From NCBI GenBank assembly GCA_025462735.1, contig JAOAPC010000010.1, positions 186,001-250,000 on the forward strand: a DNA stretch of 64,000 nt, given 5' to 3'. Of this stretch, positions 1 through 64,000 are shown one piece after another. Below the pieces are notes generated by a model. It was not told where the DNA came from. It did not search any database and saw nothing but the letters and a program-made list of their open reading frames with translations. Origin of the DNA: Acidobacteriaceae bacterium (GTDB lineage Bacteria > Acidobacteriota > Terriglobia > Terriglobales > Acidobacteriaceae). The position numbers and the translations under genes are program-made. Each line of letters starts with the position of its first letter. Positions within the stretch are counted from its first letter, which is position 1.

Positions 1-98
1 TGTTCTCCCGTCATCTTCCGATGAATCTCAAGCTGGAGAGCTTGCGCGGAAGGACTTGTGTCACTCGTGCGCACCGTCAAATGTTAACACCACACAGT

Positions 99-395
99 CT
101 AGCCCCCCGCAATCGCCCCGATCACAATGAATGGTTCTTTTCCGGATGCGATCTCGTCGGGCAATGGCGCGTCCGGCGGGTCGTGGGACAGGTCTTGCTC
201 GCAGGCAAAAAAACGAAGGAATGCCCGGCGTTGCAGCGTATCGTGATCGCGAATGGCGCCGCGCAGCATGGGATAACGTGCCTCGAGGGCGTCGAGCACG
301 GAACGCTGAGTAATGGGGCCGTCGACTTCGAGCGTCACCTCGCTGCCGACATGCGCCAGATTTCGCAGATGGAATGGGAGCACGACGCGGATCAT
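99..395 (-). CDS. MoaD/ThiS-family sulfur-carrier protein
   Basis: A 98-residue protein that ends in GAIAGG. Members of the ubiquitin-like MoaD/ThiS fold are 80-100 residues long and carry a C-terminal Gly-Gly that is adenylated and thiocarboxylated. The N-terminus ([14 protein letters not shown]) and the central [18 protein letters not shown] segment match the beta-grasp pattern of MoaD-like proteins. Whether it serves molybdopterin, thiamine or another sulfur transfer pathway cannot be told: no moaE or thiazole gene is present nearby. It is divergent from sdhB. The sequence left of it is cut by the window edge. Confidence 0.75.
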
Positions 396-480
396 CTTCC
401 AGCCTCAGCTTGTTTAGTGTGGCTTTCAAATCTCAAGCATCAGGTGTGCGGCACATAATTCTCACACATTAACTCTTGAG

Positions 481-500
481 GAGGAAGCATGTGCTTCCTC
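481..500. promoter_or_regulatory. Inverted repeat ahead of sdhB
   Basis: GAGGAAGCA and TGCTTCCTC form a perfect 9-bp inverted repeat around a TG centre. It lies about 65 bp upstream of the sdhB start, in the divergent space between the MoaD-like gene and sdhB. Its size and symmetry fit an operator or a small hairpin; no known regulator site was recognised. Confidence 0.4.
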
Positions 501-565
501 GCGAGTTTTGCTACGATTGTCTTTTCGCTTGAGAAAAAGCCCAAGTCTCCTACACATAGACCTCA

Positions 566-1315
566 ATGGCTGAAAAATCCGTCCTCTTCAAAATCAGGCG
601 CCAAGATTCTCCCGAAGCCAGCCCACGCTGGGAGGAGTTCGAGCTGGCATGGCACGCGGGTATGAACGTGATCTCCTCGATGATGGAGATTGCGCGTAAC
701 CCAGTCACGCGTGACGGCAAGCCGACCACCCCAATCACTTACGATTCGAATTGTCTGGAAGAGGTGTGCGGCTCGTGCGCCATGTTGATCAATGGGAAGG
801 CGCGGATGGCCTGCTCGGCCCTGGTTGATAATCTTGAAAAGCCGATCCGCCTGGAGCCGCTGTCGAAATTTCCCGTGGTTCGCGATCTTGCCGTTGATCG
901 TAGCGTGTTGTTTGAAAACTTGAAGCGGGTAAAAGCCTGGGTGCCGGTAGATGGCACTTACGATCTCGGCTCCGGCCCTCGCGTCACCATGCAGGAGCAG
1001 GAAGAGGCGTATCCGCTCTCGCGGTGCATTTCATGTTGCATCTGCATGGAGGTCTGCCCGCAGTTCAACGAGCACACTGGCTTCGTGGGCGCGGCAACTG
1101 TTTCGCAGGTCCGGCTGTTCAATACCCATCCAACCGGCGCTGCATTAAAACGGGAGCGGCTGGCTGCGCTGATGGGCGATGGCGGAATCCAGGAATGCGG
1201 CTACGCCCAGAATTGCGTCGAGGCCTGCCCTAAGGACATTCCTCTTACCCGGTCGATCTCCGAAGTGGGCGGCGCAGTGATGAAGCAGGCGCTGGGAGAC
1301 CTGTTCCGGCGCTGA
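566..1315 (+). CDS. sdhB: Succinate dehydrogenase/fumarate reductase iron-sulfur subunit
   Basis: A 249-residue SdhB/FrdB, the electron-transfer subunit that links the flavoprotein to quinone at the inner membrane. The N-terminal ferredoxin domain carries the [2Fe-2S] ligands C63, C68, C71 and C83. The C-terminal domain carries C154, C157, C160 and C221 for the [4Fe-4S] cluster and C164, C211 and C217 for the [3Fe-4S] cluster, the usual SdhB arrangement. Length is normal. No sdhA or sdhC flanks it on either side within the window: upstream is a divergent MoaD-like gene, downstream is a 0.5-kb gap. The flavoprotein and anchor genes must therefore lie elsewhere, or this is an extra copy. Confidence 0.95.
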   Translation: MAEKSVLFKIRRQDSPEASPRWEEFELAWHAGMNVISSMMEIARNPVTRDGKPTTPITYDSNCLEEVCGSCAMLINGKARMACSALVDNLEKPIRLEPLSKFPVVRDLAVDRSVLFENLKRVKAWVPVDGTYDLGSGPRVTMQEQEEAYPLSRCISCCICMEVCPQFNEHTGFVGAATVSQVRLFNTHPTGAALKRERLAALMGDGGIQECGYAQNCVEACPKDIPLTRSISEVGGAVMKQALGDLFRR

Positions 1316-1831
1316 ACTCCGGAGCTGATTGCAGGGCACCACTTCGCATCTCGGCGTCATTCTGCGCGAAATCATTCGTCGCCCGACTTCTCCGGCTTTT
1401 TTCCCCCGAATCGCCTTCTTTCGTAGGTAGATCGGAGGACCTAAGGGGCAGATCTCCTTGTATTGAACGTCGCTTCAAGGACGAAATTACCTATGACACT
1501 TAATCGTAACGTGACCGAAAACTTTTGCCACTTTTAGGTTCTCCTTGTCCTCTAAAAGCACGGACGGACAGGGCCTTCGGCAACTTCCGGGCAGGAGCCG
1601 CTGCATCCAAAGCAGATGTTTTTCGGCAGCTCAAGCTACTCGGAACGGCATCTTACCTGCAACTGAATAGGCGTAAGACAGTCTGAGTAATTGGAGGTAA
1701 CCAGCAGGAGTTACAGGTGATGAGTCCAAGGTAACCATTAGGTTCTAAGTTTTGCGCTTGGATTTTTCAGGAACTGTCATAGAATAAACCCCTGGAATGA
1801 ACGCTTGGAACGCATTCTGCCAAGTTCGCCG
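1316..1831 (+). other. 516-bp intergenic region with two hairpins and a promoter
   Basis: No gene seen. Two consecutive hairpins can be drawn. One pairs TCTTAC (1651-1656) with GTAAGA (1673-1678). The other pairs TTGGA (1691-1695) with TCCAA (1725-1729), with an inner stem GTAAC (1697-1701) to GTTAC (1710-1714). They end about 30 bp before a promoter-like pair for the next gene. They could be a small RNA or a longer leader; no known riboswitch consensus was recognised. Confidence 0.3.
1758..1785 (+). promoter_or_regulatory. Sigma70-type promoter of the M15-like peptidase gene
   Basis: TTGGAT (1758-1763), a 16-bp spacer, then TAGAAT (1780-1785). Transcription would start near 1792, about 40 nt before the ATG at 1832. 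Confidence 0.5.
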
Positions 1832-2578
1832 ATGAGAATTCAGAAACACGCTATCGTCTTTTTCGCAACTCTGGTGATGAGCTGCCAGGCATTTGCAGTT
1901 CGGCCCATGGTTTCGCCACGTTACCATAGGATGCATCGCATTCGTCGCATTCCATGGAATCCGGCATTCAGGCCATCGCATGCATCTCTTCTTTTGCAAA
2001 ATGAAGAAATCGACCGGCTAAACCTTCCGCGCATTTATGACGATAAGCAGCTTGAGAAGCTGAAGGCCAGCGGAGATCTGGTTTTGATCGTTCCCAGCGA
2101 AACACTGCGCATTCAGCCCTCGCTGGATCCTTCACGTCGCTATTGCCGCGAGTGGACACTCGCCTTCCTGCAAGATTTAAGCGAGGCTTACTACAAAGAA
2201 TTTCATCAGCAGATCCAAGTCAACTCAGCGGTCCGCACCGTTCTTGTTCAGAAGAAGCTGCGCCGCCACAATCGCAACGCCGCTCCCGAAAAAGGTGAAA
2301 CCGCTTCCTCGCACCTTGCGGGACTGACCGTTGATTTGCAGCGCCGAGGCATGACCAAGCCGCAGGTTAAATGGATGGAAGAGTATCTCCGGCCGCTGAA
2401 GGAAATGGGATTGGTCGAGCCAGAAGAAGAACGTCGCCAGTGGTGCTTCCACATCATGGTTGCCGGCGCCTATGACGAATGGCGCGCGAACCGAATGCTG
2501 GCGGAGCAGCAAGACGTGAACAGAACTCTTTCTGAGATCACCATGGTTGGTCTGTCGGTTCCTAGTCTCCCACAATAA
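1832..2578 (+). CDS. Secreted DUF5715-like / M15-type peptidase
   Basis: The ATG at 1832 gives a clear signal peptide (MRIQKHAIVFFATLVMSCQAFA), so it is preferred over an upstream in-frame TTG at 1805. The product is 248 residues. The second half carries an SSHLAGLTVDLQRRG segment followed about 55 residues later by WCFHIMV. That is the H-x6-D ... H layout of zinc-dependent M15/VanY-like D-Ala-D-Ala peptidases, in which a Ser-x-His, an Asp and a late His bind the metal. The exact substrate is not known; a periplasmic role in peptidoglycan is inferred. DUF5715 is a name I recall for similar acidobacterial proteins. Confidence 0.65.
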   Translation: MRIQKHAIVFFATLVMSCQAFAVRPMVSPRYHRMHRIRRIPWNPAFRPSHASLLLQNEEIDRLNLPRIYDDKQLEKLKASGDLVLIVPSETLRIQPSLDPSRRYCREWTLAFLQDLSEAYYKEFHQQIQVNSAVRTVLVQKKLRRHNRNAAPEKGETASSHLAGLTVDLQRRGMTKPQVKWMEEYLRPLKEMGLVEPEEERRQWCFHIMVAGAYDEWRANRMLAEQQDVNRTLSEITMVGLSVPSLPQ

Positions 2579-2670
2579 CTTTCCGTATTAAGTCCATGTG
2601 CTTCCGCGGCAGTTCGATGACGCCGCGGGGCCCTTGTTAGTGCTGGTTCCTTCTACGCTATTCTCATGAA

Positions 2671-3177
2671 ATGCTGATTCTGATGGCCGGCCTCCCCGGC
2701 ACCGGCAAGAGTACCCTTAGCCGCGCGCTGGCTGCGGAACTCGGGGGCACCGTGATCGATAAGGACCAAGTCCGGGCGTCACTCTTCTCTCCTGCGGACA
2801 TCGAGTATTCCACGCCGCAAGACGACTTCTGCATGGCCGTCATGCTTAAGGTCGCCGGATATCTTTTTCGTAAAGACCCGTCGCGACTTATATTTTTGGA
2901 CGGGCGCACGTTTTCTCGCACCTATCAGCTCAAACGAGCAACTGGATTTGCCGAAGCTATCGGCCAGCCCTGGCGCACTCTGGAGTGCACTTGCAGCGAA
3001 AACACTGCGCGCCAGCGTCTGACCGACGATCCCAGTCATCTTGCGGCGAATCGCGGCTTCGATTTGTATGTTCAGATCAAGGCGCATTTCGAGGAGATCA
3101 CATTGCCAAAAACGGTGATCGATACAGATCAGGGACTAGAGACCTGCATTCAGATTGCAAAAGCCGCTCTGCTTTAA
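2671..3177 (+). CDS. P-loop kinase (AAA_33/zeta-like nucleoside-type kinase)
   Basis: 168 residues with a Walker A motif GLPGTGKST at residues 7-15, followed by a conserved acidic start of the acceptor region (VIDKDQVR) and the FLDGRTFSR segment where a DxR-type motif is expected. A late arginine-containing lid (ENTARQRL) is present. The fold is that of small kinases related to gluconate kinase, chloramphenicol phosphotransferase and polynucleotide kinase. The phosphate acceptor cannot be deduced. It stands alone between the peptidase and a cyclophilin. The ATG at 2671 has little upstream Shine-Dalgarno signal. Confidence 0.7.
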   Translation: MLILMAGLPGTGKSTLSRALAAELGGTVIDKDQVRASLFSPADIEYSTPQDDFCMAVMLKVAGYLFRKDPSRLIFLDGRTFSRTYQLKRATGFAEAIGQPWRTLECTCSENTARQRLTDDPSHLAANRGFDLYVQIKAHFEEITLPKTVIDTDQGLETCIQIAKAALL

Positions 3178-3276
3178 TTTGTTGCTCAGAGGATGTGCCC
3201 GCTGTAGTCGAAAGCCCTCGCTGTCGTACAATGCTATTTCTGTTTTTGACGCTAGGTCTTCACGCCAGGAGCAAAA

Positions 3277-3972
3277 ATGCGCAAACTGCTTATTCTTTTG
3301 ATCGTTTTTTCTTCCCTGCAACTCATATCGCAAACCTCCAAGCCTGCGGCGAAGGCTGCGCCGAAGAAACCTGTAGCCACTGCAGGGCCGCCCACGGCGA
3401 TCATTGAAACCTCAGCCGGCAAACTGACCTGCACACTATTTCCCGATAAAGCCCCGATCGGGGTGGCCAACTTCATTGGCCTGGCCCGTGGCACCAAGGA
3501 TTGGACAAATCCCGCCACTGGGCGCAAGATGCACGGCGTTCCGCTTTATAGCGGGACCATCTTCCACCGCGTCATCCCGGATTTCATGATTCAAGGTGGA
3601 GATCCCATGGGCACCGGCATGGGCGATCCGGGATACAAGTTTAAGAATGAGACGTCTGCAGACCTGTTGTTTGACCGCCCGGGCCGTCTGGCTTACGCCA
3701 ACGCTGGGCCGAACACCAACGGTTCGCAGTTTTTCGTCACCGAGGTTGCCTATCCGAGCTTGAACGGCGGTTACACCATCTTTGGGCAATGCGACGAGGC
3801 CAGCGTGGAATTAGTCAAAAAGATCACCCGCATGCCGCGCGATGCGAATGACAGGCCGAATGATCCGCCAAAGATCGTCAAGATAACGATTCTCCATGCC
3901 GGCGGAACGCATGCGGCGCCGGCGCATAAAACTGCGACGAAGCCCGCGGCGAAAACAACAAAACCGCAATAA
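3277..3972 (+). CDS. Secreted cyclophilin-type peptidyl-prolyl isomerase
   Basis: 231 residues. Residues 1-20 (MRKLLILLIVFSSLQLISQT) are a signal peptide, then a Lys/Ala/Pro-rich linker, then a cyclophilin domain (about 42-205). Characteristic blocks are FHRVIPDFMIQGGDP (active-site Arg and Phe), [11 protein letters not shown] and the GYTIFGQC segment. The C-terminus is a low-complexity Lys/Thr/Ala/Pro tail. It should assist folding of exported proteins. A good Shine-Dalgarno (CAGGAG) precedes the ATG and a TACAAT -10-like box lies at 3227-3232. A cytosolic paralogue follows 30 bp downstream, so the pair looks like a tandem duplication. Confidence 0.9.
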   Translation: MRKLLILLIVFSSLQLISQTSKPAAKAAPKKPVATAGPPTAIIETSAGKLTCTLFPDKAPIGVANFIGLARGTKDWTNPATGRKMHGVPLYSGTIFHRVIPDFMIQGGDPMGTGMGDPGYKFKNETSADLLFDRPGRLAYANAGPNTNGSQFFVTEVAYPSLNGGYTIFGQCDEASVELVKKITRMPRDANDRPNDPPKIVKITILHAGGTHAAPAHKTATKPAAKTTKPQ

Positions 3973-4002
3973 ACCGCAGAGATTTTGGAAAGGAAGTCAT
4001 TC

Positions 4003-4530
4003 ATGGCACGCCAGCCCGGCACTTATGCAACGCTTAAAACCTCTGAAGGCACGATCGTATGCCGACTTTTCGAAACTGATGCCCCAAAGACGGTGCAGAA
4101 TTTCACCGACCTCGCTGAAGGCAAGCGCGAGTGGAAGCATCCGAGCACCGGAAAGAAGAGCTCGGACCGTCTTTACGACAACACGATTTTTCACCGCGTA
4201 ATCCCGAATTTCATGATCCAGGCTGGGGACCCAGCCGGCACCGGCTTTGGTGGCCCCGGATACCAGTTTGAAGACGAGACCAAGGGCTCGAAGCACAAGT
4301 TCGACAAACCCGGCAAGCTGGCCATGGCCAACGCGGGCCCGAACACTAACGGCTCGCAGTTTTTCATTACCGTCGCTCCCACTGACTGGCTTACCGGCAA
4401 ACATACGATTTTTGGTGAAGTGATCGAAGGCCAGGACGTCGTCGACAAAATCGCCAATGTCTCGCGCGGCCGCAACGACCATCCCAACAAAGATGTGGTG
4501 CTGCAATCGGTGGTGATTGAGCGGATCTAG
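4003..4530 (+). CDS. Cytosolic cyclophilin-type peptidyl-prolyl isomerase
   Basis: 175 residues, no signal peptide. The ATG at 4003 is chosen over an in-frame TTG at 3985 because a strong GGAAAGGAAG Shine-Dalgarno (3987-3996) sits just before it. [31 protein letters not shown] and [14 protein letters not shown] are standard cyclophilin blocks. It closely resembles the upstream secreted protein but lacks the export signal and Lys-rich tail. The two genes probably share a transcript. Confidence 0.92.
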
Positions 4531-4594
4531 TGGTGAACGGCACGGCTAACGCCGCGCCCTCCCGTTTTATCAATTGGGGCGTTTCTTTTGCGGA

Positions 4595-5107
4595 TCAGAT
4601 CCTGACGCCAACGGCCGCCATCTGGCGGCTCAGCGTGGCTTGGGTGTGGAGATCGCAGATAGCGATGGCGAGTGCATCAGCCGCGTCTGCGGGCTGCGGA
4701 ATCTCATCAAGACGGAGCAGCCTCGCGACCATGACCTGCACTTGTTCCTTTTCGGCGCGGCCGTAGCCGACGACCGAAGCCTTGATGGTCAAGGGCGCGT
4801 ATTCGGTAATTTGAACTTTCTGAGACGACGCCGCGAGCATTGCCACGCCCCGGACCTGACCCAACTTCAACGCGGACTTCGCATTGACGGAATAAAAAAC
4901 CTCTTCAATGGCGACCCGGTCCGGCTGGTATTGCTTGATCATCGCGCTGAGGCGATCAAACACCAGCGAAAGCCTGTTCGGCAAGGGCTCACGCGGGGAA
5001 AGCCGGATGCCCCCGAACGATACGCATCCAAGTTTTTCATTGCAATCAAGATCGACCACTCCGTAGCCGGTGCATTCCGTACCGCAATCTATTCCCAGAA
5101 CGCGCAT
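4595..5107 (-). CDS. ruvC: Crossover junction endodeoxyribonuclease RuvC
   Basis: 170 residues. Catalytic acidic residues are visible at D7 (MRVLGIDCGT), E68/E69 (VAIEEVFY), D141 and D144 (DAADALA), matching the four carboxylates of E. coli RuvC (D7, E66, D138, D141). The enzyme resolves Holliday junctions with RuvAB during recombinational repair. ruvA and ruvB are not next to it. It is convergent with the cyclophilin pair. Confidence 0.96.
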   Translation of the reverse strand: MRVLGIDCGTECTGYGVVDLDCNEKLGCVSFGGIRLSPREPLPNRLSLVFDRLSAMIKQYQPDRVAIEEVFYSVNAKSALKLGQVRGVAMLAASSQKVQITEYAPLTIKASVVGYGRAEKEQVQVMVARLLRLDEIPQPADAADALAIAICDLHTQATLSRQMAAVGVRI

Positions 5108-5216
5108 GTGCGAAGAGTCTACTAGAAATTTTCATTGTTGAATCTCGCATAGGGTTTACTGTGTGAACTCCGTGTCATCGATCATCCAAATTGGAAATTC
5201 TGATACTTCCGCGCCT

Positions 5217-5244
5217 TTTACATGGGTGTGCTGGATGATAATCT
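5217..5244 (+). promoter_or_regulatory. Putative promoter of the phosphofructokinase gene
   Basis: TTTACA (5217-5222), 16-bp spacer, TAATCT (5239-5244). It would give a leader of about 95 nt. A strong GGAGGAG Shine-Dalgarno sits 6-7 nt before the ATG at 5347. Confidence 0.45.
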
Positions 5245-5346
5245 AATGTTTCCATGGCATGGCGATTGCGCCCGTAGTGTTTTCCCCCAGCGACTCGCTC
5301 ATCCTGAGAACGGAATATCCTTTATGCAGCGACGGAGGAGCAGGCG

Positions 5347-6408
5347 ATGAAGATCGGGATATTGACGGGCGGCGGCGATTGCCCAGGGCTGAACGCAGTT
5401 ATTCGGGCCGCAGTTCGCAAAGGCACGTTCCACTACGAAGACCAGTTCATCGGCTTTCTCGAGGGCTGGCGCGGGTTGATGGAAAACAAAACTATGCCGC
5501 TCGACTTGCAGGCAGTCGCAGGCATTTTGCCACGCGGCGGAACAATTCTGCGCACCTCACGCACCAATCCCGCGAAGAAGCCCGATGGACTCGATACCTG
5601 CATCGCCACATTGAAGAAGAACGGTGCGGATGCGCTGATCGCAATCGGAGGCGACGACACGCTGTCGGTTGCCACCAAGCTTTTTGACAAAGGCGTGAGA
5701 GTCGTCGGCGTTCCTAAAACGATCGATAACGATCTCGCGGGCACGGATTTTACCTTTGGTTTTGACACCGCCGTGAATGTGGTCACCGAAGCCATTGATC
5801 GCGTTCACACCACTGCCGAAGCGCATAACCGCGTGATGGTAGTGGAGGTCATGGGACGCGACGCCGGTTGGATTGCTATTTACAGTGGCATAGCTGGCGG
5901 AGCAGACGTCATTCTGATCCCCGAACAGCCTTTTGATGTGGACACGGTGGCCGCGAAGATTCGCCGCCGCCACGAGCGCGGACGGTATTTCAGCATTGTG
6001 GTGGTTGCGGAAGGCGCAAAGTTTGCCGCCGGCAAGAACGGTCCAGTGCTACAGGGTGGCGAAAAAGATGAGTTCGGACATGCGCGACTGGGCGGGATCG
6101 CTAACACGCTTGCTCAGGAACTCGAACGGCGCACGGGTTTTGAAACACGTACAGTCGTGCTCGGACACATTCAGCGCGGCGGTTCGCCGACGGCATTCGA
6201 CCGGGTCCTGGCTACACGCTACGGTCTGGGCGCGGTCGACATGGTCCACCGCGGCGAATTCGGAAAAATGGCCGCCCTGCGCGCCAACAAGATTATTTCC
6301 ATTCCTCTCGCCGAAGCCACTGCAAAAAACCGCACCGTTGACCAGGAGATGATGAATGCGGCGTTCGGTATCCTCGAAGACGAAGAGAAGGAAGCCGTCG
6401 CCGGATAA
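5347..6408 (+). CDS. 6-phosphofructokinase, PPi-type active-site signature
   Basis: 353 residues of the PFK-A superfamily, phosphorylating fructose 6-phosphate in glycolysis. The nucleotide site starts with GILTGGGDCPGLNA (residues 4-17). Two positions that decide the phosphoryl donor are visible: GGDD at 101-104 where ATP enzymes have GGDG, and PKTIDND at 123-129 where ATP enzymes have PGTIDND. Asp plus Lys at these places is the signature of PPi-dependent enzymes, so a reversible PPi-linked reaction is inferred. MGRDAGWIA and GHIQRGGSP are the usual substrate-binding blocks. Length fits the short PFK groups. Start is supported by a GGAGGAG ribosome-binding site. Confidence 0.9.
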   Translation: MKIGILTGGGDCPGLNAVIRAAVRKGTFHYEDQFIGFLEGWRGLMENKTMPLDLQAVAGILPRGGTILRTSRTNPAKKPDGLDTCIATLKKNGADALIAIGGDDTLSVATKLFDKGVRVVGVPKTIDNDLAGTDFTFGFDTAVNVVTEAIDRVHTTAEAHNRVMVVEVMGRDAGWIAIYSGIAGGADVILIPEQPFDVDTVAAKIRRRHERGRYFSIVVVAEGAKFAAGKNGPVLQGGEKDEFGHARLGGIANTLAQELERRTGFETRTVVLGHIQRGGSPTAFDRVLATRYGLGAVDMVHRGEFGKMAALRANKIISIPLAEATAKNRTVDQEMMNAAFGILEDEEKEAVAG

Positions 6409-6446
6409 CGCAACTAGAAAAATCTGTCCGAAACTTTACGATTCGA

Positions 6447-7289
6447 TTATTGCCCCAAGATCAGTGGCAGACCGTTTTTGCTATTTCCGATAACCACCAC
6501 CTTGGTGTTGGGACTTTTGGCCAGTAATTCTGTGGCCTCAATTCCCTTCCACTCCAGCAGTTGCGCGCTGATACCTTGAGCCACGATCTGCTGAAAATCG
6601 CGAACGCCTTGGGCTTCGATTCGTTTGCGCTGCGCTTCCTGCGTTTCTTTCTGCAGGCGGAAGTTCATGGCCAGCGCCTCCTGCTCGGCTTGCTGCTTCG
6701 CTTCAATCGAAGCTTTGAGCGTGGCGGGAAGTTGAATATCACGCAGCAGAACGTTTTCAACAGTTATGCCGCGCTGGTTCAGTTGGGTGGTGAGTTGATC
6801 GAGAATTTGCTTGGCCACCATCTCGCGCTCTCCGGTGTATAGCGCGTTGGCGGTGTGTGAGGCCGTTGCCTCTCGAATGGCGGCCCGCAGCATCGGCTCA
6901 ACAAGTTTATCTTCGTAGTCGGAGCCGGTCTTCTGGAATACGTCGGCGGCGCGATCGGGATTGAGATGGTAGATGAGCGAAGTATCAAGGCTCATCATTA
7001 GGCCTTCACTCGAAGGCACGCTCGCCGATTCCTTCACGCTCTGGGTTTGAACGGACAATTCATTGTTGGTTTTGAGCGGATTGATGATGTGCATGCCCTC
7101 GGCCAGAGTTTCGCCAGTAACCCGGCCGAACAGTGTCAGGACCCCAACATGGCCGGTGCCAACGCGCGTGATGGAGTTGAAGAACACAATTATCAGCGCC
7201 AGCGCGATAATGCCTAGCGCAATCGCTCGCACCATCCCGCCGCCACCCATGTCTACTATTCGCCCTCGCTGACTATCGAGAATCGTCAT
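6447..7289 (-). CDS. SPFH/prohibitin-family membrane protein
   Basis: 280 residues from the ATG at 7289, which has a good GGGGAGGAA Shine-Dalgarno 7 nt before it; longer upstream reading is rejected for that reason. Residues about 20-40 are one membrane segment (AIALGIIALALIIVFFNSI). A prohibitin-like band-7 domain follows (GTGHVGVLTLFGRV ... GMHIINPL), then a long Ala/Glu/Gln-rich coiled coil (about 190-240). Such proteins form large oligomers at the inner membrane and often modulate FtsH-type proteases. No protease gene is adjacent, so the partner is unknown. Confidence 0.85.
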   Translation of the reverse strand: MTILDSQRGRIVDMGGGGMVRAIALGIIALALIIVFFNSITRVGTGHVGVLTLFGRVTGETLAEGMHIINPLKTNNELSVQTQSVKESASVPSSEGLMMSLDTSLIYHLNPDRAADVFQKTGSDYEDKLVEPMLRAAIREATASHTANALYTGEREMVAKQILDQLTTQLNQRGITVENVLLRDIQLPATLKASIEAKQQAEQEALAMNFRLQKETQEAQRKRIEAQGVRDFQQIVAQGISAQLLEWKGIEATELLAKSPNTKVVVIGNSKNGLPLILGQ

Positions 7290-7490
7290 GTAAATTCCTC
7301 CCCGAGTTGATTTTAGGACCGGGAAACGAGCGAGGTAAGTGGCTTGCGTGAGCCGGAGAACCCTTTGGTCGAACCAGCCTGTCTTTGAAGCAGCAATACT
7401 CGCAGCGAACCACTGATCACTTTCTAGATACCTCATTACTCAATTCCGCCAGGCACAGGGCGATTCGCGGCTACGCTGAATCTGCCACAC

Positions 7491-8936
7491 ATGGGACTTA
7501 ACGCTTTAGACTTCGCGATCATTGCCGTCTACCTCGTTGGCATCACCCTGTTCGGTATGCGCTTCCGCAAACGGCAGCGCACACTTCGCGACTACTTCCT
7601 GGCGGGACGCGACATCCCCTGGTGGGCAATTGCGCTCTCGATCGTTGCGGCGGAGACCAGCACGCTGACCATCATCAGCATTCCGGGGCTGGCCTACGAC
7701 ACGAATTTGACCTTTCTACAAGTCGTGATGGGATATGTGATCGGACGATTCATCATCAGCTTTGTGCTGCTGCCACATTATTTTCGCGGAGAGCTGTTCA
7801 CCGCCTACGAACTAATCGAGAGACGTTTTGGACCACGCCTGCGCACGCTGACTTCCGGCCTATTTCTGCTGACCCGAGCCGCGGCGGAGGGGGTGCGAGT
7901 CTATGCCGTTTCGATCGTGGTTTCAATCGCCCTGGGAACCGGAGAAATCGCCTCCATCGCGATCATCACCGTGCTGACCCTGATTTACACGTTCGAGGGC
8001 GGTTTGGCCGCCGTGATCTGGACGGATGTGGTGCAAACCGGGATCTACGTTGGCGGAACGCTGGTAGGGGTGTTTACAATTATTCATTATGTTCCTGGTG
8101 GATGGACGCACATTCATCAAATTGCGGCAGCCAGCGGCAAACTTCAGGTATTCGATTTCACTCCGACTTTTTGGAAGCCGTACACCTTTTGGGCAGGAGT
8201 GATTGGCGGCGCGTTTCTAACCACTGCGAGCCATGGTACCGACCAGTTAATCGTGCAAAGGCTATTGGCGGCGCGAAATCAGCGGCAATCGGTTGCGGCA
8301 TTGCTTTCTAGCGGAGGAGCGATTTTATTTCAGTTCAGCCTTTTCCTGCTGCTCGGCGTAATGCTCTTCGCGTACTACATGCTGCCTTCAGCGCACTTCG
8401 GCAAACCTGACAGGATTTATCCCACGTTTATCGTGACCCGAATGCCGCACGGAATTTCCGGCTTGCTCATTGCGGCTATTTTGGCAGCGGCTATGTCGAA
8501 CCTTAGCGCGGCATTGAATTCACTTTCGTCCAGCACGATCTTGGATTTTTATGCACGCCTGCGTCCGCAGACCGATGAGGGCCGAAAAATGCGGCTCTCC
8601 AGGTTATCCACTGTCATGTGGGCCGCCGTTCTATTCATACTCGCGGTCCTTTCTCTACGTCGCGTCGGACGTGTTGTTGAGGTGGGGCTGCAAATCGCAT
8701 CCATTGCTTACGGCGCATTGTTAGGGGTGTTTCTTCTTGGCGTGCTCACGCGCCGGACAACTCAGAACGCAGCTATGGCCGGTATGGTCTGTGGATTCGT
8801 GACCGAAATTTATCTTTGGCAATTCACTGCGGTGCCTTGGACATGGTGGGTAGCCCTAGGGACCGTAGTCACATTTATTGTGGGATATGCCGCAAGCAGT
8901 GTTTGGAAAGAACAGTACAGTCCCGGGGAAGGCTGA
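7491..8936 (+). CDS. Sodium:solute symporter (SSS family)
   Basis: 481 residues with about 13 hydrophobic segments across its length. The N-terminal LDFAIIAVYLVGITLFG helix, the DYFLAGRDIPWWAIALSI motif and the SASS-like AAETSTLTII stretch are typical of the SSS/PutP family of Na+-coupled transporters. The substrate cannot be assigned: sugars, sialic acid, amino acids and vitamins are all transported by members. It is divergent from the SPFH gene and converges on the PilZ gene. Confidence 0.85.
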   Translation: MGLNALDFAIIAVYLVGITLFGMRFRKRQRTLRDYFLAGRDIPWWAIALSIVAAETSTLTIISIPGLAYDTNLTFLQVVMGYVIGRFIISFVLLPHYFRGELFTAYELIERRFGPRLRTLTSGLFLLTRAAAEGVRVYAVSIVVSIALGTGEIASIAIITVLTLIYTFEGGLAAVIWTDVVQTGIYVGGTLVGVFTIIHYVPGGWTHIHQIAAASGKLQVFDFTPTFWKPYTFWAGVIGGAFLTTASHGTDQLIVQRLLAARNQRQSVAALLSSGGAILFQFSLFLLLGVMLFAYYMLPSAHFGKPDRIYPTFIVTRMPHGISGLLIAAILAAAMSNLSAALNSLSSSTILDFYARLRPQTDEGRKMRLSRLSTVMWAAVLFILAVLSLRRVGRVVEVGLQIASIAYGALLGVFLLGVLTRRTTQNAAMAGMVCGFVTEIYLWQFTAVPWTWWVALGTVVTFIVGYAASSVWKEQYSPGEG

Positions 8937-8956
8937 CGTAAAAGGGCGAAGACCCT

Positions 8957-10090
8957 CTAAGTGCTCACTTCTTCGGTGGCGCCACGTTGCTTGCGCAATT
9001 CCCCATGAAATTCGTCAGGTGCGAGTTCGGCGCCAGTACGAAATAGTGACAACAGCGGATCGCCGTGCTCGCCTTCGGTGCGCAGACCAGAGTATGCGCT
9101 GGGGCTGTTGTCGATGCTGTCAGGCCGGACTTCGATCTCCGGAACCGCGCCTTCGCTATTTACCAGAGTATGGATGAAGTCTTCCACTCTCTTCTTTTCT
9201 TCAAATGTCTGACGGACGAATTGCACGCCCATTCCCGCTCCGGGGTGCATGACGCGAACCATGCCTTCGACCGGCAACTCCATGTCTCTCATTTTCATTG
9301 TGATTTGCAGCCGGGTCCTTACTGGGAAGGGCGACTCGGTCTCCAGATAACAAGCGCTCAGACTCAAATCGGTCAGTCTGCAGTTCACCGGTGGGTCCTC
9401 GGCGTCGGCGCCTTGCAATTGGCGCGCAATCCAAGCCTTCAACCGCACGCTCGCATCTTCTGGAAGATCGCAGAAACGGATTCCTTGTGATTGATCGCCG
9501 TCCCACGCCACTTCTCCGCCGCAACTGATCTCGCCGGATCCTGGCAAAGCAAAGCGCAGCGCAAAGGACGTCGGCAATTTGGTTTTGTTCTTGATCGCCA
9601 TGCCGTTTTCGCTGAGGTCCGAAGTCACAACCTCAATCGTTCTAGCGTTCTCTGTGTGAAGTTTGACCACCAGCTCGACCGGAATGCGCGCGTGTCGCCG
9701 CCGCTCACGTTTCATCAAAGCGCGAACTGAACGAAAGCTCGACTTGGTGCGTTCCAGAGAGATGGGCTTGAACAGAACAAAATGCGCCCCCAACTCAAAA
9801 GCGCTTTTTAAGGCGGATTGGCCATCGATGATAGCTACGGCAATGGCACGCTTGTTGGTCGGGGCGGAATGAGTGCCTTTTAGGATCTTGGCTGCGATCT
9901 CTGGGGTGGTGCAATCGACTATGACGGCCTCAAACCGCTGGCGGGTGAGTTTTTGGACCGCACTGTCAAGATCGGTGCAGTGTTCGACCCCGATCTCTAG
10001 GTCCGTCAGCACACGGCGGAGTACGCGGACGACTTTGTCGTCCGAGCACAGCAGCAGCGACTGGAGTCCGGGTTGCGCGAAAGAAGACAC
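8957..10090 (-). CDS. REC-PilZ-PilZ protein, probable c-di-GMP effector
   Basis: 377 residues read from a GTG. Residues 10-125 form a response-regulator-like receiver with an acidic pair at D17/D18, a candidate phospho-acceptor D59 (VIVDCTTPE) and a conserved K108 (FKPIS). The first PilZ domain has RxxxR at 131-135 and DLSENG at 158-163, the two c-di-GMP-binding motifs. A second PilZ domain (about 233-318) keeps DLSLSA at 241-246 but I see no matching RxxxR, so it may not bind. The last 55 residues look disordered. It could join a phosphorylation input to c-di-GMP sensing. No partner kinase is adjacent. Confidence 0.8.
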   Translation of the reverse strand: MSSFAQPGLQSLLLCSDDKVVRVLRRVLTDLEIGVEHCTDLDSAVQKLTRQRFEAVIVDCTTPEIAAKILKGTHSAPTNKRAIAVAIIDGQSALKSAFELGAHFVLFKPISLERTKSSFRSVRALMKRERRRHARIPVELVVKLHTENARTIEVVTSDLSENGMAIKNKTKLPTSFALRFALPGSGEISCGGEVAWDGDQSQGIRFCDLPEDASVRLKAWIARQLQGADAEDPPVNCRLTDLSLSACYLETESPFPVRTRLQITMKMRDMELPVEGMVRVMHPGAGMGVQFVRQTFEEKKRVEDFIHTLVNSEGAVPEIEVRPDSIDNSPSAYSGLRTEGEHGDPLLSLFRTGAELAPDEFHGELRKQRGATEEVST

Positions 10091-10287
10091 AAAACAGTCC
10101 TAATCGAATGTAGCAGCTGGCCATTGTTGCTCAAATACATACGCAGGAACAGCGAGTTACGGCGGTAATACGGTTACGGCGGGGAGCCCGATGGGTGACC
10201 AATCCACGGAGACTTTCCCAAATGCGTCTGTCTCCCGCATAAGTACAATTTATTCAACTATTTGAGAGTCTCGCCATCGAATCATTA
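10091..10287. other. Intergenic space, nothing recognised
   Basis: About 200 bp between the PilZ gene start and the promoter of the small 75-residue protein. No gene, RNA or clear repeat was seen in it. Confidence 0.5.
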
Positions 10288-10315
10288 TTGACTTTGGGCC
10301 GGGCTGGCGTAAAAT
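10288..10315 (+). promoter_or_regulatory. Strong sigma70-type promoter of the 75-residue protein gene
   Basis: TTGACT (10288-10293), 16-bp spacer, TAAAAT (10310-10315). Among the clearest promoters in the window. It would start an mRNA near 10322 with an untranslated leader of about 145 nt. Confidence 0.65.
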
Positions 10316-10465
10316 CGGAGCTTCCGACAGACTTTTTCTGTGCATGGTGTCCTGGCAGTTTCTTCGGTTTATATTTCTGTGCACAAAGCCGGGCTTTTGG
10401 AATCCTTCCGCAAGTCATCGGAATCTAAGTCTATTAAAAGCAAAATCTTGCGCTGAGGAATATTC

Positions 10466-10693
10466 ATGGCTAAAAGACGCGGCAATCCAAATTGGGGCAA
10501 GCCGGAGCCAATCGGCCCGATTGTCCCCACGGTAACGGAGTTTGAGCAGGTGGTAAAGGAGTACAAACTGACGCCTGATCAGTATCTCCGCTCCACTCGG
10601 TTGCGTGAATGGGCTCGCCGAAATAAGAATTCCAAGTACATCCCTGAGCCTTTGCTGGAAGCCTGGGGTTTTGAGATCGAATCCACTCTCTAA
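10466..10693 (+). CDS. Small basic protein of unknown function
   Basis: 75 residues, starting MAKRRGNPNWGKPEP and rich in Lys, Arg and Pro in its first third, then a predicted helical part (TEFEQVVKEYKLTPDQYLRS). Not recognised. It is very likely real: a strong promoter lies 150 bp upstream, GAGGA precedes the ATG, and a strong terminator follows 20 bp after the stop, so it is a self-contained single-gene unit. The basic N-terminus suggests nucleic-acid contact, which is only a guess. Confidence 0.7.
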   Translation: MAKRRGNPNWGKPEPIGPIVPTVTEFEQVVKEYKLTPDQYLRSTRLREWARRNKNSKYIPEPLLEAWGFEIESTL

Positions 10694-10713
10694 AAGCGAT
10701 TTGGGAAGTTGAG

Positions 10714-10744
10714 AAAGGGCCGCCACGTGGCGGCCCTTTTTATT
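10714..10744 (+). terminator. Rho-independent terminator
   Basis: AAAGGGCCGCC pairs with GGCGGCCCTTT around a short ACGT loop and is followed by TTTTATT. The hairpin is GC-rich and nearly perfect. Confidence 0.9.
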
Positions 10745-10816
10745 GCTGAGGAAATCTGAACCTTTAACAAGAATTCTAGGGAGAAGGGACTCCTGGCAGC
10801 GGTTACCGAGGCAGGA

Positions 10817-11122
10817 TCAATCCAGATCAAAGTCCCGGATAGGCTTGCCGGTGTCGGGCGTTTCCTTTGCCTTCCTAATCGCCTCCTGGAACTTCTTCTC
10901 CAGCAGATCTGAGGAGTGCTTCTGTGCTTCCACCGATTGCCGGAAAATCGAGTCCCGTCGGTTGTCCTGCTCTTTCATGGCCCGCGCCGCCTCGTCCAAG
11001 TCGTTGAACATCTTCGGTTTTAGGGGCGCCACATGGGAAATGACGGCTCCGTTGCCGGCGTCCACTTTGAGCGCCGCTCCGCAGCACGGACAAGCTACTT
11101 CGAGGCTAGACTGCTTCGCCAT
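10817..11122 (-). CDS. Small zinc-ribbon protein of unknown function
   Basis: 101 residues from the ATG at 11122; an upstream in-frame start adds seven unlikely residues. Near the N-terminus VACPCCGAALKV contains a CPxCG half zinc ribbon; no second Cys pair is visible, so metal binding might need a dimer. The rest is charged and helical (ARAMKEQDNRRDSIFRQSVE), likely coiled coil. Not recognised. No clear Shine-Dalgarno. Confidence 0.55.
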   Translation of the reverse strand: MAKQSSLEVACPCCGAALKVDAGNGAVISHVAPLKPKMFNDLDEAARAMKEQDNRRDSIFRQSVEAQKHSSDLLEKKFQEAIRKAKETPDTGKPIRDFDLD

Positions 11123-11144
11123 TCTTGGTGAATCATACCGCAAA

Positions 11145-11262
11145 CTAGTGGTCAGTGATTAGTGGCCAGTGGTCAGTGTGTAGCATTTGTCGTCGATCCT
11201 GAGTCACGTGCCACCTACTAGCCACTGCTCGCCAACCACTGTTCGCTGACCTTATACACTTG
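11145..11262. repeat. Imperfect tandem word repeat (GTCAGTG / TAGCCACTG)
   Basis: The gap between the divergent zinc-ribbon and HAD genes is made of overlapping near-copies of GTGGTCAGTG, GTGGCCAGTG, CTAGCCACTG and CACTGTTCGCTGACC. A very similar stretch lies at 23345-23428. Confidence 0.7.
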
Positions 11263-11267
11263 AACCC

Positions 11268-11933
11268 ATGCCAGCCAAAGCGCTTTTCTTCGATGTCGGA
11301 AACACACTGCTCTTCCCCGATCGGAAGCGGATGCTCCGGGCCTTGCACGAGCGCCAAGTCTTTCCTTCCGACGAGCTGCTGAAAGAAATCGAGCGGCAAA
11401 CCAAGCATGAATTCGATTCTTTGCTTGAAGGCAACTCCGGCGTGGATCATGGGTTTTGGCACATTTACTATTCACGGCTGCTCGCAGCGCTTGAAATACC
11501 TGAGGACGGGTTCCGCGCCGATCTCGTCTCCCGCACTCGGATATCGGCAAACTGGTGCGAAATCAGGCCGGGCACTCGCGAAGCTTTGCAACGTCTCGCC
11601 AAACACTACAGGCTGGCGGTGATTTCGAATGCTGATAGCAAAATAGCGGAGGTCCTTAGCCGTTGCGGTATTGCGGATTGCTTCGAGACTATTACGGATT
11701 CCGGCGTTGTCGGAAAAGAGAAACCTCATCCCGCGATCTTCGCCGCCGCAGTACGCAGCCTGGGAGTTTCTCCCGGCGAGAGTATCTATGTCGGCGATGT
11801 CTATTCGGTGGACTATCTCGGCGCTACCCGCTTCGGAATGCAATCCGTTCTATTCGACGTTGCTGGAGCGTACCGCGACAGAGAGCTCCCACGAGTGGAG
11901 TCTTTGGAAGAACTGGAATTACGGCTGGCTTAG
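11268..11933 (+). CDS. HAD-superfamily hydrolase
   Basis: 221 residues. HAD motif I is LFFDVGNTL with the nucleophile Asp near residue 9, but the second Asp of DxD is replaced by Asn in the order D-V-G-N, as in several phosphatases of the family. Motif II is VISNAD, motif III the Lys of GKEKPHP, motif IV VGDVYSVD. The helical cap after motif I indicates subclass I, like phosphoglycolate or 2-haloacid-type enzymes. Substrate unknown. tadA begins about 30 bp downstream in the same direction. Confidence 0.85.
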   Translation: MPAKALFFDVGNTLLFPDRKRMLRALHERQVFPSDELLKEIERQTKHEFDSLLEGNSGVDHGFWHIYYSRLLAALEIPEDGFRADLVSRTRISANWCEIRPGTREALQRLAKHYRLAVISNADSKIAEVLSRCGIADCFETITDSGVVGKEKPHPAIFAAAVRSLGVSPGESIYVGDVYSVDYLGATRFGMQSVLFDVAGAYRDRELPRVESLEELELRLA

Positions 11934-11963
11934 TTCTGCGCGCATTGCCATACAATACTGCTG

Positions 11964-12437
11964 GTGCGAAACTACGCGGATCCCGCCACCGACGAAGTGT
12001 TTATGCAGGAGGCATTGCGGTCAGCCCAGCGCGCTTTGGACTCTGGCGAAGTTCCGGTGGGCGCTGTCGTCGTCCATGAAGGAAAAATCATTGGCCGAGG
12101 ATTCAATCGCAACCTCGCGGATTCCGATCCAACCGCTCATGCCGAGGTCGTTGCCTTGCGCGAGGCCGGCGCAGCCATCGGAAATCATCGCCTGCCAGGT
12201 TGCGATTTATTCGTGACCATTGAGCCCTGCGCGATGTGTGCCGGAGCCATAGTGCACGCACGCATCCGAAGCTTGGTCTACGGAGCCGAGGACCCCAAGG
12301 CCGGGGCTGTGCATTCGGCAATGCATGTTCTAAACCACCCCGCCCTGAATCATCAGGTCGAGGTCCGACGCGGTGTCCTCGCCGGCAAATGCGCGGAACT
12401 TCTGCAGGACTTTTTTCGCGCTCGCAGAGCAGGCTAA
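11964..12437 (+). CDS. tadA: tRNA-specific adenosine deaminase
   Basis: 157 residues read from a GTG (an ATG at 12003 is a possible shorter start). The zinc and catalytic motifs [10 protein letters not shown] and PCAMCAGA are those of TadA, which converts A34 to inosine in tRNA-Arg(ACG). VPVGAVVV and the N-terminal [10 protein letters not shown] helix fit as well. Related guanine deaminases share the motifs, but the [14 protein letters not shown] context favours TadA. It follows the HAD gene by 30 bp and precedes a tRNA-Ser gene. Confidence 0.9.
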
Positions 12438-12551
12438 GCCCCGCGCGGCGAATCATAGACCGGCCCCTCAAGCTCGCCCGGTAATGAGGATCTCTGGACC
12501 TGACCTGATAAAATCAACATGCAATTTCTGAATTTGCAAGAAGTCCGACGC

Positions 12552-12641
12552 GGAGAGGTGCGTGAGTGGTTGAAACGATCCGCCTCGAAAGCGGACATAC
12601 CTTAACGGGTATCGTGGGTTCAAATCCCACCCTCTCCGCCA
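12552..12641 (+). tRNA. tRNA-Ser, anticodon CGA
   Basis: Cloverleaf of 90 nt with encoded CCA. The acceptor arm pairs GGAGAGG with CCTCTCC, the anticodon stem pairs TCCGC with GCGGA around loop CTCGAAA (anticodon CGA), the long variable arm pairs ATACC with GGGTAT as expected for tRNA-Ser, and the T arm pairs GTGGG with CCCAC around TTCAAAT. Discriminator is G, as in serine tRNAs. A convergent gene ends one base after the CCA. Confidence 0.96.
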
Positions 12642-12642
12642 G

Positions 12643-13236
12643 TTAAATAGTGTGAATGCCTTTGAGTTTCTTTCGTGCAAAAGCCAATATGCCCGCCAGC
12701 CCGGTTCCCATCAATCCGAGAGTTGCAGGCTCAGGAACGGTGGTTAAAACCATTCTGCTAGGAACGTATAGTCCAACATTTGAAATGAAGTAAAACTTCA
12801 CCCTTCCTGATACGGTCTGATTGATATGTATCGTTATGCCAGTCCCAACTATCTCTTCGTCGACTGAAAATGACGCGTGTACGGGTATTGTGAAGTCTTT
12901 GCCATTAGTTGGAAACGTAAAGCTACCGATGAACAGGCTGCCAATGTCAAGCCCGAGATTGTCGTAGGAGACGCCGTTGATCTTGATGAGGCCGCCATCC
13001 ACGAATACGTTGGACGCTCCTCCCAAAGTCGAGCCAGGTGCAATTAAGGACCCGGAATAAAAACTTTCCGGCACGGTACCCACTAGAAAGACAGAAATCC
13101 CTTGTTGATGCGAGATGAATTCGAAGTTGCCTCCCTCGGGACTGCCCGGCGCAAGGATGATAGTGACGCTGTCCGCAAATGCGCTAACCGAGATCAATAA
13201 CAATAGGATCGGAGATACCAACATAAATCGTTTCAT
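12643..13236 (-). CDS. PEP-CTERM sorting-signal protein
   Basis: 197 residues. A signal peptide (MKRFMLVSPILLLLISVSAFA) is followed by a beta-rich secreted body and ends with VPEPATLGLMGTGLAGILAF and a basic ARKKL tail. That tripartite end (VPEP, hydrophobic helix, Lys/Arg cluster) is the PEP-CTERM signal, recognised by exosortase (EpsH/XrtA) and usually linked to exopolysaccharide production. No exosortase is in the window. The ATG has a good GGGAGG ribosome-binding site. Its stop codon lies directly against the end of the tRNA-Ser gene. Confidence 0.9.
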   Translation of the reverse strand: MKRFMLVSPILLLLISVSAFADSVTIILAPGSPEGGNFEFISHQQGISVFLVGTVPESFYSGSLIAPGSTLGGASNVFVDGGLIKINGVSYDNLGLDIGSLFIGSFTFPTNGKDFTIPVHASFSVDEEIVGTGITIHINQTVSGRVKFYFISNVGLYVPSRMVLTTVPEPATLGLMGTGLAGILAFARKKLKGIHTI

Positions 13237-13280
13237 AGGTCCTCCCTGTCATTACGCGGTGCCGCTGGCAAGCGGCTGGG

Positions 13281-13309
13281 ACGTTATCACACAATTCCTG
13301 CGCGGTCAA
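13281..13309 (-). promoter_or_regulatory. Promoter of the PEP-CTERM gene
   Basis: Read on the minus strand: TTGACC (13309-13304), a 17-bp spacer, TAACGT (13286-13281). The predicted leader is about 40 nt. Confidence 0.6.
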
Positions 13310-13469
13310 TAAGGCGCTCCGAGGGTCCAAGCAGGAGGCCAACGGCGCCGCCCGGAAAGTTAGAGGGCGAGCCGCAGACTCCCCCACTCTTCACCTGTTC
13401 AGCACTCCGCTTAAAGTCGGCCTCTCCTCTCCGAAAACCCTTAGCCCTTCTGCAACGTTTCGCGAGACG

Positions 13470-13499
13470 TTGCGAAGCACGTCCCAGCATCTCTAGAAT
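13470..13499 (+). promoter_or_regulatory. Putative promoter of wecB, very close to its start codon
   Basis: TTGCGA (13470-13475), 18-bp spacer, TAGAAT (13494-13499). Transcription would begin around 13506-13509, essentially at the GTG start. The inverted repeat GCAACGT-N8-ACGTTGC (13452-13473) overlaps the -35 box and could be an operator. Confidence 0.45.
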
Positions 13500-13508
13500 G
13501 CGTTCCAG

Positions 13509-14576
13509 GTGTCCACCCATATTCTCCATGTTGTCGGGGCCAGACCAAACTTCATGAAGGCCGCGCCAGTTTTGCGAGCCTTACGGGACACAGGTTTCCG
13601 TCAATCCCTGGTGCATACCGGGCAGCACTATGACGCAAACATGTCTGACGTGTTCTTCCGGGAACTCGACATCCCACAGCCAGATGTAAATCTTGGAGTC
13701 GGCTCCGGTAGTCACGCGCAGCAGACTGCGCTGATTATGACTGGCTTCGAGGCAGTAGCTCTGGAACGCAAGCCAGATTTGGTGATCGTGTACGGAGATG
13801 TGAATTCAACCGTTGCCGCAGCTCTGGTCTGCGCCAAATTGCAGATTGCGGTGGCGCACGTCGAAGCAGGGTTGCGGTCCAATGACCGCACCATGCCGGA
13901 AGAAATCAACCGCCTGGTCACCGATCAGCTTTCGAATCTCTTGTTCACACCTTCCCAAGATGGGGACGAAAACTTGCGGCGGGAAGGGATTCCAGCCGAG
14001 CGAATCCATTTGGTGGGCAATGTCATGATCGATACGTTGGTTCATCTTCTGCCGCGTGCTCTCGAAAACGGGCAGAAGAAACTTTCCCGGCGTTACGCCT
14101 TGGTCACGTTGCATCGTCCCAGCAACGTGGATGATTCCGAAAGGCTGCGCCGGATTCTGGACTCGATGCTCGCCTTCAGCAAAGATTTGGAGATCGTATT
14201 TCCTGTTCATCCTCGCACCCGACAGCGCATCGCAGATTTCAGCATTTCTACTGATGGCCTTCATCTGTGTGATCCGCTTTCCTATTTGGATTTTCTAGCG
14301 CTCCAGGCCCGCGCTGACCTGGTGTTAACCGACTCGGGCGGCATCCAGGAGGAGACCACATTTCTGGGAATACCGTGTTTGACGCTGCGGGCCAACACTG
14401 AACGCCCGGTGACCGTGGAGATAGGAACCAACATTCTGATCGGCGACGACATGGCCAGGCTTCACACTGAAATTACGAACATCCTTGAAGGCCGCGCTAA
14501 GAATGGCGCTATTCCTCCTTTGTGGGATGGACACGCCAGCGAGCGGATCGCTCACATCTTGAAAAACCAGTTCTAA
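13509..14576 (+). CDS. wecB: UDP-N-acetylglucosamine 2-epimerase (non-hydrolysing)
   Basis: 355 residues. HILHVVGARPNFMKAAPVL matches the N-terminal UDP-sugar motif of WecB/MnaA, and HTGQHYD, VYGDVNST, HVEAGLRS, TLHRPSN, TDSGGIQEE and RANTERP are standard family blocks including catalytic acidic and histidine residues. It interconverts UDP-GlcNAc and UDP-ManNAc for surface polysaccharide synthesis. The start is GTG; no ATG is available before the conserved N-terminus and there is no Shine-Dalgarno, consistent with leaderless translation. It stands alone, not in a polysaccharide cluster. Confidence 0.93.
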   Translation: MSTHILHVVGARPNFMKAAPVLRALRDTGFRQSLVHTGQHYDANMSDVFFRELDIPQPDVNLGVGSGSHAQQTALIMTGFEAVALERKPDLVIVYGDVNSTVAAALVCAKLQIAVAHVEAGLRSNDRTMPEEINRLVTDQLSNLLFTPSQDGDENLRREGIPAERIHLVGNVMIDTLVHLLPRALENGQKKLSRRYALVTLHRPSNVDDSERLRRILDSMLAFSKDLEIVFPVHPRTRQRIADFSISTDGLHLCDPLSYLDFLALQARADLVLTDSGGIQEETTFLGIPCLTLRANTERPVTVEIGTNILIGDDMARLHTEITNILEGRAKNGAIPPLWDGHASERIAHILKNQF

Positions 14577-14655
14577 CGGTGAATCTGTCGCTGCGCTTTC
14601 CGGGGCCTTCTCCGGCGCTTCGCGCTCCGCTGTTGTAGAATTTCATCAATTTCCT

Positions 14656-15705
14656 ATGAAAAAGATCCCTGTAGGCATTCTCGGTGCCACCGGCATCGTA
14701 GGGCAGCGCTTTATCCAGATGCTTGAGCGCCATCCGTGGTTTGAGGTGTCGTGGCTGGCGGCGTCGGACCGCTCGGAGGGCCGCGATTACGGCGATGCAG
14801 CGCGCTGGCGTCTGAAGACTCCCATTCCGGCGAGCGTCGCCAAGATGCGAGTCTCTGCAGCAATGCCTGAGAACGCACCGAAAGTAATTTTTGCTGCGCT
14901 CGATTCTGGCATTGCCGCCGAACTCGAGCCCCGCTTCGCCGAAGCCGGTTGCGCGGTAATCTCAAATTCCAGCGCGCTGCGGATGGCGAAAGATGTCCCG
15001 CTGGTAATTCCTGAGGTCAATCCCGACCACATCAAGTTAATCGAGTGCCAATCCTGGCGCCGCAAATCCGGCGGCTTCGTCGTCACCAACTCCAACTGCT
15101 CCGCGATGGGGTTGGTGCTAGCCCTGGCTCCTCTGCATAAGCGATTCGAACTTGAGACGGTCATGGCAGTAACCATGCAGGCCGTAAGCGGCGCGGGATA
15201 TCCGGGAGTTGCTTCGCTCGACATTCTTGGCAACGTCATTCCTTACATCGCCAAGGAAGAAGAAAAGATGGAAGAGGAGACGCGCAAACTGCTGGGTACC
15301 CTTAATGGCGCCGGCGTGACCCTTGCTCCATTCAAAATGAGCGCGCAATGCAATCGTGTGGCAGTCGAGGACGGCCATACCGAATCGGTATCGGTGAAGT
15401 TCAAGAAAAAAGCTCAAGCCGCAGAGATTCTCGAAGCCTGGGCTGAATTCAGCGGCATCCCACAGGTGCAGAAATTCCCTACCGCTCCGGAAATTCCAGT
15501 TCGTTACGTCGACGCTGTCGACCGCCCTCAGCCGCGCTTCGATGTTGAATTCGGTGGCGGCATGACGACTACCGTGGGACGTCTGCGCCAGTGTGCCGTG
15601 CTTGACTGGAAATTTACGCTGCTCTCCCACAACACCATACGTGGCGCCGCCGGGGCCGCATTGCTCAATGCCGAGTTGCTGAAAGCCGAAGGATATTTGG
15701 AATGA
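14656..15705 (+). CDS. asd: Aspartate-semialdehyde dehydrogenase
   Basis: 349 residues. The NADP-binding start is VGILGATGIVGQRF, the catalytic cysteine lies in TNSNCSAMG, and GGMTTTVGRLR plus a His near the C-terminus (LSHNTIRGAAG) are present. The pattern fits the archaeal/fungal-type ASADH branch rather than the E. coli type. It makes L-aspartate 4-semialdehyde, the shared precursor of diaminopimelate, threonine and methionine. It leads the asd-lysC-dapB-x-dapA-dapD gene set, all on the plus strand with short gaps. Confidence 0.95.
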   Translation: MKKIPVGILGATGIVGQRFIQMLERHPWFEVSWLAASDRSEGRDYGDAARWRLKTPIPASVAKMRVSAAMPENAPKVIFAALDSGIAAELEPRFAEAGCAVISNSSALRMAKDVPLVIPEVNPDHIKLIECQSWRRKSGGFVVTNSNCSAMGLVLALAPLHKRFELETVMAVTMQAVSGAGYPGVASLDILGNVIPYIAKEEEKMEEETRKLLGTLNGAGVTLAPFKMSAQCNRVAVEDGHTESVSVKFKKKAQAAEILEAWAEFSGIPQVQKFPTAPEIPVRYVDAVDRPQPRFDVEFGGGMTTTVGRLRQCAVLDWKFTLLSHNTIRGAAGAALLNAELLKAEGYLE

Positions 15706-15717
15706 TCCTGCCAGAAA

Positions 15718-15785
15718 TGTCAGCTGTTAGCCTTTAGCGTTTTAGCGAGAACTACCAACGCGTGTCGGCTAAGAGCTAAAAGTTA
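15718..15785. repeat. Imperfect word repeat (TTAGC / GCTAA)
   Basis: The gap between asd and lysC contains overlapping copies of GTTAGCCTTTAGCG, TTTTAGCG, GGCTAAGAGCTAAAAGTTAATGGCTAA. The start codon of lysC is embedded at its right edge. It resembles the other word-repeat gaps in style, not in sequence. Confidence 0.5.
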
Positions 15786-17168
15786 ATGGCTAATACCATC
15801 GTCATGAAATTCGGCGGCACCTCGGTCGGCGATGCCAAGGCCATCGAGCGGGTCGCTGGCATCGTGCGGGGAAGGCTCCCCCAGAGGCCGGTGGTCGTGG
15901 TCAGCGCCATGGCCCGCGTCACCGATCAGCTGCTGCAGATGGCCCGCGCTGCCGGGAATGACGACCGGAAGACTGCGCTAACCCTGGCCCGCGAGCTCCG
16001 AGAACGCCACTACAATACGGCGGGCGAACTGTTGGGGACTGCTCTCTTCACTCAATTTCACGGCGACCTCGGAACCGAGTTTGAGGAATTAGAAGAACTG
16101 TTGCGGGGCATTGCTGCCGTGGGCGAGCTGACGCCCCGGACTACTGATCACGTAGCATCTTTCGGCGAAATCCTTTCCAGCAAGCTGGTCGCCGCAGCGC
16201 TTTCTGCGCACGGAATCGAATCAACATTGGTGGATGCCCGCGACTGTATCGTGACTGACGAAGCCTTTACCCGTGCCGCACCCTTATATGACGAAACCAA
16301 CTCTAGGCTCCGCGAGCAGGTGCAGCCGCTAATTGAACAAGGACGCGTTCCAGTAATGGGTGGCTTCATCGGCGCGACTCGCACCGGAATTACGACAACC
16401 GTCGGACGCGGCGGATCGGACTTTTCTGCGGCCATTGTTGGCGCGGGATTGGGTGCCGAAAAAATTGAAATATGGACAGACGTCGATGGGATGATGACCA
16501 CCGATCCGAATCTGTGCCCTGATGCCCGGCGGATTAAAGTAATCAGCTTCGAGGAAGCTGCCGAGTTGGCCTACTTCGGCGCCAAAGTCCTGCATCCGGC
16601 GACCGTGCTTCCCGCCATCCAAAAAAACATCCCGGTTTACATTTTGAATTCGCAGAATCCTTCTTGCGAAGGCACCCGCATTGCTGCCCGTGCTCCACAC
16701 TGCAAGAACTTTTTCAAGGCCATAGCTGCAAAGAAGCGGATCACCATCATCGACATTGCCGCGCCGCGCATGCTGCTGGCACACGGCTTCTTGAAAGCCA
16801 TTTTCGACGCCTTCGATCGTCATCGTATTGCCATCGATGTGGTCTCGACCTCCGAAGTCAGCGTTTCGCTAACCGTAGATTCAAACGAATCGATCCCTGC
16901 TCTGGCGGCCGATCTTTCCCGTCTGGCCGACGTGAAATACGAAGGCCGCAAGGCCATCGTCTGCCTGGTGGGCGAAAATCTGCGCGAAGTTCCCGGAATC
17001 GCCGCCCACGTCTTCGGCCAACTGACCGACGTGAAAATCCGCATGATTTCGCAAGGCGCTTCGGAGATCAACCTGACCTTCGTAGTCGATGAAGAGCAAG
17101 TCCCTGGCATAGTTCAGCGGTTGCACAAGACTTTCTTTGCTGATCCGGATCCGGAAATTTTCGCGTAA
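15786..17168 (+). CDS. lysC: Aspartate kinase, lysine/DAP-cluster copy
   Basis: 460 residues. Amino-acid kinase domain begins VMKFGGTSVGDA, with VVSAMARVTDQLL, VTTSVGRGGSDF-like TTVGRGGSDFSA and EIWTDVDGMMTTDP. Two ACT domains follow (ITIIDIAAPRMLLAHGF and VCLVGENLREVPGIAA), where an end-product amino acid binds. It phosphorylates aspartate in the first step of the family pathway. Position between asd and dap genes implies the lysine/diaminopimelate branch and feedback by lysine, which is an inference. A paralogue with hom lies at 56627. No lysine riboswitch motif was seen upstream. Confidence 0.94.
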   Translation: MANTIVMKFGGTSVGDAKAIERVAGIVRGRLPQRPVVVVSAMARVTDQLLQMARAAGNDDRKTALTLARELRERHYNTAGELLGTALFTQFHGDLGTEFEELEELLRGIAAVGELTPRTTDHVASFGEILSSKLVAAALSAHGIESTLVDARDCIVTDEAFTRAAPLYDETNSRLREQVQPLIEQGRVPVMGGFIGATRTGITTTVGRGGSDFSAAIVGAGLGAEKIEIWTDVDGMMTTDPNLCPDARRIKVISFEEAAELAYFGAKVLHPATVLPAIQKNIPVYILNSQNPSCEGTRIAARAPHCKNFFKAIAAKKRITIIDIAAPRMLLAHGFLKAIFDAFDRHRIAIDVVSTSEVSVSLTVDSNESIPALAADLSRLADVKYEGRKAIVCLVGENLREVPGIAAHVFGQLTDVKIRMISQGASEINLTFVVDEEQVPGIVQRLHKTFFADPDPEIFA

Positions 17169-17214
17169 ACGTCGACAGTTCTTTAGCTCTGCCAGTCCGA
17201 ACGGCTTTAAACGT

Positions 17215-17284
17215 GAGGAACCTGCTTTTCGCATATGCGCCGGAACAGCAGGTTCCTCAGCCCTGAAGGGCTTCGGAATGACAG
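17215..17284. repeat. Long inverted repeat, intergenic palindromic element
   Basis: GAGGAACCTGCT (17215-17226) is perfectly complementary to AGCAGGTTCCTC (17247-17258) with a 20-nt loop, followed by a second hairpin AGCCCTGAAGGGCT and the end word CGGAATGACAG. Reversed, the end word is CTGTCATTCCG, which also opens a second copy-like element near 42498. Without a T-run it is a poor terminator; a REP-like intergenic element is more likely. Confidence 0.6.
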
Positions 17285-17363
17285 TGTGAAAGGGATGGCA
17301 ATGATGGACGAACGGAGCGAGAGACCCAAGAAGCGGTCAAAAACGCTAGACTAATGAAACAGC

Positions 17364-18044
17364 ATGAAACTGCTTCTTCTCGGCGCGGGCAAAACCGGAA
17401 AGTTGGTCGCGGAAGTCGCCCGTGAGCGCGGGCATGAAGTCGACATCTTGCGCTCCTCGGACAATCGTCATGCGTCGGGCCTTACCGGAGAAAGACTTGC
17501 TCCGAGCGAGATAGTTATCGACTTCACCACTCCCGATTGTGTGCTCGAAAACATTCGCGCTTGCGTCGCCGCAGGGAAAAGTATGGTTGTCGGCACGACC
17601 GGGTGGTATTCGGAAATCCCCAAGATCCGCGCCGAAGTCGAAGCGCGCGGATCTGCTTTCGTTTACGGCTCTAATTTTTCTATCGGGGTAAATCTTTTTT
17701 TTGATCTGGTGCGGGCCGCAACTCCTGCGCTTCAGCACCAGTATTTACCGCATATCTACGAGCGCCATCATGAGCAAAAAAAAGACGCGCCTTCCGGCAC
17801 TGCCGTAACGATTCAGGGTTTATTGCAGCAGGACTCCGATTTGGAAATTGAGGTCACTTCATTTCGGGAAGGTGAAGTGGTTGGTATGCACGAAGTCGTG
17901 TTCGATTCCACGCACGACACCATCTATCTCTGCCATGACGCCAAATCCCGCCGGGGTTTTGCCGAGGGTGCAGTGCGCGCGGCAGAGTGGCTGGCGGGGA
18001 AAAAAGGATTTTTTGATTTTAAGGATATTTGGCGAGAGATTTAG
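17364..18044 (+). CDS. dapB: 4-hydroxy-tetrahydrodipicolinate reductase
   Basis: 226 residues, short compared with the ~270 of E. coli DapB but typical of the compact bacterial type. The NAD(P)-binding N-terminus is LLLLGAGKTGKLVAEVA; VVGTTGW and ERHHEQKKDAPSGTA are the signature substrate-binding and catalytic segments (His pair and Lys). It reduces the DapA product in diaminopimelate synthesis. One base after its stop begins an unknown gene read from GTG. Confidence 0.93.
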   Translation: MKLLLLGAGKTGKLVAEVARERGHEVDILRSSDNRHASGLTGERLAPSEIVIDFTTPDCVLENIRACVAAGKSMVVGTTGWYSEIPKIRAEVEARGSAFVYGSNFSIGVNLFFDLVRAATPALQHQYLPHIYERHHEQKKDAPSGTAVTIQGLLQQDSDLEIEVTSFREGEVVGMHEVVFDSTHDTIYLCHDAKSRRGFAEGAVRAAEWLAGKKGFFDFKDIWREI

Positions 18045-18045
18045 C

Positions 18046-18504
18046 GTGGCCGCTTCTAAATACCGCCTTTTACGTACGATCGCACTCTGGAGGCTAGAAA
18101 AGATATCTTTTCCAGAACTTCCAGCGTTCGCTTGGGATGCGCTCGAGCTAGGCTTCGACGGGCAGTCAATTCGACGCCTTGCGGCGCTAGACAAACCCTC
18201 ATACTTCCAGATTGGAAATTTATTTGAGCAAGTAGTCGAGGAAACTGGAATTGCGCAAATGTCCAAGACTGACGCCGCGTTGTTCCTCGCTAAGGAGATT
18301 GCCAAAGAGATACTTTCGGGTCAAAAAGACCCGCTACAAGGCGCTTATGAAATATTCTTACTGGGGTACCCGGCAGATTTTCCGGACGCTATTGTAGTTT
18401 TTGGCGCTTTGGATCAAGAGTTTGATATTCCGCAAATAATGGACAAATGTAGGGCATTGACTTTAGAGCCCATTGACAGTGGAACTGCAGTCCCTTCCTC
18501 CTAG
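18046..18504 (+). CDS. Protein of unknown function coupled to dapB
   Basis: 152 residues from the GTG at 18046, one base beyond the dapB stop, which suggests translational coupling. A longer in-frame reading from 17848 would lie over dapB and is not preferred. The sequence is largely helical (KYRLLRTIALWRLEKISFP; DAALFLAKEIAKEIL) with no membrane segment, no Cys cluster and no motif I recognise. It ends 26 bp before dapA. A role in diaminopimelate synthesis is suggested only by its position. Codon choice looks a little AT-richer than its neighbours, so recent arrival is possible. Confidence 0.65.
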   Translation: MAASKYRLLRTIALWRLEKISFPELPAFAWDALELGFDGQSIRRLAALDKPSYFQIGNLFEQVVEETGIAQMSKTDAALFLAKEIAKEILSGQKDPLQGAYEIFLLGYPADFPDAIVVFGALDQEFDIPQIMDKCRALTLEPIDSGTAVPSS

Positions 18505-18530
18505 CCGCTCATTCGCGTTATCTTATTCTC

Positions 18531-19658
18531 ATGCAGCTTCGCGGATGCGGTACTGCCCTCGTAACCCCATTCCATCAGGATGGATCGTTGGACGAGCCGG
18601 CATTCAAGAATCTCGTCTCCTGGCAAATCGAGTCGGGCATCGATTTCCTTGTTCCCTGCGGCACCACCGGTGAAACCCCGACGCTCACGCATGAAGAATG
18701 GCTTCGAGTCATAGACCTGACGATCGAGGTAGCCGGAGGGCGTGTTCCCATCGTCGCCGGCGCAACTTCTAACTCAACCCGTGAAGCAGTTGCAAAAGCG
18801 CAGGAAGTTGCTGGCCGTCCGGGGGTGGATGCGATCCTCACCGCTTCTCCCTATTACAACAAGCCCACGCAAGAAGGCCAGTACCAGCACTTCAAAGCCA
18901 TCGCCGAGGCAGTGAACAAACCAATCATCCTTTACAACGTGCCCGGACGCACCGCGGCGAATCTGGAACCGGCCACAGTCGCTCGCCTCGCGGAAATTCC
19001 GAATATTGCTGGGGTGAAAGAAGCCAGCGGCAATCTCACGCAAATCGCAGAAATCTGCAACGCTGCGCGTGCTGATTTCTCTGTTCTCTCGGGTGACGAC
19101 GCGCTGACTCTACCGGTGATTGCCCTGGGCGGTGTAGGACTTATTTCGGTGGCCTCAAACGAGATCCCGCGCGAGATGGCGGAAATGACTCGTGCGGCGC
19201 TGAATAGCGATTGGAACACCGCGCGCCAAGTCTTCCGCAAGTTTTTGCCGCTGATGCAAGCCAACTTCATCGAATCTAGTCCCATGCCAGTGAAAGCCGT
19301 GCTCGCAATGATGGGACGAATTGAAGAAGCCTATCGCCTGCCTATGGTCTCTGTCCGTCGTGATACACGTTCCAAGCTGCAAAAAATCGCCGCCGATGCC
19401 GGACTGATCGCCAAAACCGACGCGGCAGCCGCGAACTCCCCGGCTTTTTTTGTATATGAGAATTGGGCCTCGGGTCCGCACAAGGCCGTCCTGCACCGCT
19501 CCTCTTGCGGCCAGTGCAGCAACGGCAAAGCTCGCCCCGCCGGACATTCAGCCAATCATGCTCGCTGGCACGGTCCGTATCCCACTCTCGCCGAAGCTCG
19601 CCAGGTCACGCACACCCTTCCCAGCGTCCTGATCCGCAGCGAATGCAAATGTATTTAA
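18531..19658 (+). CDS. dapA: 4-hydroxy-tetrahydrodipicolinate synthase with Cys/His-rich C-terminal extension
   Basis: 375 residues where DapA is normally about 295. Residues 1-295 are a normal class I aldolase barrel: CGTTGETPTL (Thr pair), PYYNKPTQEG, the catalytic Tyr in ILYNVPGR and the Schiff-base Lys in GVKEASG. It condenses pyruvate with aspartate semialdehyde. From about residue 303 an unrelated segment follows: VYENW, then VLHRSSCGQC (H322, C326, C329), WHGPYPTLAEA, and C372/C374 at the end. That pattern resembles small H-x3-C-x2-C ... W-x-GPF domains of unknown role. The open frame is continuous through the junction. Confidence 0.93.
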   Translation: MQLRGCGTALVTPFHQDGSLDEPAFKNLVSWQIESGIDFLVPCGTTGETPTLTHEEWLRVIDLTIEVAGGRVPIVAGATSNSTREAVAKAQEVAGRPGVDAILTASPYYNKPTQEGQYQHFKAIAEAVNKPIILYNVPGRTAANLEPATVARLAEIPNIAGVKEASGNLTQIAEICNAARADFSVLSGDDALTLPVIALGGVGLISVASNEIPREMAEMTRAALNSDWNTARQVFRKFLPLMQANFIESSPMPVKAVLAMMGRIEEAYRLPMVSVRRDTRSKLQKIAADAGLIAKTDAAAANSPAFFVYENWASGPHKAVLHRSSCGQCSNGKARPAGHSANHARWHGPYPTLAEARQVTHTLPSVLIRSECKCI

Positions 19659-19720
19659 TGCAGAAGCAAGAAGTCAAAATGCAGAAGTGAGGGTTTTTAC
19701 TTCTGCGTTCCTAAATCCTG
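19659..19720. repeat. Word repeat (AAGTC / GCAGAAGT)
   Basis: GCAGAAGCAAGAAGTCAAAATGCAGAAGTGAGG is followed by the inverse words TACTTCTGCG, giving the hairpin GCAGAAGTGAGGGTTTTTACTTCTGC. It lies between dapA and dapD and may weaken transcription by RNA folding. Confidence 0.5.
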
Positions 19721-19742
19721 CCTCCTTTATACTTGTCCCTCA

Positions 19743-20564
19743 ATGCACCCCTTGCAATCACAGATCGAACGCCTCGCATCTGCAAAGAGTCCTGAGGCGC
19801 GCGCAGTATTTCTTGAATTTCGCGACGCCCTCACGCGTGGCGAGGTCCGCGCCGCAGAAAAACGTAATGGCGAGTGGAAGGTAAACGTTTGGGTGAAACA
19901 GGGCATTCTGCTCGGCTTCCGGCTCGGCGAAATCACGCAAATGGGAAGCGGCGAGTGCCTCTCGTTCGTAGATAAGGACACGTTCCCTGCCCGCAAGTTC
20001 ACCGTCGCCGATAAAGTGCGGGTCGTCCCCGGAGGCTCATCCGTGCGGCTCGGAGCCTACATTGCGCCGTCGGTGATTTGCATGCCTCCAATGTTCATCA
20101 ACGTCGGTGCGTACGTTGATGAAGGCACCATGATCGATTCTCATGCGCTGGTCGGCTCGTGCGCGCAAATAGGAAAACGCGTCCATTTGAGCGCCGCCGC
20201 GCAGATCGGAGGCGTGCTTGAACCGGTAAATGCTGCACCGGTGATCATCGAAGATGATGTGCTAGTTGGCGGCAACTGCGGAGTCTACGAGGGCACGCTA
20301 GTCCGCTCACGCGCCGTGCTGGGGGCAGGAACAATTCTCACGCGATCCACTCCGCTATATGACTTGGTGCGCGGAGAGGTTTACCGCGCCTCGCATGAAA
20401 AGCCCCTCGAAGTCCCGGAGAACGCCGTAGTGGTTCCTGGATCACGCGGCGTAAACAAGGGCAAAGCTGAAGAATGGGGAATCTCGCTGTACGCGCCGGT
20501 GATCGTTAAATATCGCGATGAAAAAACCGAGCGCGGAGTGGAATTGGAAGACTGGCTGCGGTGA
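19743..20564 (+). CDS. dapD: Tetrahydrodipicolinate N-succinyltransferase
   Basis: 273 residues, the family's usual length. A helical N-terminal domain is followed by a left-handed beta-helix of hexapeptide repeats ([38 protein letters not shown]). [19 protein letters not shown] is a DapD signature. It uses succinyl-CoA, so this organism makes diaminopimelate by the succinylase route; the matching dapC and dapE are not in the window. Last gene of the dap cluster and convergent with tpiA. Confidence 0.95.
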
Positions 20565-20599
20565 AGCGACGTCGAAGATTTTCGATGTAAGACCTTGCT

Positions 20600-21352
20600 T
20601 CAATATTTCACAATCGCCGCAAACGACTTAGGGTCCAGGCTCGCACCGCCCACCAGCGCGCCATCAATTTCTTCCTGTGACATGAGGGCTTTGGCATTCT
20701 CCGGCTTGACCGAGCCGCCGTAGAGGATTCGCAGCCCTGCGCCGAAATCATCGCCAAAAGCCTTCGCTGCTTCACCACGTATGAGCACGTGCGCGTCAGA
20801 CGCCATTTCGGGGGTAGCTGTCTTGCCAGTGCCAATAGCCCACACGGGCTCGTATGCGACCACGAGCTTGGCGGCTTTCCTGGCCGAGAGCGTGCTAAAA
20901 GCCCGCATGCACTGTCGCCGTAAAACATCTTCGGTCAGCCCTGCCTCGCGTTCCTCCAGAACTTCGCCTACGCACACAATGGGCGTAAGGCCGTGCTCAA
21001 GCGCGGCTTTCAGCTTCAAATTTACCGTGTCGTCAGTCTCGCCAAAATACTGCCGACGCTCGGAGTGGCCGATAATCACGTGGGTGCAGCCGACCGCTAC
21101 GAGCATCGTCGGAGAAATTTCGCCGGTGAACGCGCCTTCGGTCTTCCAATAAACGTTCTGCGCTCCCACCGCAACTTTCGACCCCTTTACCAATTCGATC
21201 GCGGCATGAAGATCGATGTAAGGAGGGCAGACTACAATTTCGTCGCGATCATGTTTCGCGACCATCGGCAGAAAACCATGAAAGAACTCCTTGGTCTGCG
21301 CGGGGTCCTTGTACATCTTCCAGTTGGCGGCGATTAGTTTCTTGCGACTCAT
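20600..21352 (-). CDS. tpiA: Triosephosphate isomerase
   Basis: 250 residues. NWKMYKD near the N-terminus holds the catalytic Lys/Asn, GHSERRQYF holds the catalytic His, and AYEPVWAIGTGKTA holds the catalytic Glu. GLRILYGGSVKPENA is the phosphate-binding loop. Interconverts dihydroxyacetone phosphate and glyceraldehyde 3-phosphate. Final gene of the minus-strand glycolytic set gap-pgk-HAD-tpiA. Confidence 0.97.
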   Translation of the reverse strand: MSRKKLIAANWKMYKDPAQTKEFFHGFLPMVAKHDRDEIVVCPPYIDLHAAIELVKGSKVAVGAQNVYWKTEGAFTGEISPTMLVAVGCTHVIIGHSERRQYFGETDDTVNLKLKAALEHGLTPIVCVGEVLEEREAGLTEDVLRRQCMRAFSTLSARKAAKLVVAYEPVWAIGTGKTATPEMASDAHVLIRGEAAKAFGDDFGAGLRILYGGSVKPENAKALMSQEEIDGALVGGASLDPKSFAAIVKY

Positions 21353-21401
21353 CGTCTGTGTCCTCGATGACTTCGGTAGTTGAGATCTTTTCGCGATTTG
21401 T

Positions 21402-22067
21402 TCAATGGATCAGCGCCGGCAAATTACGGAGCGTGGAGATGACAGGTGGACCCACCGGCGATTTGCCTGCCCGGCTTAAGTGGATGCCGCGCATTCCCAA
21501 TGCCCGGCTGGGAACCACATCGGCTTCGAGATCGTCACCGATATGCACGCAGCGCTCGGAGGCGTCACCAGCCCTCCTGCACGCTTCCAGAAAAATACTA
21601 GCCGAAGGTTTTCCCAGCCCGACGTCCTCGGAGTAAACCATTACCGAAAAATAATGCAACAACCCGGCGCGTTGCAGCTTTCCTATCTGCTGCTCGCGGG
21701 CGCCGTTCGAAATGATTCCCAGGCGCTCTCCCGCGAGACTCTGCAGGCAAGGCTCGGCATCATCAAACGCACGGGTTAGCGTCTCGTAATCGCGGATGAA
21801 AACCCGGTAGCGGGCATCCGCTTCCTTTTCGTCCATTTCAGGCGCGGCGAATACCTCTCTCGTGCGTGCACGGCGCTGCTCCCAAAGCGAGACCTCGCCC
21901 CGGCAAAAACGGTTAAAGTGTTTGTTGAGGATTTCCTCCCAAGCCGCCGGAAACTGTTCGCGCGAAAAAGGAATCGCCCCGGGGAAATGGTCGAAAAAAC
22001 TCAGACTCGCAGCTGCCGAGGCGCTGGCGTGGTCGATGAGTGTGCCATCAATATCGAAGAAGATCAT
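21402..22067 (-). CDS. HAD-superfamily hydrolase (YjjG-like)
   Basis: 221 residues beginning IFFDIDGTLIDHA with the DxDGT nucleophile motif, a helical cap (RARTREVFAAPEMDEKEADARY), motif II GIISNGARE, Lys in LGKPSAS, and HIGDDLEADV as motif IV. Overall order matches YjjG-type nucleotide/house-cleaning phosphatases. It sits inside the glycolytic cluster between pgk and tpiA and is probably cotranscribed, but its substrate is not evident. Confidence 0.85.
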   Translation of the reverse strand: MIFFDIDGTLIDHASASAAASLSFFDHFPGAIPFSREQFPAAWEEILNKHFNRFCRGEVSLWEQRRARTREVFAAPEMDEKEADARYRVFIRDYETLTRAFDDAEPCLQSLAGERLGIISNGAREQQIGKLQRAGLLHYFSVMVYSEDVGLGKPSASIFLEACRRAGDASERCVHIGDDLEADVVPSRALGMRGIHLSRAGKSPVGPPVISTLRNLPALIH

Positions 22068-22114
22068 TTGCAGGCATGTATCTTAAAAGTTGTCTCCCGC
22101 CCGAATGTAATACG

Positions 22115-23317
22115 TTAGCGTTTGTCTGTAAGCGCTTCGACTCCGGGTAGGTGCTTACCTTCAAGAAATTCAAGCGAGGCCCCGCCGCCGGTCGAAATGT
22201 GGGAGATCTTGTCGGCCACTCCGGCTGCCTGCACGGCCGCGACCGAGTCGCCGCCGCCCACAATCGAAGTCGCGCCCGCATTTTCTGCAACCGCCCGCGC
22301 AAGTTTGAAAGTGCCCTGGGCGAACTGCGAAACTTCAAAGACGCCCATTGGCCCATTCCAAACTATTGTCGCCGCGCGGGAAATCTCTTCGGAGAAAAGT
22401 TCCACCGACTCAGGGCCAATATCCAACCCCATCAAGTTCTCCGGAATGCTCTTCACAATTTGAGCCTTCGCACTGGCATCAATGCGGTCGGCAACCGCGT
22501 GGTCGACCGGCAGTAGAAATTTCACATTATGCGATTTCGCGCTCTGCAGAATCTGCTTTGCCAAGTCGAGCTTGTCGTCTTCCACGCGCGATTTTCCGAC
22601 TGGCTGCCCTTGCGCCTTGAGGAATGTATACGCCATTGCGCCGCCGACGATCAGCGTATCTACCTTCGTGAGCAAGTTCTGAATTACGGCAATCTTGTCA
22701 CTCACCTTCGCGCCGCCAAGGATGGCTATGAACGGCTTCTCCGGATGCGACATCGCGCGGCCGAGGTATTCCAGCTCTTTTTCCATCAGCAGCCCAGCCG
22801 CAGATTTCTGCACAAATTTCGTGATGCCCACGGTAGAAGCATGTGCACGGTGCGCGGTGCCGAAGGCGTCATTCACGTAATAATCGGCAAGCCCCGCAAG
22901 TTGTTTAGCAAACTTCTCGTCATTGGCTTCCTCTTCGGAGTGAAAGCGCAAATTTTCGAGCAGCAGGGTTTGGCCTTTCTCGAGCTTCCCTGCCATCTCT
23001 TCCGCTTCGATACCGACACAATCGGGACAAAAGCCAACGTTTTCGCCGCGGGCCAATTCTTTGTCGAGCATCATCCGCAGGCGTTCGGCAACCGTCTTCA
23101 GGCCCATCATGGGATTCGGCTTGCCTTTAGGACGCCCGAGATGCGAAGCCAGTATCAGCCGCGCGCCATGCCGCAGGGCGTACTCGATGGTGGGCAAAGT
23201 TTCGCGGATGCGAGTGTCGTCCATGACCCGGCCGTCTTCGAGTGGCACGTTGAAATCCACCCGCATGAGAATCCGATGGTCGTTCAGCGGCAAATCGCGA
23301 ATGGAAAGTTTGGACAT
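22115..23317 (-). CDS. pgk: Phosphoglycerate kinase
   Basis: 400 residues from the ATG at 23317 ([15 protein letters not shown]); a start three codons upstream is also possible. [34 protein letters not shown] and GGGDSVAA are the expected motifs, and NGPMGVFE is the nucleotide-binding loop. Catalyses the ATP-yielding step after GAPDH. An AAGGTGA ribosome-binding site precedes the ATG. Confidence 0.96.
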
Positions 23318-23344
23318 GTACGTCACCTTGAGTTTCGAAGCGGC

Positions 23345-23428
23345 AGTGAACAGTAGTCAGTGACAAGTAGTCAGCCTGTCAAAGCCGATCACTAGCGAAA
23401 CTAATCACTAGCCACTGACCACTCACAC
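23345..23428. repeat. Imperfect tandem word repeat (CAGTGACAAGTAGTCAG / CTAGCCACTGACCACT)
   Basis: Between gap and pgk. Near-copies of AGTAGTCAGTGACAAGTAGTCAG are followed by their inverse (CACTAGCGAAACTAATCACTAGCCACTGACCACT), so the transcript can fold on itself. The words match those at 11145-11262. Inside the glycolytic operon this could change the gap:pgk ratio. Confidence 0.7.
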
Positions 23429-23432
23429 TTTG

Positions 23433-24440
23433 CTACAACCCTTTGCTTCCGATGAAATTAATCAGATCGCGAACCCGGCAAGAGTATCCCCACTCATTGT
23501 CATACCAGGAGACCACCTTCACCAAATTCCCCACAACCAGAGTTAATAGCGAATCCACAATCGAGGATCGCGAGTCGCCCTTAAAGTCCGAGGAGACTAG
23601 CTCGTTCTCTTCGTATCCCAGATAGCCTTTCAGCTGCCCGCTTTCCGAAGCTTTTTTCATCGCGGCATTCACTTCTTCCTTCGTGGCTTTCTTCTCGACT
23701 ACCGCAACGAGATCGACGACAGACACGTTCGGCGTGGGCACTCGGACGGCGAACCCATCCAACTTCCCGGCCATATCAGGGATGACCAGCTTAAGCGCCT
23801 TCGCAGCCCCGGTCGAAGTCGGAATCATGGAAAGGGCAGCGGCGCGCGCACGGCGCAAATCTTTGTGCGGGAAGTCTAATATGACCTGGTCGTTGGTATA
23901 GGAGTGAATCGTGGTCATGGTCCCGCTGATGATCTTGAACGAATCATGAACAACTTTAACGATTGGCGCTAAACAGTTGGTCGTGCAGGACGCATTAGAA
24001 ATGATGTGGTGCTTGCCCGCATCGTACTTGTCGTGATTTACGCCCAGCACCAGCGTAACGTCCTCATTCTTCGCGGGCGCCGAAATGATGACTTTCTTCA
24101 CGGTGCCGCGCAAATGTTTCTTCGCATCTGTGGCATCCGTAAACCGTCCGGTGGATTCAATCACGACCTGCGCACCCACGCTCTCCCACGGGAGCGCTGC
24201 CGGATCTTTTTCTTTAAACACGCGGATGGACTTTCCATCCACCTGGATGCTGTCTGCTCCGGCCGTCACTTTGTTCGGCAGGTTTCCTAGAACTGAGTCA
24301 TATTTCAGTAGATGTGCCAGCGTCTTCGGTTCGGTCAGATCGTTGACTGCAACGAACTCCAGATTCGAGTCTTGCAATGATGCCCGCAGAACGTTTCTAC
24401 CAATCCTTCCGAAACCATTAATGCCGACTTTAATTGCCAT
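23433..24440 (-). CDS. gap: Glyceraldehyde-3-phosphate dehydrogenase, type I
   Basis: 335 residues. NAD-binding start [14 protein letters not shown], adenine-binding Asp in VNDLTEP (NAD preferred), and the catalytic cysteine C152 in [23 protein letters not shown] near the C-terminus is the usual signature. First gene of the minus-strand glycolytic cluster. A CGGAGGG ribosome-binding site precedes the ATG. Confidence 0.97.
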
Positions 24441-24574
24441 GTACCCTCCGATATGAAGTTGAGCTGCCCTGATGAAATTGAGCTTTTTAGGGAAACAAGA
24501 ATGTTAACAGTCATGTACGAACTGCGGCAAATTGGAACCGTCAACAACTCTAATCATTAAACTCGTGGTGTGGC

Positions 24575-24930
24575 TCAACCGTTGATCTCGATTTCCAGAT
24601 ATTCATTCTTCTTGTTCCAAATCGATAACCTCGCCAACCAGTATTTGCCGTTCAAAGCTTCTTGTGCGCCCTTCCATTGTTCCGGAGGAAGAATCCGCGC
24701 CTGGCCGGCAAATTCCGGGCCGATGATTTTGCCTCGCATCGTGCAAGGAGCAACTTTACGTTCGGGTTGTTACGGATACGCTTGGACTTGCCCGAATCGA
24801 TTCGGGTCTTGACAATTAGTTTGGCGTCCAGCTCGGCGAACCACACTGGCGTATTGACGGGGACCCCGCTTTTGCGGAACGTAATCAGGCAAATATATTT
24901 CTGACCTTGAATTTCCTTTGGAATCGCCAT
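24575..24930 (-). pseudogene. PPOX-class (pyridoxamine 5'-phosphate oxidase-like) protein, frameshifted
   Basis: The frame that starts at 24930 (MAIPKEIQGQKYICLITFRKSGVP) reads as a small flavin/F420 split-barrel protein down to NNPNVK near 24762. The similarity then continues in a different frame: APCTMRGKIIGPEFAGQARIL, EQWKGAQEALNGKYWLARLS, and LEIEING ending at a TGA at 24577-24575. One base appears missing around 24755-24762 (AAGTTGCTCCTTGC). Intact, it would be about 118 residues, normal for F420-dependent PPOX enzymes of the Rv1155 type. Either a recent pseudogene or an assembly error. Confidence 0.75.
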
Positions 24931-25064
24931 AGTACGGTTTTGCCTCTGTCGAACTGATTGTCAGGCGTTAGAATTGGACTCACTCATAAATCTTCGATCA
25001 AGAGGCGATCCGGTCAGTTGACCTCCGATTGCCCCCAAGCGGCCCAATATGTTACAAGCCTGAC

Positions 25065-25925
25065 ATGCGTAAATGGATGCAAGACAAGCTGAAACGACGT
25101 AAAAAGTCGCAAGAAGAAGCGGCTGCCGGGCCGGCGCCACTGCAACCGGCTTATTTTGGATCGGAGCCGGAGTCGACAGACCAGGAAGCTGATGAAACTC
25201 CCGAGCCGAGAGTCGCCGCCTCGGAACCGGCGTCGAGGCGCGAAACACCCGCTGATGTCGAGCCGAACAAGAACACCGGGCCGGCAGGCGCACCCTCTGA
25301 TACTACGCGCCGTCCCCGCCGTCGTCGCCGTGGTGGACGTGGGAGGAAGCGTCCGGGGCAGCAAGCCGCCGGTCAGCAGTCAGCAAGCACTGGCGCCTTG
25401 GCAGTCCCAGCACGGTCTGCACTGGCTCCCGTTGCAGTGGCTCCTGTTCCACAAACCCAACATCCCTCGAAAGGGGTTGTGGTGCTTGCTGTCGGCCTTC
25501 CGGGCTCGGGGAAAAGCTCCTGGTTTAAGCGCCACAATATTTCGCCACTATCGAGTGATGTTCTCCGTTCCATGCTCTTCGACGATCCTGCTGAGCAGCG
25601 TTTTCAAGACCTGGTTTTCTCGAATCTCCGATCTATGCTGAAGGCCCGACTCATCGCCCGCCGGCCCACGAATTATGTCGACGCTACCAACCTCACACCG
25701 CAAGAGCGGCATAACTGGGTCAAGCTGGCCAAAGATTTCGGGTACGAAGCACACGCTGTATTTTTTGACGTGCCGCTGGAGGTTTGCATTGAACGTCATC
25801 AGCGCCGCGACCGCACCGTCCCCGAGGATGTAATGCGAAAAATGTCCGCGAAACTGAAGGCGCCAACATTTGAAGAAGGCTTTGCGAAGATTATCGTTGT
25901 CCGGGTGAAGCAGAAGCAGGAGTAG
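25065..25925 (+). CDS. P-loop kinase with disordered basic N-terminal region
   Basis: 286 residues from the ATG at 25065 (MRKWMQDKLKRRKKSQ); an upstream in-frame start adds 12 unlikely residues. Residues 1-140 are low complexity, acidic-Pro-Ala then a dense Arg/Gly block (TRRPRRRRRGGRGRKRPGQQ). A kinase domain follows: Walker A VGLPGSGKSSW, DVLRSMLF, YVDATNLTPQER and a late arginine lid (CIERHQRRDRTVPEDV). These blocks match the T4 polynucleotide kinase-like family. The RGG-type stretch suggests RNA binding, so an RNA or polynucleotide 5'-kinase is plausible. It is followed directly by the GTTTCAAGG repeat. Confidence 0.7.
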   Translation: MRKWMQDKLKRRKKSQEEAAAGPAPLQPAYFGSEPESTDQEADETPEPRVAASEPASRRETPADVEPNKNTGPAGAPSDTTRRPRRRRRGGRGRKRPGQQAAGQQSASTGALAVPARSALAPVAVAPVPQTQHPSKGVVVLAVGLPGSGKSSWFKRHNISPLSSDVLRSMLFDDPAEQRFQDLVFSNLRSMLKARLIARRPTNYVDATNLTPQERHNWVKLAKDFGYEAHAVFFDVPLEVCIERHQRRDRTVPEDVMRKMSAKLKAPTFEEGFAKIIVVRVKQKQE

Positions 25926-26092
25926 AAGGTTTAAAAGTTTCAAGGTTTAAAAGTTTCAAGGTTTCAAAGTTTCAAGGTTTCAAAGGTTCAAGGTTTCAGA
26001 GTTTCAAGGTTTCGCGGCGTGCTGAAACTTTCGAAGTTTGAATTGCCTTCAAACGTTGAAACATCGAAACCTCTGAAACCTTGAAACCTGGG
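25926..26092. repeat. GTTTCAAGG tandem repeat with inverse copies
   Basis: At least six near-copies of AAGGTTTCAAAGTTTC run from about 25926 to 26013. After an interruption the complementary words GAAACATCGAAACCTCTGAAACCTTGAAACC (26058-26088) follow. The two halves can form a long hairpin between the convergent kinase and Rieske genes, where it might end transcription from both sides. Not a CRISPR: no spacers. Confidence 0.8.
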
Positions 26093-26095
26093 TTA

Positions 26096-27211
26096 CTAAC
26101 TCCTCCACTTAAGCACCACCGGCCCCGCCATGGGGTGCTTCATCTCCCCGCCTGCACGCTTTGCCTCTAGATGCGCAGCCTTCAGTCCGAAGTACCACTT
26201 TGCCGGGCGATCGGCATCATCGATCAACATCAGGTGCGGATTGTGTTTCAGGCCTTCACTCTGCAATTCCATGGTCCGCCGGTCCTGTTCGACAAATTTC
26301 CCAAAGACAAACCTCAAGATCGACGGCCCAAACGGCACGAATCGAAAGATATTCCAGCACGCAACCACATCAATCCGGCAATAGTCGCGAGTGATCGGCG
26401 TTACCGTCGTTAATGAAGAAAACCAGTACTTCCCTGCCTGGATGGTTTCCAGGCGCAGGTTCGGCAGGACGAAATCAATCGTGGTCGTAACCGAGTCGGC
26501 CTCCGCATAAAAACGCAGCAGTTTATAAGGCGCGCTGTTGGAACTGGGCGTGTGCGCGCTCATGCGGAAGCCGTTCGGGATCGGCTCGAAATGCTTCTGC
26601 TTTTCATGAATGCTGTGTTGCGAGCGCCACCACCACGCCTGATGGACAAATGGGCCGTGCGCTGGATCCATTAAGCCGATGATCCCATGATCGACATTGC
26701 AAGGCAGGTCAGCGCTGAGATAGGCGGTCTTGAACTTTTCGCTGAACGCAGGAGCCGGCGGCGCTGAAGTAAGCGGCTTATCGCGTCGCGTGAATCCGGC
26801 GCTCGCCGGTCCGGGATCCGGAATAAACACCCAAATAAAACTGTCGCGCTCTTCGCAGGCATAACTGCCCGCGTAGATGCGATCCACTTTCAAGGTTTGA
26901 TCGGCAGTCAGGGAAGGTATGACCTGGCATTGCCCGCTTACGGCATCAAATTTCCATCCGTGATAGCTGCACTCAACCTGCTCCCTATCGAAGTGGCCGC
27001 ATGATAGCGGCATACCGCGATGTGGGCAGGCATCGCGCAGTGCGAACGCTTTCCCGTTGCGATCACGTCCGATTACCAGCGGAATTTCGAGCAACATGGC
27101 TTTTTGTAATTGGCCATGTTTGACTTTTTCTGACGGGAGCGCGCGATACCAAAAGCCCGTGAGCATCAACGAATCCGGCGCTTCGCGCTGCAGCGGTGGG
27201 GATGTGGACAT
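26096..27211 (-). CDS. Rieske non-heme iron oxygenase (aromatic-ring/Pao-like)
   Basis: 371 residues. Rieske [2Fe-2S] ligands C62-x-H64 (DACPHRGMPLSCGH) and C81-x2-H84 (CSYHGWKFD). The catalytic iron site is visible as N172, D174, H175 with H185/H190 in LPCNVDHGIIGLMDPAHGPF. Such enzymes hydroxylate or demethylate aromatic or macrocyclic substrates; the substrate is not evident and no reductase partner is adjacent, so electrons must come from elsewhere. A hydrophobic stretch near residue 300 (WNIFRFVPFGPSILRFVFG) may contact the membrane, as in Pao/PTC52-like proteins. Confidence 0.85.
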   Translation of the reverse strand: MSTSPPLQREAPDSLMLTGFWYRALPSEKVKHGQLQKAMLLEIPLVIGRDRNGKAFALRDACPHRGMPLSCGHFDREQVECSYHGWKFDAVSGQCQVIPSLTADQTLKVDRIYAGSYACEERDSFIWVFIPDPGPASAGFTRRDKPLTSAPPAPAFSEKFKTAYLSADLPCNVDHGIIGLMDPAHGPFVHQAWWWRSQHSIHEKQKHFEPIPNGFRMSAHTPSSNSAPYKLLRFYAEADSVTTTIDFVLPNLRLETIQAGKYWFSSLTTVTPITRDYCRIDVVACWNIFRFVPFGPSILRFVFGKFVEQDRRTMELQSEGLKHNPHLMLIDDADRPAKWYFGLKAAHLEAKRAGGEMKHPMAGPVVLKWRS

Positions 27212-27329
27212 GGATCGAAGTCAGCGTATCACAGAGAAAACGCGTCGGCCGGACCTCCTGTCTAAGCAAGTGCCAGAGGCTAAAGCAGTGACGGAGCGAA
27301 AAGTTTACGGAAAGCAGAGTAGCTGGGAT

Positions 27330-27902
27330 TTACTTGGCGGCTGTGCTTGGCTTGTTTTCACTGCCGTTTAAACGGGCCAGCGCCTTTTCTGCGTCAGCTG
27401 AAAAAGGTCCATGGGGAAGAATCTTTAGATATTCCTGGTAACGCGTGATCGCCTCATCTGACTTTCCGGTTTTATCCAGTGACTCAGCCAGCCGGAATGT
27501 CGCCATGGCGTCGTTTTGCTTATAGATCAGAGCGTGCTTGTAGCGTTCGATTGCCGCTTTGTAGTTCTTGCGCTTGAAATAGTAGTCGCCAACTTCGACG
27601 TCCTTGGCGGCTTTGTGCGGGTCCCAGGGACTGAACTCCTTCACGTCCGAAGCTGATTCTTGCGCGTCAGAGATCGCGGCACCGCTCATGGGATGGTTCT
27701 TCGCATCGTCCTTCGGAGGGCTCAAATCAACCCGTGTGTCCTTGCTGGAACTCTCTTCAGAGGCACGGGCCGCGCTCGACGCCTTGTCCTCCTCGCTGGA
27801 CGTTTGCCGGGAGGAATCATCCTGCTGTGCTGCCACCATCCGAGGCACAAGGCACGAGAAGGCTATGAACGCTGATAACGCGAGCACTGAACGGCTAGGC
27901 AT
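27330..27902 (-). CDS. Periplasmic TPR-repeat protein
   Basis: 190 residues. Signal peptide MPSRSVLALSAFIAFSCLVPRMVAAQ, then a Ser/Asp/Glu-rich low-complexity stretch to about residue 90, then two to three TPR units (VGDYYFKRKNYKAAIERYKHAL; ATFRLAESLDKTGKSDEAITRYQEYLK). The arrangement recalls YfiO/BamD- or CpoB-like envelope proteins but is shorter. The OmpA-type lipoprotein upstream, separated by a terminator, suggests an envelope role. Confidence 0.8.
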   Translation of the reverse strand: MPSRSVLALSAFIAFSCLVPRMVAAQQDDSSRQTSSEEDKASSAARASEESSSKDTRVDLSPPKDDAKNHPMSGAAISDAQESASDVKEFSPWDPHKAAKDVEVGDYYFKRKNYKAAIERYKHALIYKQNDAMATFRLAESLDKTGKSDEAITRYQEYLKILPHGPFSADAEKALARLNGSENKPSTAAK

Positions 27903-27968
27903 GTTGCTATTTTACCCCGGTTGGATGCCGGCCCTAAGCTCCCGAACTGACGCTGGGTTATGACCACG

Positions 27969-28001
27969 AAAAAAAAGCCGCCCTGAATTTCAGGGCGGCT
28001 G
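27969..28001 (-). terminator. Rho-independent terminator of the OmpA lipoprotein gene
   Basis: On the minus strand GCCGCCCTGAAA pairs with TTCAGGGCGGC and is followed by eight T residues. It lies 35 bp after the OmpA-like stop. Confidence 0.92.
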
Positions 28002-28034
28002 TTGGCGAAGTCCTCCGGGGAGGAGGGAAAACTC

Positions 28035-28763
28035 TTACAACGAAGGCGGAGCCGGATTCGCGCTCGGCTGTTGCGGAGCGGCGCCAGTCGTATTCGTCAT
28101 AAGGCGAACATCGACGCGGCGGTTTGCGGCACGACCTTCGCGGGTTTTGTTAGGCTCGACCGGCTTGTCCTTACCCAGGCCGATCAAGTAAATCTTGTGC
28201 GCGGGGATGTTGTATTTCGAACTGAGATACTGAATCACTGAGTCCGCACGGCGTTCGCTAAGGGTGTAGTTGTAATCCGCCGGGCCGACCGAATCGGTGC
28301 CACCTTCGACTGTGATGATGTATCCCTTGGTGTTCGGCACAGCGGTGGCCATCTTGTCGAGCTCGTCTTTGGCCTGCTTGGTCAGGAAATCCTTGTCGAA
28401 GCCGAAGTGGACCGCCGTCTCGCTGACGATCTTGTAGTTGTCCAGGTTAGCCACGGCATCGGTCAGCACGCCAACGCGGTGTACGGCGTTGTCGGCAAGC
28501 TGCTGGGCTTGCGAGGCCGTCTGACCGGCCGCCTGGGCCTTTTGATCGGCAGCCGCAGCGCGGGTGTTCACGTCCTGAATGCCGGCCTGGGCGCGAGCGT
28601 CAACGTCCTTGATCGCTTTTGAGTTCTGCGCGGTCAAATCGTCGAGCTCATTGGTTTTGTTGATTATTGGCGTGGTCTGTTCTTTAACGTATTTCTTGCT
28701 GGCGCAGCCGACCGTCGCCGCCATGCTTGCTACCAACGCTATTACTAACGAAGTGCGATTCAT
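28035..28763 (-). CDS. OmpA-domain (Pal-like) lipoprotein
   Basis: 242 residues. Lipobox at TVGC with lipidated C20 after a short signal peptide. Residues 35-105 are an Ala/Gln/Asn-rich coiled coil of repeated AxAxDQKAQAA-type heptads, as in Lpp-like spacers. Residues 118-225 are an OmpA peptidoglycan-binding domain (VHFGFDKDFL; GGTDSVGPADYNYTLSERRADSV; IGLGKDKPVEPNKTREG; NRRVDVRL). It should tether the outer membrane to peptidoglycan. The C-terminus is a short Pro/Ala tail. Confidence 0.92.
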   Translation of the reverse strand: MNRTSLVIALVASMAATVGCASKKYVKEQTTPIINKTNELDDLTAQNSKAIKDVDARAQAGIQDVNTRAAAADQKAQAAGQTASQAQQLADNAVHRVGVLTDAVANLDNYKIVSETAVHFGFDKDFLTKQAKDELDKMATAVPNTKGYIITVEGGTDSVGPADYNYTLSERRADSVIQYLSSKYNIPAHKIYLIGLGKDKPVEPNKTREGRAANRRVDVRLMTNTTGAAPQQPSANPAPPSL

Positions 28764-29286
28764 GTGTGGAGGACTCCTTCCTCTCTTCTTGATTCTAAAA
28801 CCTGGGCAACAGTATCCTTGAATTCTGTGCCTGGGAACCTAACGCGCTGGGGCACGTCAGATCAAACTTGGACCCGTTTGAAACGGGCGGCTTGTTCAGC
28901 CAAACTCTATCTGAGCACGAGGGATGCCAACTCTAAACTGCTGCCGAGCCTGCCCCAAGCCGCTCATCATACACGGCTTAGATGCTCATCCAGTATGCCT
29001 GCCGTTGTATGTAGATGCTGAAAATAGGGAAATTTTATACAGTTGGCGGAACTCCGCAGCTTCCCCGAAGGGCCGCAATTTTATTCACTCTCGGCAGGAT
29101 CGACGCCACGCCGGATGATCGAACTCAAACCCAGCTTCCCGAGCACGTTATCAGGACTGGTCTCACGGCGTTGGCCAGCTTGCCCACACCGGCCGCCGCA
29201 GTCCCGTAAGCCGACTAAAACATCCACTAAAATAGAAGCAGCAGCCCCCGAAATGGGCGAGAAGACCCTCGCACCCGTTAAAACCC
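28764..29286. other. 523-bp gap without recognised features
   Basis: Divergent space between the OmpA lipoprotein and uvrC. A TAAAAT box at 29228-29233 could serve uvrC, and TTTTAGAAT at 28791-28799 read on the minus strand could serve the lipoprotein gene; neither has a good -35. No RNA, repeat or convincing small gene was found. Confidence 0.4.
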
Positions 29287-31371
29287 ATGGATCTTCAGAA
29301 GAAAATCCGGTCAATTCCCCCGTCCCCCGGCGTTTACCTGTACAAAAACGCCGAAGGCGAGGTGATTTACGTTGGCAAGGCTAAAAGCCTGCGCCACCGG
29401 GTGAGTTCGTATTTTCACGAAGGCCGCGTAGCTGACGCCAAGACCGGAACTCTCGTCCGCGAAGCCGTCGATGTGGACTACATAGTTGTCGCCAACAACA
29501 AAGAAGCTCTGGCGCTCGAAAACAACCTCATCAAGCAGAAGCAGCCCCGCTTTAACATCCTGCTTCGTGATGACAAGACTTACCCATACGTGAAGTTGAC
29601 CTTAGGAGAGCGATTCCCCCGGGTTTATGTGACGCGCCGGCTGAGGAAGGACGGCAGCGCCTACTACGGCCCATACTTCCCAGCGAATCTGGCCTACAGA
29701 ATTGTCGACCTGATACACCGGAATTTTCTGGTTCCCTCCTGCTACGTAGATTTGAACCGCTCCCACCCGCGCCCGTGTTTGCAGTTCTACATCGGCCGAT
29801 GCCTTGGCCCGTGCGTCGCAGGCCTGACTACCCCGGAGATTTACCAGGAAGCGGTCCGGGATGTGAAGCTGTTTCTCGATGGAAGACAGGCGGATTTGTC
29901 GAAGTCTCTGCGCGATCGCATGAACCGCGCCGCCGAAGCCCAGGAGTTTGAACGCGCAGCGAAATATCGGGACTTGATCTCAACTGTGGAGCAGTTGCAG
30001 GAGAAGCAACGCATTGCTGCTGCCGAAGGCGATGACGCCGACGTCTTCGGATATCACTTCGAGAACGGCATGCTTGCCGTGAACCTGTTCCACATGCGCG
30101 GCGGGCGGGTGCTCGATCGCCGCGAGTTTTTCTGGGAAGACCTTCCGGAATTCGAAACCGTGGATACTCGGGAGGGCACGGCTTTCAGCCGTGCCGGAAC
30201 CGATATCGCGCAGGCTAGCGGCACGACTGGAAGTCGTGCCCTCCCGGGACAGGATGATAATGCGGAAATGAGCGACTCGCCCTCGACTGACCGTGTGGGG
30301 ACGGGCACTCTTGCCCGTCCGGTCGGTGCAAGCTCGACGGCAGCCATTTCCGTTGAAGATAATTCTTTGGAGCAACTCTCTACTGGGCAGACGAGGGCGT
30401 CCGCCCCTACGTGGCCCAATTTTGACCCAAGCCAATTTTTTTCGTCGTTTCTTACCCAGCTTTACATCGGACAGCCATACGTCCCTCGCAACGTCTACGT
30501 TCCGGTCGATTTCGAAGACCGCGAGGCACTCGAAGAAGTGCTCTCTGAACAATTGGCTGGCGAAGGAGGCCGTGCCACACGGGTCTACATCGCGGTTCCA
30601 TCGCGTGGGGACAAACGCTCGCTCATCGACCTGGCGGCCAACAATGCAAAGCAACTTTATGATCAGCGCTTTCGCGTGATGAAGCCCAATGCACGCGCGA
30701 TTCAGGAGGCATTGCAAGAAGCGCTCGCGTTGCCAGATCTGCCGCGCCGCATTGAATGCTTCGACATTTCGCACATCCAAGGCGCGGAGACGGTCGCATC
30801 GATGGTGGTGTGGGAAGACGGGCGAATGAAAAAATCCGACTACCGGAAGTTCATCATCCGCACCGTTGATGGCGTCGACGACTTCGCCTCCATGCGCGAG
30901 GTGGTCACGCGCCGCTACAAACGCATTCAGCACGAAAAGAAGGAAATGCCGAGCTTGATTCTCATCGACGGTGGATTAGGGCAGCTCCATGCAGCCGCTG
31001 AGGCCCTGAATTCGCTGCAGATCATCAACCAGCCGCTCGCGGCCATCGCCAAACGCGAAGAGATCATTTACGTGTACGGGCAGGAGAATGAACCGGTCGT
31101 GCTCGATCACCACTCCCCAGTGCTGCATCTGGTGCAGCTCATCCGCGATGAAGCCCACCGATTCGCCGTCACCTTCCATCGCAAGCGCCGCCAGATGCGC
31201 GATCGCTCTACCGAACTGCGCGAAATCCCCGGAGTTGGCGAACGTACTACTCGCCGGCTGCTGGAGCATTTCGGAAGCTTGCAGGCGGTAAAACAAGCGG
31301 ACGTAGCTGCGCTGTCAGCGGTAGTCACCAGGCACCAGGCTGAAGCTATCCTGCAGCATTTTCAGAAATAG
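29287..31371 (+). CDS. uvrC: UvrABC system protein C with repeat-derived insertion
   Basis: 694 residues, about 80 more than usual. GIY-YIG nuclease domain at 12-95 (SPGVYLYK; VIYVGKAKSLRHRV; EALALENNLIK), UvrBC-interacting UVR motif at about 205-240, RNase H-like 5'-incision domain (ECFDISHIQGAETVASMV; TVDGVDDFASMREVV; LILIDGGLGQLHAA) and a C-terminal (HhH)2 (REIPGVGERTTRRLLEHFGSL). It makes both incisions around UvrB-bound DNA damage. Residues about 294-375, a Ser/Thr/Gly/Ala-rich stretch between the UVR and nuclease parts, are encoded by palindromic repeats that stay in frame. No Shine-Dalgarno is obvious at the ATG. Confidence 0.96.
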   Translation: MDLQKKIRSIPPSPGVYLYKNAEGEVIYVGKAKSLRHRVSSYFHEGRVADAKTGTLVREAVDVDYIVVANNKEALALENNLIKQKQPRFNILLRDDKTYPYVKLTLGERFPRVYVTRRLRKDGSAYYGPYFPANLAYRIVDLIHRNFLVPSCYVDLNRSHPRPCLQFYIGRCLGPCVAGLTTPEIYQEAVRDVKLFLDGRQADLSKSLRDRMNRAAEAQEFERAAKYRDLISTVEQLQEKQRIAAAEGDDADVFGYHFENGMLAVNLFHMRGGRVLDRREFFWEDLPEFETVDTREGTAFSRAGTDIAQASGTTGSRALPGQDDNAEMSDSPSTDRVGTGTLARPVGASSTAAISVEDNSLEQLSTGQTRASAPTWPNFDPSQFFSSFLTQLYIGQPYVPRNVYVPVDFEDREALEEVLSEQLAGEGGRATRVYIAVPSRGDKRSLIDLAANNAKQLYDQRFRVMKPNARAIQEALQEALALPDLPRRIECFDISHIQGAETVASMVVWEDGRMKKSDYRKFIIRTVDGVDDFASMREVVTRRYKRIQHEKKEMPSLILIDGGLGQLHAAAEALNSLQIINQPLAAIAKREEIIYVYGQENEPVVLDHHSPVLHLVQLIRDEAHRFAVTFHRKRRQMRDRSTELREIPGVGERTTRRLLEHFGSLQAVKQADVAALSAVVTRHQAEAILQHFQK
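30167..30249. repeat. Nested palindromic repeat inside uvrC, unit 1
   Basis: Two hairpins, GGCACGGC-TTTCA-GCCGTGCC (30175-30195) and GGCACGACT-GGA-AGTCGTGCC (30220-30240), are enclosed by an outer pair GGGAGGGCACG (30170-30180) with CGTGCCCTCCC (30235-30245). This is the layout of a REP-type paired palindrome. It is translated in frame. Confidence 0.85.
30297..30411. repeat. Palindromic repeat pair inside uvrC, unit 2
   Basis: GGACGGGC-ACTCTT-GCCCGTCC (30299-30320) and GGGCAGACG-AGGG-CGTCCGCCC (30385-30406, one mismatch) flank about 65 bp of sequence. The outer words GTGTGGGGACGGGC and GTCCGCCCCTACGTGG are also roughly complementary. A different palindrome family from unit 1, also translated in frame. 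Confidence 0.8.
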
Positions 31372-31384
31372 TCGGCGGCAGCAA

Positions 31385-32095
31385 CTACTCGCGTTCGGGT
31401 GCCGGCAAAAGAGCGATTCGAGGCTCCGGTACAATCTCGCGCAAAAATTCAGGAGAGAAATTTCGTCCAAAATCGAAAACCCGTTCGAGGGGTGTCTTCT
31501 CGCTTCGCAAAAGCGCGATTTGGACTTCGCGGCGTTGTGACCACTTACTGTGCTCGCTCACAAAGACGAACAGAGTTTCGGGCGCGTTGGGCTTCATGAG
31601 CGCCTGCACCACCAACGGCTCTGTGAGCTTCGCATTATCGAGCGCGGCCGAAATGACGCGCCGGTCTGAGTCCCGCAGCAATCCCGCCGCAACCCGTCCT
31701 GAGGCGCGCCTCGCCAGAGTGATCTTCTGGCCGGTGGGAAGCGATTCCAGCCGGGTCAGTATCTGCTCTTCAGCCGCCCGCTTGATGTCAGGCGCAACCG
31801 CAGGCGCAAGGGCCATCTGCATGAGATCGAATGTGAATATGCGCCGCAGCAGTGGAATCGAGACATGCCGAGGAGTCCGTTGATGCGCGGCCAGTCCGAC
31901 CGCCACTTTGCGGCTCGTCGACGAAATAGCGTTTTTAGCGAGCAGGGCTAATGCTTCGCCACTAACATCTGGACTGTTCAAAAGCGCCAGTGCACTATCT
32001 TCACTGAGACCGGAAGCGATTTCAGATATCCGGGCAGGCTGAGGGTCCTGATCTTCTGGTTCAGGATTCTCTGTCCGATCGGATTCGGTTTTCAT
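31385..32095 (-). CDS. Protein of unknown function, helical-repeat (DUF2336/HEAT-like)
   Basis: 236 residues from the ATG at 32095 (MKTESDRTENPEPED). A longer reading from 32167 is possible but would run through a palindrome. After an acidic, Pro-rich start the sequence is a string of paired helices (SALALLNSPDVSGEALALLAKN; ALAPAVAPDIKRAAEEQIL; RVISAALDNAKLTEPLVVQAL), similar in style to DUF2336 or leucine-rich-variant repeats. Function unknown. It follows the sugar-kinase gene on the same strand. Confidence 0.65.
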   Translation of the reverse strand: MKTESDRTENPEPEDQDPQPARISEIASGLSEDSALALLNSPDVSGEALALLAKNAISSTSRKVAVGLAAHQRTPRHVSIPLLRRIFTFDLMQMALAPAVAPDIKRAAEEQILTRLESLPTGQKITLARRASGRVAAGLLRDSDRRVISAALDNAKLTEPLVVQALMKPNAPETLFVFVSEHSKWSQRREVQIALLRSEKTPLERVFDFGRNFSPEFLREIVPEPRIALLPAPERE

Positions 32096-32110
32096 ACCCA
32101 CATACCACAC

Positions 32111-32124
32111 GGGCGAGGACGCCC
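32111..32124. repeat. Short palindrome, possible relic of the uvrC-type repeat
   Basis: GGGCG-AGGA-CGCCC directly upstream of the ATG at 32095. Its core is close to GGGCGTCCGCCC and GAGGGCGTCC in the uvrC unit 2. It would form a hairpin near the ribosome-binding region. Confidence 0.4.
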
Positions 32125-32177
32125 ATGCCTCCAAAGTCACAGGCGGGCATTCTGAGTTACTCGCCATGCCAAGCAAT

Positions 32178-33092
32178 TTACGCGCTTGCGGCCTTGAACT
32201 CTCGTCTTGCCCGCTCCAGCGCGCCCCGAGCCGGATCGACCTCGCGCTCGAAGCCATCCGCCTGCGGATGTCGCGATTTTAGCTCCTGCAGAAAATATTT
32301 CTTCACGACTGTGCTGCTCGCCAAAACCCCACCGTGTGTCGCAACTGAAATTGACTGCTGACCGAACAGACGCTCGATCACGATCCCAGCCAGCCCTGCC
32401 AATTCTTGTCCGGCATGCTTGAGAATTTCGTTTGCGACCGAGTCTCCGTTGTCGGACGCCGCCAGCACGACCGGAAATAGCGGGGCGAAATCTACCGCGC
32501 GACTCTCATTCAGTCGCACGATAAAGTCCTCGAAATCTCGCGCGCCGAGCCCTGCCATTAGGTCGTCCAACAATCCTGAATGCTCTCCACGATCACGGGC
32601 ACGTAATGCTGCACGCACCGCTTCGCCGCCAATCCAGTGACCCGAGCCTTCGTCCGATACGGCATATCCCCAGCCGCCGGCTCTCGCTATCTCGCCTTTC
32701 GAATTTCGCCCGTAGGCGATCGAGCCCGTTCCCGCAATCACAACCACGCCATACCCGCTGCCAAATGCGTCTTCGAAGGCGATCTCGACATCGCCAACGA
32801 TCTCAACTTGTCCACCAACAATGCTGGTCATCAAATCCCGCATCACTCGGGCAATTTCAGGCCGGGCGCTCCCCGTGATGCCAGCGCAAGTGCGCGCAAT
32901 TTGTCGAGGAGAAATTCCCGCCCGCACACAGGCTTCATGGACCGCCGCAGCAAGAGCGTCGCGCGCGCAAGCCTCGCCGACCCGCTGCACTTTACTGCTT
33001 GAAGAACTTCCGACGCCCAGCTGAGACTTCTCGTCACCCAAGATGCAGCGGGTCTTGGTGCCGCCTCCGTCAATCCCCAGAAAAAATGGCAT
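32178..33092 (-). CDS. BadF/BadG/BcrA/BcrD-type ATPase, N-acetylglucosamine kinase-like
   Basis: 304 residues from the ATG at 33092. ASKHA-fold phosphate-1 motif FLGIDGGGTKTRCILGD, phosphate-2 GYGVVVIAGTGSIAYGRN, GGWGYAVSDEGSGHWIGGEA and a C-terminal adenosine motif (VATHGGVLASS). These blocks match eukaryote-type N-acetylglucosamine kinases and related bacterial sugar kinases, and GTGSIAYG is typical. GlcNAc kinase is the best guess, perhaps for recycled cell-wall sugars; glucosamine kinase is possible. Divergent from the MFS gene. Confidence 0.8.
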   Translation of the reverse strand: MPFFLGIDGGGTKTRCILGDEKSQLGVGSSSSSKVQRVGEACARDALAAAVHEACVRAGISPRQIARTCAGITGSARPEIARVMRDLMTSIVGGQVEIVGDVEIAFEDAFGSGYGVVVIAGTGSIAYGRNSKGEIARAGGWGYAVSDEGSGHWIGGEAVRAALRARDRGEHSGLLDDLMAGLGARDFEDFIVRLNESRAVDFAPLFPVVLAASDNGDSVANEILKHAGQELAGLAGIVIERLFGQQSISVATHGGVLASSTVVKKYFLQELKSRHPQADGFEREVDPARGALERARREFKAASA

Positions 33093-33232
33093 CAAAGGAA
33101 TTCTAACTGTAGGTTTGCAAATGCAGTGCGGGATCGCAGGACGTGATCACAGTTCGTAACTTCTAAGTCAGACCCCGAGGTGCGAATCCTTCGACCGCAC
33201 GATCTGCTCTAAAGCGATAGATTGGACGTAAC

Positions 33233-34399
33233 ATGGCTTGGCCAATAAAAAATCGCGCCTTCAGATTTGTTCTTTTACTCGGGGTCGTCAGCTTTTTCGC
33301 GGACTTCGTTTACGAAGGAGCCCGGAGCGTAAACGGTCCGTATTTAGCGATCTTGGGCACAAGCGCCACGCTGGTCGGAATCATCGCCGGACTCGGCGAA
33401 TTGCTGGGCTACGGCCTGCGGCTGGTTTCGGGGCCACTCAGCGAGCGCACCGGGCAATTCTGGCCGATCACCATTTTCGGCTATGTCGTGCAGATGGCCG
33501 CGGTGCCACTCTTGGCTTGGGCGCCCAATTGGAAAATCGCCGGACTGCTCATCGTTTTGGAACGTGTGGGCAAAGCGATCCGGAATCCTCCGCGCGACGT
33601 TATGCTTTCTCACGCGAGTAAGGACATTGGCCTGGGATTTGGTTTCGGCTTGCATGAAGCCATGGACCAGGCTGGGGCGCTGATCGGGCCACTGGTTGTA
33701 GCGGTGATCCTGGCGCGGCATGGCACGTACCGCGATGCGTTTGCGGTTCTCCTGATTCCCGCCATCCTGACGCTCTGCTTCCTCGTCCTGGCAAGGATTT
33801 TGTACCCGAAGCCGGAAGAACTCGAGCTCAAGCCCACAACCGTCGAAGCCTCCGGATTGCCGCGCGTGTTCTGGATTTACCTGGCGGGCGCCGGATTGGT
33901 CGCCGCCGGGTTCGCCGATTTCTCGTTGATCGCATTTCACTTTCAGAAGGCCTCCATCGTTCCGAGCCTCTGGATACCAATCTTCTACTCAGTCGCCATG
34001 GCCGCGAGCGGCCTGGGATCGCTGGTTTTCGGACGTTTGTTTGATCGGACTGGAATCAGGATTTTGGTTCCTCTCACACTTATCGGAGCAGCGTCCGCGC
34101 CTTTGGTATTTCTCGGCGGTTTCTGGCTCGCGCTTACGGGCGTGGCGCTGTGGGGATTAGGCATGGGAGTCCACGAATCCATCATTCCTGCAGCCGTGGC
34201 AACCATGGTGCCGCAGCAGCGCCGGCCTTCGGCTTACGGAATCTTCACCGGCGTATATGGCGTCTTCTGGTTCATTGGGAGCGTCATTATCGGCAGGCTG
34301 TACGACGTCTCCCTGTCCGCATTACTCGTCTTTTCGGTCGCTGCGCAGCTTGCGGCCATCCCGATTTTCGTGGCCGTGAGAAGAACCAACAAAGTGTGA
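33233..34399 (+). CDS. Major facilitator superfamily transporter
   Basis: 388 residues with 12 hydrophobic segments. LGYGLRLVSGPLSERTGQFWP is the loop 2-3 MFS motif and LVFGRLFDRTGIRILVP its repeat after TM8, so the two six-helix halves are intact. NPPRDVMLSHASKDIGLGFGFGLHEAMDQ recalls a bacterial group of uncharacterised MFS permeases. Substrate unknown; drug efflux or sugar-derivative uptake are both possible. Divergent from the NagK-like kinase, which hints at amino-sugar metabolism only weakly. Confidence 0.85.
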   Translation: MAWPIKNRAFRFVLLLGVVSFFADFVYEGARSVNGPYLAILGTSATLVGIIAGLGELLGYGLRLVSGPLSERTGQFWPITIFGYVVQMAAVPLLAWAPNWKIAGLLIVLERVGKAIRNPPRDVMLSHASKDIGLGFGFGLHEAMDQAGALIGPLVVAVILARHGTYRDAFAVLLIPAILTLCFLVLARILYPKPEELELKPTTVEASGLPRVFWIYLAGAGLVAAGFADFSLIAFHFQKASIVPSLWIPIFYSVAMAASGLGSLVFGRLFDRTGIRILVPLTLIGAASAPLVFLGGFWLALTGVALWGLGMGVHESIIPAAVATMVPQQRRPSAYGIFTGVYGVFWFIGSVIIGRLYDVSLSALLVFSVAAQLAAIPIFVAVRRTNKV

Positions 34400-34441
34400 G
34401 CTGCACCGCTCTCCTGAGCGATCCGCGCCGGTAACCGAGGC

Positions 34442-34447
34442 TATAAT
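34442..34447 (+). promoter_or_regulatory. Putative -10 box (TATAAT) of the histidine kinase operon
   Basis: A perfect TATAAT 40 bp before the kinase ATG. No good -35 hexamer is visible at 16-18 bp, so an activator or another sigma factor may be used. Confidence 0.4.
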
Positions 34448-34487
34448 GACTCTACTTGCGACCGGGTAGCGGCCGGACTCTTGATCT

Positions 34488-36725
34488 ATGGCTTCGGGAA
34501 GTCCAATCAAACCGAGCAAAGAACGAAAGCGCCTGATTATCATGCTTGCGGCAGGAAGTTTTCTGCTGTTCGCAATCCTGCTTTCGGAATCATCTTTCGA
34601 CCTGCCATTTATCAATCCCAGCAATACTCAGCAAACAGTCTTTCTTGCAGCCCTTTCGGCATTGGTGTTCCTGCTATTTGTCACTCTGACCTTCGTCCTG
34701 GCGAGAAACCTAATCAAGCTTTTTGCCGAGCGGCGCTTGGGGGTATTGGGGTCAAAGTTCCGCACTCGCCTGGTAGTTGGAAGCTTGTTGCTCTCTTTTC
34801 TTCCGGTCATTGTGATGTTCTGGTTCGCCTATGGACTGATGAACCGGTCGATCGAGCGCTGGTTTTCCACTCCCGTCGAAGAAGTACGGCAAGACACGGC
34901 CTTAATGGCAAGGCTGCTGGCTACGTATGCGGCTGAGAACGCCCACTCTGAGGCTCTCTCGATCGCTTCTGCACCTGAGACCCAGCACGCATTCGAGGGC
35001 CATAGTTTTTCGGGAGTACTTAACCAGTTCCGTGAACACGAAACCACGTTACAAGGCGGCTTTGCGATTGCGATTCTTTCCGGGGATGCAGAGGCCAGTT
35101 TTGGAGCGCCTGCGGAATGGCCTCTGCTAAAGCCGAAGATACCTTTGCCGCCAGTCTCTTCTCAGCCCCAACACATTTCTTGGAACGGCGTGGAATATGT
35201 CCTGGGAACCGCTCCGGTTGGCGATTCCGGTGAGATTTTGGTGGCGATGCCTCTGCCTAAGAGTTTTGCCGAAGCCCAGAAGCAGCTCGAACTAAGCCAA
35301 CAGCGATACCTCGAGTTGGCGAAGGCACGCCGGACAGTGCGTCGTACCTACATGGTGCTCTTGTGGTGGATCACCGGTATGGTGCTATTCGCCAGTATGT
35401 GGCTGGCGCTGTATCTTTCCCGGCTAGTCACGCGGCCGGTCGTTGCCCTTGCGGAAGCCACTCAGGAGATCTCACGCGGGAACTTGGATTATCGCGTAGA
35501 GGTGCCTGCGGCCGACGAACTCGGGGACCTGGTTCGATCGTTCAACCAAATGGCCGGAGAACTCTCCAGCAGCCGCCGTAAATTGGAAACCGCCAGCCAT
35601 GAATTGAGCGCCGCCAATTCCGAACTCGAGCGCCGTCGCCAACACATCGAGACGATTCTCGAGAGCATCCCGACCGGTGTGCTTTCTTTAGACGCGCAAT
35701 TGTGTGTCCGTCACGTGAATCAGGCGCTCCTGCGCATGCTCAGGCCCTCTGAGAAACCGCACCTTACATCGACACTGATAGGCGCTGCGTTACGCGATCT
35801 GTTTGCCGCCGATGTCCTCGAAGACCTCGAACATCTCTTACGGCGTGCGGACAGAATGGGAACCACCACCACGCAGATGGAGTTCGCGATTCAACGCTCG
35901 CGATTGAATGTCGCTGTCACTGTTGCTACTTTGGGGCACGAGCGCGAACGAATCGGATATGTGCTCGTATTCGAAGATCTCTCGGATTTACTCAGAGCAC
36001 AGAAGCAGGCAGCCTGGCGGGAGGTGGCGCGCCGTGTCGCTCACGAGATCAAGAACCCCCTTACCCCAATTGCACTTTCCGCGGACCGTATTCTTCGTCA
36101 TCTGGACCGCAGCACCCCGCCTGATCGTGCCTCGGTCGAGATCGTGCGGAGCTGCGCAGAAGCCATTTGCGGCGCGGTCGAGACTGTTCGTACTCTGGTG
36201 AATGAGTTTGCAACTCTTGCCCGCTTCCCTTCTTCGCAACCACAACCGGCGAACATCAACGGGATCGTGGAGAGTGCACTCTCCATGTTCAACGGCAGGG
36301 TAGATGAAATTCATATGCGCACCATGTTCTCGACCGATTTGCCCCAGGTGATGGCAGATTCTGACGCCATGAAACGCGCAATTGCCAACCTGGTGGACAA
36401 CGCGGCCGAGGCAGTTCAGGCATCCGCGGTGAAAGAGATTGAAATTTCTACATCCCTGGTGCCCAATCACGACTTGGTGGAAATCTGCGTCTCCGACAGC
36501 GGTCCCGGTGTTACTCAAGACCTGAAAGAACGGCTTTTCCTGCCATACTTCTCCACTAAGAAACGCGGAACGGGGCTCGGGCTTGCCATCGTCAGCCGGA
36601 TCATTGAAGACCACAACGGGTCGATTCGCGTGGAGGAGAACAGGCCGGCCGGCGCCAGGTTCATCATCGAACTGCCGATTGCTGCCCAACCTGCGAGCGT
36701 CGCGCACGCAACCCAAAATGCTTGA
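34488..36725 (+). CDS. NtrY-like sensor histidine kinase
   Basis: 745 residues. Three N-terminal membrane segments (about 20-40, 47-72, 88-112), a periplasmic or sensor stretch, then a further membrane helix near 290-312 (MVLLWWITGMVLFASMWLALYL), a HAMP domain (TRPVVALAEATQEISRGNLDYRV), a coiled coil, a PAS-like domain (about 380-500), HisKA with the phospho-accepting H519 (RRVAHEIKNPLTPIALS) and an HATPase (NLVDNAAEAVQ; DSGPGV; GTGLGLAIV). NtrY family order. The last 8 bp overlap the next gene, so kinase and regulator are coupled. The signal is unknown. Confidence 0.9.
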   Translation: MASGSPIKPSKERKRLIIMLAAGSFLLFAILLSESSFDLPFINPSNTQQTVFLAALSALVFLLFVTLTFVLARNLIKLFAERRLGVLGSKFRTRLVVGSLLLSFLPVIVMFWFAYGLMNRSIERWFSTPVEEVRQDTALMARLLATYAAENAHSEALSIASAPETQHAFEGHSFSGVLNQFREHETTLQGGFAIAILSGDAEASFGAPAEWPLLKPKIPLPPVSSQPQHISWNGVEYVLGTAPVGDSGEILVAMPLPKSFAEAQKQLELSQQRYLELAKARRTVRRTYMVLLWWITGMVLFASMWLALYLSRLVTRPVVALAEATQEISRGNLDYRVEVPAADELGDLVRSFNQMAGELSSSRRKLETASHELSAANSELERRRQHIETILESIPTGVLSLDAQLCVRHVNQALLRMLRPSEKPHLTSTLIGAALRDLFAADVLEDLEHLLRRADRMGTTTTQMEFAIQRSRLNVAVTVATLGHERERIGYVLVFEDLSDLLRAQKQAAWREVARRVAHEIKNPLTPIALSADRILRHLDRSTPPDRASVEIVRSCAEAICGAVETVRTLVNEFATLARFPSSQPQPANINGIVESALSMFNGRVDEIHMRTMFSTDLPQVMADSDAMKRAIANLVDNAAEAVQASAVKEIEISTSLVPNHDLVEICVSDSGPGVTQDLKERLFLPYFSTKKRGTGLGLAIVSRIIEDHNGSIRVEENRPAGARFIIELPIAAQPASVAHATQNA

Positions 36726-38067
36726 CATCCTCATCGTTGATGACGAGCCGTCGATCCGCGACTCGCTTCAAGGCGTGCTCGAAGACGAAGGCTATCACCC
36801 CGCTGCTACTGGCAGTGGTGAATCCTGCCTGGAACTGCTTCGCAAAAAAGCTTTTGACGTTGTCCTCCTGGACATTTGGCTGCCCGGAATGGACGGGCTT
36901 GATGTGCTACAGAAAATTCGCGAACTGGAGAATTCGCCGGAGGTCATCATCATCTCCGGTCACGCCACAATTGAAACCGCGGTGCGCGCAACCAAGCTAG
37001 GGGCCTTTGATTTTCTCGAGAAGCCGCTCTCGATAGATAAGACCCTCATCCTTCTCAAGAACGCGTTGCAAGCCAAGAAGCTGCGCGAGGAGAACAAGGA
37101 TTTAAAGAAGCAACTCGCGCCGAAGACCGCGATCGTTGGCGACAGTGTTCCGATGAAAGCGCTTCGCCAGCAGATTCAATTGATGGCTCCCACCAACGGA
37201 CGCGTCCTGATTTTCGGCGAATCGGGAACCGGCAAGGAACTGGTCGCGCACGCCATCCACGGACAAAGCTTGCGGACAGATGAAACCTTCGTCGAAGTAA
37301 ATTGCGCCGCGATACCGGAAGACCTTATCGAGAGTGAACTGTTTGGGCATCGGAGAGGTTCGATTCCCTCGGTCGCGGAAGACAAAGAAGGCAAGTTTCT
37401 CAAGGCAAATCGCGGCACGTTATTCCTTGACGAAGTGGGCGACATGAGCCTGAAGACGCAAGCGAAGGTGTTGCGCACGCTCGAGGAGCAGAACTTCACG
37501 CCGGTGGGAGGAGACGAGCCGGTGACCGTCGATGTCCGCGTGATTGCCTCTACTAACAAGGATTTGGAAGAAGAAATTTCGCGCGGAAATTTTCGCGAAG
37601 ATCTCTTTTACCGGCTGAATGTAGTTCCGTTTTCAGTGCCGCCTCTACGCGAGCGCAAAGAAGATATTCCGCTTTTGGCTGAGCACTTCCTGAAAGAGTT
37701 TTCAGGACGCTACGGCCGCCGGGCTCGTGAAATTACTGATGACGCTGTGGAAGGTCTTATGCGCTATTCATGGCCGGGGAATGTGCGCGAACTTCGCAAT
37801 GTGATCGAGCGGATCGTCATTATGAATCCGACAATCGTTCGTTTTGATCGCAAGCACTTGCCTCCGCTGGTTTATCGCGACGGGAGCCGCCGCAGCGGTG
37901 ACTTCCTCACCCTGCATCAGGCACGCTCGGCTTATGAACGCGACTACATTCTTAAGAAGCTGGACGAGAACCATGGAAACATCAGCCGCGCCGCCGAAGT
38001 CCTCGGGCTGGAACGCAGCCATCTATATCGAAAAATGAGAGCATTGGGAATCGCACTGAAGGAATAG
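36718..38067 (+). CDS. NtrC/NtrX-type response regulator lacking the GAFTGA motif
   Basis: 449 residues from the ATG at 36718, overlapping the kinase stop. Receiver domain with acidic pocket D8/D9 and phospho-acceptor D52 (VVLLDIWLPGMDG). AAA+ domain with Walker A FGESGTGKELVA, Walker B GTLFLDEVGDM, sensor and arginine-finger regions intact. In loop 1, ELFGH is followed by RRGSIPSVAEDKEGKF where sigma54 activators have GAFTGA. C-terminal Fis-type HTH (NHGNISRAAEVLGLERSHLYRKM). DNA binding looks sound but canonical sigma54 contact does not. Confidence 0.9.
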   Translation: MLDILIVDDEPSIRDSLQGVLEDEGYHPAATGSGESCLELLRKKAFDVVLLDIWLPGMDGLDVLQKIRELENSPEVIIISGHATIETAVRATKLGAFDFLEKPLSIDKTLILLKNALQAKKLREENKDLKKQLAPKTAIVGDSVPMKALRQQIQLMAPTNGRVLIFGESGTGKELVAHAIHGQSLRTDETFVEVNCAAIPEDLIESELFGHRRGSIPSVAEDKEGKFLKANRGTLFLDEVGDMSLKTQAKVLRTLEEQNFTPVGGDEPVTVDVRVIASTNKDLEEEISRGNFREDLFYRLNVVPFSVPPLRERKEDIPLLAEHFLKEFSGRYGRRAREITDDAVEGLMRYSWPGNVRELRNVIERIVIMNPTIVRFDRKHLPPLVYRDGSRRSGDFLTLHQARSAYERDYILKKLDENHGNISRAAEVLGLERSHLYRKMRALGIALKE

Positions 38068-38088
38068 GTTTAGCTGGGAGTAGCGAAC

Positions 38089-39042
38089 CTATCCAGAGTT
38101 CTCCTTGTGTTCAGCGGTGACGAGATGTTCGAGCTGCCTTCTCCAATCGAGTTCTTCAACAAAACCTCGCGATTCGCGCCAGTTCTGGCGCACTTTCACG
38201 AACAGCTCTAAAAATACCTTGGTCCCCAGCATGCGTTCGATTTCAATCCGCGCCGCGGTTCCAATCTTTTTCAGCACCTCTCCCCGATGTCCGATTAGAA
38301 TTCGCTTTTGCCCCTCACGCTCACAATAAATCACCGCCGCAATTCGCGTTAATTTCGCGCCTTCTTCGAACTGCTCGATCATGACCGTGGTGGAATGCGG
38401 CACTTCTTCGCTGGTTGCAAACAGGACCTGCTCCCGGATCAATTCTGAGACCATGAAGCGCGCGGGCTGGTCCGTGATCTGGCCTTCAGGAAAGTAGTGT
38501 GGCCCTTCCGGCAGAGCATGAATTACCTTGTCCAGCAATAAGTCCAGCCCTTCGCGTTTTCGCGCCGAAATCGGAATCACTTCGCGAAAGTCGCGCAGCT
38601 TCGAGTACTTCTCGATCAATGGAAGCAGCTGACGTTTCTCTCCGCGCAGAAGATCAATCTTATTCAGCAGAAGGAAGGCTGGCGTTTTCGTGCCTTTCAC
38701 CACATCCAGCAGGAACTCGCCCGCGTCATCTGATTTTTTTGCGGCATCGGTGATGATCAAAGCAAGGTCGCATCCGTTTAAGGCTTCGCGGACTTCGGAC
38801 ATCATCTTGCGTCCCAAAGAACTGCCCGGACGATGAACTCCGGGAGTATCAATCAGTACGATCTGCGCGCCCGGCCTGCCTTTTTTCTTAGGAACATGGA
38901 TCACCCCGAGCACGCGGTTTCGCGTGGTTTGAGGCTTGGGACTGACGATTGCGAGCTTCTCGCCCGCAAGCGCATTTAACAATGTGGATTTGCCTGCGTT
39001 GGGGCGGCCGATAATGGTGACGAATCCGGAGCGGAAGGACAT
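38089..39042 (-). CDS. era: GTPase Era
   Basis: 317 residues. G1 GRPNAGKSTLLNAL, G2/switch I KPQTTRNRVLGV, G3 DTPGVHRPG, G4 NKIDLL, G5 ISARK, and a C-terminal KH domain with GHRGEVLKKIGTAARIEIE. Era binds the 3' end of 16S rRNA and helps 30S maturation. Last gene in the minus-strand set phoH-ybeY-corC/hlyC-era. Starts 2 bp after the upstream gene ends. Confidence 0.96.
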   Translation of the reverse strand: MSFRSGFVTIIGRPNAGKSTLLNALAGEKLAIVSPKPQTTRNRVLGVIHVPKKKGRPGAQIVLIDTPGVHRPGSSLGRKMMSEVREALNGCDLALIITDAAKKSDDAGEFLLDVVKGTKTPAFLLLNKIDLLRGEKRQLLPLIEKYSKLRDFREVIPISARKREGLDLLLDKVIHALPEGPHYFPEGQITDQPARFMVSELIREQVLFATSEEVPHSTTVMIEQFEEGAKLTRIAAVIYCEREGQKRILIGHRGEVLKKIGTAARIEIERMLGTKVFLELFVKVRQNWRESRGFVEELDWRRQLEHLVTAEHKENSG

Positions 39043-39044
39043 TT

Positions 39045-40310
39045 CTAAATCAGCTTCATCTGCTGAGAATTTACAACTGAGACTCTTACCCGCTCAACCC
39101 GGCGATCGGTGGCTTGCAACACTTCAAGGCGCAGTCCGTCTTCTTCCACGACTTCGCCCTTCTTTGGAATTCTTCCCGCCAGTTCGCTCACCAACCCCGC
39201 AACTGTTGCCGCCCCGCGGCGATCATGGCGCACTCCGAGCAATTCCTCCAGGCGATCTACATCCATATTCCCCGGCACGAGATACGAGCCTTCGCTCTCC
39301 CGAACCACCTGCGCAGGTTCGTGCTCGTCACTAATTTCACCAACGATTTCCTCTACCAAATCTTCAATCGTCACCAGACCTGCAACTCCTCCGTATTCAT
39401 CAATCACAATTGCGATCCGGGCCTTTTTCTTCTGCATTTCACGAAGCAGGTCGCTACCCAATTTCGTCTCGGGCACAAACAAAACGTCTTTGCGCATAAG
39501 CGAGCCGACGGTGCGGCTGTGCGCCTCTGCATCTGGCACCTGCAGCACATCTTGTGCGTAAACCACTCCGACGATGTGATCGAGGCTTCCGTCAAACACC
39601 GGCACGCGGGAAAATGGTCGCACTCTTAGCAGCTCGATAAATTTCTCGACTGTGGTGTCAGATGCCACGGCAATCATCTCGGGACGCGGCTTCATCGCCT
39701 CGCGTACCGTCTTCTCACTGAACTGCACCACCGACTGGATCAGGTCGCGGTTGCTTTCGTCGAGAATGCCTTCTTCCTGGCCGGCCTCGATCAAAGCATC
39801 CACGGCTTCCGCTTGAGTTTCAGCCTGTGATTCGGGATGCTCCCGGGTCAATGATGCGACTGACTGCAGGAACCCCAAAACCAGAGTGATCGGCAGAGTC
39901 AGATAAATCATGACCCGCAGAAGCGGCGCCCAAGGTGCCAGCCATTCGCCTTTCGTCCGCGAAAAAAAGACGAACGGCAAAAACCTATTGAATACGATGA
40001 CGATCAGAATCAGCGCAAGCACAGCCTCCAACACTTCATCCGCACCCCATGTACGGTCGCGGAAAACCCCGAATCCGACCAGCAACGCGATTGCAGCCAT
40101 CAAGAGCGGAGTCAAAACAGCCATGGACAGAGCAGCCCGCGACCGGCTTACTTTTAACCTTGGCTCCACCTGCTGCTCAAAGGCGTCAATGTTGTCCTGG
40201 AAGTCGCGGGAAAGAAACTTGCCAATTTCCGTATAGAGACGATCTACGTACGAGGAAAGAGTCAACAGCCCAAGAAGCACGAGTAGCGGGATGGCAATGA
40301 CCAGGTTCAT
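39045..40310 (-). CDS. CNNM/HlyC-CorC family membrane protein with CBS pair
   Basis: 421 residues. N-terminal CNNM-like (DUF21) part with about four membrane segments up to residue 160, then a CBS pair (MKPRPEMIAVASDTTVEKFIELL ... FVPETKLGSDLLREM; VIDEYGGVAGLVTIEDL) and a C-terminal CorC_HlyC domain (GSYLVPGNMDVDRLEELL). The family handles Mg2+/Co2+ efflux or acts as a regulatory ion sensor. The start overlaps the ybeY stop by ATGA, so translation is coupled. Confidence 0.9.
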   Translation of the reverse strand: MNLVIAIPLLVLLGLLTLSSYVDRLYTEIGKFLSRDFQDNIDAFEQQVEPRLKVSRSRAALSMAVLTPLLMAAIALLVGFGVFRDRTWGADEVLEAVLALILIVIVFNRFLPFVFFSRTKGEWLAPWAPLLRVMIYLTLPITLVLGFLQSVASLTREHPESQAETQAEAVDALIEAGQEEGILDESNRDLIQSVVQFSEKTVREAMKPRPEMIAVASDTTVEKFIELLRVRPFSRVPVFDGSLDHIVGVVYAQDVLQVPDAEAHSRTVGSLMRKDVLFVPETKLGSDLLREMQKKKARIAIVIDEYGGVAGLVTIEDLVEEIVGEISDEHEPAQVVRESEGSYLVPGNMDVDRLEELLGVRHDRRGAATVAGLVSELAGRIPKKGEVVEEDGLRLEVLQATDRRVERVRVSVVNSQQMKLI

Positions 40311-40810
40311 CGGCGCGGTCGCGCAAGCAGGGGCGCAGCCTTTGCTGGTTTTCGAGCTGCTCGGGGAAAGCTTCGTTCGATCAATCCGGTTGGCAGCGCA
40401 AATCGCCGTCGCAACAGGATTTCCTTTTTCGCCATTTCGCCCCGATCGCTTTCATGATCATATCCCGCCAAGTGCAAAATTCCATGCAAAATCAGGATTC
40501 GAATTTCGTCGGAGACAGAGTGCCCGAGCAAGCGCGCATTGCTCGCAGCAATGTCGAGCGAAACCGCAATGTCACCTGCGAGGCCCTTAGCCGACGGCGC
40601 TGCCGGAAAAGACAACACATCCGTTGGCTGGTTCTTTTCTCGAAAGCGCGAGTTCAAGTGCCGGATATTGGAATTCCCGGTAATTAAAACGCTCACTTCT
40701 CCTCGCAGACCAGCCGCAGAGCTGGCCTTAAGCACAAAGCTGGCCAGCATCCGCGAATTCAGCCTCGGCGGCTTTCGTTCAAAAATGATCATTGGATTGC
40801 TGAACTTCAT
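40307..40810 (-). CDS. ybeY: Endoribonuclease YbeY (rRNA maturation)
   Basis: 167 residues. The zinc-binding motif HGILHLAGYDHESDRGEM gives H109, H113 and H119. NQPTDVLSFP is the second family block. Needed for 16S rRNA 3'-end maturation and 70S quality control; typical partner in the phoH-ybeY-era gene set. A start at the Met of residue 7 is an alternative. The C-terminal 30 residues form a basic Arg/Lys/Pro/Ala tail not common in the family. Confidence 0.94.
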   Translation of the reverse strand: MKFSNPMIIFERKPPRLNSRMLASFVLKASSAAGLRGEVSVLITGNSNIRHLNSRFREKNQPTDVLSFPAAPSAKGLAGDIAVSLDIAASNARLLGHSVSDEIRILILHGILHLAGYDHESDRGEMAKKEILLRRRFALPTGLIERSFPRAARKPAKAAPLLARPRR

Positions 40811-40829
40811 CCGCGTTCATGAAGTTTCA

Positions 40830-40864
40830 GAAAAACAATAAGGAGGACGCTAAAAGCGTCCTCC
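40830..40864 (-). terminator. Terminator between phoH and ybeY
   Basis: On the minus strand GGAGGACGC-TTTTA-GCGTCCTCC is a perfect 9-bp hairpin followed by TTATTGTTTTT. It lies 15 bp after the phoH stop and about 20 bp before the ybeY ATG. Confidence 0.85.
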
Positions 40865-40878
40865 TCATAAACACAGTC

Positions 40879-41907
40879 CTATTCCGCAGGCTCGCGCACG
40901 TTTGAGGCCGAGCCGTTCCCGTTTGCAGCTTTCGGATCCAGCAACTCCATCTGTTCTTCTGCCACTCGCGCCTTGCGCTCATCGTAGGCGCGAATGATCC
41001 GCTGCACCAGGTGATGCCGCACTACATCGCCCTCATCAAAATACGAAAAGGCCAGCCCTTGCACGTTCTTGAGAACGTCTATCGCCTCTAACAACCCACT
41101 GCGTTTCGAGTTGGGAAGATCGATTTGCGTAATGTCACCGGTGATGACCGCCTTCGAGTTGAAACCCAGACGGGTCACGAACATCTTCATCTGCTCAGAC
41201 GTCGTGTTCTGAGCTTCGTCCAGAATCACGAATGAGTCATTCAATGTGCGGCCGCGCATGAAAGCAATCGGAGCAATCTCGATGACGCTCTTTTCGAGAT
41301 AGCGGTCCACCTTCTCCGGATCCAGCATGTCGTAGAGCGCGTCGTAGAGAGGACGCAAGTAGGGATCGATCTTTTCCTGCAGCGTTCCCGGTAGAAATCC
41401 CAGGCGCTCGCCGGCTTCGACTGCCGGGCGCGCCAGGATGATCCGGTTCACACGCTTGGAGAGCAGCGCCGAAATAGCCATTGCAACCGCGAGATACGTC
41501 TTGCCGGTGCCCGCCGGACCAATTCCGAAAACCATGTCATGGCTCTCGATCGCATCCAGATAGCGGCGCTGGTTTATGCTTTTCGGCTGCACGGTGCGGC
41601 GTCCGAAAGAACGCTGGCGTCCAGCTTCGACCAGTCCTCGCAAAGTGGCTTTGGGATCCGCAACCAACACCCGCAACATGCTGTTCAGGTCGCCGTTATT
41701 AAAGGTGTGGCCGCCGCGCTGCAGTTGGTCGTAATCGGTGAAAACCTGCTCAGCACGGGCTACGTCGCGCGGGGTTCCTTCAACTTCAATGGAGTCAGAG
41801 CGGAGGTCTATGTTGATGTTCAGGCCGTCTTCCAGCACGTGCAGGTTTTCATCGCGGGTGCCAAACAGGGCCTCTATGTTGGGGCTGATTTCAATACTCT
41901 TCTTCAT
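40879..41907 (-). CDS. phoH: PhoH-family ATPase
   Basis: 342 residues. An N-terminal KH-like segment ([16 protein letters not shown]), then the ATPase: Walker [14 protein letters not shown] (GPAGTGKT at 130-137), [18 protein letters not shown], Walker [11 protein letters not shown] and arginine-containing [21 protein letters not shown]. PhoH proteins are predicted RNA-associated helicase-like ATPases and sit with ybeY and era in many bacteria. The C-terminal tail is short and charged. Confidence 0.93.
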
Positions 41908-42055
41908 TCAGATTTCCGTCTTCCGGGTACCCTCGGGCGCAGTTGCGCCATTTCCAAGCATTAGATGTCGCATGTGAGATTGAAGAACGCCCTCTGGCGT
42001 CCTTTCACGGATTGTACTTCGCCGAATGAGGTGGGTAGGTAACAATTCTGTTAAA

Positions 42056-42085
42056 AGCGTACAGCCCGGCTTCGTTGCTAGTCAA
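42056..42085 (-). promoter_or_regulatory. Putative promoter toward phoH
   Basis: On the minus strand TTGACT (42085-42080), 18-bp spacer, TACGCT (42061-42056). The -35 is strong and the -10 weak; the leader would be about 140 nt. Confidence 0.4.
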
Positions 42086-42101
42086 CCAGAATAGCTTGCC
42101 G

Positions 42102-42131
42102 TTGACCCTCTGCAACTCGCTCCAGTAGAAT
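42102..42131 (+). promoter_or_regulatory. Promoter of rpsT
   Basis: TTGACC (42102-42107), 18-bp spacer, TAGAAT (42126-42131). The leader would be about 55 nt. Confidence 0.65.
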
Positions 42132-42192
42132 AGGTTATTCAAAGCCTACCTGAACTCCGGTGGGAACCCTATAGAAAAGGTATTTAACCGTA

Positions 42193-42456
42193 ATGGCAAA
42201 CCACTTTTCCGCGCTCAAACGCGCCCGCCAGACCGAACGACGCACTCTCCGCAACCGTGGCAACACCTCCCGTTTGCGCTCTGCTCTCCGCGACATGCGT
42301 GAGGCACTCGCCAAAGGTGACAAGTCCGCCGCCGAGCAGTCTTTCCGGCAGACCTCTTCGGCCTTGGATAAAGCGATCCAAAAAGGTGTTCTGCATGAGA
42401 ATACCGCCGCCCGCTACAAATCCCGCCTGAACGCACGCCTGAACGCGTTGAAGTAA
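42193..42456 (+). CDS. rpsT: 30S ribosomal protein S20
   Basis: 87 residues, the normal size. [22 protein letters not shown] and the later [22 protein letters not shown] match S20 closely (the helix bundle on 16S rRNA helix 44). Highly basic. Single-gene unit with its own promoter; divergent from phoH. Confidence 0.97.
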
Positions 42457-42497
42457 AACTCGGACGCGGTTATTCAGGTATTCCCACCTACAAATCT

Positions 42498-42620
42498 GTC
42501 ATTCCGAGCGAAAAAGCTCATTCGTCGCGAATGAGCATTGAGTCGAGAGCCTGCCCTGAGCGACTGACCGTGCAACGGAAAGGAGCCGAATGGGAACCTG
42601 GTTTTGCTTAACTTCGTTCG
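42498..42620. repeat. Intergenic palindromic element, copy-like to 17215-17284
   Basis: Begins CTGTCATTCCGAGCG, contains the hairpin GCTCATTC-GTCG-CGAATGAGC (42515-42536) and ends with GGGAACCTGGTTTTGC. The same end words, inverted, bound the element at 17215-17284. The 308-bp gap between rpsT and the membrane-protein gene otherwise shows nothing. Confidence 0.5.
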
Positions 42621-42764
42621 CGCAATCTTGATCTCTGTCCGCTGACACACCACTGGTAGTTGTGGTTGGCGGCCGCCTTTTCTCTAGGTAAGCGAGTGTA
42701 GCCGCTTTTCACTTCCACAACTTTCCTGTACAGTTTCCGCGACACTCCCGGAGGGCTCGTTCGA

Positions 42765-43505
42765 ATGCTCTACGCTGCTGCGGAAATTTCCCTTCCCACA
42801 GATTTCCAAACCAACTTCCTCATGCTGCTGCGCTGGATCCACTTCGTGGCCGGCATCACCTGGATCGGACTGTTGTACTTTTTCAACCTGGTTAACGTTC
42901 CATTCATGAAGGAACTCGACCCCACCACTCGCGCCAAAATCACGCCTGGCCTGATGCTGCGAGCATTGTGGTGGTTTCGTTGGTCAGCTCTGGTAACCGT
43001 GTTGGCCGGGCTAGCTTACTGGGGAAGCATTGTCGGCGCTGATGCGCGCAACGGTGGCGCCTCACCGGCTCTTCCGATGGCAAGCTTTTTCCTCATCTGG
43101 ACGATAACCTGGGCGATCCTTTACGCGCTGCTGATCCCCGGTAAAGGCCTGCTCAATAAAGGATGGTTTCTAGCGATTCTCTACGCAATCCTCATCACAC
43201 ATTCTGCCCATTTCTTTCTCCACATAAACGACAAACCGTGGGAGAGCAATCGCCTGCTGGCCATCGGCATCGGTGGAGGCATCGGCTGGATGATGCTGCT
43301 GAACGTCTGGGGAGTCGTCTGGCGCATACAGAAGCGCTTGATCGCCTCGACCAAAGACAACGCCGAGAACGGCACCCCAATGCCCGACAAAGCCGCACGG
43401 ATGGCACGTATGGTCTTCCTGACCTCACGCATCAATGCCTGGCTATCGATTCCCCTGCTGTTCCTAATGGGAGCGGCGAGCCACTACCCAATGTTTGGAA
43501 GGTAG
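42765..43505 (+). CDS. PuuD-like urate hydroxylase-type membrane protein
   Basis: 246 residues with about six membrane segments. LRWIHFVAGITWIGLLYFFNLVNVPFM matches the first helix of the PuuD membrane domain, and THSAHFFLHINDKPWESNRLLAIGIGGG the later haem-like His region. PuuD proteins couple urate oxidation to a c-type cytochrome, but the cytochrome part is absent here. So this may be a stand-alone membrane domain of different function. No purine genes are nearby. Confidence 0.65.
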   Translation: MLYAAAEISLPTDFQTNFLMLLRWIHFVAGITWIGLLYFFNLVNVPFMKELDPTTRAKITPGLMLRALWWFRWSALVTVLAGLAYWGSIVGADARNGGASPALPMASFFLIWTITWAILYALLIPGKGLLNKGWFLAILYAILITHSAHFFLHINDKPWESNRLLAIGIGGGIGWMMLLNVWGVVWRIQKRLIASTKDNAENGTPMPDKAARMARMVFLTSRINAWLSIPLLFLMGAASHYPMFGR

Positions 43506-43518
43506 CGCGTCCTCATTG

Positions 43519-43554
43519 CAAAAAAAAAGGAAGCTCCGAAGAGCTTCCTTTTGA
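43519..43554. terminator. Bidirectional terminator
   Basis: AAGGAAGCTC-CGAA-GAGCTTCCTT with TTTT on the plus side and nine A residues before it, i.e. a T-run on the minus side. It serves the convergent PuuD-like and TonB-receptor genes. Confidence 0.9.
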
Positions 43555-43570
43555 AATTCGAATCAGCGGC

Positions 43571-46500
43571 CTAGAAGCTGAACTTTACTCCCAAGCGCAT
43601 TTGACGGCTTAGTTGATAATACTGCGGAACTGTGAATGCACTGTTCCGCGCTGCAGTAATACCTCTGCCTTTGAAGTTATTAAACTGCGCTTGAACATTG
43701 TACGGACGCTCAGCCGCGGCGTAGAACGGAGTGCCGTCCCCAATGTAGCAAGTTCCGAAGAACGACGGTTGTACCTGACATGGACTCGCGCCTGACTGGG
43801 CCGGGTTCAAGGTGATGTATTGATTCGTAACCGAAAGAGACGTAATGTCCTCGTTGTAACCGGTGACAGCACGCTGATTCAGCAAGTTAGTCGCATTTAT
43901 GGTAAAGCTCAGCATCTTGGACTCAGTAATTTTGAAATTCTGAGTGATGCCGAAGTCAGTCTGGGTGTACCACGGAGTACGCCGCGTGCGCGGAGAACCA
44001 AATGTGACCAACCCAGTCGTTGGATCTTGGCTCACATCAACGAACTTGCCGCGATCCCACGCTTGTACGGCCCAACCACCATTTCCTGCACCGGTATCGA
44101 GAAAGCTCGTTATAGGCGACCCGCTGTACAGGTACTGGAAAATGCCGAAGTCAGTGGTGAATTTGTGCCATCCCAACTCATAGTAACCGTAGCCTTTGAA
44201 TGTGTTAGGACGGTCGGTCGGCAACAGACCGCTCGACGATCCGCCGGATGCGTTGTACTGGAAGTACGGCTCATCAAACGCACGGCTATTATTGGGTGAG
44301 CTGCGCCCGCCCTGTTGCCCGTCCGAAACGTCGGAACTGGTCAGGCCGGTATAGTTACCGCGCAGCTTGCTGTAGGTATAGGAGAACATCCCACCGAAGT
44401 GATTGCTGGCGGCCTTGGTTAGACGGAATTCCACGCCGTCATAGCTGCGAGCTGCTGGAATCATTTTATTGACGGGATTCACCGCGCAGGGTTGACGTAC
44501 CGGATTGGTGACCGACCAACCTGGCGCAGGGCAATCAGGGGTGCTGCCCGGATACAAGAAGCTATAAAAGCTATTGAATGTGCTCTCAACTCCTTGCCCG
44601 GGATTACCTATTACAAAGGTTTCGCTTCCGGCATTGGGCCCGCTCGACGCAATGATCGAAGAATCCTCGATTACGTGATCCAATCGGCGGCGATCCCAGC
44701 GGGCTTCAAGTGCCAGTGTCTTTGTCAGTTGGTAATCTACACCGAACACGCTTTCATGCTGCTCAAAAGGCTTCAATCCAGGCGTGACACCCGTCGAGGT
44801 CGCACTGCAGGTTGAGCAGCTAGTCGGGAATGAGCGGAAGTTAGTGTTCTCGATGAAGGTAAGACCGGCTGGTACGGTGCCACCAGCCCAGTTCGCTCCC
44901 GTACCTACGTCACCGATGCAATAATGTGTATTGCTGTTAAAGACCGGCCTAATGGAGGCGAGGTTGGCGGTGTCCAGAGCATAAATGCAATCGTTCCAAG
45001 TTTGTCCGCCGAAAGAGCTAATAGCAACGTTGAGTTTCATGATGTCGTAGAACTGCCCGTAATCTCCGAACACCTTCATTCTTCCGTCGCGGAACACGTC
45101 CCAAGCCAAGCCGATTCGGGGAGCTATCTTGTCACCCCAACTGAAGCTGATGGGATTGCCTTTGAGTCCAGCCGTGGTGCTGGCCGGCAGATATTCTTTG
45201 TCAAAGCGCACACCGTAATTGATGGTCAAGCCGTGACCCATGGTCCACGAGTCTTGCGCAAACAGACCGTGGTTGAAGCTGGTCACACTACCCCTGGTTG
45301 AAAAGTCCGAAACGTCGATGTAGCCGTACAGTCCTGCGCAGGGCTGGCCGGGCACATTGTTGGCCGGGTTTTCACCATACGTAGTGAGGCAATTGTTCGC
45401 ACCGACTTGGCTGTTCGGACTGTAAGTGCCCGCCTGCCCAACAAACAATTCCACATTCGGCTCGTTATAAGTTTGCAGAAGGTTGTTTTTCAGTCGGTTG
45501 AGCTGGTACCCAAACTTGAAGTTGTGCGTTCCCAGCCAGCCACTCTTAAAGAACGCTACGTCCTGGTCAAACTGGATCGCGCTATTCGCGTTGAAATGCG
45601 TGTAAAAGCTGCTGTATACGTCGTTAAAATGTCCTGGGACTTGCTGGTATACGGCAGGCAGAGGATTGTTGGCATTATCTAAGGCACCGTCTTTAGCGAG
45701 GCCGTCGGTTTGCCAGAAGTTCAAGGTGCCGCTCGTCGGATATCCGAAGTCGTGGTAGTTTTCGAAGTAATAACCGAAGCGGGTGGTAGAAACCAGGTGT
45801 GGAGTTAGCGTGATGTCGGCACCGAAGTTGAGGGTCTGATTGGGCGCCGTGTAGCCGACGCTGTGTGGGAAGGACCCCAATGGGTCATTGCCCGTATCCA
45901 AGTTCAATAAACCGGTGGTTGAATCGCCGTGCGGCATGTTCACGCCAGTCTCGCGCTGGTACTGATACAGCCACGATGCGAATACACGGATCTTCTGTGT
46001 GGCAACCGCATCCACGCGACCTGTCGCGTAATAGGTCTGCTGGTTGCGGCTGAAGGGAATGCGTGCGCCGCCTGCCGGAACACTGGGAAGACCAATTCCA
46101 GGGCCGCCGACTGGGTAATCTACAAATCGCTCTTGGTTATACCACTCGGGGTTAAAGGCGGCGAAAGCGAAAATCCGGTCCTTAACGAGTGGTCCGCCAA
46201 AAGTGAATCCCGGGAACACATCACTGGTGTGATATCGCTTTGGTTGAAAAGTCTGCGTAGCTTGGTCAATATAGCCATTGGTGTTGTTAGTCGCGCCGCT
46301 TGGCAAAGTTCTGCCCGGAGCGGTAAGGAAGCTGTTCGGATCGTAGCGCGAATATGCTTGCGGGCTACCGTCCAGTGCATTGTTCTCAAACTGCGTAAAC
46401 ACCGACCCGTGATACGAGTTGGTGCCTTTCTTCATGATCACGTTGACGACGCCACCAAGCGCGCCGCCATGCTCAGCCTCGATACCCGAGGTTTTAATCT

Positions 46501-47209
46501 GTACTTCCTGAATGAAGTCAAACGGCACGTTTGTGTGCGAGTAACCACCAATAAGGTTGGCCGTCTCTTGACCTTCGACAAGGTAGGAATTCTCGGCATC
46601 CGATGCGCCGCCAATTGAGAAGCCGTGGTCGCTGCCATTGGTCGTACTACCCGGGGCTGCACCGCCGGAACCGTTGCTTGAAATATTATTCCCTTCCAAC
46701 GGTTCGTTGCGGGCGGAAGGAGCAAACTGAATGACAGACTGGAACGACCGTCCATGCGGAACGTCCTGAATGACGTCCTCAGTGATGTTCGTCATGCTGT
46801 GATTGGTGGTAACGTCGATCGCGGGAGTTTCACCGCTGACCTCTACAATGGTCTCCGTTTTACCGATCTGAAGCGAGAAATCGACAGTTGGAAGGTGGCC
46901 CGTTTCGAGGACTAAGCCGTCGTTTTTGGCAGTCGCGAAGCCTTCCGCTTTCACCGTAACCGAATAGGCGCCTGCGGGTAAATTGGCGAAGCGATAATAG
47001 CCGTTCTTATCTGTCAACACCTTCTTATCGCCTACCAGGGTGTTACCTGTGACCACCACCTGCGCGCCGCTCACAACGGCACCAGAGGTGTCCTTTACGG
47101 TGCCCTGCAAACCGGCGGTGGTTTCTTGCCCAAATAGTGTGGCAGCGAACAGCAAAAGCGCGCATACCTGCAGCACAACAAATTTTGAAGTCGATGAACA
47201 ACGATTCAT
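43571..47209 (-). CDS. TonB-dependent receptor, Oar-like, with carboxypeptidase-regulatory domain
   Basis: 1212 residues from the ATG at 47209, chosen for its TTAGGAGA ribosome-binding site and the signal peptide that follows (SKFVVLQVCALLLFAATLFGQ). A CarboxypepD_reg-like domain is next (GLQGTVKDTSGAVVSGAQVVVTG), then a plug domain (TETIVEVSGETPAIDV; GNNISSNGSGGAAPGS) and a long 22-strand-type barrel ending RMRLGVKFSF with the terminal Phe used for outer-membrane assembly. Acidobacteria encode many such Oar-type proteins; the ligand is probably a polymer or complex organic, but cannot be read from the sequence. No TonB/ExbBD genes are adjacent. Confidence 0.92.
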   Translation of the reverse strand: MNRCSSTSKFVVLQVCALLLFAATLFGQETTAGLQGTVKDTSGAVVSGAQVVVTGNTLVGDKKVLTDKNGYYRFANLPAGAYSVTVKAEGFATAKNDGLVLETGHLPTVDFSLQIGKTETIVEVSGETPAIDVTTNHSMTNITEDVIQDVPHGRSFQSVIQFAPSARNEPLEGNNISSNGSGGAAPGSTTNGSDHGFSIGGASDAENSYLVEGQETANLIGGYSHTNVPFDFIQEVQIKTSGIEAEHGGALGGVVNVIMKKGTNSYHGSVFTQFENNALDGSPQAYSRYDPNSFLTAPGRTLPSGATNNTNGYIDQATQTFQPKRYHTSDVFPGFTFGGPLVKDRIFAFAAFNPEWYNQERFVDYPVGGPGIGLPSVPAGGARIPFSRNQQTYYATGRVDAVATQKIRVFASWLYQYQRETGVNMPHGDSTTGLLNLDTGNDPLGSFPHSVGYTAPNQTLNFGADITLTPHLVSTTRFGYYFENYHDFGYPTSGTLNFWQTDGLAKDGALDNANNPLPAVYQQVPGHFNDVYSSFYTHFNANSAIQFDQDVAFFKSGWLGTHNFKFGYQLNRLKNNLLQTYNEPNVELFVGQAGTYSPNSQVGANNCLTTYGENPANNVPGQPCAGLYGYIDVSDFSTRGSVTSFNHGLFAQDSWTMGHGLTINYGVRFDKEYLPASTTAGLKGNPISFSWGDKIAPRIGLAWDVFRDGRMKVFGDYGQFYDIMKLNVAISSFGGQTWNDCIYALDTANLASIRPVFNSNTHYCIGDVGTGANWAGGTVPAGLTFIENTNFRSFPTSCSTCSATSTGVTPGLKPFEQHESVFGVDYQLTKTLALEARWDRRRLDHVIEDSSIIASSGPNAGSETFVIGNPGQGVESTFNSFYSFLYPGSTPDCPAPGWSVTNPVRQPCAVNPVNKMIPAARSYDGVEFRLTKAASNHFGGMFSYTYSKLRGNYTGLTSSDVSDGQQGGRSSPNNSRAFDEPYFQYNASGGSSSGLLPTDRPNTFKGYGYYELGWHKFTTDFGIFQYLYSGSPITSFLDTGAGNGGWAVQAWDRGKFVDVSQDPTTGLVTFGSPRTRRTPWYTQTDFGITQNFKITESKMLSFTINATNLLNQRAVTGYNEDITSLSVTNQYITLNPAQSGASPCQVQPSFFGTCYIGDGTPFYAAAERPYNVQAQFNNFKGRGITAARNSAFTVPQYYQLSRQMRLGVKFSF

Positions 47210-47513
47210 GCGGTGTCTCCTAAGCAGAAAAAAATCTTGGTTTTTGTGCATAACTGAGAATGGACGATGGCTTAAACGAACCTGTAGAACCTATGTACGA
47301 GTGCAACTCTAAGTCCAAAAGTCGGTTTAGCGGTAAGTAGTAGGTATTACAGGAGCTTACGTCCCAAGTCGAGCGAGTATCACGGTTGTATTTATTCCAA
47401 AAACCGGATGGAAGGAGGAGGGACTATATGAAATCCGGTATATTGTCGGCGAAAAGGCCTTAGGTTTCGGGTAAGGTTCGTTTGACCTTTACAACAACGA
47501 GTCGCGACAGGAG

Positions 47514-48461
47514 CTACCCCACCCGCTTCACGATTGGCGTATTCATTTTGTACTTGCGCTCGACCACATCTCCACTCGCATCCTTCACTCGCAGGACAAA
47601 TGTGGGCAGGTCGCCTTCTTTGCCAAAATCTTCGCGCGAGACGGTCGCCGGAAGCATGCCATTCAGGTTGCGTTCGCGGTAGGCAGTCTCATAGCGGTGG
47701 CGGTGAACGTTCCAGGTGAAAACACGGGCCTGGTTAAAGTCGAAGGGCTGACCGTCTTTGGCTTCGGTAAGCAGCATCAGGTATTGAGGAATTTTCTTGT
47801 CGCCGTCGTTTACTTCATTGAGCACGAAGCAGCCGACGATGCGCTGGCCCTCGGCATATTGGGCGACATCGAGTGGGACGTCAAGATCGATCATGCGGCC
47901 CAGCACCCATCCCACATGGCCTTGCTGGTCGCGGGCCAGCCACCAATCTTCCATTGGCTTGAGTTGTTTTGCACCAGCCGGCAGCTGGACCTGAGCGCCA
48001 GGAAGGTTTTTCTCCACGGTGGCGCGCTTCAGCACTGAAACTTTTGCGCCTTGCGCAAGCTGATAAAGGTGCTCGGTGTCGCGGCCAGGCTCGATGTGCA
48101 GATTGGTATCGTTGCGTGTGGTCGCGATGCCTTCGACGGGTGAGTCCTTCGCTTGTTGCTGCATTTTCTGGAAACCGTCGAAGACCTGCTGAGTTACCAA
48201 GTAGCGTTGCTCGACCCAGCCCTCCGATCCACTCGTGGTCCGAACTTTGGAGAAGCGCTTTTCGCGATCGAGCACCTCCACGCGGTCGCCGTTCTTGGCA
48301 GTTCCGACCTTGTTATAGACCTGCGAGAGCTGGTCGCGAAGCGTGACTTGCGGAGCCGAGACGTAGTCAATCTCAAGCACGTGGTGACGGCCTCGACCGC
48401 AGCCGCTGAGCAAGGCCGTGGCCGCGATGACGAAAACTAGACTCTTGCAGGGGTAATTCAC
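47514..48461 (-). CDS. SH3-domain lipoprotein of unknown function
   Basis: 315 residues from a GTG. Lipobox ALLSGC with C21. Two bacterial SH3-like segments follow: VYNKVGTAKNGDRVEVLDREKRFSKVRTTSGSEGWVEQRYL, and later NLHIEPGRDTEHLYQLAQGAKVSVL ... DWWLARDQQGHVGWVLGRM. The C-terminal 100 residues are not recognised. Likely outer-membrane or periplasmic and peptidoglycan-facing. Between the TonB-receptor gene and ilvA, same strand, no shared operon evident. Confidence 0.75.
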   Translation of the reverse strand: MNYPCKSLVFVIAATALLSGCGRGRHHVLEIDYVSAPQVTLRDQLSQVYNKVGTAKNGDRVEVLDREKRFSKVRTTSGSEGWVEQRYLVTQQVFDGFQKMQQQAKDSPVEGIATTRNDTNLHIEPGRDTEHLYQLAQGAKVSVLKRATVEKNLPGAQVQLPAGAKQLKPMEDWWLARDQQGHVGWVLGRMIDLDVPLDVAQYAEGQRIVGCFVLNEVNDGDKKIPQYLMLLTEAKDGQPFDFNQARVFTWNVHRHRYETAYRERNLNGMLPATVSREDFGKEGDLPTFVLRVKDASGDVVERKYKMNTPIVKRVG

Positions 48462-48524
48462 GGATAGGAATCAATATAGCGCAGCGGTCCAGAGATGCCA
48501 GTTACGAACGGATGTCCTCTGCCC

Positions 48525-48640
48525 CTCTGTGTCCCGCGTCTCGCTCGGTGGAGCTGTGGTTCTCTCTGTTTCTCCAGCGTCTCTCTGTGTACCTCTGTAC
48601 TTCTCTGTGTTCCTCTGTGGTTTGCTTTTGTTTTTTGGGG
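48525..48640. repeat. CTCTGTG word repeat
   Basis: Near-copies of CTCTGTGTNCCTCTGTG: CCCCTCTGTGTCCCG, GTTCTCTCTGTTTCTCC, GTCTCTCTGTGTACCTCTGTAC, TTCTCTGTGTTCCTCTGTGGT. Between the SH3 lipoprotein and ilvA. A looser version (CTCCGTGGC, GCGTTCTCAGCGG) lies upstream of ilvA at 49945-50005. Confidence 0.65.
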
Positions 48641-48662
48641 ACGGCGGAAGCACAAAGAGCGA

Positions 48663-49922
48663 CTACAGGATTCGCTCATGAACATACCCGCTGGCGCTGA
48701 GTGCGGAAAGTAGCTCGGCAATGTGATCTGGGCCACGAGTTTCCATGGTGATGTCGATTGCGGTGTCGCCTAGGTTAACACCGTAGTATGCACGGTCGTA
48801 TGACGTCTCGACGATGTTGGCGCGATGCTGGGCCAATATTCCGGTGAGCCGATGCAGAGCTCCGGGATAATCGGGCAGGTGGACACGCAAGCGCACCAGG
48901 CGTCCGTCTTTCACCAGGCCGCGCTCCATAATTCGTGAGAGCAGGCTTACATCAATATTCCCCCCGCAAACAAGCACCGCGACTTTCTTGCCACTGAGCG
49001 GCGTCTTGCGATTGATGAGGGCTGCAATCGCCGCCGCACCCGCGCCCTCGGCCAGCGTCTTCTCGCGCTCGAGCAGAAGAAGAATCGCATTGGCGATTTC
49101 TTCTTCGTCCACGGTCACGATGTCGTCGACATATTTCTGGATCAGCGGCAGCGTTTTTTCGCCGGCGCGCCGAACCGCGATTCCGTCGGCGATAGTGGCG
49201 GCTGGGCTTAGGGTCACCGGATGGCCCTCGGCAATCGCCACTTTCATAGATGGCAATCGCGCCGGCTGAACACCAATGACGCGCACCTTAGAATTCGTTT
49301 CTTTGATTGCGCACGCTACGCCCGCAATCAACCCGCCTCCGCCGATCGGAGCGATAACGGCTTCGATGTCCGGAACTTGCTCCAGGATCTCGAGGCCCAT
49401 CGTGCCTTGGCCGGCGATCACCACCTCGTCGTCGAAAGGGTGTACGAACGTCATGCCGAACTGCTGGCTGCGGCGAACCGCTTCTTCGCAGGCTTCGTCA
49501 TAATTCGCGCCGTGTAGGATGACTTCCGCACCGTAACTTTTGGTGGCTGAAACTTTGATCAGCGGCGTGGTCAGCGGCATGCAAATCTGCGCGCGAATTC
49601 CATGCCGCCCGGCATGATAGGCCACGCCTTGCGCATGATTTCCTGCCGAGGCTGCGATCACTCCGCGAGAACGTTCATCCGCACTCAGCGTGAGCAGCTT
49701 GTTCAATGCGCCGCGTTCTTTGAACGCGCCAGTTCGCTGCAGGTTATCAAGCTTGAGGTAAACGGAATTCTCCGTGAGCTGGGAAAAATATTCCGAGCGC
49801 GCGCACGGGGAGAGATAAATCGAATCGCGGATGCGGGCCAATGCCGTATGAATCTCGTGGAGCGAGACCCCAGGCTGTGGAGCTTTGGCTGGCTTGGTTG
49901 GCATCAGGATCGGCTTAGACAT
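48663..49922 (-). CDS. ilvA: Threonine ammonia-lyase with C-terminal ACT domain
   Basis: 419 residues. PLP-binding lysine K68 in GAFKERGALNKL, phosphate loop GGGGLIAG, SAGNHAQGVAYHA and the LEREKTLAEGAGAA segment are fold-type II features. A single C-terminal ACT-type domain (VHLPDYPGALHRLTGILAQ) follows, as in the shorter IlvA/TdcB branch rather than the two-domain E. coli IlvA. It makes 2-oxobutyrate for isoleucine. Because threonine is its substrate, it connects functionally to the Thr-attenuated operon at 56.4 kb. Confidence 0.93.
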   Translation of the reverse strand: MSKPILMPTKPAKAPQPGVSLHEIHTALARIRDSIYLSPCARSEYFSQLTENSVYLKLDNLQRTGAFKERGALNKLLTLSADERSRGVIAASAGNHAQGVAYHAGRHGIRAQICMPLTTPLIKVSATKSYGAEVILHGANYDEACEEAVRRSQQFGMTFVHPFDDEVVIAGQGTMGLEILEQVPDIEAVIAPIGGGGLIAGVACAIKETNSKVRVIGVQPARLPSMKVAIAEGHPVTLSPAATIADGIAVRRAGEKTLPLIQKYVDDIVTVDEEEIANAILLLLEREKTLAEGAGAAAIAALINRKTPLSGKKVAVLVCGGNIDVSLLSRIMERGLVKDGRLVRLRVHLPDYPGALHRLTGILAQHRANIVETSYDRAYYGVNLGDTAIDITMETRGPDHIAELLSALSASGYVHERIL

Positions 49923-50078
49923 TGTGACAGGTTTTGTCTGCGCGCTTTTTGCGTTTAGTCTGCGTTCTCAGCGGCTAGATAGCCACGGAGTTCGCAAAGG
50001 CAGCGCCGAGATCGCGGAGAAAGGCAATTCTAATCCCGCGACGCGATCTCTTAAAACTGGCTGCTCGGCATTCTATCT

Positions 50079-51539
50079 TCAGGCTGAGACCAGGTCTCGC
50101 CGTAGTTTCGCCTTGGCCGGGGGCTGAACGGATTGTTTACTCAAGTAGACGTCCATCGACTCCGCGGCCTTTCGTCCTTCCGCGATTGCCCACACCACCA
50201 GGGATTGTCCTCGGCGCATGTCGCCGGCCGCAAAGACGCCCGCAACCGACGACATGTAATCGACCCCAGTTTCCACGTTCCCGCGCAGGTCCAGCTTCGC
50301 GCCCAACTGATCGATCATGCCGTTACGTACTGGGCCGCTGAATCCCATTGCCAGCAGAATCAGATCCGCGTCCATGACGAACTCGCTGCCGGGGATCGGC
50401 TCAAACTTCGGTGGCGGGCCGACTTTGATTCCGTGCAACTGCTTTACGTTTCCGCTTGCATCACCGGTCAACTTAGTTGTGGCGATACTCCATTCGCGCA
50501 TGCCGCCTTCTTCGTGCGCACCCTCCACGCGCAACTGCATCGGCCACAGCGGCCAAGGGGTGAGCGGGGATCGGTCGGCGGGCGGCATCGGCATAATTTC
50601 GAACTGATAAACCGAAATCGCCTTTTGGCGGTGCACGGTGCCAAGGCAGTCCGCTCCGGTGTCTCCGCCACCAATAATAATGACGCGCTTGCCGGTTGCC
50701 AGAATATCCTGCGCGCGATCGAGCATGTCGCCATAACATCGCTTGTTGGCCTGCGGCAAGAAATCCATCGCGAAATGGACGCCCTTCAATTCCCTTCCAG
50801 GAACATTCAAATCACGCGGTGCTTCGGCGCCTCCGGCGAGAAGAATTGCGTCGAACTCGCGTTGCAAATCTTCAACTGGAACTGAGTGTCCGACGTGCGC
50901 GTTAACCACCAACTTCACGCCTTCGGTTTCCATCTGTTCCAGACGGCGATCGACAATGCGCTTCTCCATTTTGAATTCGGGGATACCGTAACGCAGGAGT
51001 CCGCCGATACGATCGGCCTTCTCATAGACTGTGACCCAGTGTCCGGCGCGATTTAGCTGCTGCGCTGCGGCCAGTCCTGCCGGGCCTGAACCTACAATTG
51101 CAACTTTCTTTCCAGTACGGAACTTAGGCGGCTCTGGGCGAATGAGGCCTTCATCGAAACCACGCTCGACAACGCTCTTTTCAATCTGCTTGATGGTGAC
51201 TGCCGGCTCGTTAATACCTAACACACACGCCGCTTCGCATGGCGCGGGACAAATGCGTCCAGTGAATTCTGGGAAATTGTTGGTCGAGTGAAGCTGGCGC
51301 ACGGCTTCTTTCCAGCGGCCCCGGTAAACCAGATCATTCCAATCAGGAATCAGATTATTGACCGGACAACCGGTGTGGCAGAACGGCACGCCACAATCCA
51401 TGCAACGCGCGCCTTGCGTACGAAGCTTTTCCTCGGGGAAGTCCTGGTAAATCTCAAACCAATCGTTCACCCGCTCTGGAACCGGACGACGCACGGCACT
51501 TTCGCGGCCATGCTCTATAAAACCCGAGGCCTTACCCAT
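50079..51539 (-). CDS. gltD: Glutamate synthase (NADPH) small subunit
   Basis: 486 residues. N-terminal Cys-rich domain for [4Fe-4S] clusters ([31 protein letters not shown]), FAD-binding [22 protein letters not shown]-binding [16 protein letters not shown] and C-terminal [23 protein letters not shown]. It passes NADPH electrons to GltB for glutamate synthesis from glutamine and 2-oxoglutarate. Its start overlaps the end of gltB by 8 bp. Confidence 0.96.
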
Positions 51540-54500
51540 GCAGTGCCTCCACGAGTTCCGGCACTGGAAGCGGCCGCCCAGGGATATATTGCTGACGGCT
51601 GCGAGTCACACCCAGCACGCGCTTAAATTCATGCGGGAAAATTTTGATGAAGCGTGGCAGCATTTCCTGCCAGTTATCCAGAATGTTTTTCGCGCGCTTG
51701 CTTCGGGTGAGATCGAAATGTTTCTCGACTAAGTCCCGCACTAGTTGGACATCGCGCGGTTCGATCACCGGTTCCAGGTCAACCGACGCAAGATTGCATC
51801 GCTTCTCAGTGAAATCGCCTCGTTCGTCGCAGACGTAAGCAATACCTCCGCTCATTCCAGCTGCAAAATTTCTTCCGCAGGAACCGAGCACAATCACGAG
51901 GCCGTTGGTCATGTATTCGCAACCGTGGTCGCCGACACCCTCCACCACTGCGGTTGCGCCGGAATTGCGCACTGCGAAGCGTTCTCCAGCAACTCCGCTG
52001 AAGTACGCCTCACCGCTGGTCGCGCCGTAGAGTACAACGTTGCCGATCAAAATATTCTCTTCCGCTGCAAAACCGGAGTTCTTCGAGGGATAGACGACCA
52101 CCCTGCCACCCGAAAGTCCTTTGCCCACATAATCGTTGGCATCGCCTTCAAGCGTCATGGTCACGCCCTTCGCCAAAAATGCGCCAAAACTTTGCCCCGC
52201 CGAACCTTCGAACTTGATGCGGATGGTGTCATCGGGCAAGCCCTCTGATCCATAGCGTCCCGCGATTTCTCCACTGAGCATGGCGCCTACCGTGCGATGC
52301 ACGTTGCGAATCGGGAAGCTCATCTCAATCGGTGTCCGGTTTTCAATCGCGTCTTTTGCTCCCGCAATCAATTCATGATCGAGCGCCTTCTCCAGCCCGT
52401 GATCTTGTGCCTGCACGCAGTGGCGGGCCACGCGGCCGGGCAGCGGCGGATTGTAGAGGATCGCTGAAAGATCGATTCCTCGTGCCTTCCAGTGGTCGAC
52501 CGCAGGCTGCACATCAAGCATGTCAACGCGACCGACCATTTCGTTAACTTTGCGGAAGCCCAGTTCCGCCATGTACTGCCTCACCTGCTCGGCGATAAAG
52601 AAGAAGAAGTTAATTACGTGCTCGGGCTGTCCGGCAAATTTTTTGCGAAGCGCCGGATCTTGTGTCGCGATTCCTACGGAGCAAGTATTCAGGTGGCACT
52701 TTCGCAGCATAATGCAGCCCAGAGCGACCAGAGGCGCCGTGGCAAATCCGAATTCCTCCGCGCCGAGCAACGCGGCAATGACAACGTCACGACCGGTTTG
52801 TAGCTTGCCATCAGTCTGCACACGAATGCGGCTGCGCAGGTCGTTCATCAAAAGGACCTGCTGCGTCTCTGCGAGGCCAAGCTCCCACGGGATGCCCGCA
52901 TGCTTGATCGAACTAAGCGGCGATGCCCCGGTTCCACCACTGTCGCCGGAGATAAGAACAACGTCCGCATGGGCCTTCGCGACACCTGCAGCCACCGTCC
53001 CAACTCCAATTTCAGAAACCAGTTTCACTGAAATTCGCGCCTTCGGATTCGTGTTTTTCAGGTCGTAGATCAGTTGCGCGAGATCTTCAATCGAATAAAT
53101 GTCGTGGTGCGGCGGCGGCGAAATAAGCCCAACACCCGGAATCGAATGCCGCAGGCGAGCGATGACATCATCGACTTTGTGGCCTGGAAGCTGCCCGCCT
53201 TCGCCGGGCTTCGCGCCCTGCGCCATCTTGATCTGCAACTCTTCCGCATTCACCAGGTAATGGGCAGTCACGCCGAAGCGCGCCGAGGCCACTTGCTTGA
53301 TAGCGCTGCGGCGCCAGTCGCCGTTAGCATCCTTGTTATAGCGTTCTTCGTCCTCGCCGCCTTCGCCGGTGTTGGACTTGCCCCCGATCCGGTTCATTGC
53401 AATCGCCAACGTCTCATGCGCTTCTTTGCTGATGGAGCCAAATGACATAGCTCCAGTAGTAAACCGCTTGACGATTTCTTTCGTGGGCTCGACTTGTTCT
53501 ATCGATACGGGCTTGCGTGCTTTTTTGATCTTCATCAAGCTGCGCAGAGTTGCAAGGTTACGGCTTTGAGTGTCGATTAGTTCGGCATATTCTTCGAAGG
53601 TCTTAAAGTTTTGCTCGCGCACGCTGTGCTGCAGCTTGCTGATGGTCTCGGGGTTCAGCAGGTGATATTCGCCATTCACCCGGAAGTGGTAGCTGCCGCC
53701 GACCGCAAGCTCGGTGTCCGCATCCGTCACCGCACGGAACGCGAACTCATGTTTCAGTTGCGCTTCGCGCGCCAACACATCCAGCCCTACGCCTCCGATT
53801 CGCGAAGTGGTTCCAGCAAAATAAGCTTCGACCAGGTCTTTGTTAAGGCCGATGGCCTCGAAGACCTGGGCTCCACGATAGCTTTGCAGCGTCGAGATAC
53901 CCATCTTGGAGAACGTTTTTAGCAGGCCTTTGTTGACCGCCTTTATGAAGTGCTTGACTGCAACATCGGGAGTCATGCTGCCCGGCAGATAACCCCTTCC
54001 CGCCAAATCCTCCAAAGTTTCGATCGCGAGATAAGGATTGATAGCGCTGGCGCCATATCCGATCAACAATGCAAAATGCATGACCTCGCGCGGCTCACCG
54101 GATTCGATAATGAGTGCGACCTGAGTACGAGTTTCCTCACGGACCAACAAGTTGTGGACCGCTGACAATGCCAGCAGACTGGGAATGGGAGCATAATCCT
54201 TGTCCACTCCGCGGTCCGACAAAATGAGCAATGTGTAGCCGGACTTGACTGCCAGCGAAGCCCGTCGCGAAACCTCATCCAGAGCCGAACGTAATCCAAA
54301 TTCACCATCGGCAGCGCGAAACAACGCGGGAAGAGTTATGGCCAGCAGGTCTCCGCGTGAAACGCGGCGCAGTTTTTCGAGATCGCGATTGGTCAAAATC
54401 GGATGCGGCAACTTCAGTGTGTGGCAATTTTCCGGCGTTTCGTCGAGGATGTTGCGCTCGGTCCCGATGTAGCTAATGAGCGACATCACCATCTCTTCGC

Positions 54501-56118
54501 GGATGGGATCAATCGGCGGATTGGTGACCTGCGCGAAAAGCTGCTTGAAGTAATTGAACAGCGGTTGCGGTTTGTCGCTCAGACAAGCTAGTGGCGTGTC
54601 CGTTCCCATCGAGCCGACCGGTTCTTCACCAGCCGCTGCCATTGGCTCGATGATCATCTTCAAATCTTCATCGGTATATCCAAAAGCACGCTGCCGCGAA
54701 AGGATGGTTGCATTGTCCGACGGGTGGACACGCACTGGCTCCGGCAAATGATCGAGCGTGATTTGATTTTCTTCCAACCATTCGCTGTAAGGCTGACGCG
54801 CAGCAAGCCGCGCTTTGATTTCTTTGTCGGAGATAATGCGGCCTTCGACTGTGTCTACTAGGAACATTTTTCCCGGCTGCAGTCGGCCTTTTCGCTTTAT
54901 TTTTTCCGGTAATACCGGAAGCACTCCCGCTTCTGAGGCCATTACCACCAGATCGTCGTCGGTGACCACATAGCGCCCCGGACGCAATCCGTTCCGGTCC
55001 AACGTCGCGCCGATCACGCGGCCATCGGTGAACGCGATTGCCGCAGGTCCATCCCACGGTTCCATCAACGAACAGTGGTATTCGTAAAACGCCCGCTTCT
55101 CGGGCTTCATGTGCGGATTGCCGGCCCATGCTTCCGGAATCAACATGGCCATAACGTGCGGCAAACTACGTCCCGACTGGAACAGCAACTCCACGGCATT
55201 ATCGAAGCTCGCGGAATCGCTTCCTTCCGGCTCGACGATCGGAAACAATTTCTTGATGTCGTCACCAAAAAGTTCCGTCGCCAGAATCGACTGACGGGCG
55301 TGCATCCAGGCGACGTTGCCTTTCAGCGTATTGATTTCGCCGTTGTGCGCCACGTAACGGTAAGGATGGGCCAGCTTCCAGCTCGGAAAAGTATTGGTCG
55401 AAAAACGCTGGTGAACCAGGCAGAGCGCGCTGGCCGCGTCCGGATCAGAAAGGTCTCCGTAAAAATTGGCGATTTGCGGCGCCAGAAGCAGGCCTTTGTA
55501 AACGATGGTGCGCGCTGAGAGAGATGGAATATAGAAAAATTCTTTGTCTTCGATCTCCGATTCCGCAATTTCTTTCTCGGCACGTTTGCGGACCACGTAC
55601 AGCTTGCGCTCAAATGCGTCTTCGTCGATTTCGGGTGGACGGCCAACGAAAACCTGCTGAATGTAAGGTTGCGAGGCACGGGCCACGCGCCCTATGGCAT
55701 CTCCGTTGACCGGTGTGTCGCGCCAGCCGAGCACCGTAAGTCCTTCTTCGCGGACGATCCGCTCCAGGACGCCTTCGCAATTCAGGCGCGGGTGCTTTTC
55801 CACCGGGAGGAACGTCATGCCGACCGCGTACTCGCCCGGCGCAGGCAACGTGAATCCGAGCGTCTCGCACTCGCGCGCGAAAAACTTATGCGGAATTTGA
55901 ATCAGTACCCCGGCGCCGTCACCCGTTTCTGGATCGCAGCCACACGCCCCACGGTGGGTGAGATTAATTAGGACCTGAATTCCCTGCTCGATGATCTGGT
56001 GGCTCTTCTCACCGCGAATGCTGGCTACAAAACCGATTCCGCACGCGTCGTGCTCGTGCGCCGGATCGTAAAGACCCTGCGCCGACGGCAAACCGTTTTG
56101 TGTCTTCCAGCGTTTCAG
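51532..56118 (-). CDS. gltB: Glutamate synthase large subunit
   Basis: About 1528 residues. The glutaminase domain must be processed to expose the nucleophile Cys in [16 protein letters not shown]. Then a central domain, an FMN-binding synthase domain ([35 protein letters not shown]), 3Fe-4S cysteines ([16 protein letters not shown]) and a C-terminal beta-helix of G-rich repeats. The start is uncertain: no ATG, GTG or TTG is well placed ahead of [12 protein letters not shown], but a CTG at 56118 has TGGAG 7 nt before it. A GTG at 56148 is the alternative. A 40-residue longer reading from 56238 is not family-like. Confidence 0.93.
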
Positions 56119-56371
56119 GAAATGTCTCCAGGAGGTATACGTCGACACTACAACCAGCAAAGACGAACGACGACGCCTGATTCCAGATCGCGCGCACCAC
56201 GAGCTGTGTATATCTTTGGTACCGCGAGTCGAGGGCAAAAGTACAATTCAGAATTTCGATTCGGCGAATGGAAATTTCAGGAAACTCTGTACATCCGCTG
56301 CCCCACAACTCTTAAGATAATCGATGTCGCCTCTTAAAACGTTTTTTCGATTCGTCCCATCGAAAAACCCG

Positions 56372-56401
56372 TTCGTGATGCGGCTCCGGTTCCGGTATAG
56401 T
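56372..56401 (+). promoter_or_regulatory. Promoter of the threonine leader
   Basis: TTCGTG (56372-56377), 18-bp spacer, TATAGT (56396-56401). Transcription would begin at about 56408-56411, at or just before the leader ATG. A second TATAGT at 56602-56607 might give a weak internal promoter past the attenuator. Confidence 0.55.
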
Positions 56402-56410
56402 GGCTTCGGT

Positions 56411-56491
56411 ATGTCGCCTATGATCCAGACAATGTCGTCGGTGCCCACCCGCACAACGGGCACACGAATTACTGTCTGGCGTGGGCGCTGA
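56411..56491 (+). CDS. Threonine-rich attenuator leader peptide (thrL-type)
   Basis: A 26-residue frame: MSPMIQTMSSVPTRTTGTRI then TVWRGR and TGA. Six of 26 codons are Thr (56429, 56447, 56453, 56456, 56462, 56471), five of them within nine codons, with two Ile codons. E. coli ThrL is likewise Thr/Ile-rich. No Shine-Dalgarno is visible; with the promoter at 56396 the mRNA may be leaderless. ATGs at 56420 and 56432 are in the same frame. Stalling at Thr codons would steer the hairpins that follow. Function is inferred from layout, not from family similarity. Confidence 0.75.
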   Translation: MSPMIQTMSSVPTRTTGTRITVWRGR

Positions 56492-56560
56492 GCGAATCCC
56501 AAGAAATCTGCTCAAGACCCACGGCCAGGAAGAACAACCGGCTGGTGGGTCTTTCGTTTT
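56481..56560 (+). promoter_or_regulatory. Transcription attenuator: antiterminator and terminator hairpins
   Basis: Terminator: AAGACCCAC (56514-56522) pairs with GTGGGTCTT (56545-56553), with inner GCC/GGC, followed by TTTCGTTTT. Antiterminator: GTGGG (56481-56485) with CCCAC (56518-56522) and GAGC (56490-56493) with GCTC (56510-56513); it uses the same CCCAC, so only one can form. Further upstream CCAGACA (56425-56431) pairs with TGTCTGG (56473-56479) and GTGCCC (56441-56446) with GGGCAC (56458-56463). The leader stop codon lies inside the antiterminator arm. Confidence 0.75.
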
Positions 56561-56626
56561 ATGGCACGCTCTTCCGAACCCGCAGCGTAGGCGAGGATGG
56601 GTATAGTCTTCTAGGATGGTATTCGC

Positions 56627-58117
56627 ATGATTGTGATGAAGTTCGGCGGCACTTCAGTTGAGAGCGCCGAGGCCATTGAACGCGTTGCACAAATCGTCGC
56701 CAGCCGCCGCGAGAAGCTGCCATTGGTGGTCGTGAGCGCGATGGCCAAGGTCACAGACCAGCTTGTGACCATGGGACAGCTGGCTGCTTCTGGTGATTCC
56801 GACGCGAGTCTTCAATTATTTCAAGCCATGCGGGAGCGCCATTTTTCGACGGCAAAAAGCTTGCTCGGGGAAAAACGCGGTGCGAGTATGGCGCCGAAAC
56901 TTGAGACACACCTTTCTGAGCTGGAAAACTTTTTGCGCGGATTAGCCGCCGTGCGCGAGCTCACCCCGCGCGGTAGCGACTACCTGCTTTCATTCGGAGA
57001 ACTGCTCTCCAGCTTAATTGTGGCCGATGCATTCACCATTCGGGGTTTGAATGCCGTGTGGGTAGATTCGCGCGCATGTGTCGTCACCGACGCCAAGCAT
57101 ACGCGCGCCATTCCGCGGATGTCCGAAACGCGGGAGAAATCCAAGAAGAAGATCGCGCCTCTTCTCTTGAAAAAGAGAATTCCAGTGATGGGAGGATTTA
57201 TTGCGGCAACCGCTGAGGGCGTGCCCACAACTCTTGGCCGCGGCGGGTCAGATTATTCTGCCGCGATTATCGGCGCCGCGCTCGATGCCGACCGCATTGA
57301 GATCTGGACCGACGTCGAAGGAATGATGACCACCGATCCCAGACTCTGTCCGGAAGCGAAAACCATCAAGCAAATCAGCTTCAACGAAGCTGCCGAGCTG
57401 GCGTATTTCGGCGCCAAGGTCCTGCATCCTGCTACTTTGCTTCCCGCGATCCACAAAAATATTCCGGTGTACGTGCTCAACTCTAAGAATCTGAAAAGCA
57501 CGGGTACCGAGATCACGGCCCAAGCCCCGCGCAGCCGAGACGTCTTTCGCGCGATCACCGCCAAAACCGGCGTGAGCATTATCAACGTGGTGGCTTCCCG
57601 CGGAATCATGGTGCACGGCTTCCTGCGATCGGTTTTCGAAGCGCTCGACCGGCACTCGACATCTGTGGACATAGTCGCCATTTCCGAAGTCAGTATGTCT
57701 TTCACCATGGACAGCAAGCGCCTGCCCAAAGCGCTGCTGGCGGAACTGGAAGAGATCGCGGACGTGACTTGTGACGACAAGCAGGCCATCGTTTGTCTCG
57801 TTGGCGAGGACATTCACGGAAAGCCTGGTATTGCCGCCAGCGTGTTTAACACTATCGCGGATGCGGAAGTAAACATCCGCATGATTTCGCAAGGAGCTTC
57901 GGAAATTAACATCAGTTTCGTGATTCAGGAAAGCGATGTCCCGAAAGCTGTCCGTCATCTGCACGCGCAGTTCTTCCCTGCAGCGGCGAAATCGTTGGTG
58001 CACAAAAAAAATGGGAGTGGGAAACGCGCACGAGTGAATGGACGCGGAAGCTTGCCGCAAAGAGCCCGCGCGGCCAGTGCAAGCGCCGCCACGGTTGTAG
58101 AACTGGCGCAAGACTGA
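56627..58117 (+). CDS. Aspartate kinase, threonine-operon copy
   Basis: 496 residues. Starts VMKFGGTSVESAEAIER; VVSAMAKVTDQL, TTLGRGGSDYSA and EIWTDVEGMMTTDP are kinase motifs. Two ACT domains follow (SIINVVASRGIMVHGF; CLVGEDIHGKPGIAASVFNTIA). The last 45 residues are a basic Lys/Arg/Ser/Ala tail (KKNGSGKRARVNGRG) absent from the 15786 paralogue. Lies 30 bp before hom and downstream of the Thr attenuator, so it is presumably the threonine/methionine-branch isozyme. A weak AGGA precedes the ATG. Confidence 0.94.
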   Translation: MIVMKFGGTSVESAEAIERVAQIVASRREKLPLVVVSAMAKVTDQLVTMGQLAASGDSDASLQLFQAMRERHFSTAKSLLGEKRGASMAPKLETHLSELENFLRGLAAVRELTPRGSDYLLSFGELLSSLIVADAFTIRGLNAVWVDSRACVVTDAKHTRAIPRMSETREKSKKKIAPLLLKKRIPVMGGFIAATAEGVPTTLGRGGSDYSAAIIGAALDADRIEIWTDVEGMMTTDPRLCPEAKTIKQISFNEAAELAYFGAKVLHPATLLPAIHKNIPVYVLNSKNLKSTGTEITAQAPRSRDVFRAITAKTGVSIINVVASRGIMVHGFLRSVFEALDRHSTSVDIVAISEVSMSFTMDSKRLPKALLAELEEIADVTCDDKQAIVCLVGEDIHGKPGIAASVFNTIADAEVNIRMISQGASEINISFVIQESDVPKAVRHLHAQFFPAAAKSLVHKKNGSGKRARVNGRGSLPQRARAASASAATVVELAQD

Positions 58118-58147
58118 AACCTTTGCTCGATTGAGTGATGTAAAAAA

Positions 58148-59470
58148 ATGAAACCCGTAGCCAATTTGACCGATTCAGAAGCTGCTGCTTCTTCTTTGGA
58201 CCAAACTTCCACGACTCTGAACATTGCCATCATAGGTTTCGGAACTGTCGGCAGATCGGTCGCTCGAATCCTTTCGGAGCGTTCAAGCGCAGATCTACGC
58301 CTGACTCACATCTTCAACCGCCAGATCGCGCGCAAGCGAGTTGGCGAGCTCCCTGAAACGATCCGCTGGACCGAAGACATTAATGATGTCCTTTCTTCAG
58401 ATGCTGATGTCGTTGTTGAACTCATCGGCGGACTTGAACCAGCAAGCGAGTGGATTCGGCGCGCACTGAAATCCGGTAAGTCAGTGGTAACCGCGAATAA
58501 GCAGCTCATAGCCCGCCATGGCGCGGAGTTAGTGCGTCTTGCACGAGAAAATGGTCAGCATATCGCCTTCGGTGCTTCGGTAGCCGGGGGCGTGCCAGTC
58601 ATCTCTGGCTTGCAGGAAGGTCTTGCAGGCGATGAACTCGTAGAGTTGTACGGGATACTGAACGGCACCTGCAATTACATTTTGACGAGAATTGAAAGCG
58701 CCGGGGTGAGTTTCGCGGAAGCGTTGCAGGAAGCGCAGAAGCTCGGTTTTGCGGAAGCTGATCCTACCGACGATGTTGACGGGTTCGACGCGCGCGCCAA
58801 ACTCACGATTCTGGCGCGGACCGGACTGCGTGTCTCCGCCGATCTTGAGAGTATTTCTGCGAAAACTATTTCAAGCATTGAGCCGGTGGATTTCGAGTAC
58901 GCCAAGTTGCTCGACTGCACCATCCGCCAACTGTCGCGTGCCAGGAAAACATCGAAAAAGCTATTCGCAACGGTTGGGCCGGCGCTGGTCCACGCTTCAT
59001 CACCGCTGGCGCGGGTTGAAGGCGCACGCAATCTGGTAATGTCCACTGGCAAATTCGGCGGCGAAACCGTTTTTGGCGGTCATGGTGCCGGAGGGCATCC
59101 AACTGCCGTCGCCGTCGTTTCCGACCTGATCGCAATTGCGCGCTCCCGGCAGGTAAATGGCGCAGCTTTGAATGAAGCCGAAGGCGAGATTCCAACGCTT
59201 TCCGTCAGCCCCGACTTTACCTCACGCCATTATCTGCGCTTCACCGTGCAGGATGAGCCGGGAATCATTGCGTCACTGGCAACGATTTTTTCTCGCCTGG
59301 GAATCAACATCGATTCAGTTTTTCAGAAGCCAGGATATTCGAAATCGAAGCTCCCGTTCGTAATCACACTGGAACCCTGCCCCGCATCGCTGGTCGAGAA
59401 GGCATTAACGCAGATTGCTTCGCTGAAATTTCACGTTCAACCCTGCTTGAATTTGCCGATCTTAGATTAG
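58148..59470 (+). CDS. hom: Homoserine dehydrogenase
   Basis: 440 residues. NAD(P)-binding IAIIGFGTVGRSVARIL, TANKQLIARHG, catalytic region GILNGTCNYILTRIE and EADPTDDVDGFDARAK (conserved acidic and Lys residues), then a C-terminal ACT domain (RFTVQDEPGIIASLATIFSRLGINIDS) where threonine normally inhibits. Reduces aspartate semialdehyde to homoserine. Coupled with the aspartokinase upstream. thrC and thrB are not in this window. Confidence 0.95.
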   Translation: MKPVANLTDSEAAASSLDQTSTTLNIAIIGFGTVGRSVARILSERSSADLRLTHIFNRQIARKRVGELPETIRWTEDINDVLSSDADVVVELIGGLEPASEWIRRALKSGKSVVTANKQLIARHGAELVRLARENGQHIAFGASVAGGVPVISGLQEGLAGDELVELYGILNGTCNYILTRIESAGVSFAEALQEAQKLGFAEADPTDDVDGFDARAKLTILARTGLRVSADLESISAKTISSIEPVDFEYAKLLDCTIRQLSRARKTSKKLFATVGPALVHASSPLARVEGARNLVMSTGKFGGETVFGGHGAGGHPTAVAVVSDLIAIARSRQVNGAALNEAEGEIPTLSVSPDFTSRHYLRFTVQDEPGIIASLATIFSRLGINIDSVFQKPGYSKSKLPFVITLEPCPASLVEKALTQIASLKFHVQPCLNLPILD

Positions 59471-59518
59471 TTCGCGGAGGCTGACTGATTGGCAACGAAG
59501 CGCCCCCGGGCGCCTGTT

Positions 59519-60529
59519 CTAAGCTATTGCCCGCTTGTCTCTCGAAAATGCTTTCTGAATCAGGGTGTAGCGGGCCGCCCCAATGAGTCCGGCATCATCG
59601 TTAAGAATTATTTTGACCGGCATGTCACTCAGCAGCGGCTGCATGCGTCCTTTGTCGAGAAACGATTTCATGAAGATCGGATCGCGCATCTTGGGAACAA
59701 TTTTGGCGGCAATACTCCCCCCAATGAATACTCCGCCAGTCGCCATGAAGTTCAGCGCGCAATTCCCGGTCTCCGATCCGTAAACGCTGACGAAAATCGA
59801 CAATGTCTGTTCGCATATCGCCGATTTGCCTTCCAGCGCGAGTTGCGAGATTAAAGCCGGAGGGTCTTTAGCCTGGCTTATCTGTTGCCGCAGCCAATCG
59901 GGTTCATCCGCTTTCTTAGCATCGCGAAGAAAGTCGTAGATGTTTTTAATTCCTGGACCGGAAAGAATTCGCTCCCAGCTCACGTGTTGATGTTTCTTCC
60001 GCAAATATTGCGCCAGTTCCATCTCGAGGTCGTTCTTGGGAGCAAAGTCTGAGTGGCCGCCCTCGCATGGAAAAGGATGGTGGCGGAATCCGTCCCAAAA
60101 AAGCCCAGCGATTCCCAATCCAGTTCGGGCAGAGATCACTGCACGATTGCCTTCCGCATCTTCCGCGCCTTCGCTCAATGTGACGAAGTCTTTCGATTCG
60201 AGCGCGTCCACTCCATAGGCGTAGGCTTCGAGGTCGTTGATTAAACCAACGGAAGGAAGTTTCAGTTGGGACGCCAGTTCGCGGGCATCGATGGTCCATT
60301 CGAGATTCGATATTTTGCTCTTTCCGGAGCGCACCGGACCCGCCACGCCAAAGCAGGCGCTGTGCACCATGATTCCTTCCGTACCCACGAATGTTTTAAT
60401 AAGGTCCGCGAGCCCGCTGTGCTCCTGGCTCTTATACGTCTTGTCCACCACACGATGGAGTTGGTTGCCTTCAGTTTGAAACGCAGCCAACCGTACCCGG
60501 GTTGCGCCAATATCACCTGCGAGAATCAT
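59519..60529 (-). CDS. glk: Glucokinase
   Basis: 336 residues from the ATG at 60529, which overlaps the zwf stop in an ATGA. N-terminal phosphate motif [28 protein letters not shown], the catalytic Asp in [22 protein letters not shown] and a C-terminal [15 protein letters not shown]. Glk-type hexokinase-superfamily glucokinase without ROK zinc motif. Makes glucose 6-phosphate, the substrate of the upstream zwf, so the pair feeds the oxidative pentose phosphate path. Confidence 0.92.
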
Positions 60530-62052
60530 TCGATTGTCCTCCACTCCCGCCCATCGCGTTGCAGCAATTCATCGGACTCTTTCGGACCCCAGCTGCCCGC
60601 GCTGTAGTTGGGAAATTTGCGCGGCGGCAGCGCGGTCCAAATATCGAGCATGGGATCCACAATGCTCCAGCCCGCTTCTACCATGTCGGCACGTTGAAAA
60701 AGCGTGGCGTCACCGATCATGCAGTCATACAGCAGAACTTCATATCCGGTGTACGCGTCCTCGCCAAAATACTTGGAATATTCAAAGCTCATGTCCACCG
60801 ATCCCACTCGCAGGATCGGCCCGGGAATTTTTGCGCCAAAACTCAACGAAATTCCTTCCACCGGCTGGATTTGAATCACTAGCTTATTTGAGTGTTTTTT
60901 CACCGGAGCGTTGCGGAATAACTCAAACGGCGTCTTCTTGAATTGGATCGTGATCTCGGTGTGGCGCTGGGTAAGGCGCTTCCCGGTCCTCAGGTAAAAC
61001 GGCACGCCCACCCATCGCCAGTTATCAATATTAAGTTTAAGCGCCACAAACGTTTCAGTTCTTGATTCAGGCGAAACTCCCGGCTCGGTACGGTAGGAGG
61101 GAACACGGTCACCGCCCACCACGCCATCTCCATATTGACCACGGACGCTATCGTGCAGCACAGCTTCCGAATCCAGGAGTTGTACCGCGTGCAACACCTT
61201 GGCCTGCTCGTCGCGAACCGAATCCGCCTGGAACGATACCGGAGATTCCATCGCCGTCAGGCTGAGCAGTTGCATGACGTGATTGGGAACCATGTCGCGC
61301 AGCGTGCCTGCGGTGTCGAAATATCCGCCGCGCTGTTCAACCCCGACGGTTTCTGCGTTTGTGATCTGTACATGGTCGATGTAGCGGCGGTTCCAGATCG
61401 GCTCAAAAATCGCATTATCGAAGCGAAATACCAGGATATTTTGCACTGTCTCTTTGCCAAGATAGTGGTCGATGCGATAAATCTGATTTTCGGCGAGTAC
61501 GGCCTTGATCTGCCGGTTCAAGCTTCTAGCCGATTCGAGGTCGTGGCCAAACGGCTTTTCGATTACCACCCGCCGCCATCGGCCGTTCTCCTGTTTGGAG
61601 AGCTGGCTTTGTCCGAGTTGCTGGACGATCTGACCGAAGAATTTTGGGGCCGTTGCCAGATAAAAAAGATAATTGCCTTCCGTGTTGTACTGCTGGTCCA
61701 GTTCTCCCAACCGCTTCTGCAATGCCGGGTACATCGCGGAGTCGCCGAAATCAGCCCGCTGGTAGTAAAGCCGCTGCTTGAAGGACTCCAGCGCATCCGA
61801 GCCCTTGCCGTCCGACTGCAAGAATGATGTAACCCGCTCGCGAAACTGTTCGACGCTAAGTTCGTCAAACGCGACTCCCAGAATCGCAAAGTTGTCGGGC
61901 AGGAGATTTGCCTTCGCCAGATTGAATAGCGCTGGAACCAGCTTGCGCTTGGTTAGATCTCCCGACGCGCCAAGTAACACCAGCACGCAGCGCGCCCCTG
62001 CTTTGGGTAACGGACTTTGCGACAGATCAGCTTGCGTTAGCGCGGACGCCAT
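60526..62052 (-). CDS. zwf: Glucose-6-phosphate 1-dehydrogenase
   Basis: 508 residues from the ATG at 62052 ([16 protein letters not shown]), which has TGGAGA about 10 nt before it; a longer reading is not family-like. NADP-binding [17 protein letters not shown] and the active-site [13 protein letters not shown] are clear. The C-terminal [15 protein letters not shown] fits the family end. First step of the oxidative pentose phosphate pathway. Overlaps glk at its 3' end. Confidence 0.95.
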
Positions 62053-62498
62053 GCGCCAGGTCTCCAGGAGTGAACTTGACCATTTTACTCGCGTTGATGA
62101 ACAGGACGACGTTGCGCACCAGTAGAGGTAGTGTGCACAAAACATGGGCACCGATGTTTTGCTCTGCACCTTTTATAGTGCGCTGCATGTACCAGAACGC
62201 CGCCTGTGTCCTGAGACACTTCCCGCCTACAGCAACAAGACTCTATCCGTGGGTTCCGCATTGCTTGCGCCGCTGCGCTCTATTGTGGACTGATAATAGG
62301 CACTGACGGCATCACCATCGCTGGGTTAATGGTTCGTTCTTGGCTGTGGTTCAACTCCCGAGCGGAGCAACTGGACCTGCTTCCATTTGGCGCTCCGAAT
62401 CGCGAAAATGGCCTCGCGAACGATAGGCCCTACTCGCTCGTCCCAATGCACTGCCGAGACCTTCACGGATCGGCAGCCCACCTTCAAAATGAACATGT
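62053..62498. other. 446-bp gap without recognised features
   Basis: Divergent space between zwf and the ASH/FnIII protein gene. A TAAAAT on the minus strand near 62084-62089 could serve zwf. No RNA gene, repeat or convincing small gene seen. Confidence 0.4.
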
Positions 62499-63743
62499 AT
62501 GACCCTCCCCCATCCAATCTCGAAGTACGTCGTTTTCCTGTTCGGCGCCCTACTTTTGACCGCTGCCTTGCAAAAGCCAGCAGCGGCCGCGAAACTAACA
62601 TTCAATCCAACAAGTTTGCACTTTGGCGAAGTGGTGGTCGGCCAATCTGAAAGTCTGCCGGTCACTGTAACCAACGCGAGCGCGACCGGCTTCACCCTTT
62701 CTGCGATAACAGCCACTGCTGTTGACTTCAGCGTGAAGCAGCCCGTACTGCCAATGACCCTAGCGCCTGGACAAAGCTTCACCTTGACCGTAACTTTTCG
62801 TCCAATGGTTTCCGGATCAGACAGTGCAAGCATTGCGTTCAACGGCAATGCAATCCTTGCGGTTCACGGTTCGGGTACGTCTGCGAAGTCGCTGATCCCG
62901 AATCCGCCGAGCCTGGCTTTCGGGAATGTACAAGCCGGAAACACTGCGAAAGTGTTCGTGACATTGACCAATGCCAAAAATGGAAACGTCAATATCTCGA
63001 GCGACCTTACAAAAGGGACGGGATTTGCGGTTGCAGGCCTGCCTTTGCCTTTAACTCTCACTCCGGGACAGAGTTTCACGTTTACGATCTCGTTTTCTCC
63101 GCAGTTAGCTGGGCCGGTCAGCGGCTCGTTCCAAGGACTGAACCCCAATAATTCCACCAATGTCTCAATACCGCTGAGCGGTACGGGCACAGCTGGGGGA
63201 CAACTCAGTGTCTCACCAGCAAGCGTGTCGTTTGGAAATGTAAACGTGGGGGCAACGGCGTCTCAAAGCGGAAGCCTCACTGCTACGGGAGCAAGCGTCA
63301 CCTTGACTTCTGCGGGAAGCAGCAGCTCGGAATTTTCTTTGAGCGGGGTATCTTTGCCGCTGACGCTTACGACCGGCCAGACTACGCCGTACACAGTGGT
63401 ATTCACGCCGAAGAGTAGTGGGACCGCCTCAGCTACGCTCTCGTTCTCAACCAACACATCTTCGGTCAGCGAGTCCCTCACCGGTTCCGGCGTGTCAGCG
63501 GTGCAGCACAGCGTCAGCCTGTCCTGGAATCCCAGTACCTCACAGGTGACCGGTTATAACGTGTACCGAAGCAGCGCCGCAGGCGGTCCTTTTGGAAAGG
63601 TGAATTCAACATTGGATGCTGCCACTGCATACACGGACGGCAGTGTTGCCTCAACCCACACTTACTATTACGTGACCACAGCAGTCAATTCCAGTGGTCA
63701 GGAAAGCGCCTACTCGAACCAAGTACAGGTCGTGGTCCCGTAA
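62499..63743 (+). CDS. Secreted ASH/choice-of-anchor protein with FnIII domain
   Basis: 414 residues. Signal peptide to about residue 30 (FLFGALLLTAALQKPAAAA). Three Ser/Thr/Gly-rich beta-sandwich repeats of 95-105 residues follow, each starting with a FxPxSLxFGxVxVG motif (near 35, 134 and 236), of the ASPM-SPD2-Hydin/choice-of-anchor type. The last 80 residues are a fibronectin type III domain (VSLSWNPSTSQVTGYNVYRSS ... YYYVTTAVNSSGQESAYSN). Such proteins are common in acidobacterial secretomes; an adhesive or structural role is inferred. The 257 bp after it show nothing recognisable. Confidence 0.85.
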   Translation: MTLPHPISKYVVFLFGALLLTAALQKPAAAAKLTFNPTSLHFGEVVVGQSESLPVTVTNASATGFTLSAITATAVDFSVKQPVLPMTLAPGQSFTLTVTFRPMVSGSDSASIAFNGNAILAVHGSGTSAKSLIPNPPSLAFGNVQAGNTAKVFVTLTNAKNGNVNISSDLTKGTGFAVAGLPLPLTLTPGQSFTFTISFSPQLAGPVSGSFQGLNPNNSTNVSIPLSGTGTAGGQLSVSPASVSFGNVNVGATASQSGSLTATGASVTLTSAGSSSSEFSLSGVSLPLTLTTGQTTPYTVVFTPKSSGTASATLSFSTNTSSVSESLTGSGVSAVQHSVSLSWNPSTSQVTGYNVYRSSAAGGPFGKVNSTLDAATAYTDGSVASTHTYYYVTTAVNSSGQESAYSNQVQVVVP

Positions 63744-64000
63744 TACAGATCGAGAGACGACGGGACCTGACAGCGCGTCACAAAGCTGCGGTATTCGAGG
63801 GGATTTCCACTCGCTACCGTTTTTGGAAGTACTATCTGCGCCGTTCATCTGCTTCCATCGAGAAGCGGGACGTCAAAAATGCAAGTCTTTGAGAACAGGC
63901 ATCTTGGTGGCTTCGTTTTGTCAATTTACATATAAGCGTACCGCGGTTAAGAGTCGAGAGGGACGTCGCAGCGTCCCACTCTGCACGCTCGGGCTAACCT

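Follow-up and report, generated by a model that had tools for sequence, protein, structure and literature searches.

A probable threonine attenuator ahead of an aspartokinase-homoserine dehydrogenase operon in Acidobacteriaceae, with relatives that carry other sensor codons

In Escherichia coli, the thrL leader precedes the aspartokinase/homoserine dehydrogenase genes with a Thr-rich leader peptide and with competing antiterminator and terminator structures, and it places these genes under Thr/Ile control. Its entry in Rfam is RF00506 (Thr_leader). The acidobacterial leader that we describe here shares with thrL the Thr-rich leader, the competition between antiterminator and terminator, and the type of operon that follows. 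It is unlike thrL in that it has no covariance-model match, precedes separate genes for aspartokinase (AK) and homoserine dehydrogenase (HSD), is probably leaderless, carries fewer Thr codons (in its class mostly the rare ACA), and belongs to a different phylum.

In mycobacteria, leaderless polycysteine short ORFs attenuate the downstream operon (Canestrari et al. 2020, as cited in PMC13236596 and PMC9031893). The Cys relatives of the acidobacterial leader resemble such leaderless Cys-run ORFs, whereas the acidobacterial scaffold, in another phylum, has a defined terminator and also serves Thr and BCAA operons. According to the relevant part of PMC7298713, the RNA of Sinorhizobium meliloti trpLE(G) begins at the ATG of the leader ORF, and stalling at cognate codons leads to the antiterminator; our leader is similar in its probable start at the leader ATG and its predicted stall-dependent antiterminator but concerns Thr rather than Trp, and we claim no homology. 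Corynebacterium glutamicum ilvBNC, as outlined in an excerpt of PMC11857589, combines an anti-antiterminator, an antiterminator and a terminator with BCAA codons and has been studied by mutation. The three-hairpin logic is common to both, while the sensor codons there are those of BCAA and the acidobacterial leader is known from sequence; here, too, no homology is claimed. For the Acidobacteria themselves, short leader genes before other genes have been presented as statistics, with no amino acid named in the pertinent sections (PMC4833913), and attenuators have been predicted, in the corresponding sections of PMC2965389, without functions; leaders of the present kind may be among these unannotated predictions. 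In the open-licence PMC literature on acidobacterial attenuation, we found no description of a family with a shared scaffold or of its Thr member. The kind of element is known; this member, its phylum and, above all, a shared scaffold with changing sensor codons are undescribed in that literature.

The leader lies in a stretch of 64,000 nucleotides, hereafter the window, which is part of a 4.36-Mb draft genome (G000:C13:186001-250000); its features are collected in Table 1. We consider it very likely that this leader is a ribosome-mediated transcription attenuator, which sets the aspartokinase-homoserine dehydrogenase operon by the supply of Thr (probably Thr plus Ile). Direct support for this reading comes from the parts themselves, their conservation, the native pairing of three helices, and the match between sensor codons and gene function.

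Table 1. Features of the leader and of the operon that follows it (positions in the window)
Feature	Position	Strand	Remarks
Perfect 9-7-9 inverted repeat, TTTTTCGAT-N7-ATCGAAAAA	56343-56367		Candidate operator; 28 bp upstream of the -10 element
-10 element, TATAGT	56396-56401	+	TATATT/TATAGT, 7-9 nt from the start codon, in the seven leader-bearing genomes of the window's genus
Leader peptide ORF, MSPMIQTMSSVPTRTTGTRITVWRGR and stop	56411-56491	+	26 codons, ATG 56411, TGA 56489-56491; homologous ORFs in relatives
Segment 1, CCAGACA	56425-56431	+	Protector helix 1:2; MFE structure, partner-swap test z -10.9
Sensor region, ACC CGC ACA ACG GGC ACA CGA ATT ACT	56447-56473	+	Five Thr codons in nine
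CGAATTA motif (codons CGA ATT A..)	56465-56471	+	Kept in most Thr leaders (alignments A1, A2, A4)
Segment 2	56473-56485	+	TGTCTGG (56473-56479) pairs with segment 1; CTGGCGTGGG (56476-56485) pairs with segment 3
Hairpin TGAGC (56489-56493)/GCTCA (56510-56514)	56489-56514	+	Holds the TGA stop; inner part of the antiterminator
Intrinsic terminator	56516-56560	+	Arms GACCCACGGCCAG..CTGGTGGGTC, U-rich tail TTTCGTTTT; between leader ORF and aspartokinase
Segment 3, GACCCACGGCCAG	56516-56528	+	3' arm of the antiterminator and 5' arm of the terminator; supported by the folds and by partner swaps for 2:3 and 3:4
Segment 4, CTGGTGGGTC, and U-rich tail, TTTCGTTTT	56542-56560	+	Fold, covarying pairs, swap test 3:4 z -8.6
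Aspartokinase, regulated gene 1	56627-58117	+	NCBIfam NF006570, E 7.1e-154, above the curated cut-off
Homoserine dehydrogenase, regulated gene 2	58148-59470	+	NCBIfam NF004976, E 2.8e-125, above the curated cut-off

A first-pass annotation of this DNA had placed an aspartokinase-homoserine dehydrogenase operon after the leader and a terminator hairpin with a U-rich tail 66 bp ahead of it. Both genes indeed match NCBIfam models above the cut-offs, and the hairpin was found, its tail ending 66 bp short of the aspartokinase ATG (56627). A consensus scan for promoters and terminators called neither the leader promoter nor the terminator at 56516-56560, and on a measure of antiterminator strength the leader site ranked fourth among the 40 terminator-like sites in the window. 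Taken alone, so unexceptional a site would suit a plain terminator that acts constitutively, or an sRNA end; either would loosen in part the coupling of the operon to its promoter, the ORF would be there by chance, and the small RNA itself might be the product. Since its rank leaves the locus indecisive by itself, the comparative evidence decides. The same genome encodes a second aspartokinase, at about 15798-17141 in the window and 3' of asd (by eye), and a regular-expression check found no terminator-like match upstream of it.

The ATG start, the 26 codons and the six Thr, five of them within nine codons, had all been claimed for the leader ORF and were confirmed at 56411-56491. Thr occupies codons 7, 13, 15, 16, 18 and 21, five of the six falling in codons 13-21; the cluster, given earlier as 56453-56473, is real and slightly wider (56447-56473). 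At the local Thr frequency of 0.0515 (six window genes), the chance of at least five Thr in some nine of 26 codons is 3.6e-4. Such clusters occur in five of the 554 short ATG ORFs on both strands of the window, a count that takes nested starts apart, and these five are four nested starts of the leader ORF and one minus-strand ORF. At this locus the leader stop codon lies 3 nt past segment 2, and the last Thr codon (56471) is too near segment 2 to be useful.

The leader fold is more stable than those of 200 of 200 shuffled sequences (z -4.8), and it consists of the protector helix 1:2, the TGAGC/GCTCA hairpin with the stop codon, and the terminator. If segment 1 is removed, the antiterminator folds best; in it CTGGCGTGGG pairs with CCCACGGCCAG (within 56516-56528), with an extension by TGAGC/GCTCA, a pairing that recurs in several orthologous leaders; the stability of the antiterminator stretch alone is not unusual (z -1.3; 19 of 200 shuffles as good). 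This architecture is the four-segment arrangement of classical attenuators. Segments 2-4 had been described in the first-pass annotation, but the protector helix (56425-56431/56473-56479) had been missed. The antiterminator that it claimed is predicted here too, with the stop codon in the inner TGAGC/GCTCA hairpin, but the 5' arm starts at 56476, not at 56481.

A search with the aspartokinase against 61 genomes returned orthologues of at least 70% identity in nine (G000, G002-G007, G012 and G031), and a homologous leader precedes all nine of them. Another genome of the same genus (G001, 85% complete) has an aspartokinase of 56% identity only and no orthologue of the one in the window. More distant aspartokinases in G010, G011, G018, G021 and G022 likewise have leaders; L016 and L020, at which the terminator check covered the wrong side, are outside every leader count. 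The six closest named relatives of the aspartokinase (L148-L153), at 69-80% identity, belong to metagenome-assembled genomes labelled Acidobacteria gp1, Acidobacteriota or Acidobacteriaceae. Within the window's genus, the seven leader peptides have 26-27 residues and ends like GTRITVWRGR, and the leader ORF is open in the same register in all seven.

We also built a covariance model, R1, from 14 leaders before aspartokinase genes, with the terminator as its only structure. Its sole site in the window is the leader locus, apart from a chance-level antisense overlap (E 0.67), and it matches 95 of 200 genomes of the window's family (E up to 0.05); the strongest 70 matches, down to E 3.9e-5, were examined. 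The loci analysed number 73, two of them duplicates, with representatives scanned and the rest assigned by similarity. Aspartokinases follow at 36 and homoserine dehydrogenases at two, and the other targets are NirA/sulfite-reductase-family, CysD, CysK, CysG-type, rhodanese/sulfurtransferase, IlvB, IlvC and IlvD genes, the NirA and rhodanese/sulfurtransferase matches being below curated cut-offs; L084, L099 and L104 are without a named downstream gene. At L099 (G009:C303), a four-Cys run stands before a 435-aa protein with no NCBIfam match at E 1e-10.

In 69 of the 73 loci, each segment was paired with its own partner and with those of other loci over 5000 permutations; the duplicates L107 and L116 were left out, as were L113 and L117, in which segment 3 was not found. 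Swaps and permutations, here and below, ignore shared ancestry, so that the figures are inflated and are not exact probabilities, but their direction is consistent: native partners outpair swapped ones in helix 1:2 (-26.4 vs -21.4 kcal/mol; z -10.9, 0/5000; natives win at 60 of 69 loci), in helix 2:3 (-19.3 vs -17.6 kcal/mol; z -6.8, 0/5000; 50 of 69) and in helix 3:4 (-20.7 vs -19.4 kcal/mol; z -8.6, 0/5000; 46 of 69). Helix 1:2 beats a shuffled segment-1 region at 64 of 69 loci. The same holds within the Thr class (n=36), at z -8.8 for 1:2, -5.6 for 2:3 and -6.3 for 3:4 (0/5000 each), and within the Cys class, at 0/5000 for 1:2, 36/5000 (weak) for 2:3 and 4/5000 for 3:4. Among the terminator pairs, 16 cells are changed on both sides (0/500 shuffles), and the pairing has its best register at slide 0 and falls off at every slide. 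This outpairing by native 1:2 and 2:3 partners, together with the register kept open in the seven genus-level leaders and with sensor codons that track gene function and are biased in codon choice and position (see below), makes the plain terminator very improbable. A chance combination of terminator and ORF was rejected on the helix swaps, the codon-function match, and codon bias and position.

A different mechanism might act on the same hairpins, namely a ligand riboswitch, a T-box or a protein-binding antiterminator, for which the ORF would be incidental and CGAATTA the recognition site. It is true that CGAATTA is better conserved than the Thr codons in the Thr leaders, but in most of the Cys and BCAA relatives the scaffold lacks this motif and comes with matching codons, and a cmscan of 56350-56640 against 4227 Rfam families, Thr_leader included, gave no match at E up to 5. 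We give this mechanism scarcely any credence. At the gathering threshold, the whole window yielded no Rfam cis-element and a single tRNA. An Rfam riboswitch, a T-box and a lysine riboswitch were each rejected as candidates on the zero Rfam matches.

The sensor codons of the relatives follow the genes that they precede. Leader ORFs were picked by a rule neutral to their content, and nine loci proved difficult for it: it settled on another frame at L048, L059, L087, L102, L104, L105 and apparently L113, and it gave no ORF at L083 and L090, both of which by eye seem to have a Thr-rich ORF with a TTG start. The Thr fraction of the leader is 0.178 in aspartokinase/homoserine dehydrogenase loci (n=36) vs 0.052 elsewhere (0/20000 permutations), the Cys fraction is 0.208 with sulfur assimilation genes (n=20) vs 0.031 (0/20000), and the Leu/Val/Ile fraction is 0.407 with ilv genes (n=5) vs 0.166 (0/20000). 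Cys enrichment was not seen under the neutral rule in the four rhodanese-type loci (4932/20000). CCC is found in 17 of 20 Cys-class loci and in none of the 36 of the Thr class. The first-pass annotation had proposed an alignment of orthologous leaders as a check for a Thr cluster with hairpin covariation, and this check came out positive: the leader stands before nine of nine orthologues, native partners win in all three helices (0/5000 each), and Thr is enriched before the expected genes, as given above. At least four Thr are present in 20 of 22 Thr-class loci outside model training vs 8 of 14 training loci. The number of Thr per leader is nevertheless loose, from 1 to 9, with fewer than four in 6 of 14 training leaders under the neutral ORF choice; Thr-poor examples are L052 (3 Thr), L048 (1 Thr, 4 Ile), L057 (3 Thr, 7 Ile) and L071 (3 Thr, 6 Leu).

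Codon choice and position were analysed with some of the nine problem loci left out. In Thr leaders, ACA accounts for 107 of 188 Thr codons vs 37 of 754 in downstream genes (p 1e-56), and in Cys leaders TGT accounts for 80 of 112 Cys codons vs 15 of 159 downstream; a sensor that works by stalling would be expected to favour such rare synonyms. Over 27 Thr loci, Thr-codon density peaks at 0.30-0.39, 18-30 nt before segment 2, reaches 0.21-0.28 at several places farther up, and is 0.02 at segment 2. Over 17 Cys loci, Cys-codon density peaks at 0.88 about 24 nt before segment 2. The footprint of a ribosome extends about 15 nt each way, so that one stalled at the peak 18-30 nt before segment 2 would leave this segment free. 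The CGAATTA motif (Arg-Ile-Thr/Ser codons) occurs in most Thr leaders, often twice (L056-L073 and others), and AATT/AATT pairing accounts for part only of its conservation.

These conserved Arg-Ile-Thr/Ser codons (CGA ATT A..) raise the possibility, which we find rather doubtful, that the attenuator is bivalent or chiefly Ile-sensing, and that Ile starvation derepresses the operon, in the manner of the Thr/Ile control of E. coli thrL. The Ile fraction is 0.079 in Thr-class vs 0.021 in Cys-class leaders, a comparison of the Thr class with the pooled Cys, rhodanese and other loci gives 0/20000 permutations for Ile, and L048 and L057 hold 4 Ile to 1 Thr and 7 Ile to 3 Thr. The mean Thr fraction of the Thr class (0.178) is, however, more than double that of Ile; the use of rare codons is seen for Thr, the one of the two for which it was examined; and CGAATTA may serve RNA pairing instead, as AATT/AATT extends helix 1:2 in several leaders. 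The interpretation as a Thr attenuator, already made in the first-pass annotation, is supported by the orthologue leaders, the helix swaps and the Thr enrichment, and its signal is probably Thr plus Ile because the Thr number is loose and Ile is also enriched.

A promoter-like pair had been proposed upstream of the ORF. Its -10 element, TATAGT, is good and conserved, but the -35 element looks weak on inspection by eye, and the scan for consensus promoters calls none here. When the best in-frame ATG was picked per locus, with the control given an equal number of tries, a -10-like hexamer was present 5-13 nt before the start in 49 of 69 leaders vs 9.8 +- 2.6 at random places, and a Shine-Dalgarno-like sequence in 2 of 69 vs 3.9 +- 1.9. 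From the -10 spacing, transcription would start near 56408, with the ATG at 56411. This spacing and the lack of a Shine-Dalgarno sequence suggest that the leader mRNA is probably leaderless or nearly so, which had been a guess in the first-pass annotation and now finds support across the 69 leaders.

Ribosome stalling, the transcript end, the start site and the direction of the response, as we infer them for the Thr attenuator, would combine as follows. Transcription would start at or a few bases from the leader ATG, and with such a start a 70S ribosome could initiate on the 5' end of the nascent RNA. With charged Thr-tRNA plentiful, the ribosome would reach the TGA at 56489 and cover segment 2, whereupon segment 3 would pair with segment 4 and the polymerase would stop near 56560. 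With Thr-tRNA short, the ribosome would stall in 56447-56464, within the loop of helix 1:2, and block this helix; segment 2 would stay free, 2:3 would form in place of the terminator, and the operon would be read. If the leader were left untranslated, 1:2 and 3:4 would form and transcription would stop.

The inverted repeat upstream of the promoter is perhaps the operator of some regulator, a candidate second layer of control, and would likely be read by a repressor or activator of amino-acid genes. Its pattern has one match in the window, with 0.02 expected by chance. With up to 4 of 18 mismatches and a spacer of 7, it lies upstream of 12 of 36 Thr, 2 of 5 BCAA (both of them ilvD leaders), 2 of 19 Cys and 0 of 4 rhodanese-type leaders; shuffled upstream regions have 7-8 mismatches to it on average. 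The copy at 56343-56367 is the sole perfect one in its own genome, where two forward sites have at most two mismatches, as many as for a reversed-pattern control. As near-copies are thus no commoner than in the control, the evidence is confined to the perfect copy and to the positions seen in relatives.

Alignment A3 of the wider family holds two antisense matches (L051 minus, L089 plus); both are omitted from A4, from which a second covariance model, R2, was made with 70 members. In its own genome the window leader scores E 8.7e-19 with R1 and E 6.9e-13 with R2, by construction, as the locus trained both models. We count as members of the family those loci that match R1 or R2 and whose leader ORF runs over segments 1 and 2, and the window leader is one of them. 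This genome contains four family members (E up to 10), with Thr, Cys, Cys and His as sensor codons. One Cys leader (L076/L116, G000:C5:103720-103838, E 1.5e-5) precedes a NirA/sulfite-reductase-family gene and the other (L118, G000:C9:30716-30826, E 0.032) a CysG-type gene, both assigned by similarity. The His leader, MLTSRHHHHHHHAHCATAGVCG (L117, G000:C20:47008-47111, E 0.0036), has seven consecutive His before hisI-like (by eye) and hisG genes and a terminator of different sequence, and we regard it as a probable His attenuator. Two further loci, L106 and L107, each consist of a Val-rich leader and ilvB; they lie about 8.7 kb from each other on the same contig (G132:C52), and the stretch that was compared does not differ between them, which points to a recent duplication or an assembly artefact.

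At E up to 0.001, R2 picks up 94 of the 299 class genomes, from families f1, f5, f7 and f8. Of the 27 class loci listed, one repeats L068, and in the other 26 the leader ORF contains Cys, as judged by eye. Across the phylum R2 matches 23 of 297 genomes (E up to 0.01), nine of them outside the window's family. These extra-family matches include, by eye, Trp-bearing leaders before TrpE and DAHP synthase, Ile- or Val/Ile-rich leaders whose targets are threonine dehydratase and acetolactate synthase, and Cys runs ahead of CysH and uroporphyrinogen methyltransferase, the target matches to TrpE, threonine dehydratase and homocysteine synthase being below curated cut-offs. They are weak (E 1e-5 to 0.01) and some, such as L134, have no evident sensor run, and not all of the phylum matches may be homologous. 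R2 was also run on five genomes from other phyla, where its top match reached E 0.185. Elsewhere among the acidobacterial families, L130, L138, L135, L144 and L133 are candidate leaders for Trp, Ile, Val/Ile and Met/Cys; their targets are trpE, DAHP synthase, threonine dehydratase, acetolactate synthase and homocysteine-synthase-like genes. At L140 and L145 (the latter by eye), a poly-Cys leader stands ahead of a peroxiredoxin-like gene, which a Cys attenuator would not usually be expected to control; the gene after L140 matches NCBIfam peroxiredoxin models at E 2.2e-56, below the cut-off.

We hypothesize that one homologous scaffold spans the window's class (Terriglobia), and perhaps reaches further in Acidobacteriota, and that exchanges of its sensor-codon cassette have made related leaders responsive to Thr, Cys, BCAA and perhaps His, Trp, Met and Ile at different operons, mostly as leaderless mini-mRNAs; the family would then be re-addressable. 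R1, although trained solely on aspartokinase leaders, scores Cys-class leaders at 36-49 bits (L118, at 24, excepted), which favours homology; between this and leaders that evolved independently, we hold the chances to be about even.

From codon content and gene function, the whole set of acidobacterial leaders gains predicted specificities. Scaffold and sensor codons vary independently of each other among these leaders, a natural series on which one can test how the amino acid sensed by an attenuator comes to change. More generally, they allow amino-acid regulation to be predicted in soil bacteria that are known here solely as metagenome-assembled genomes.
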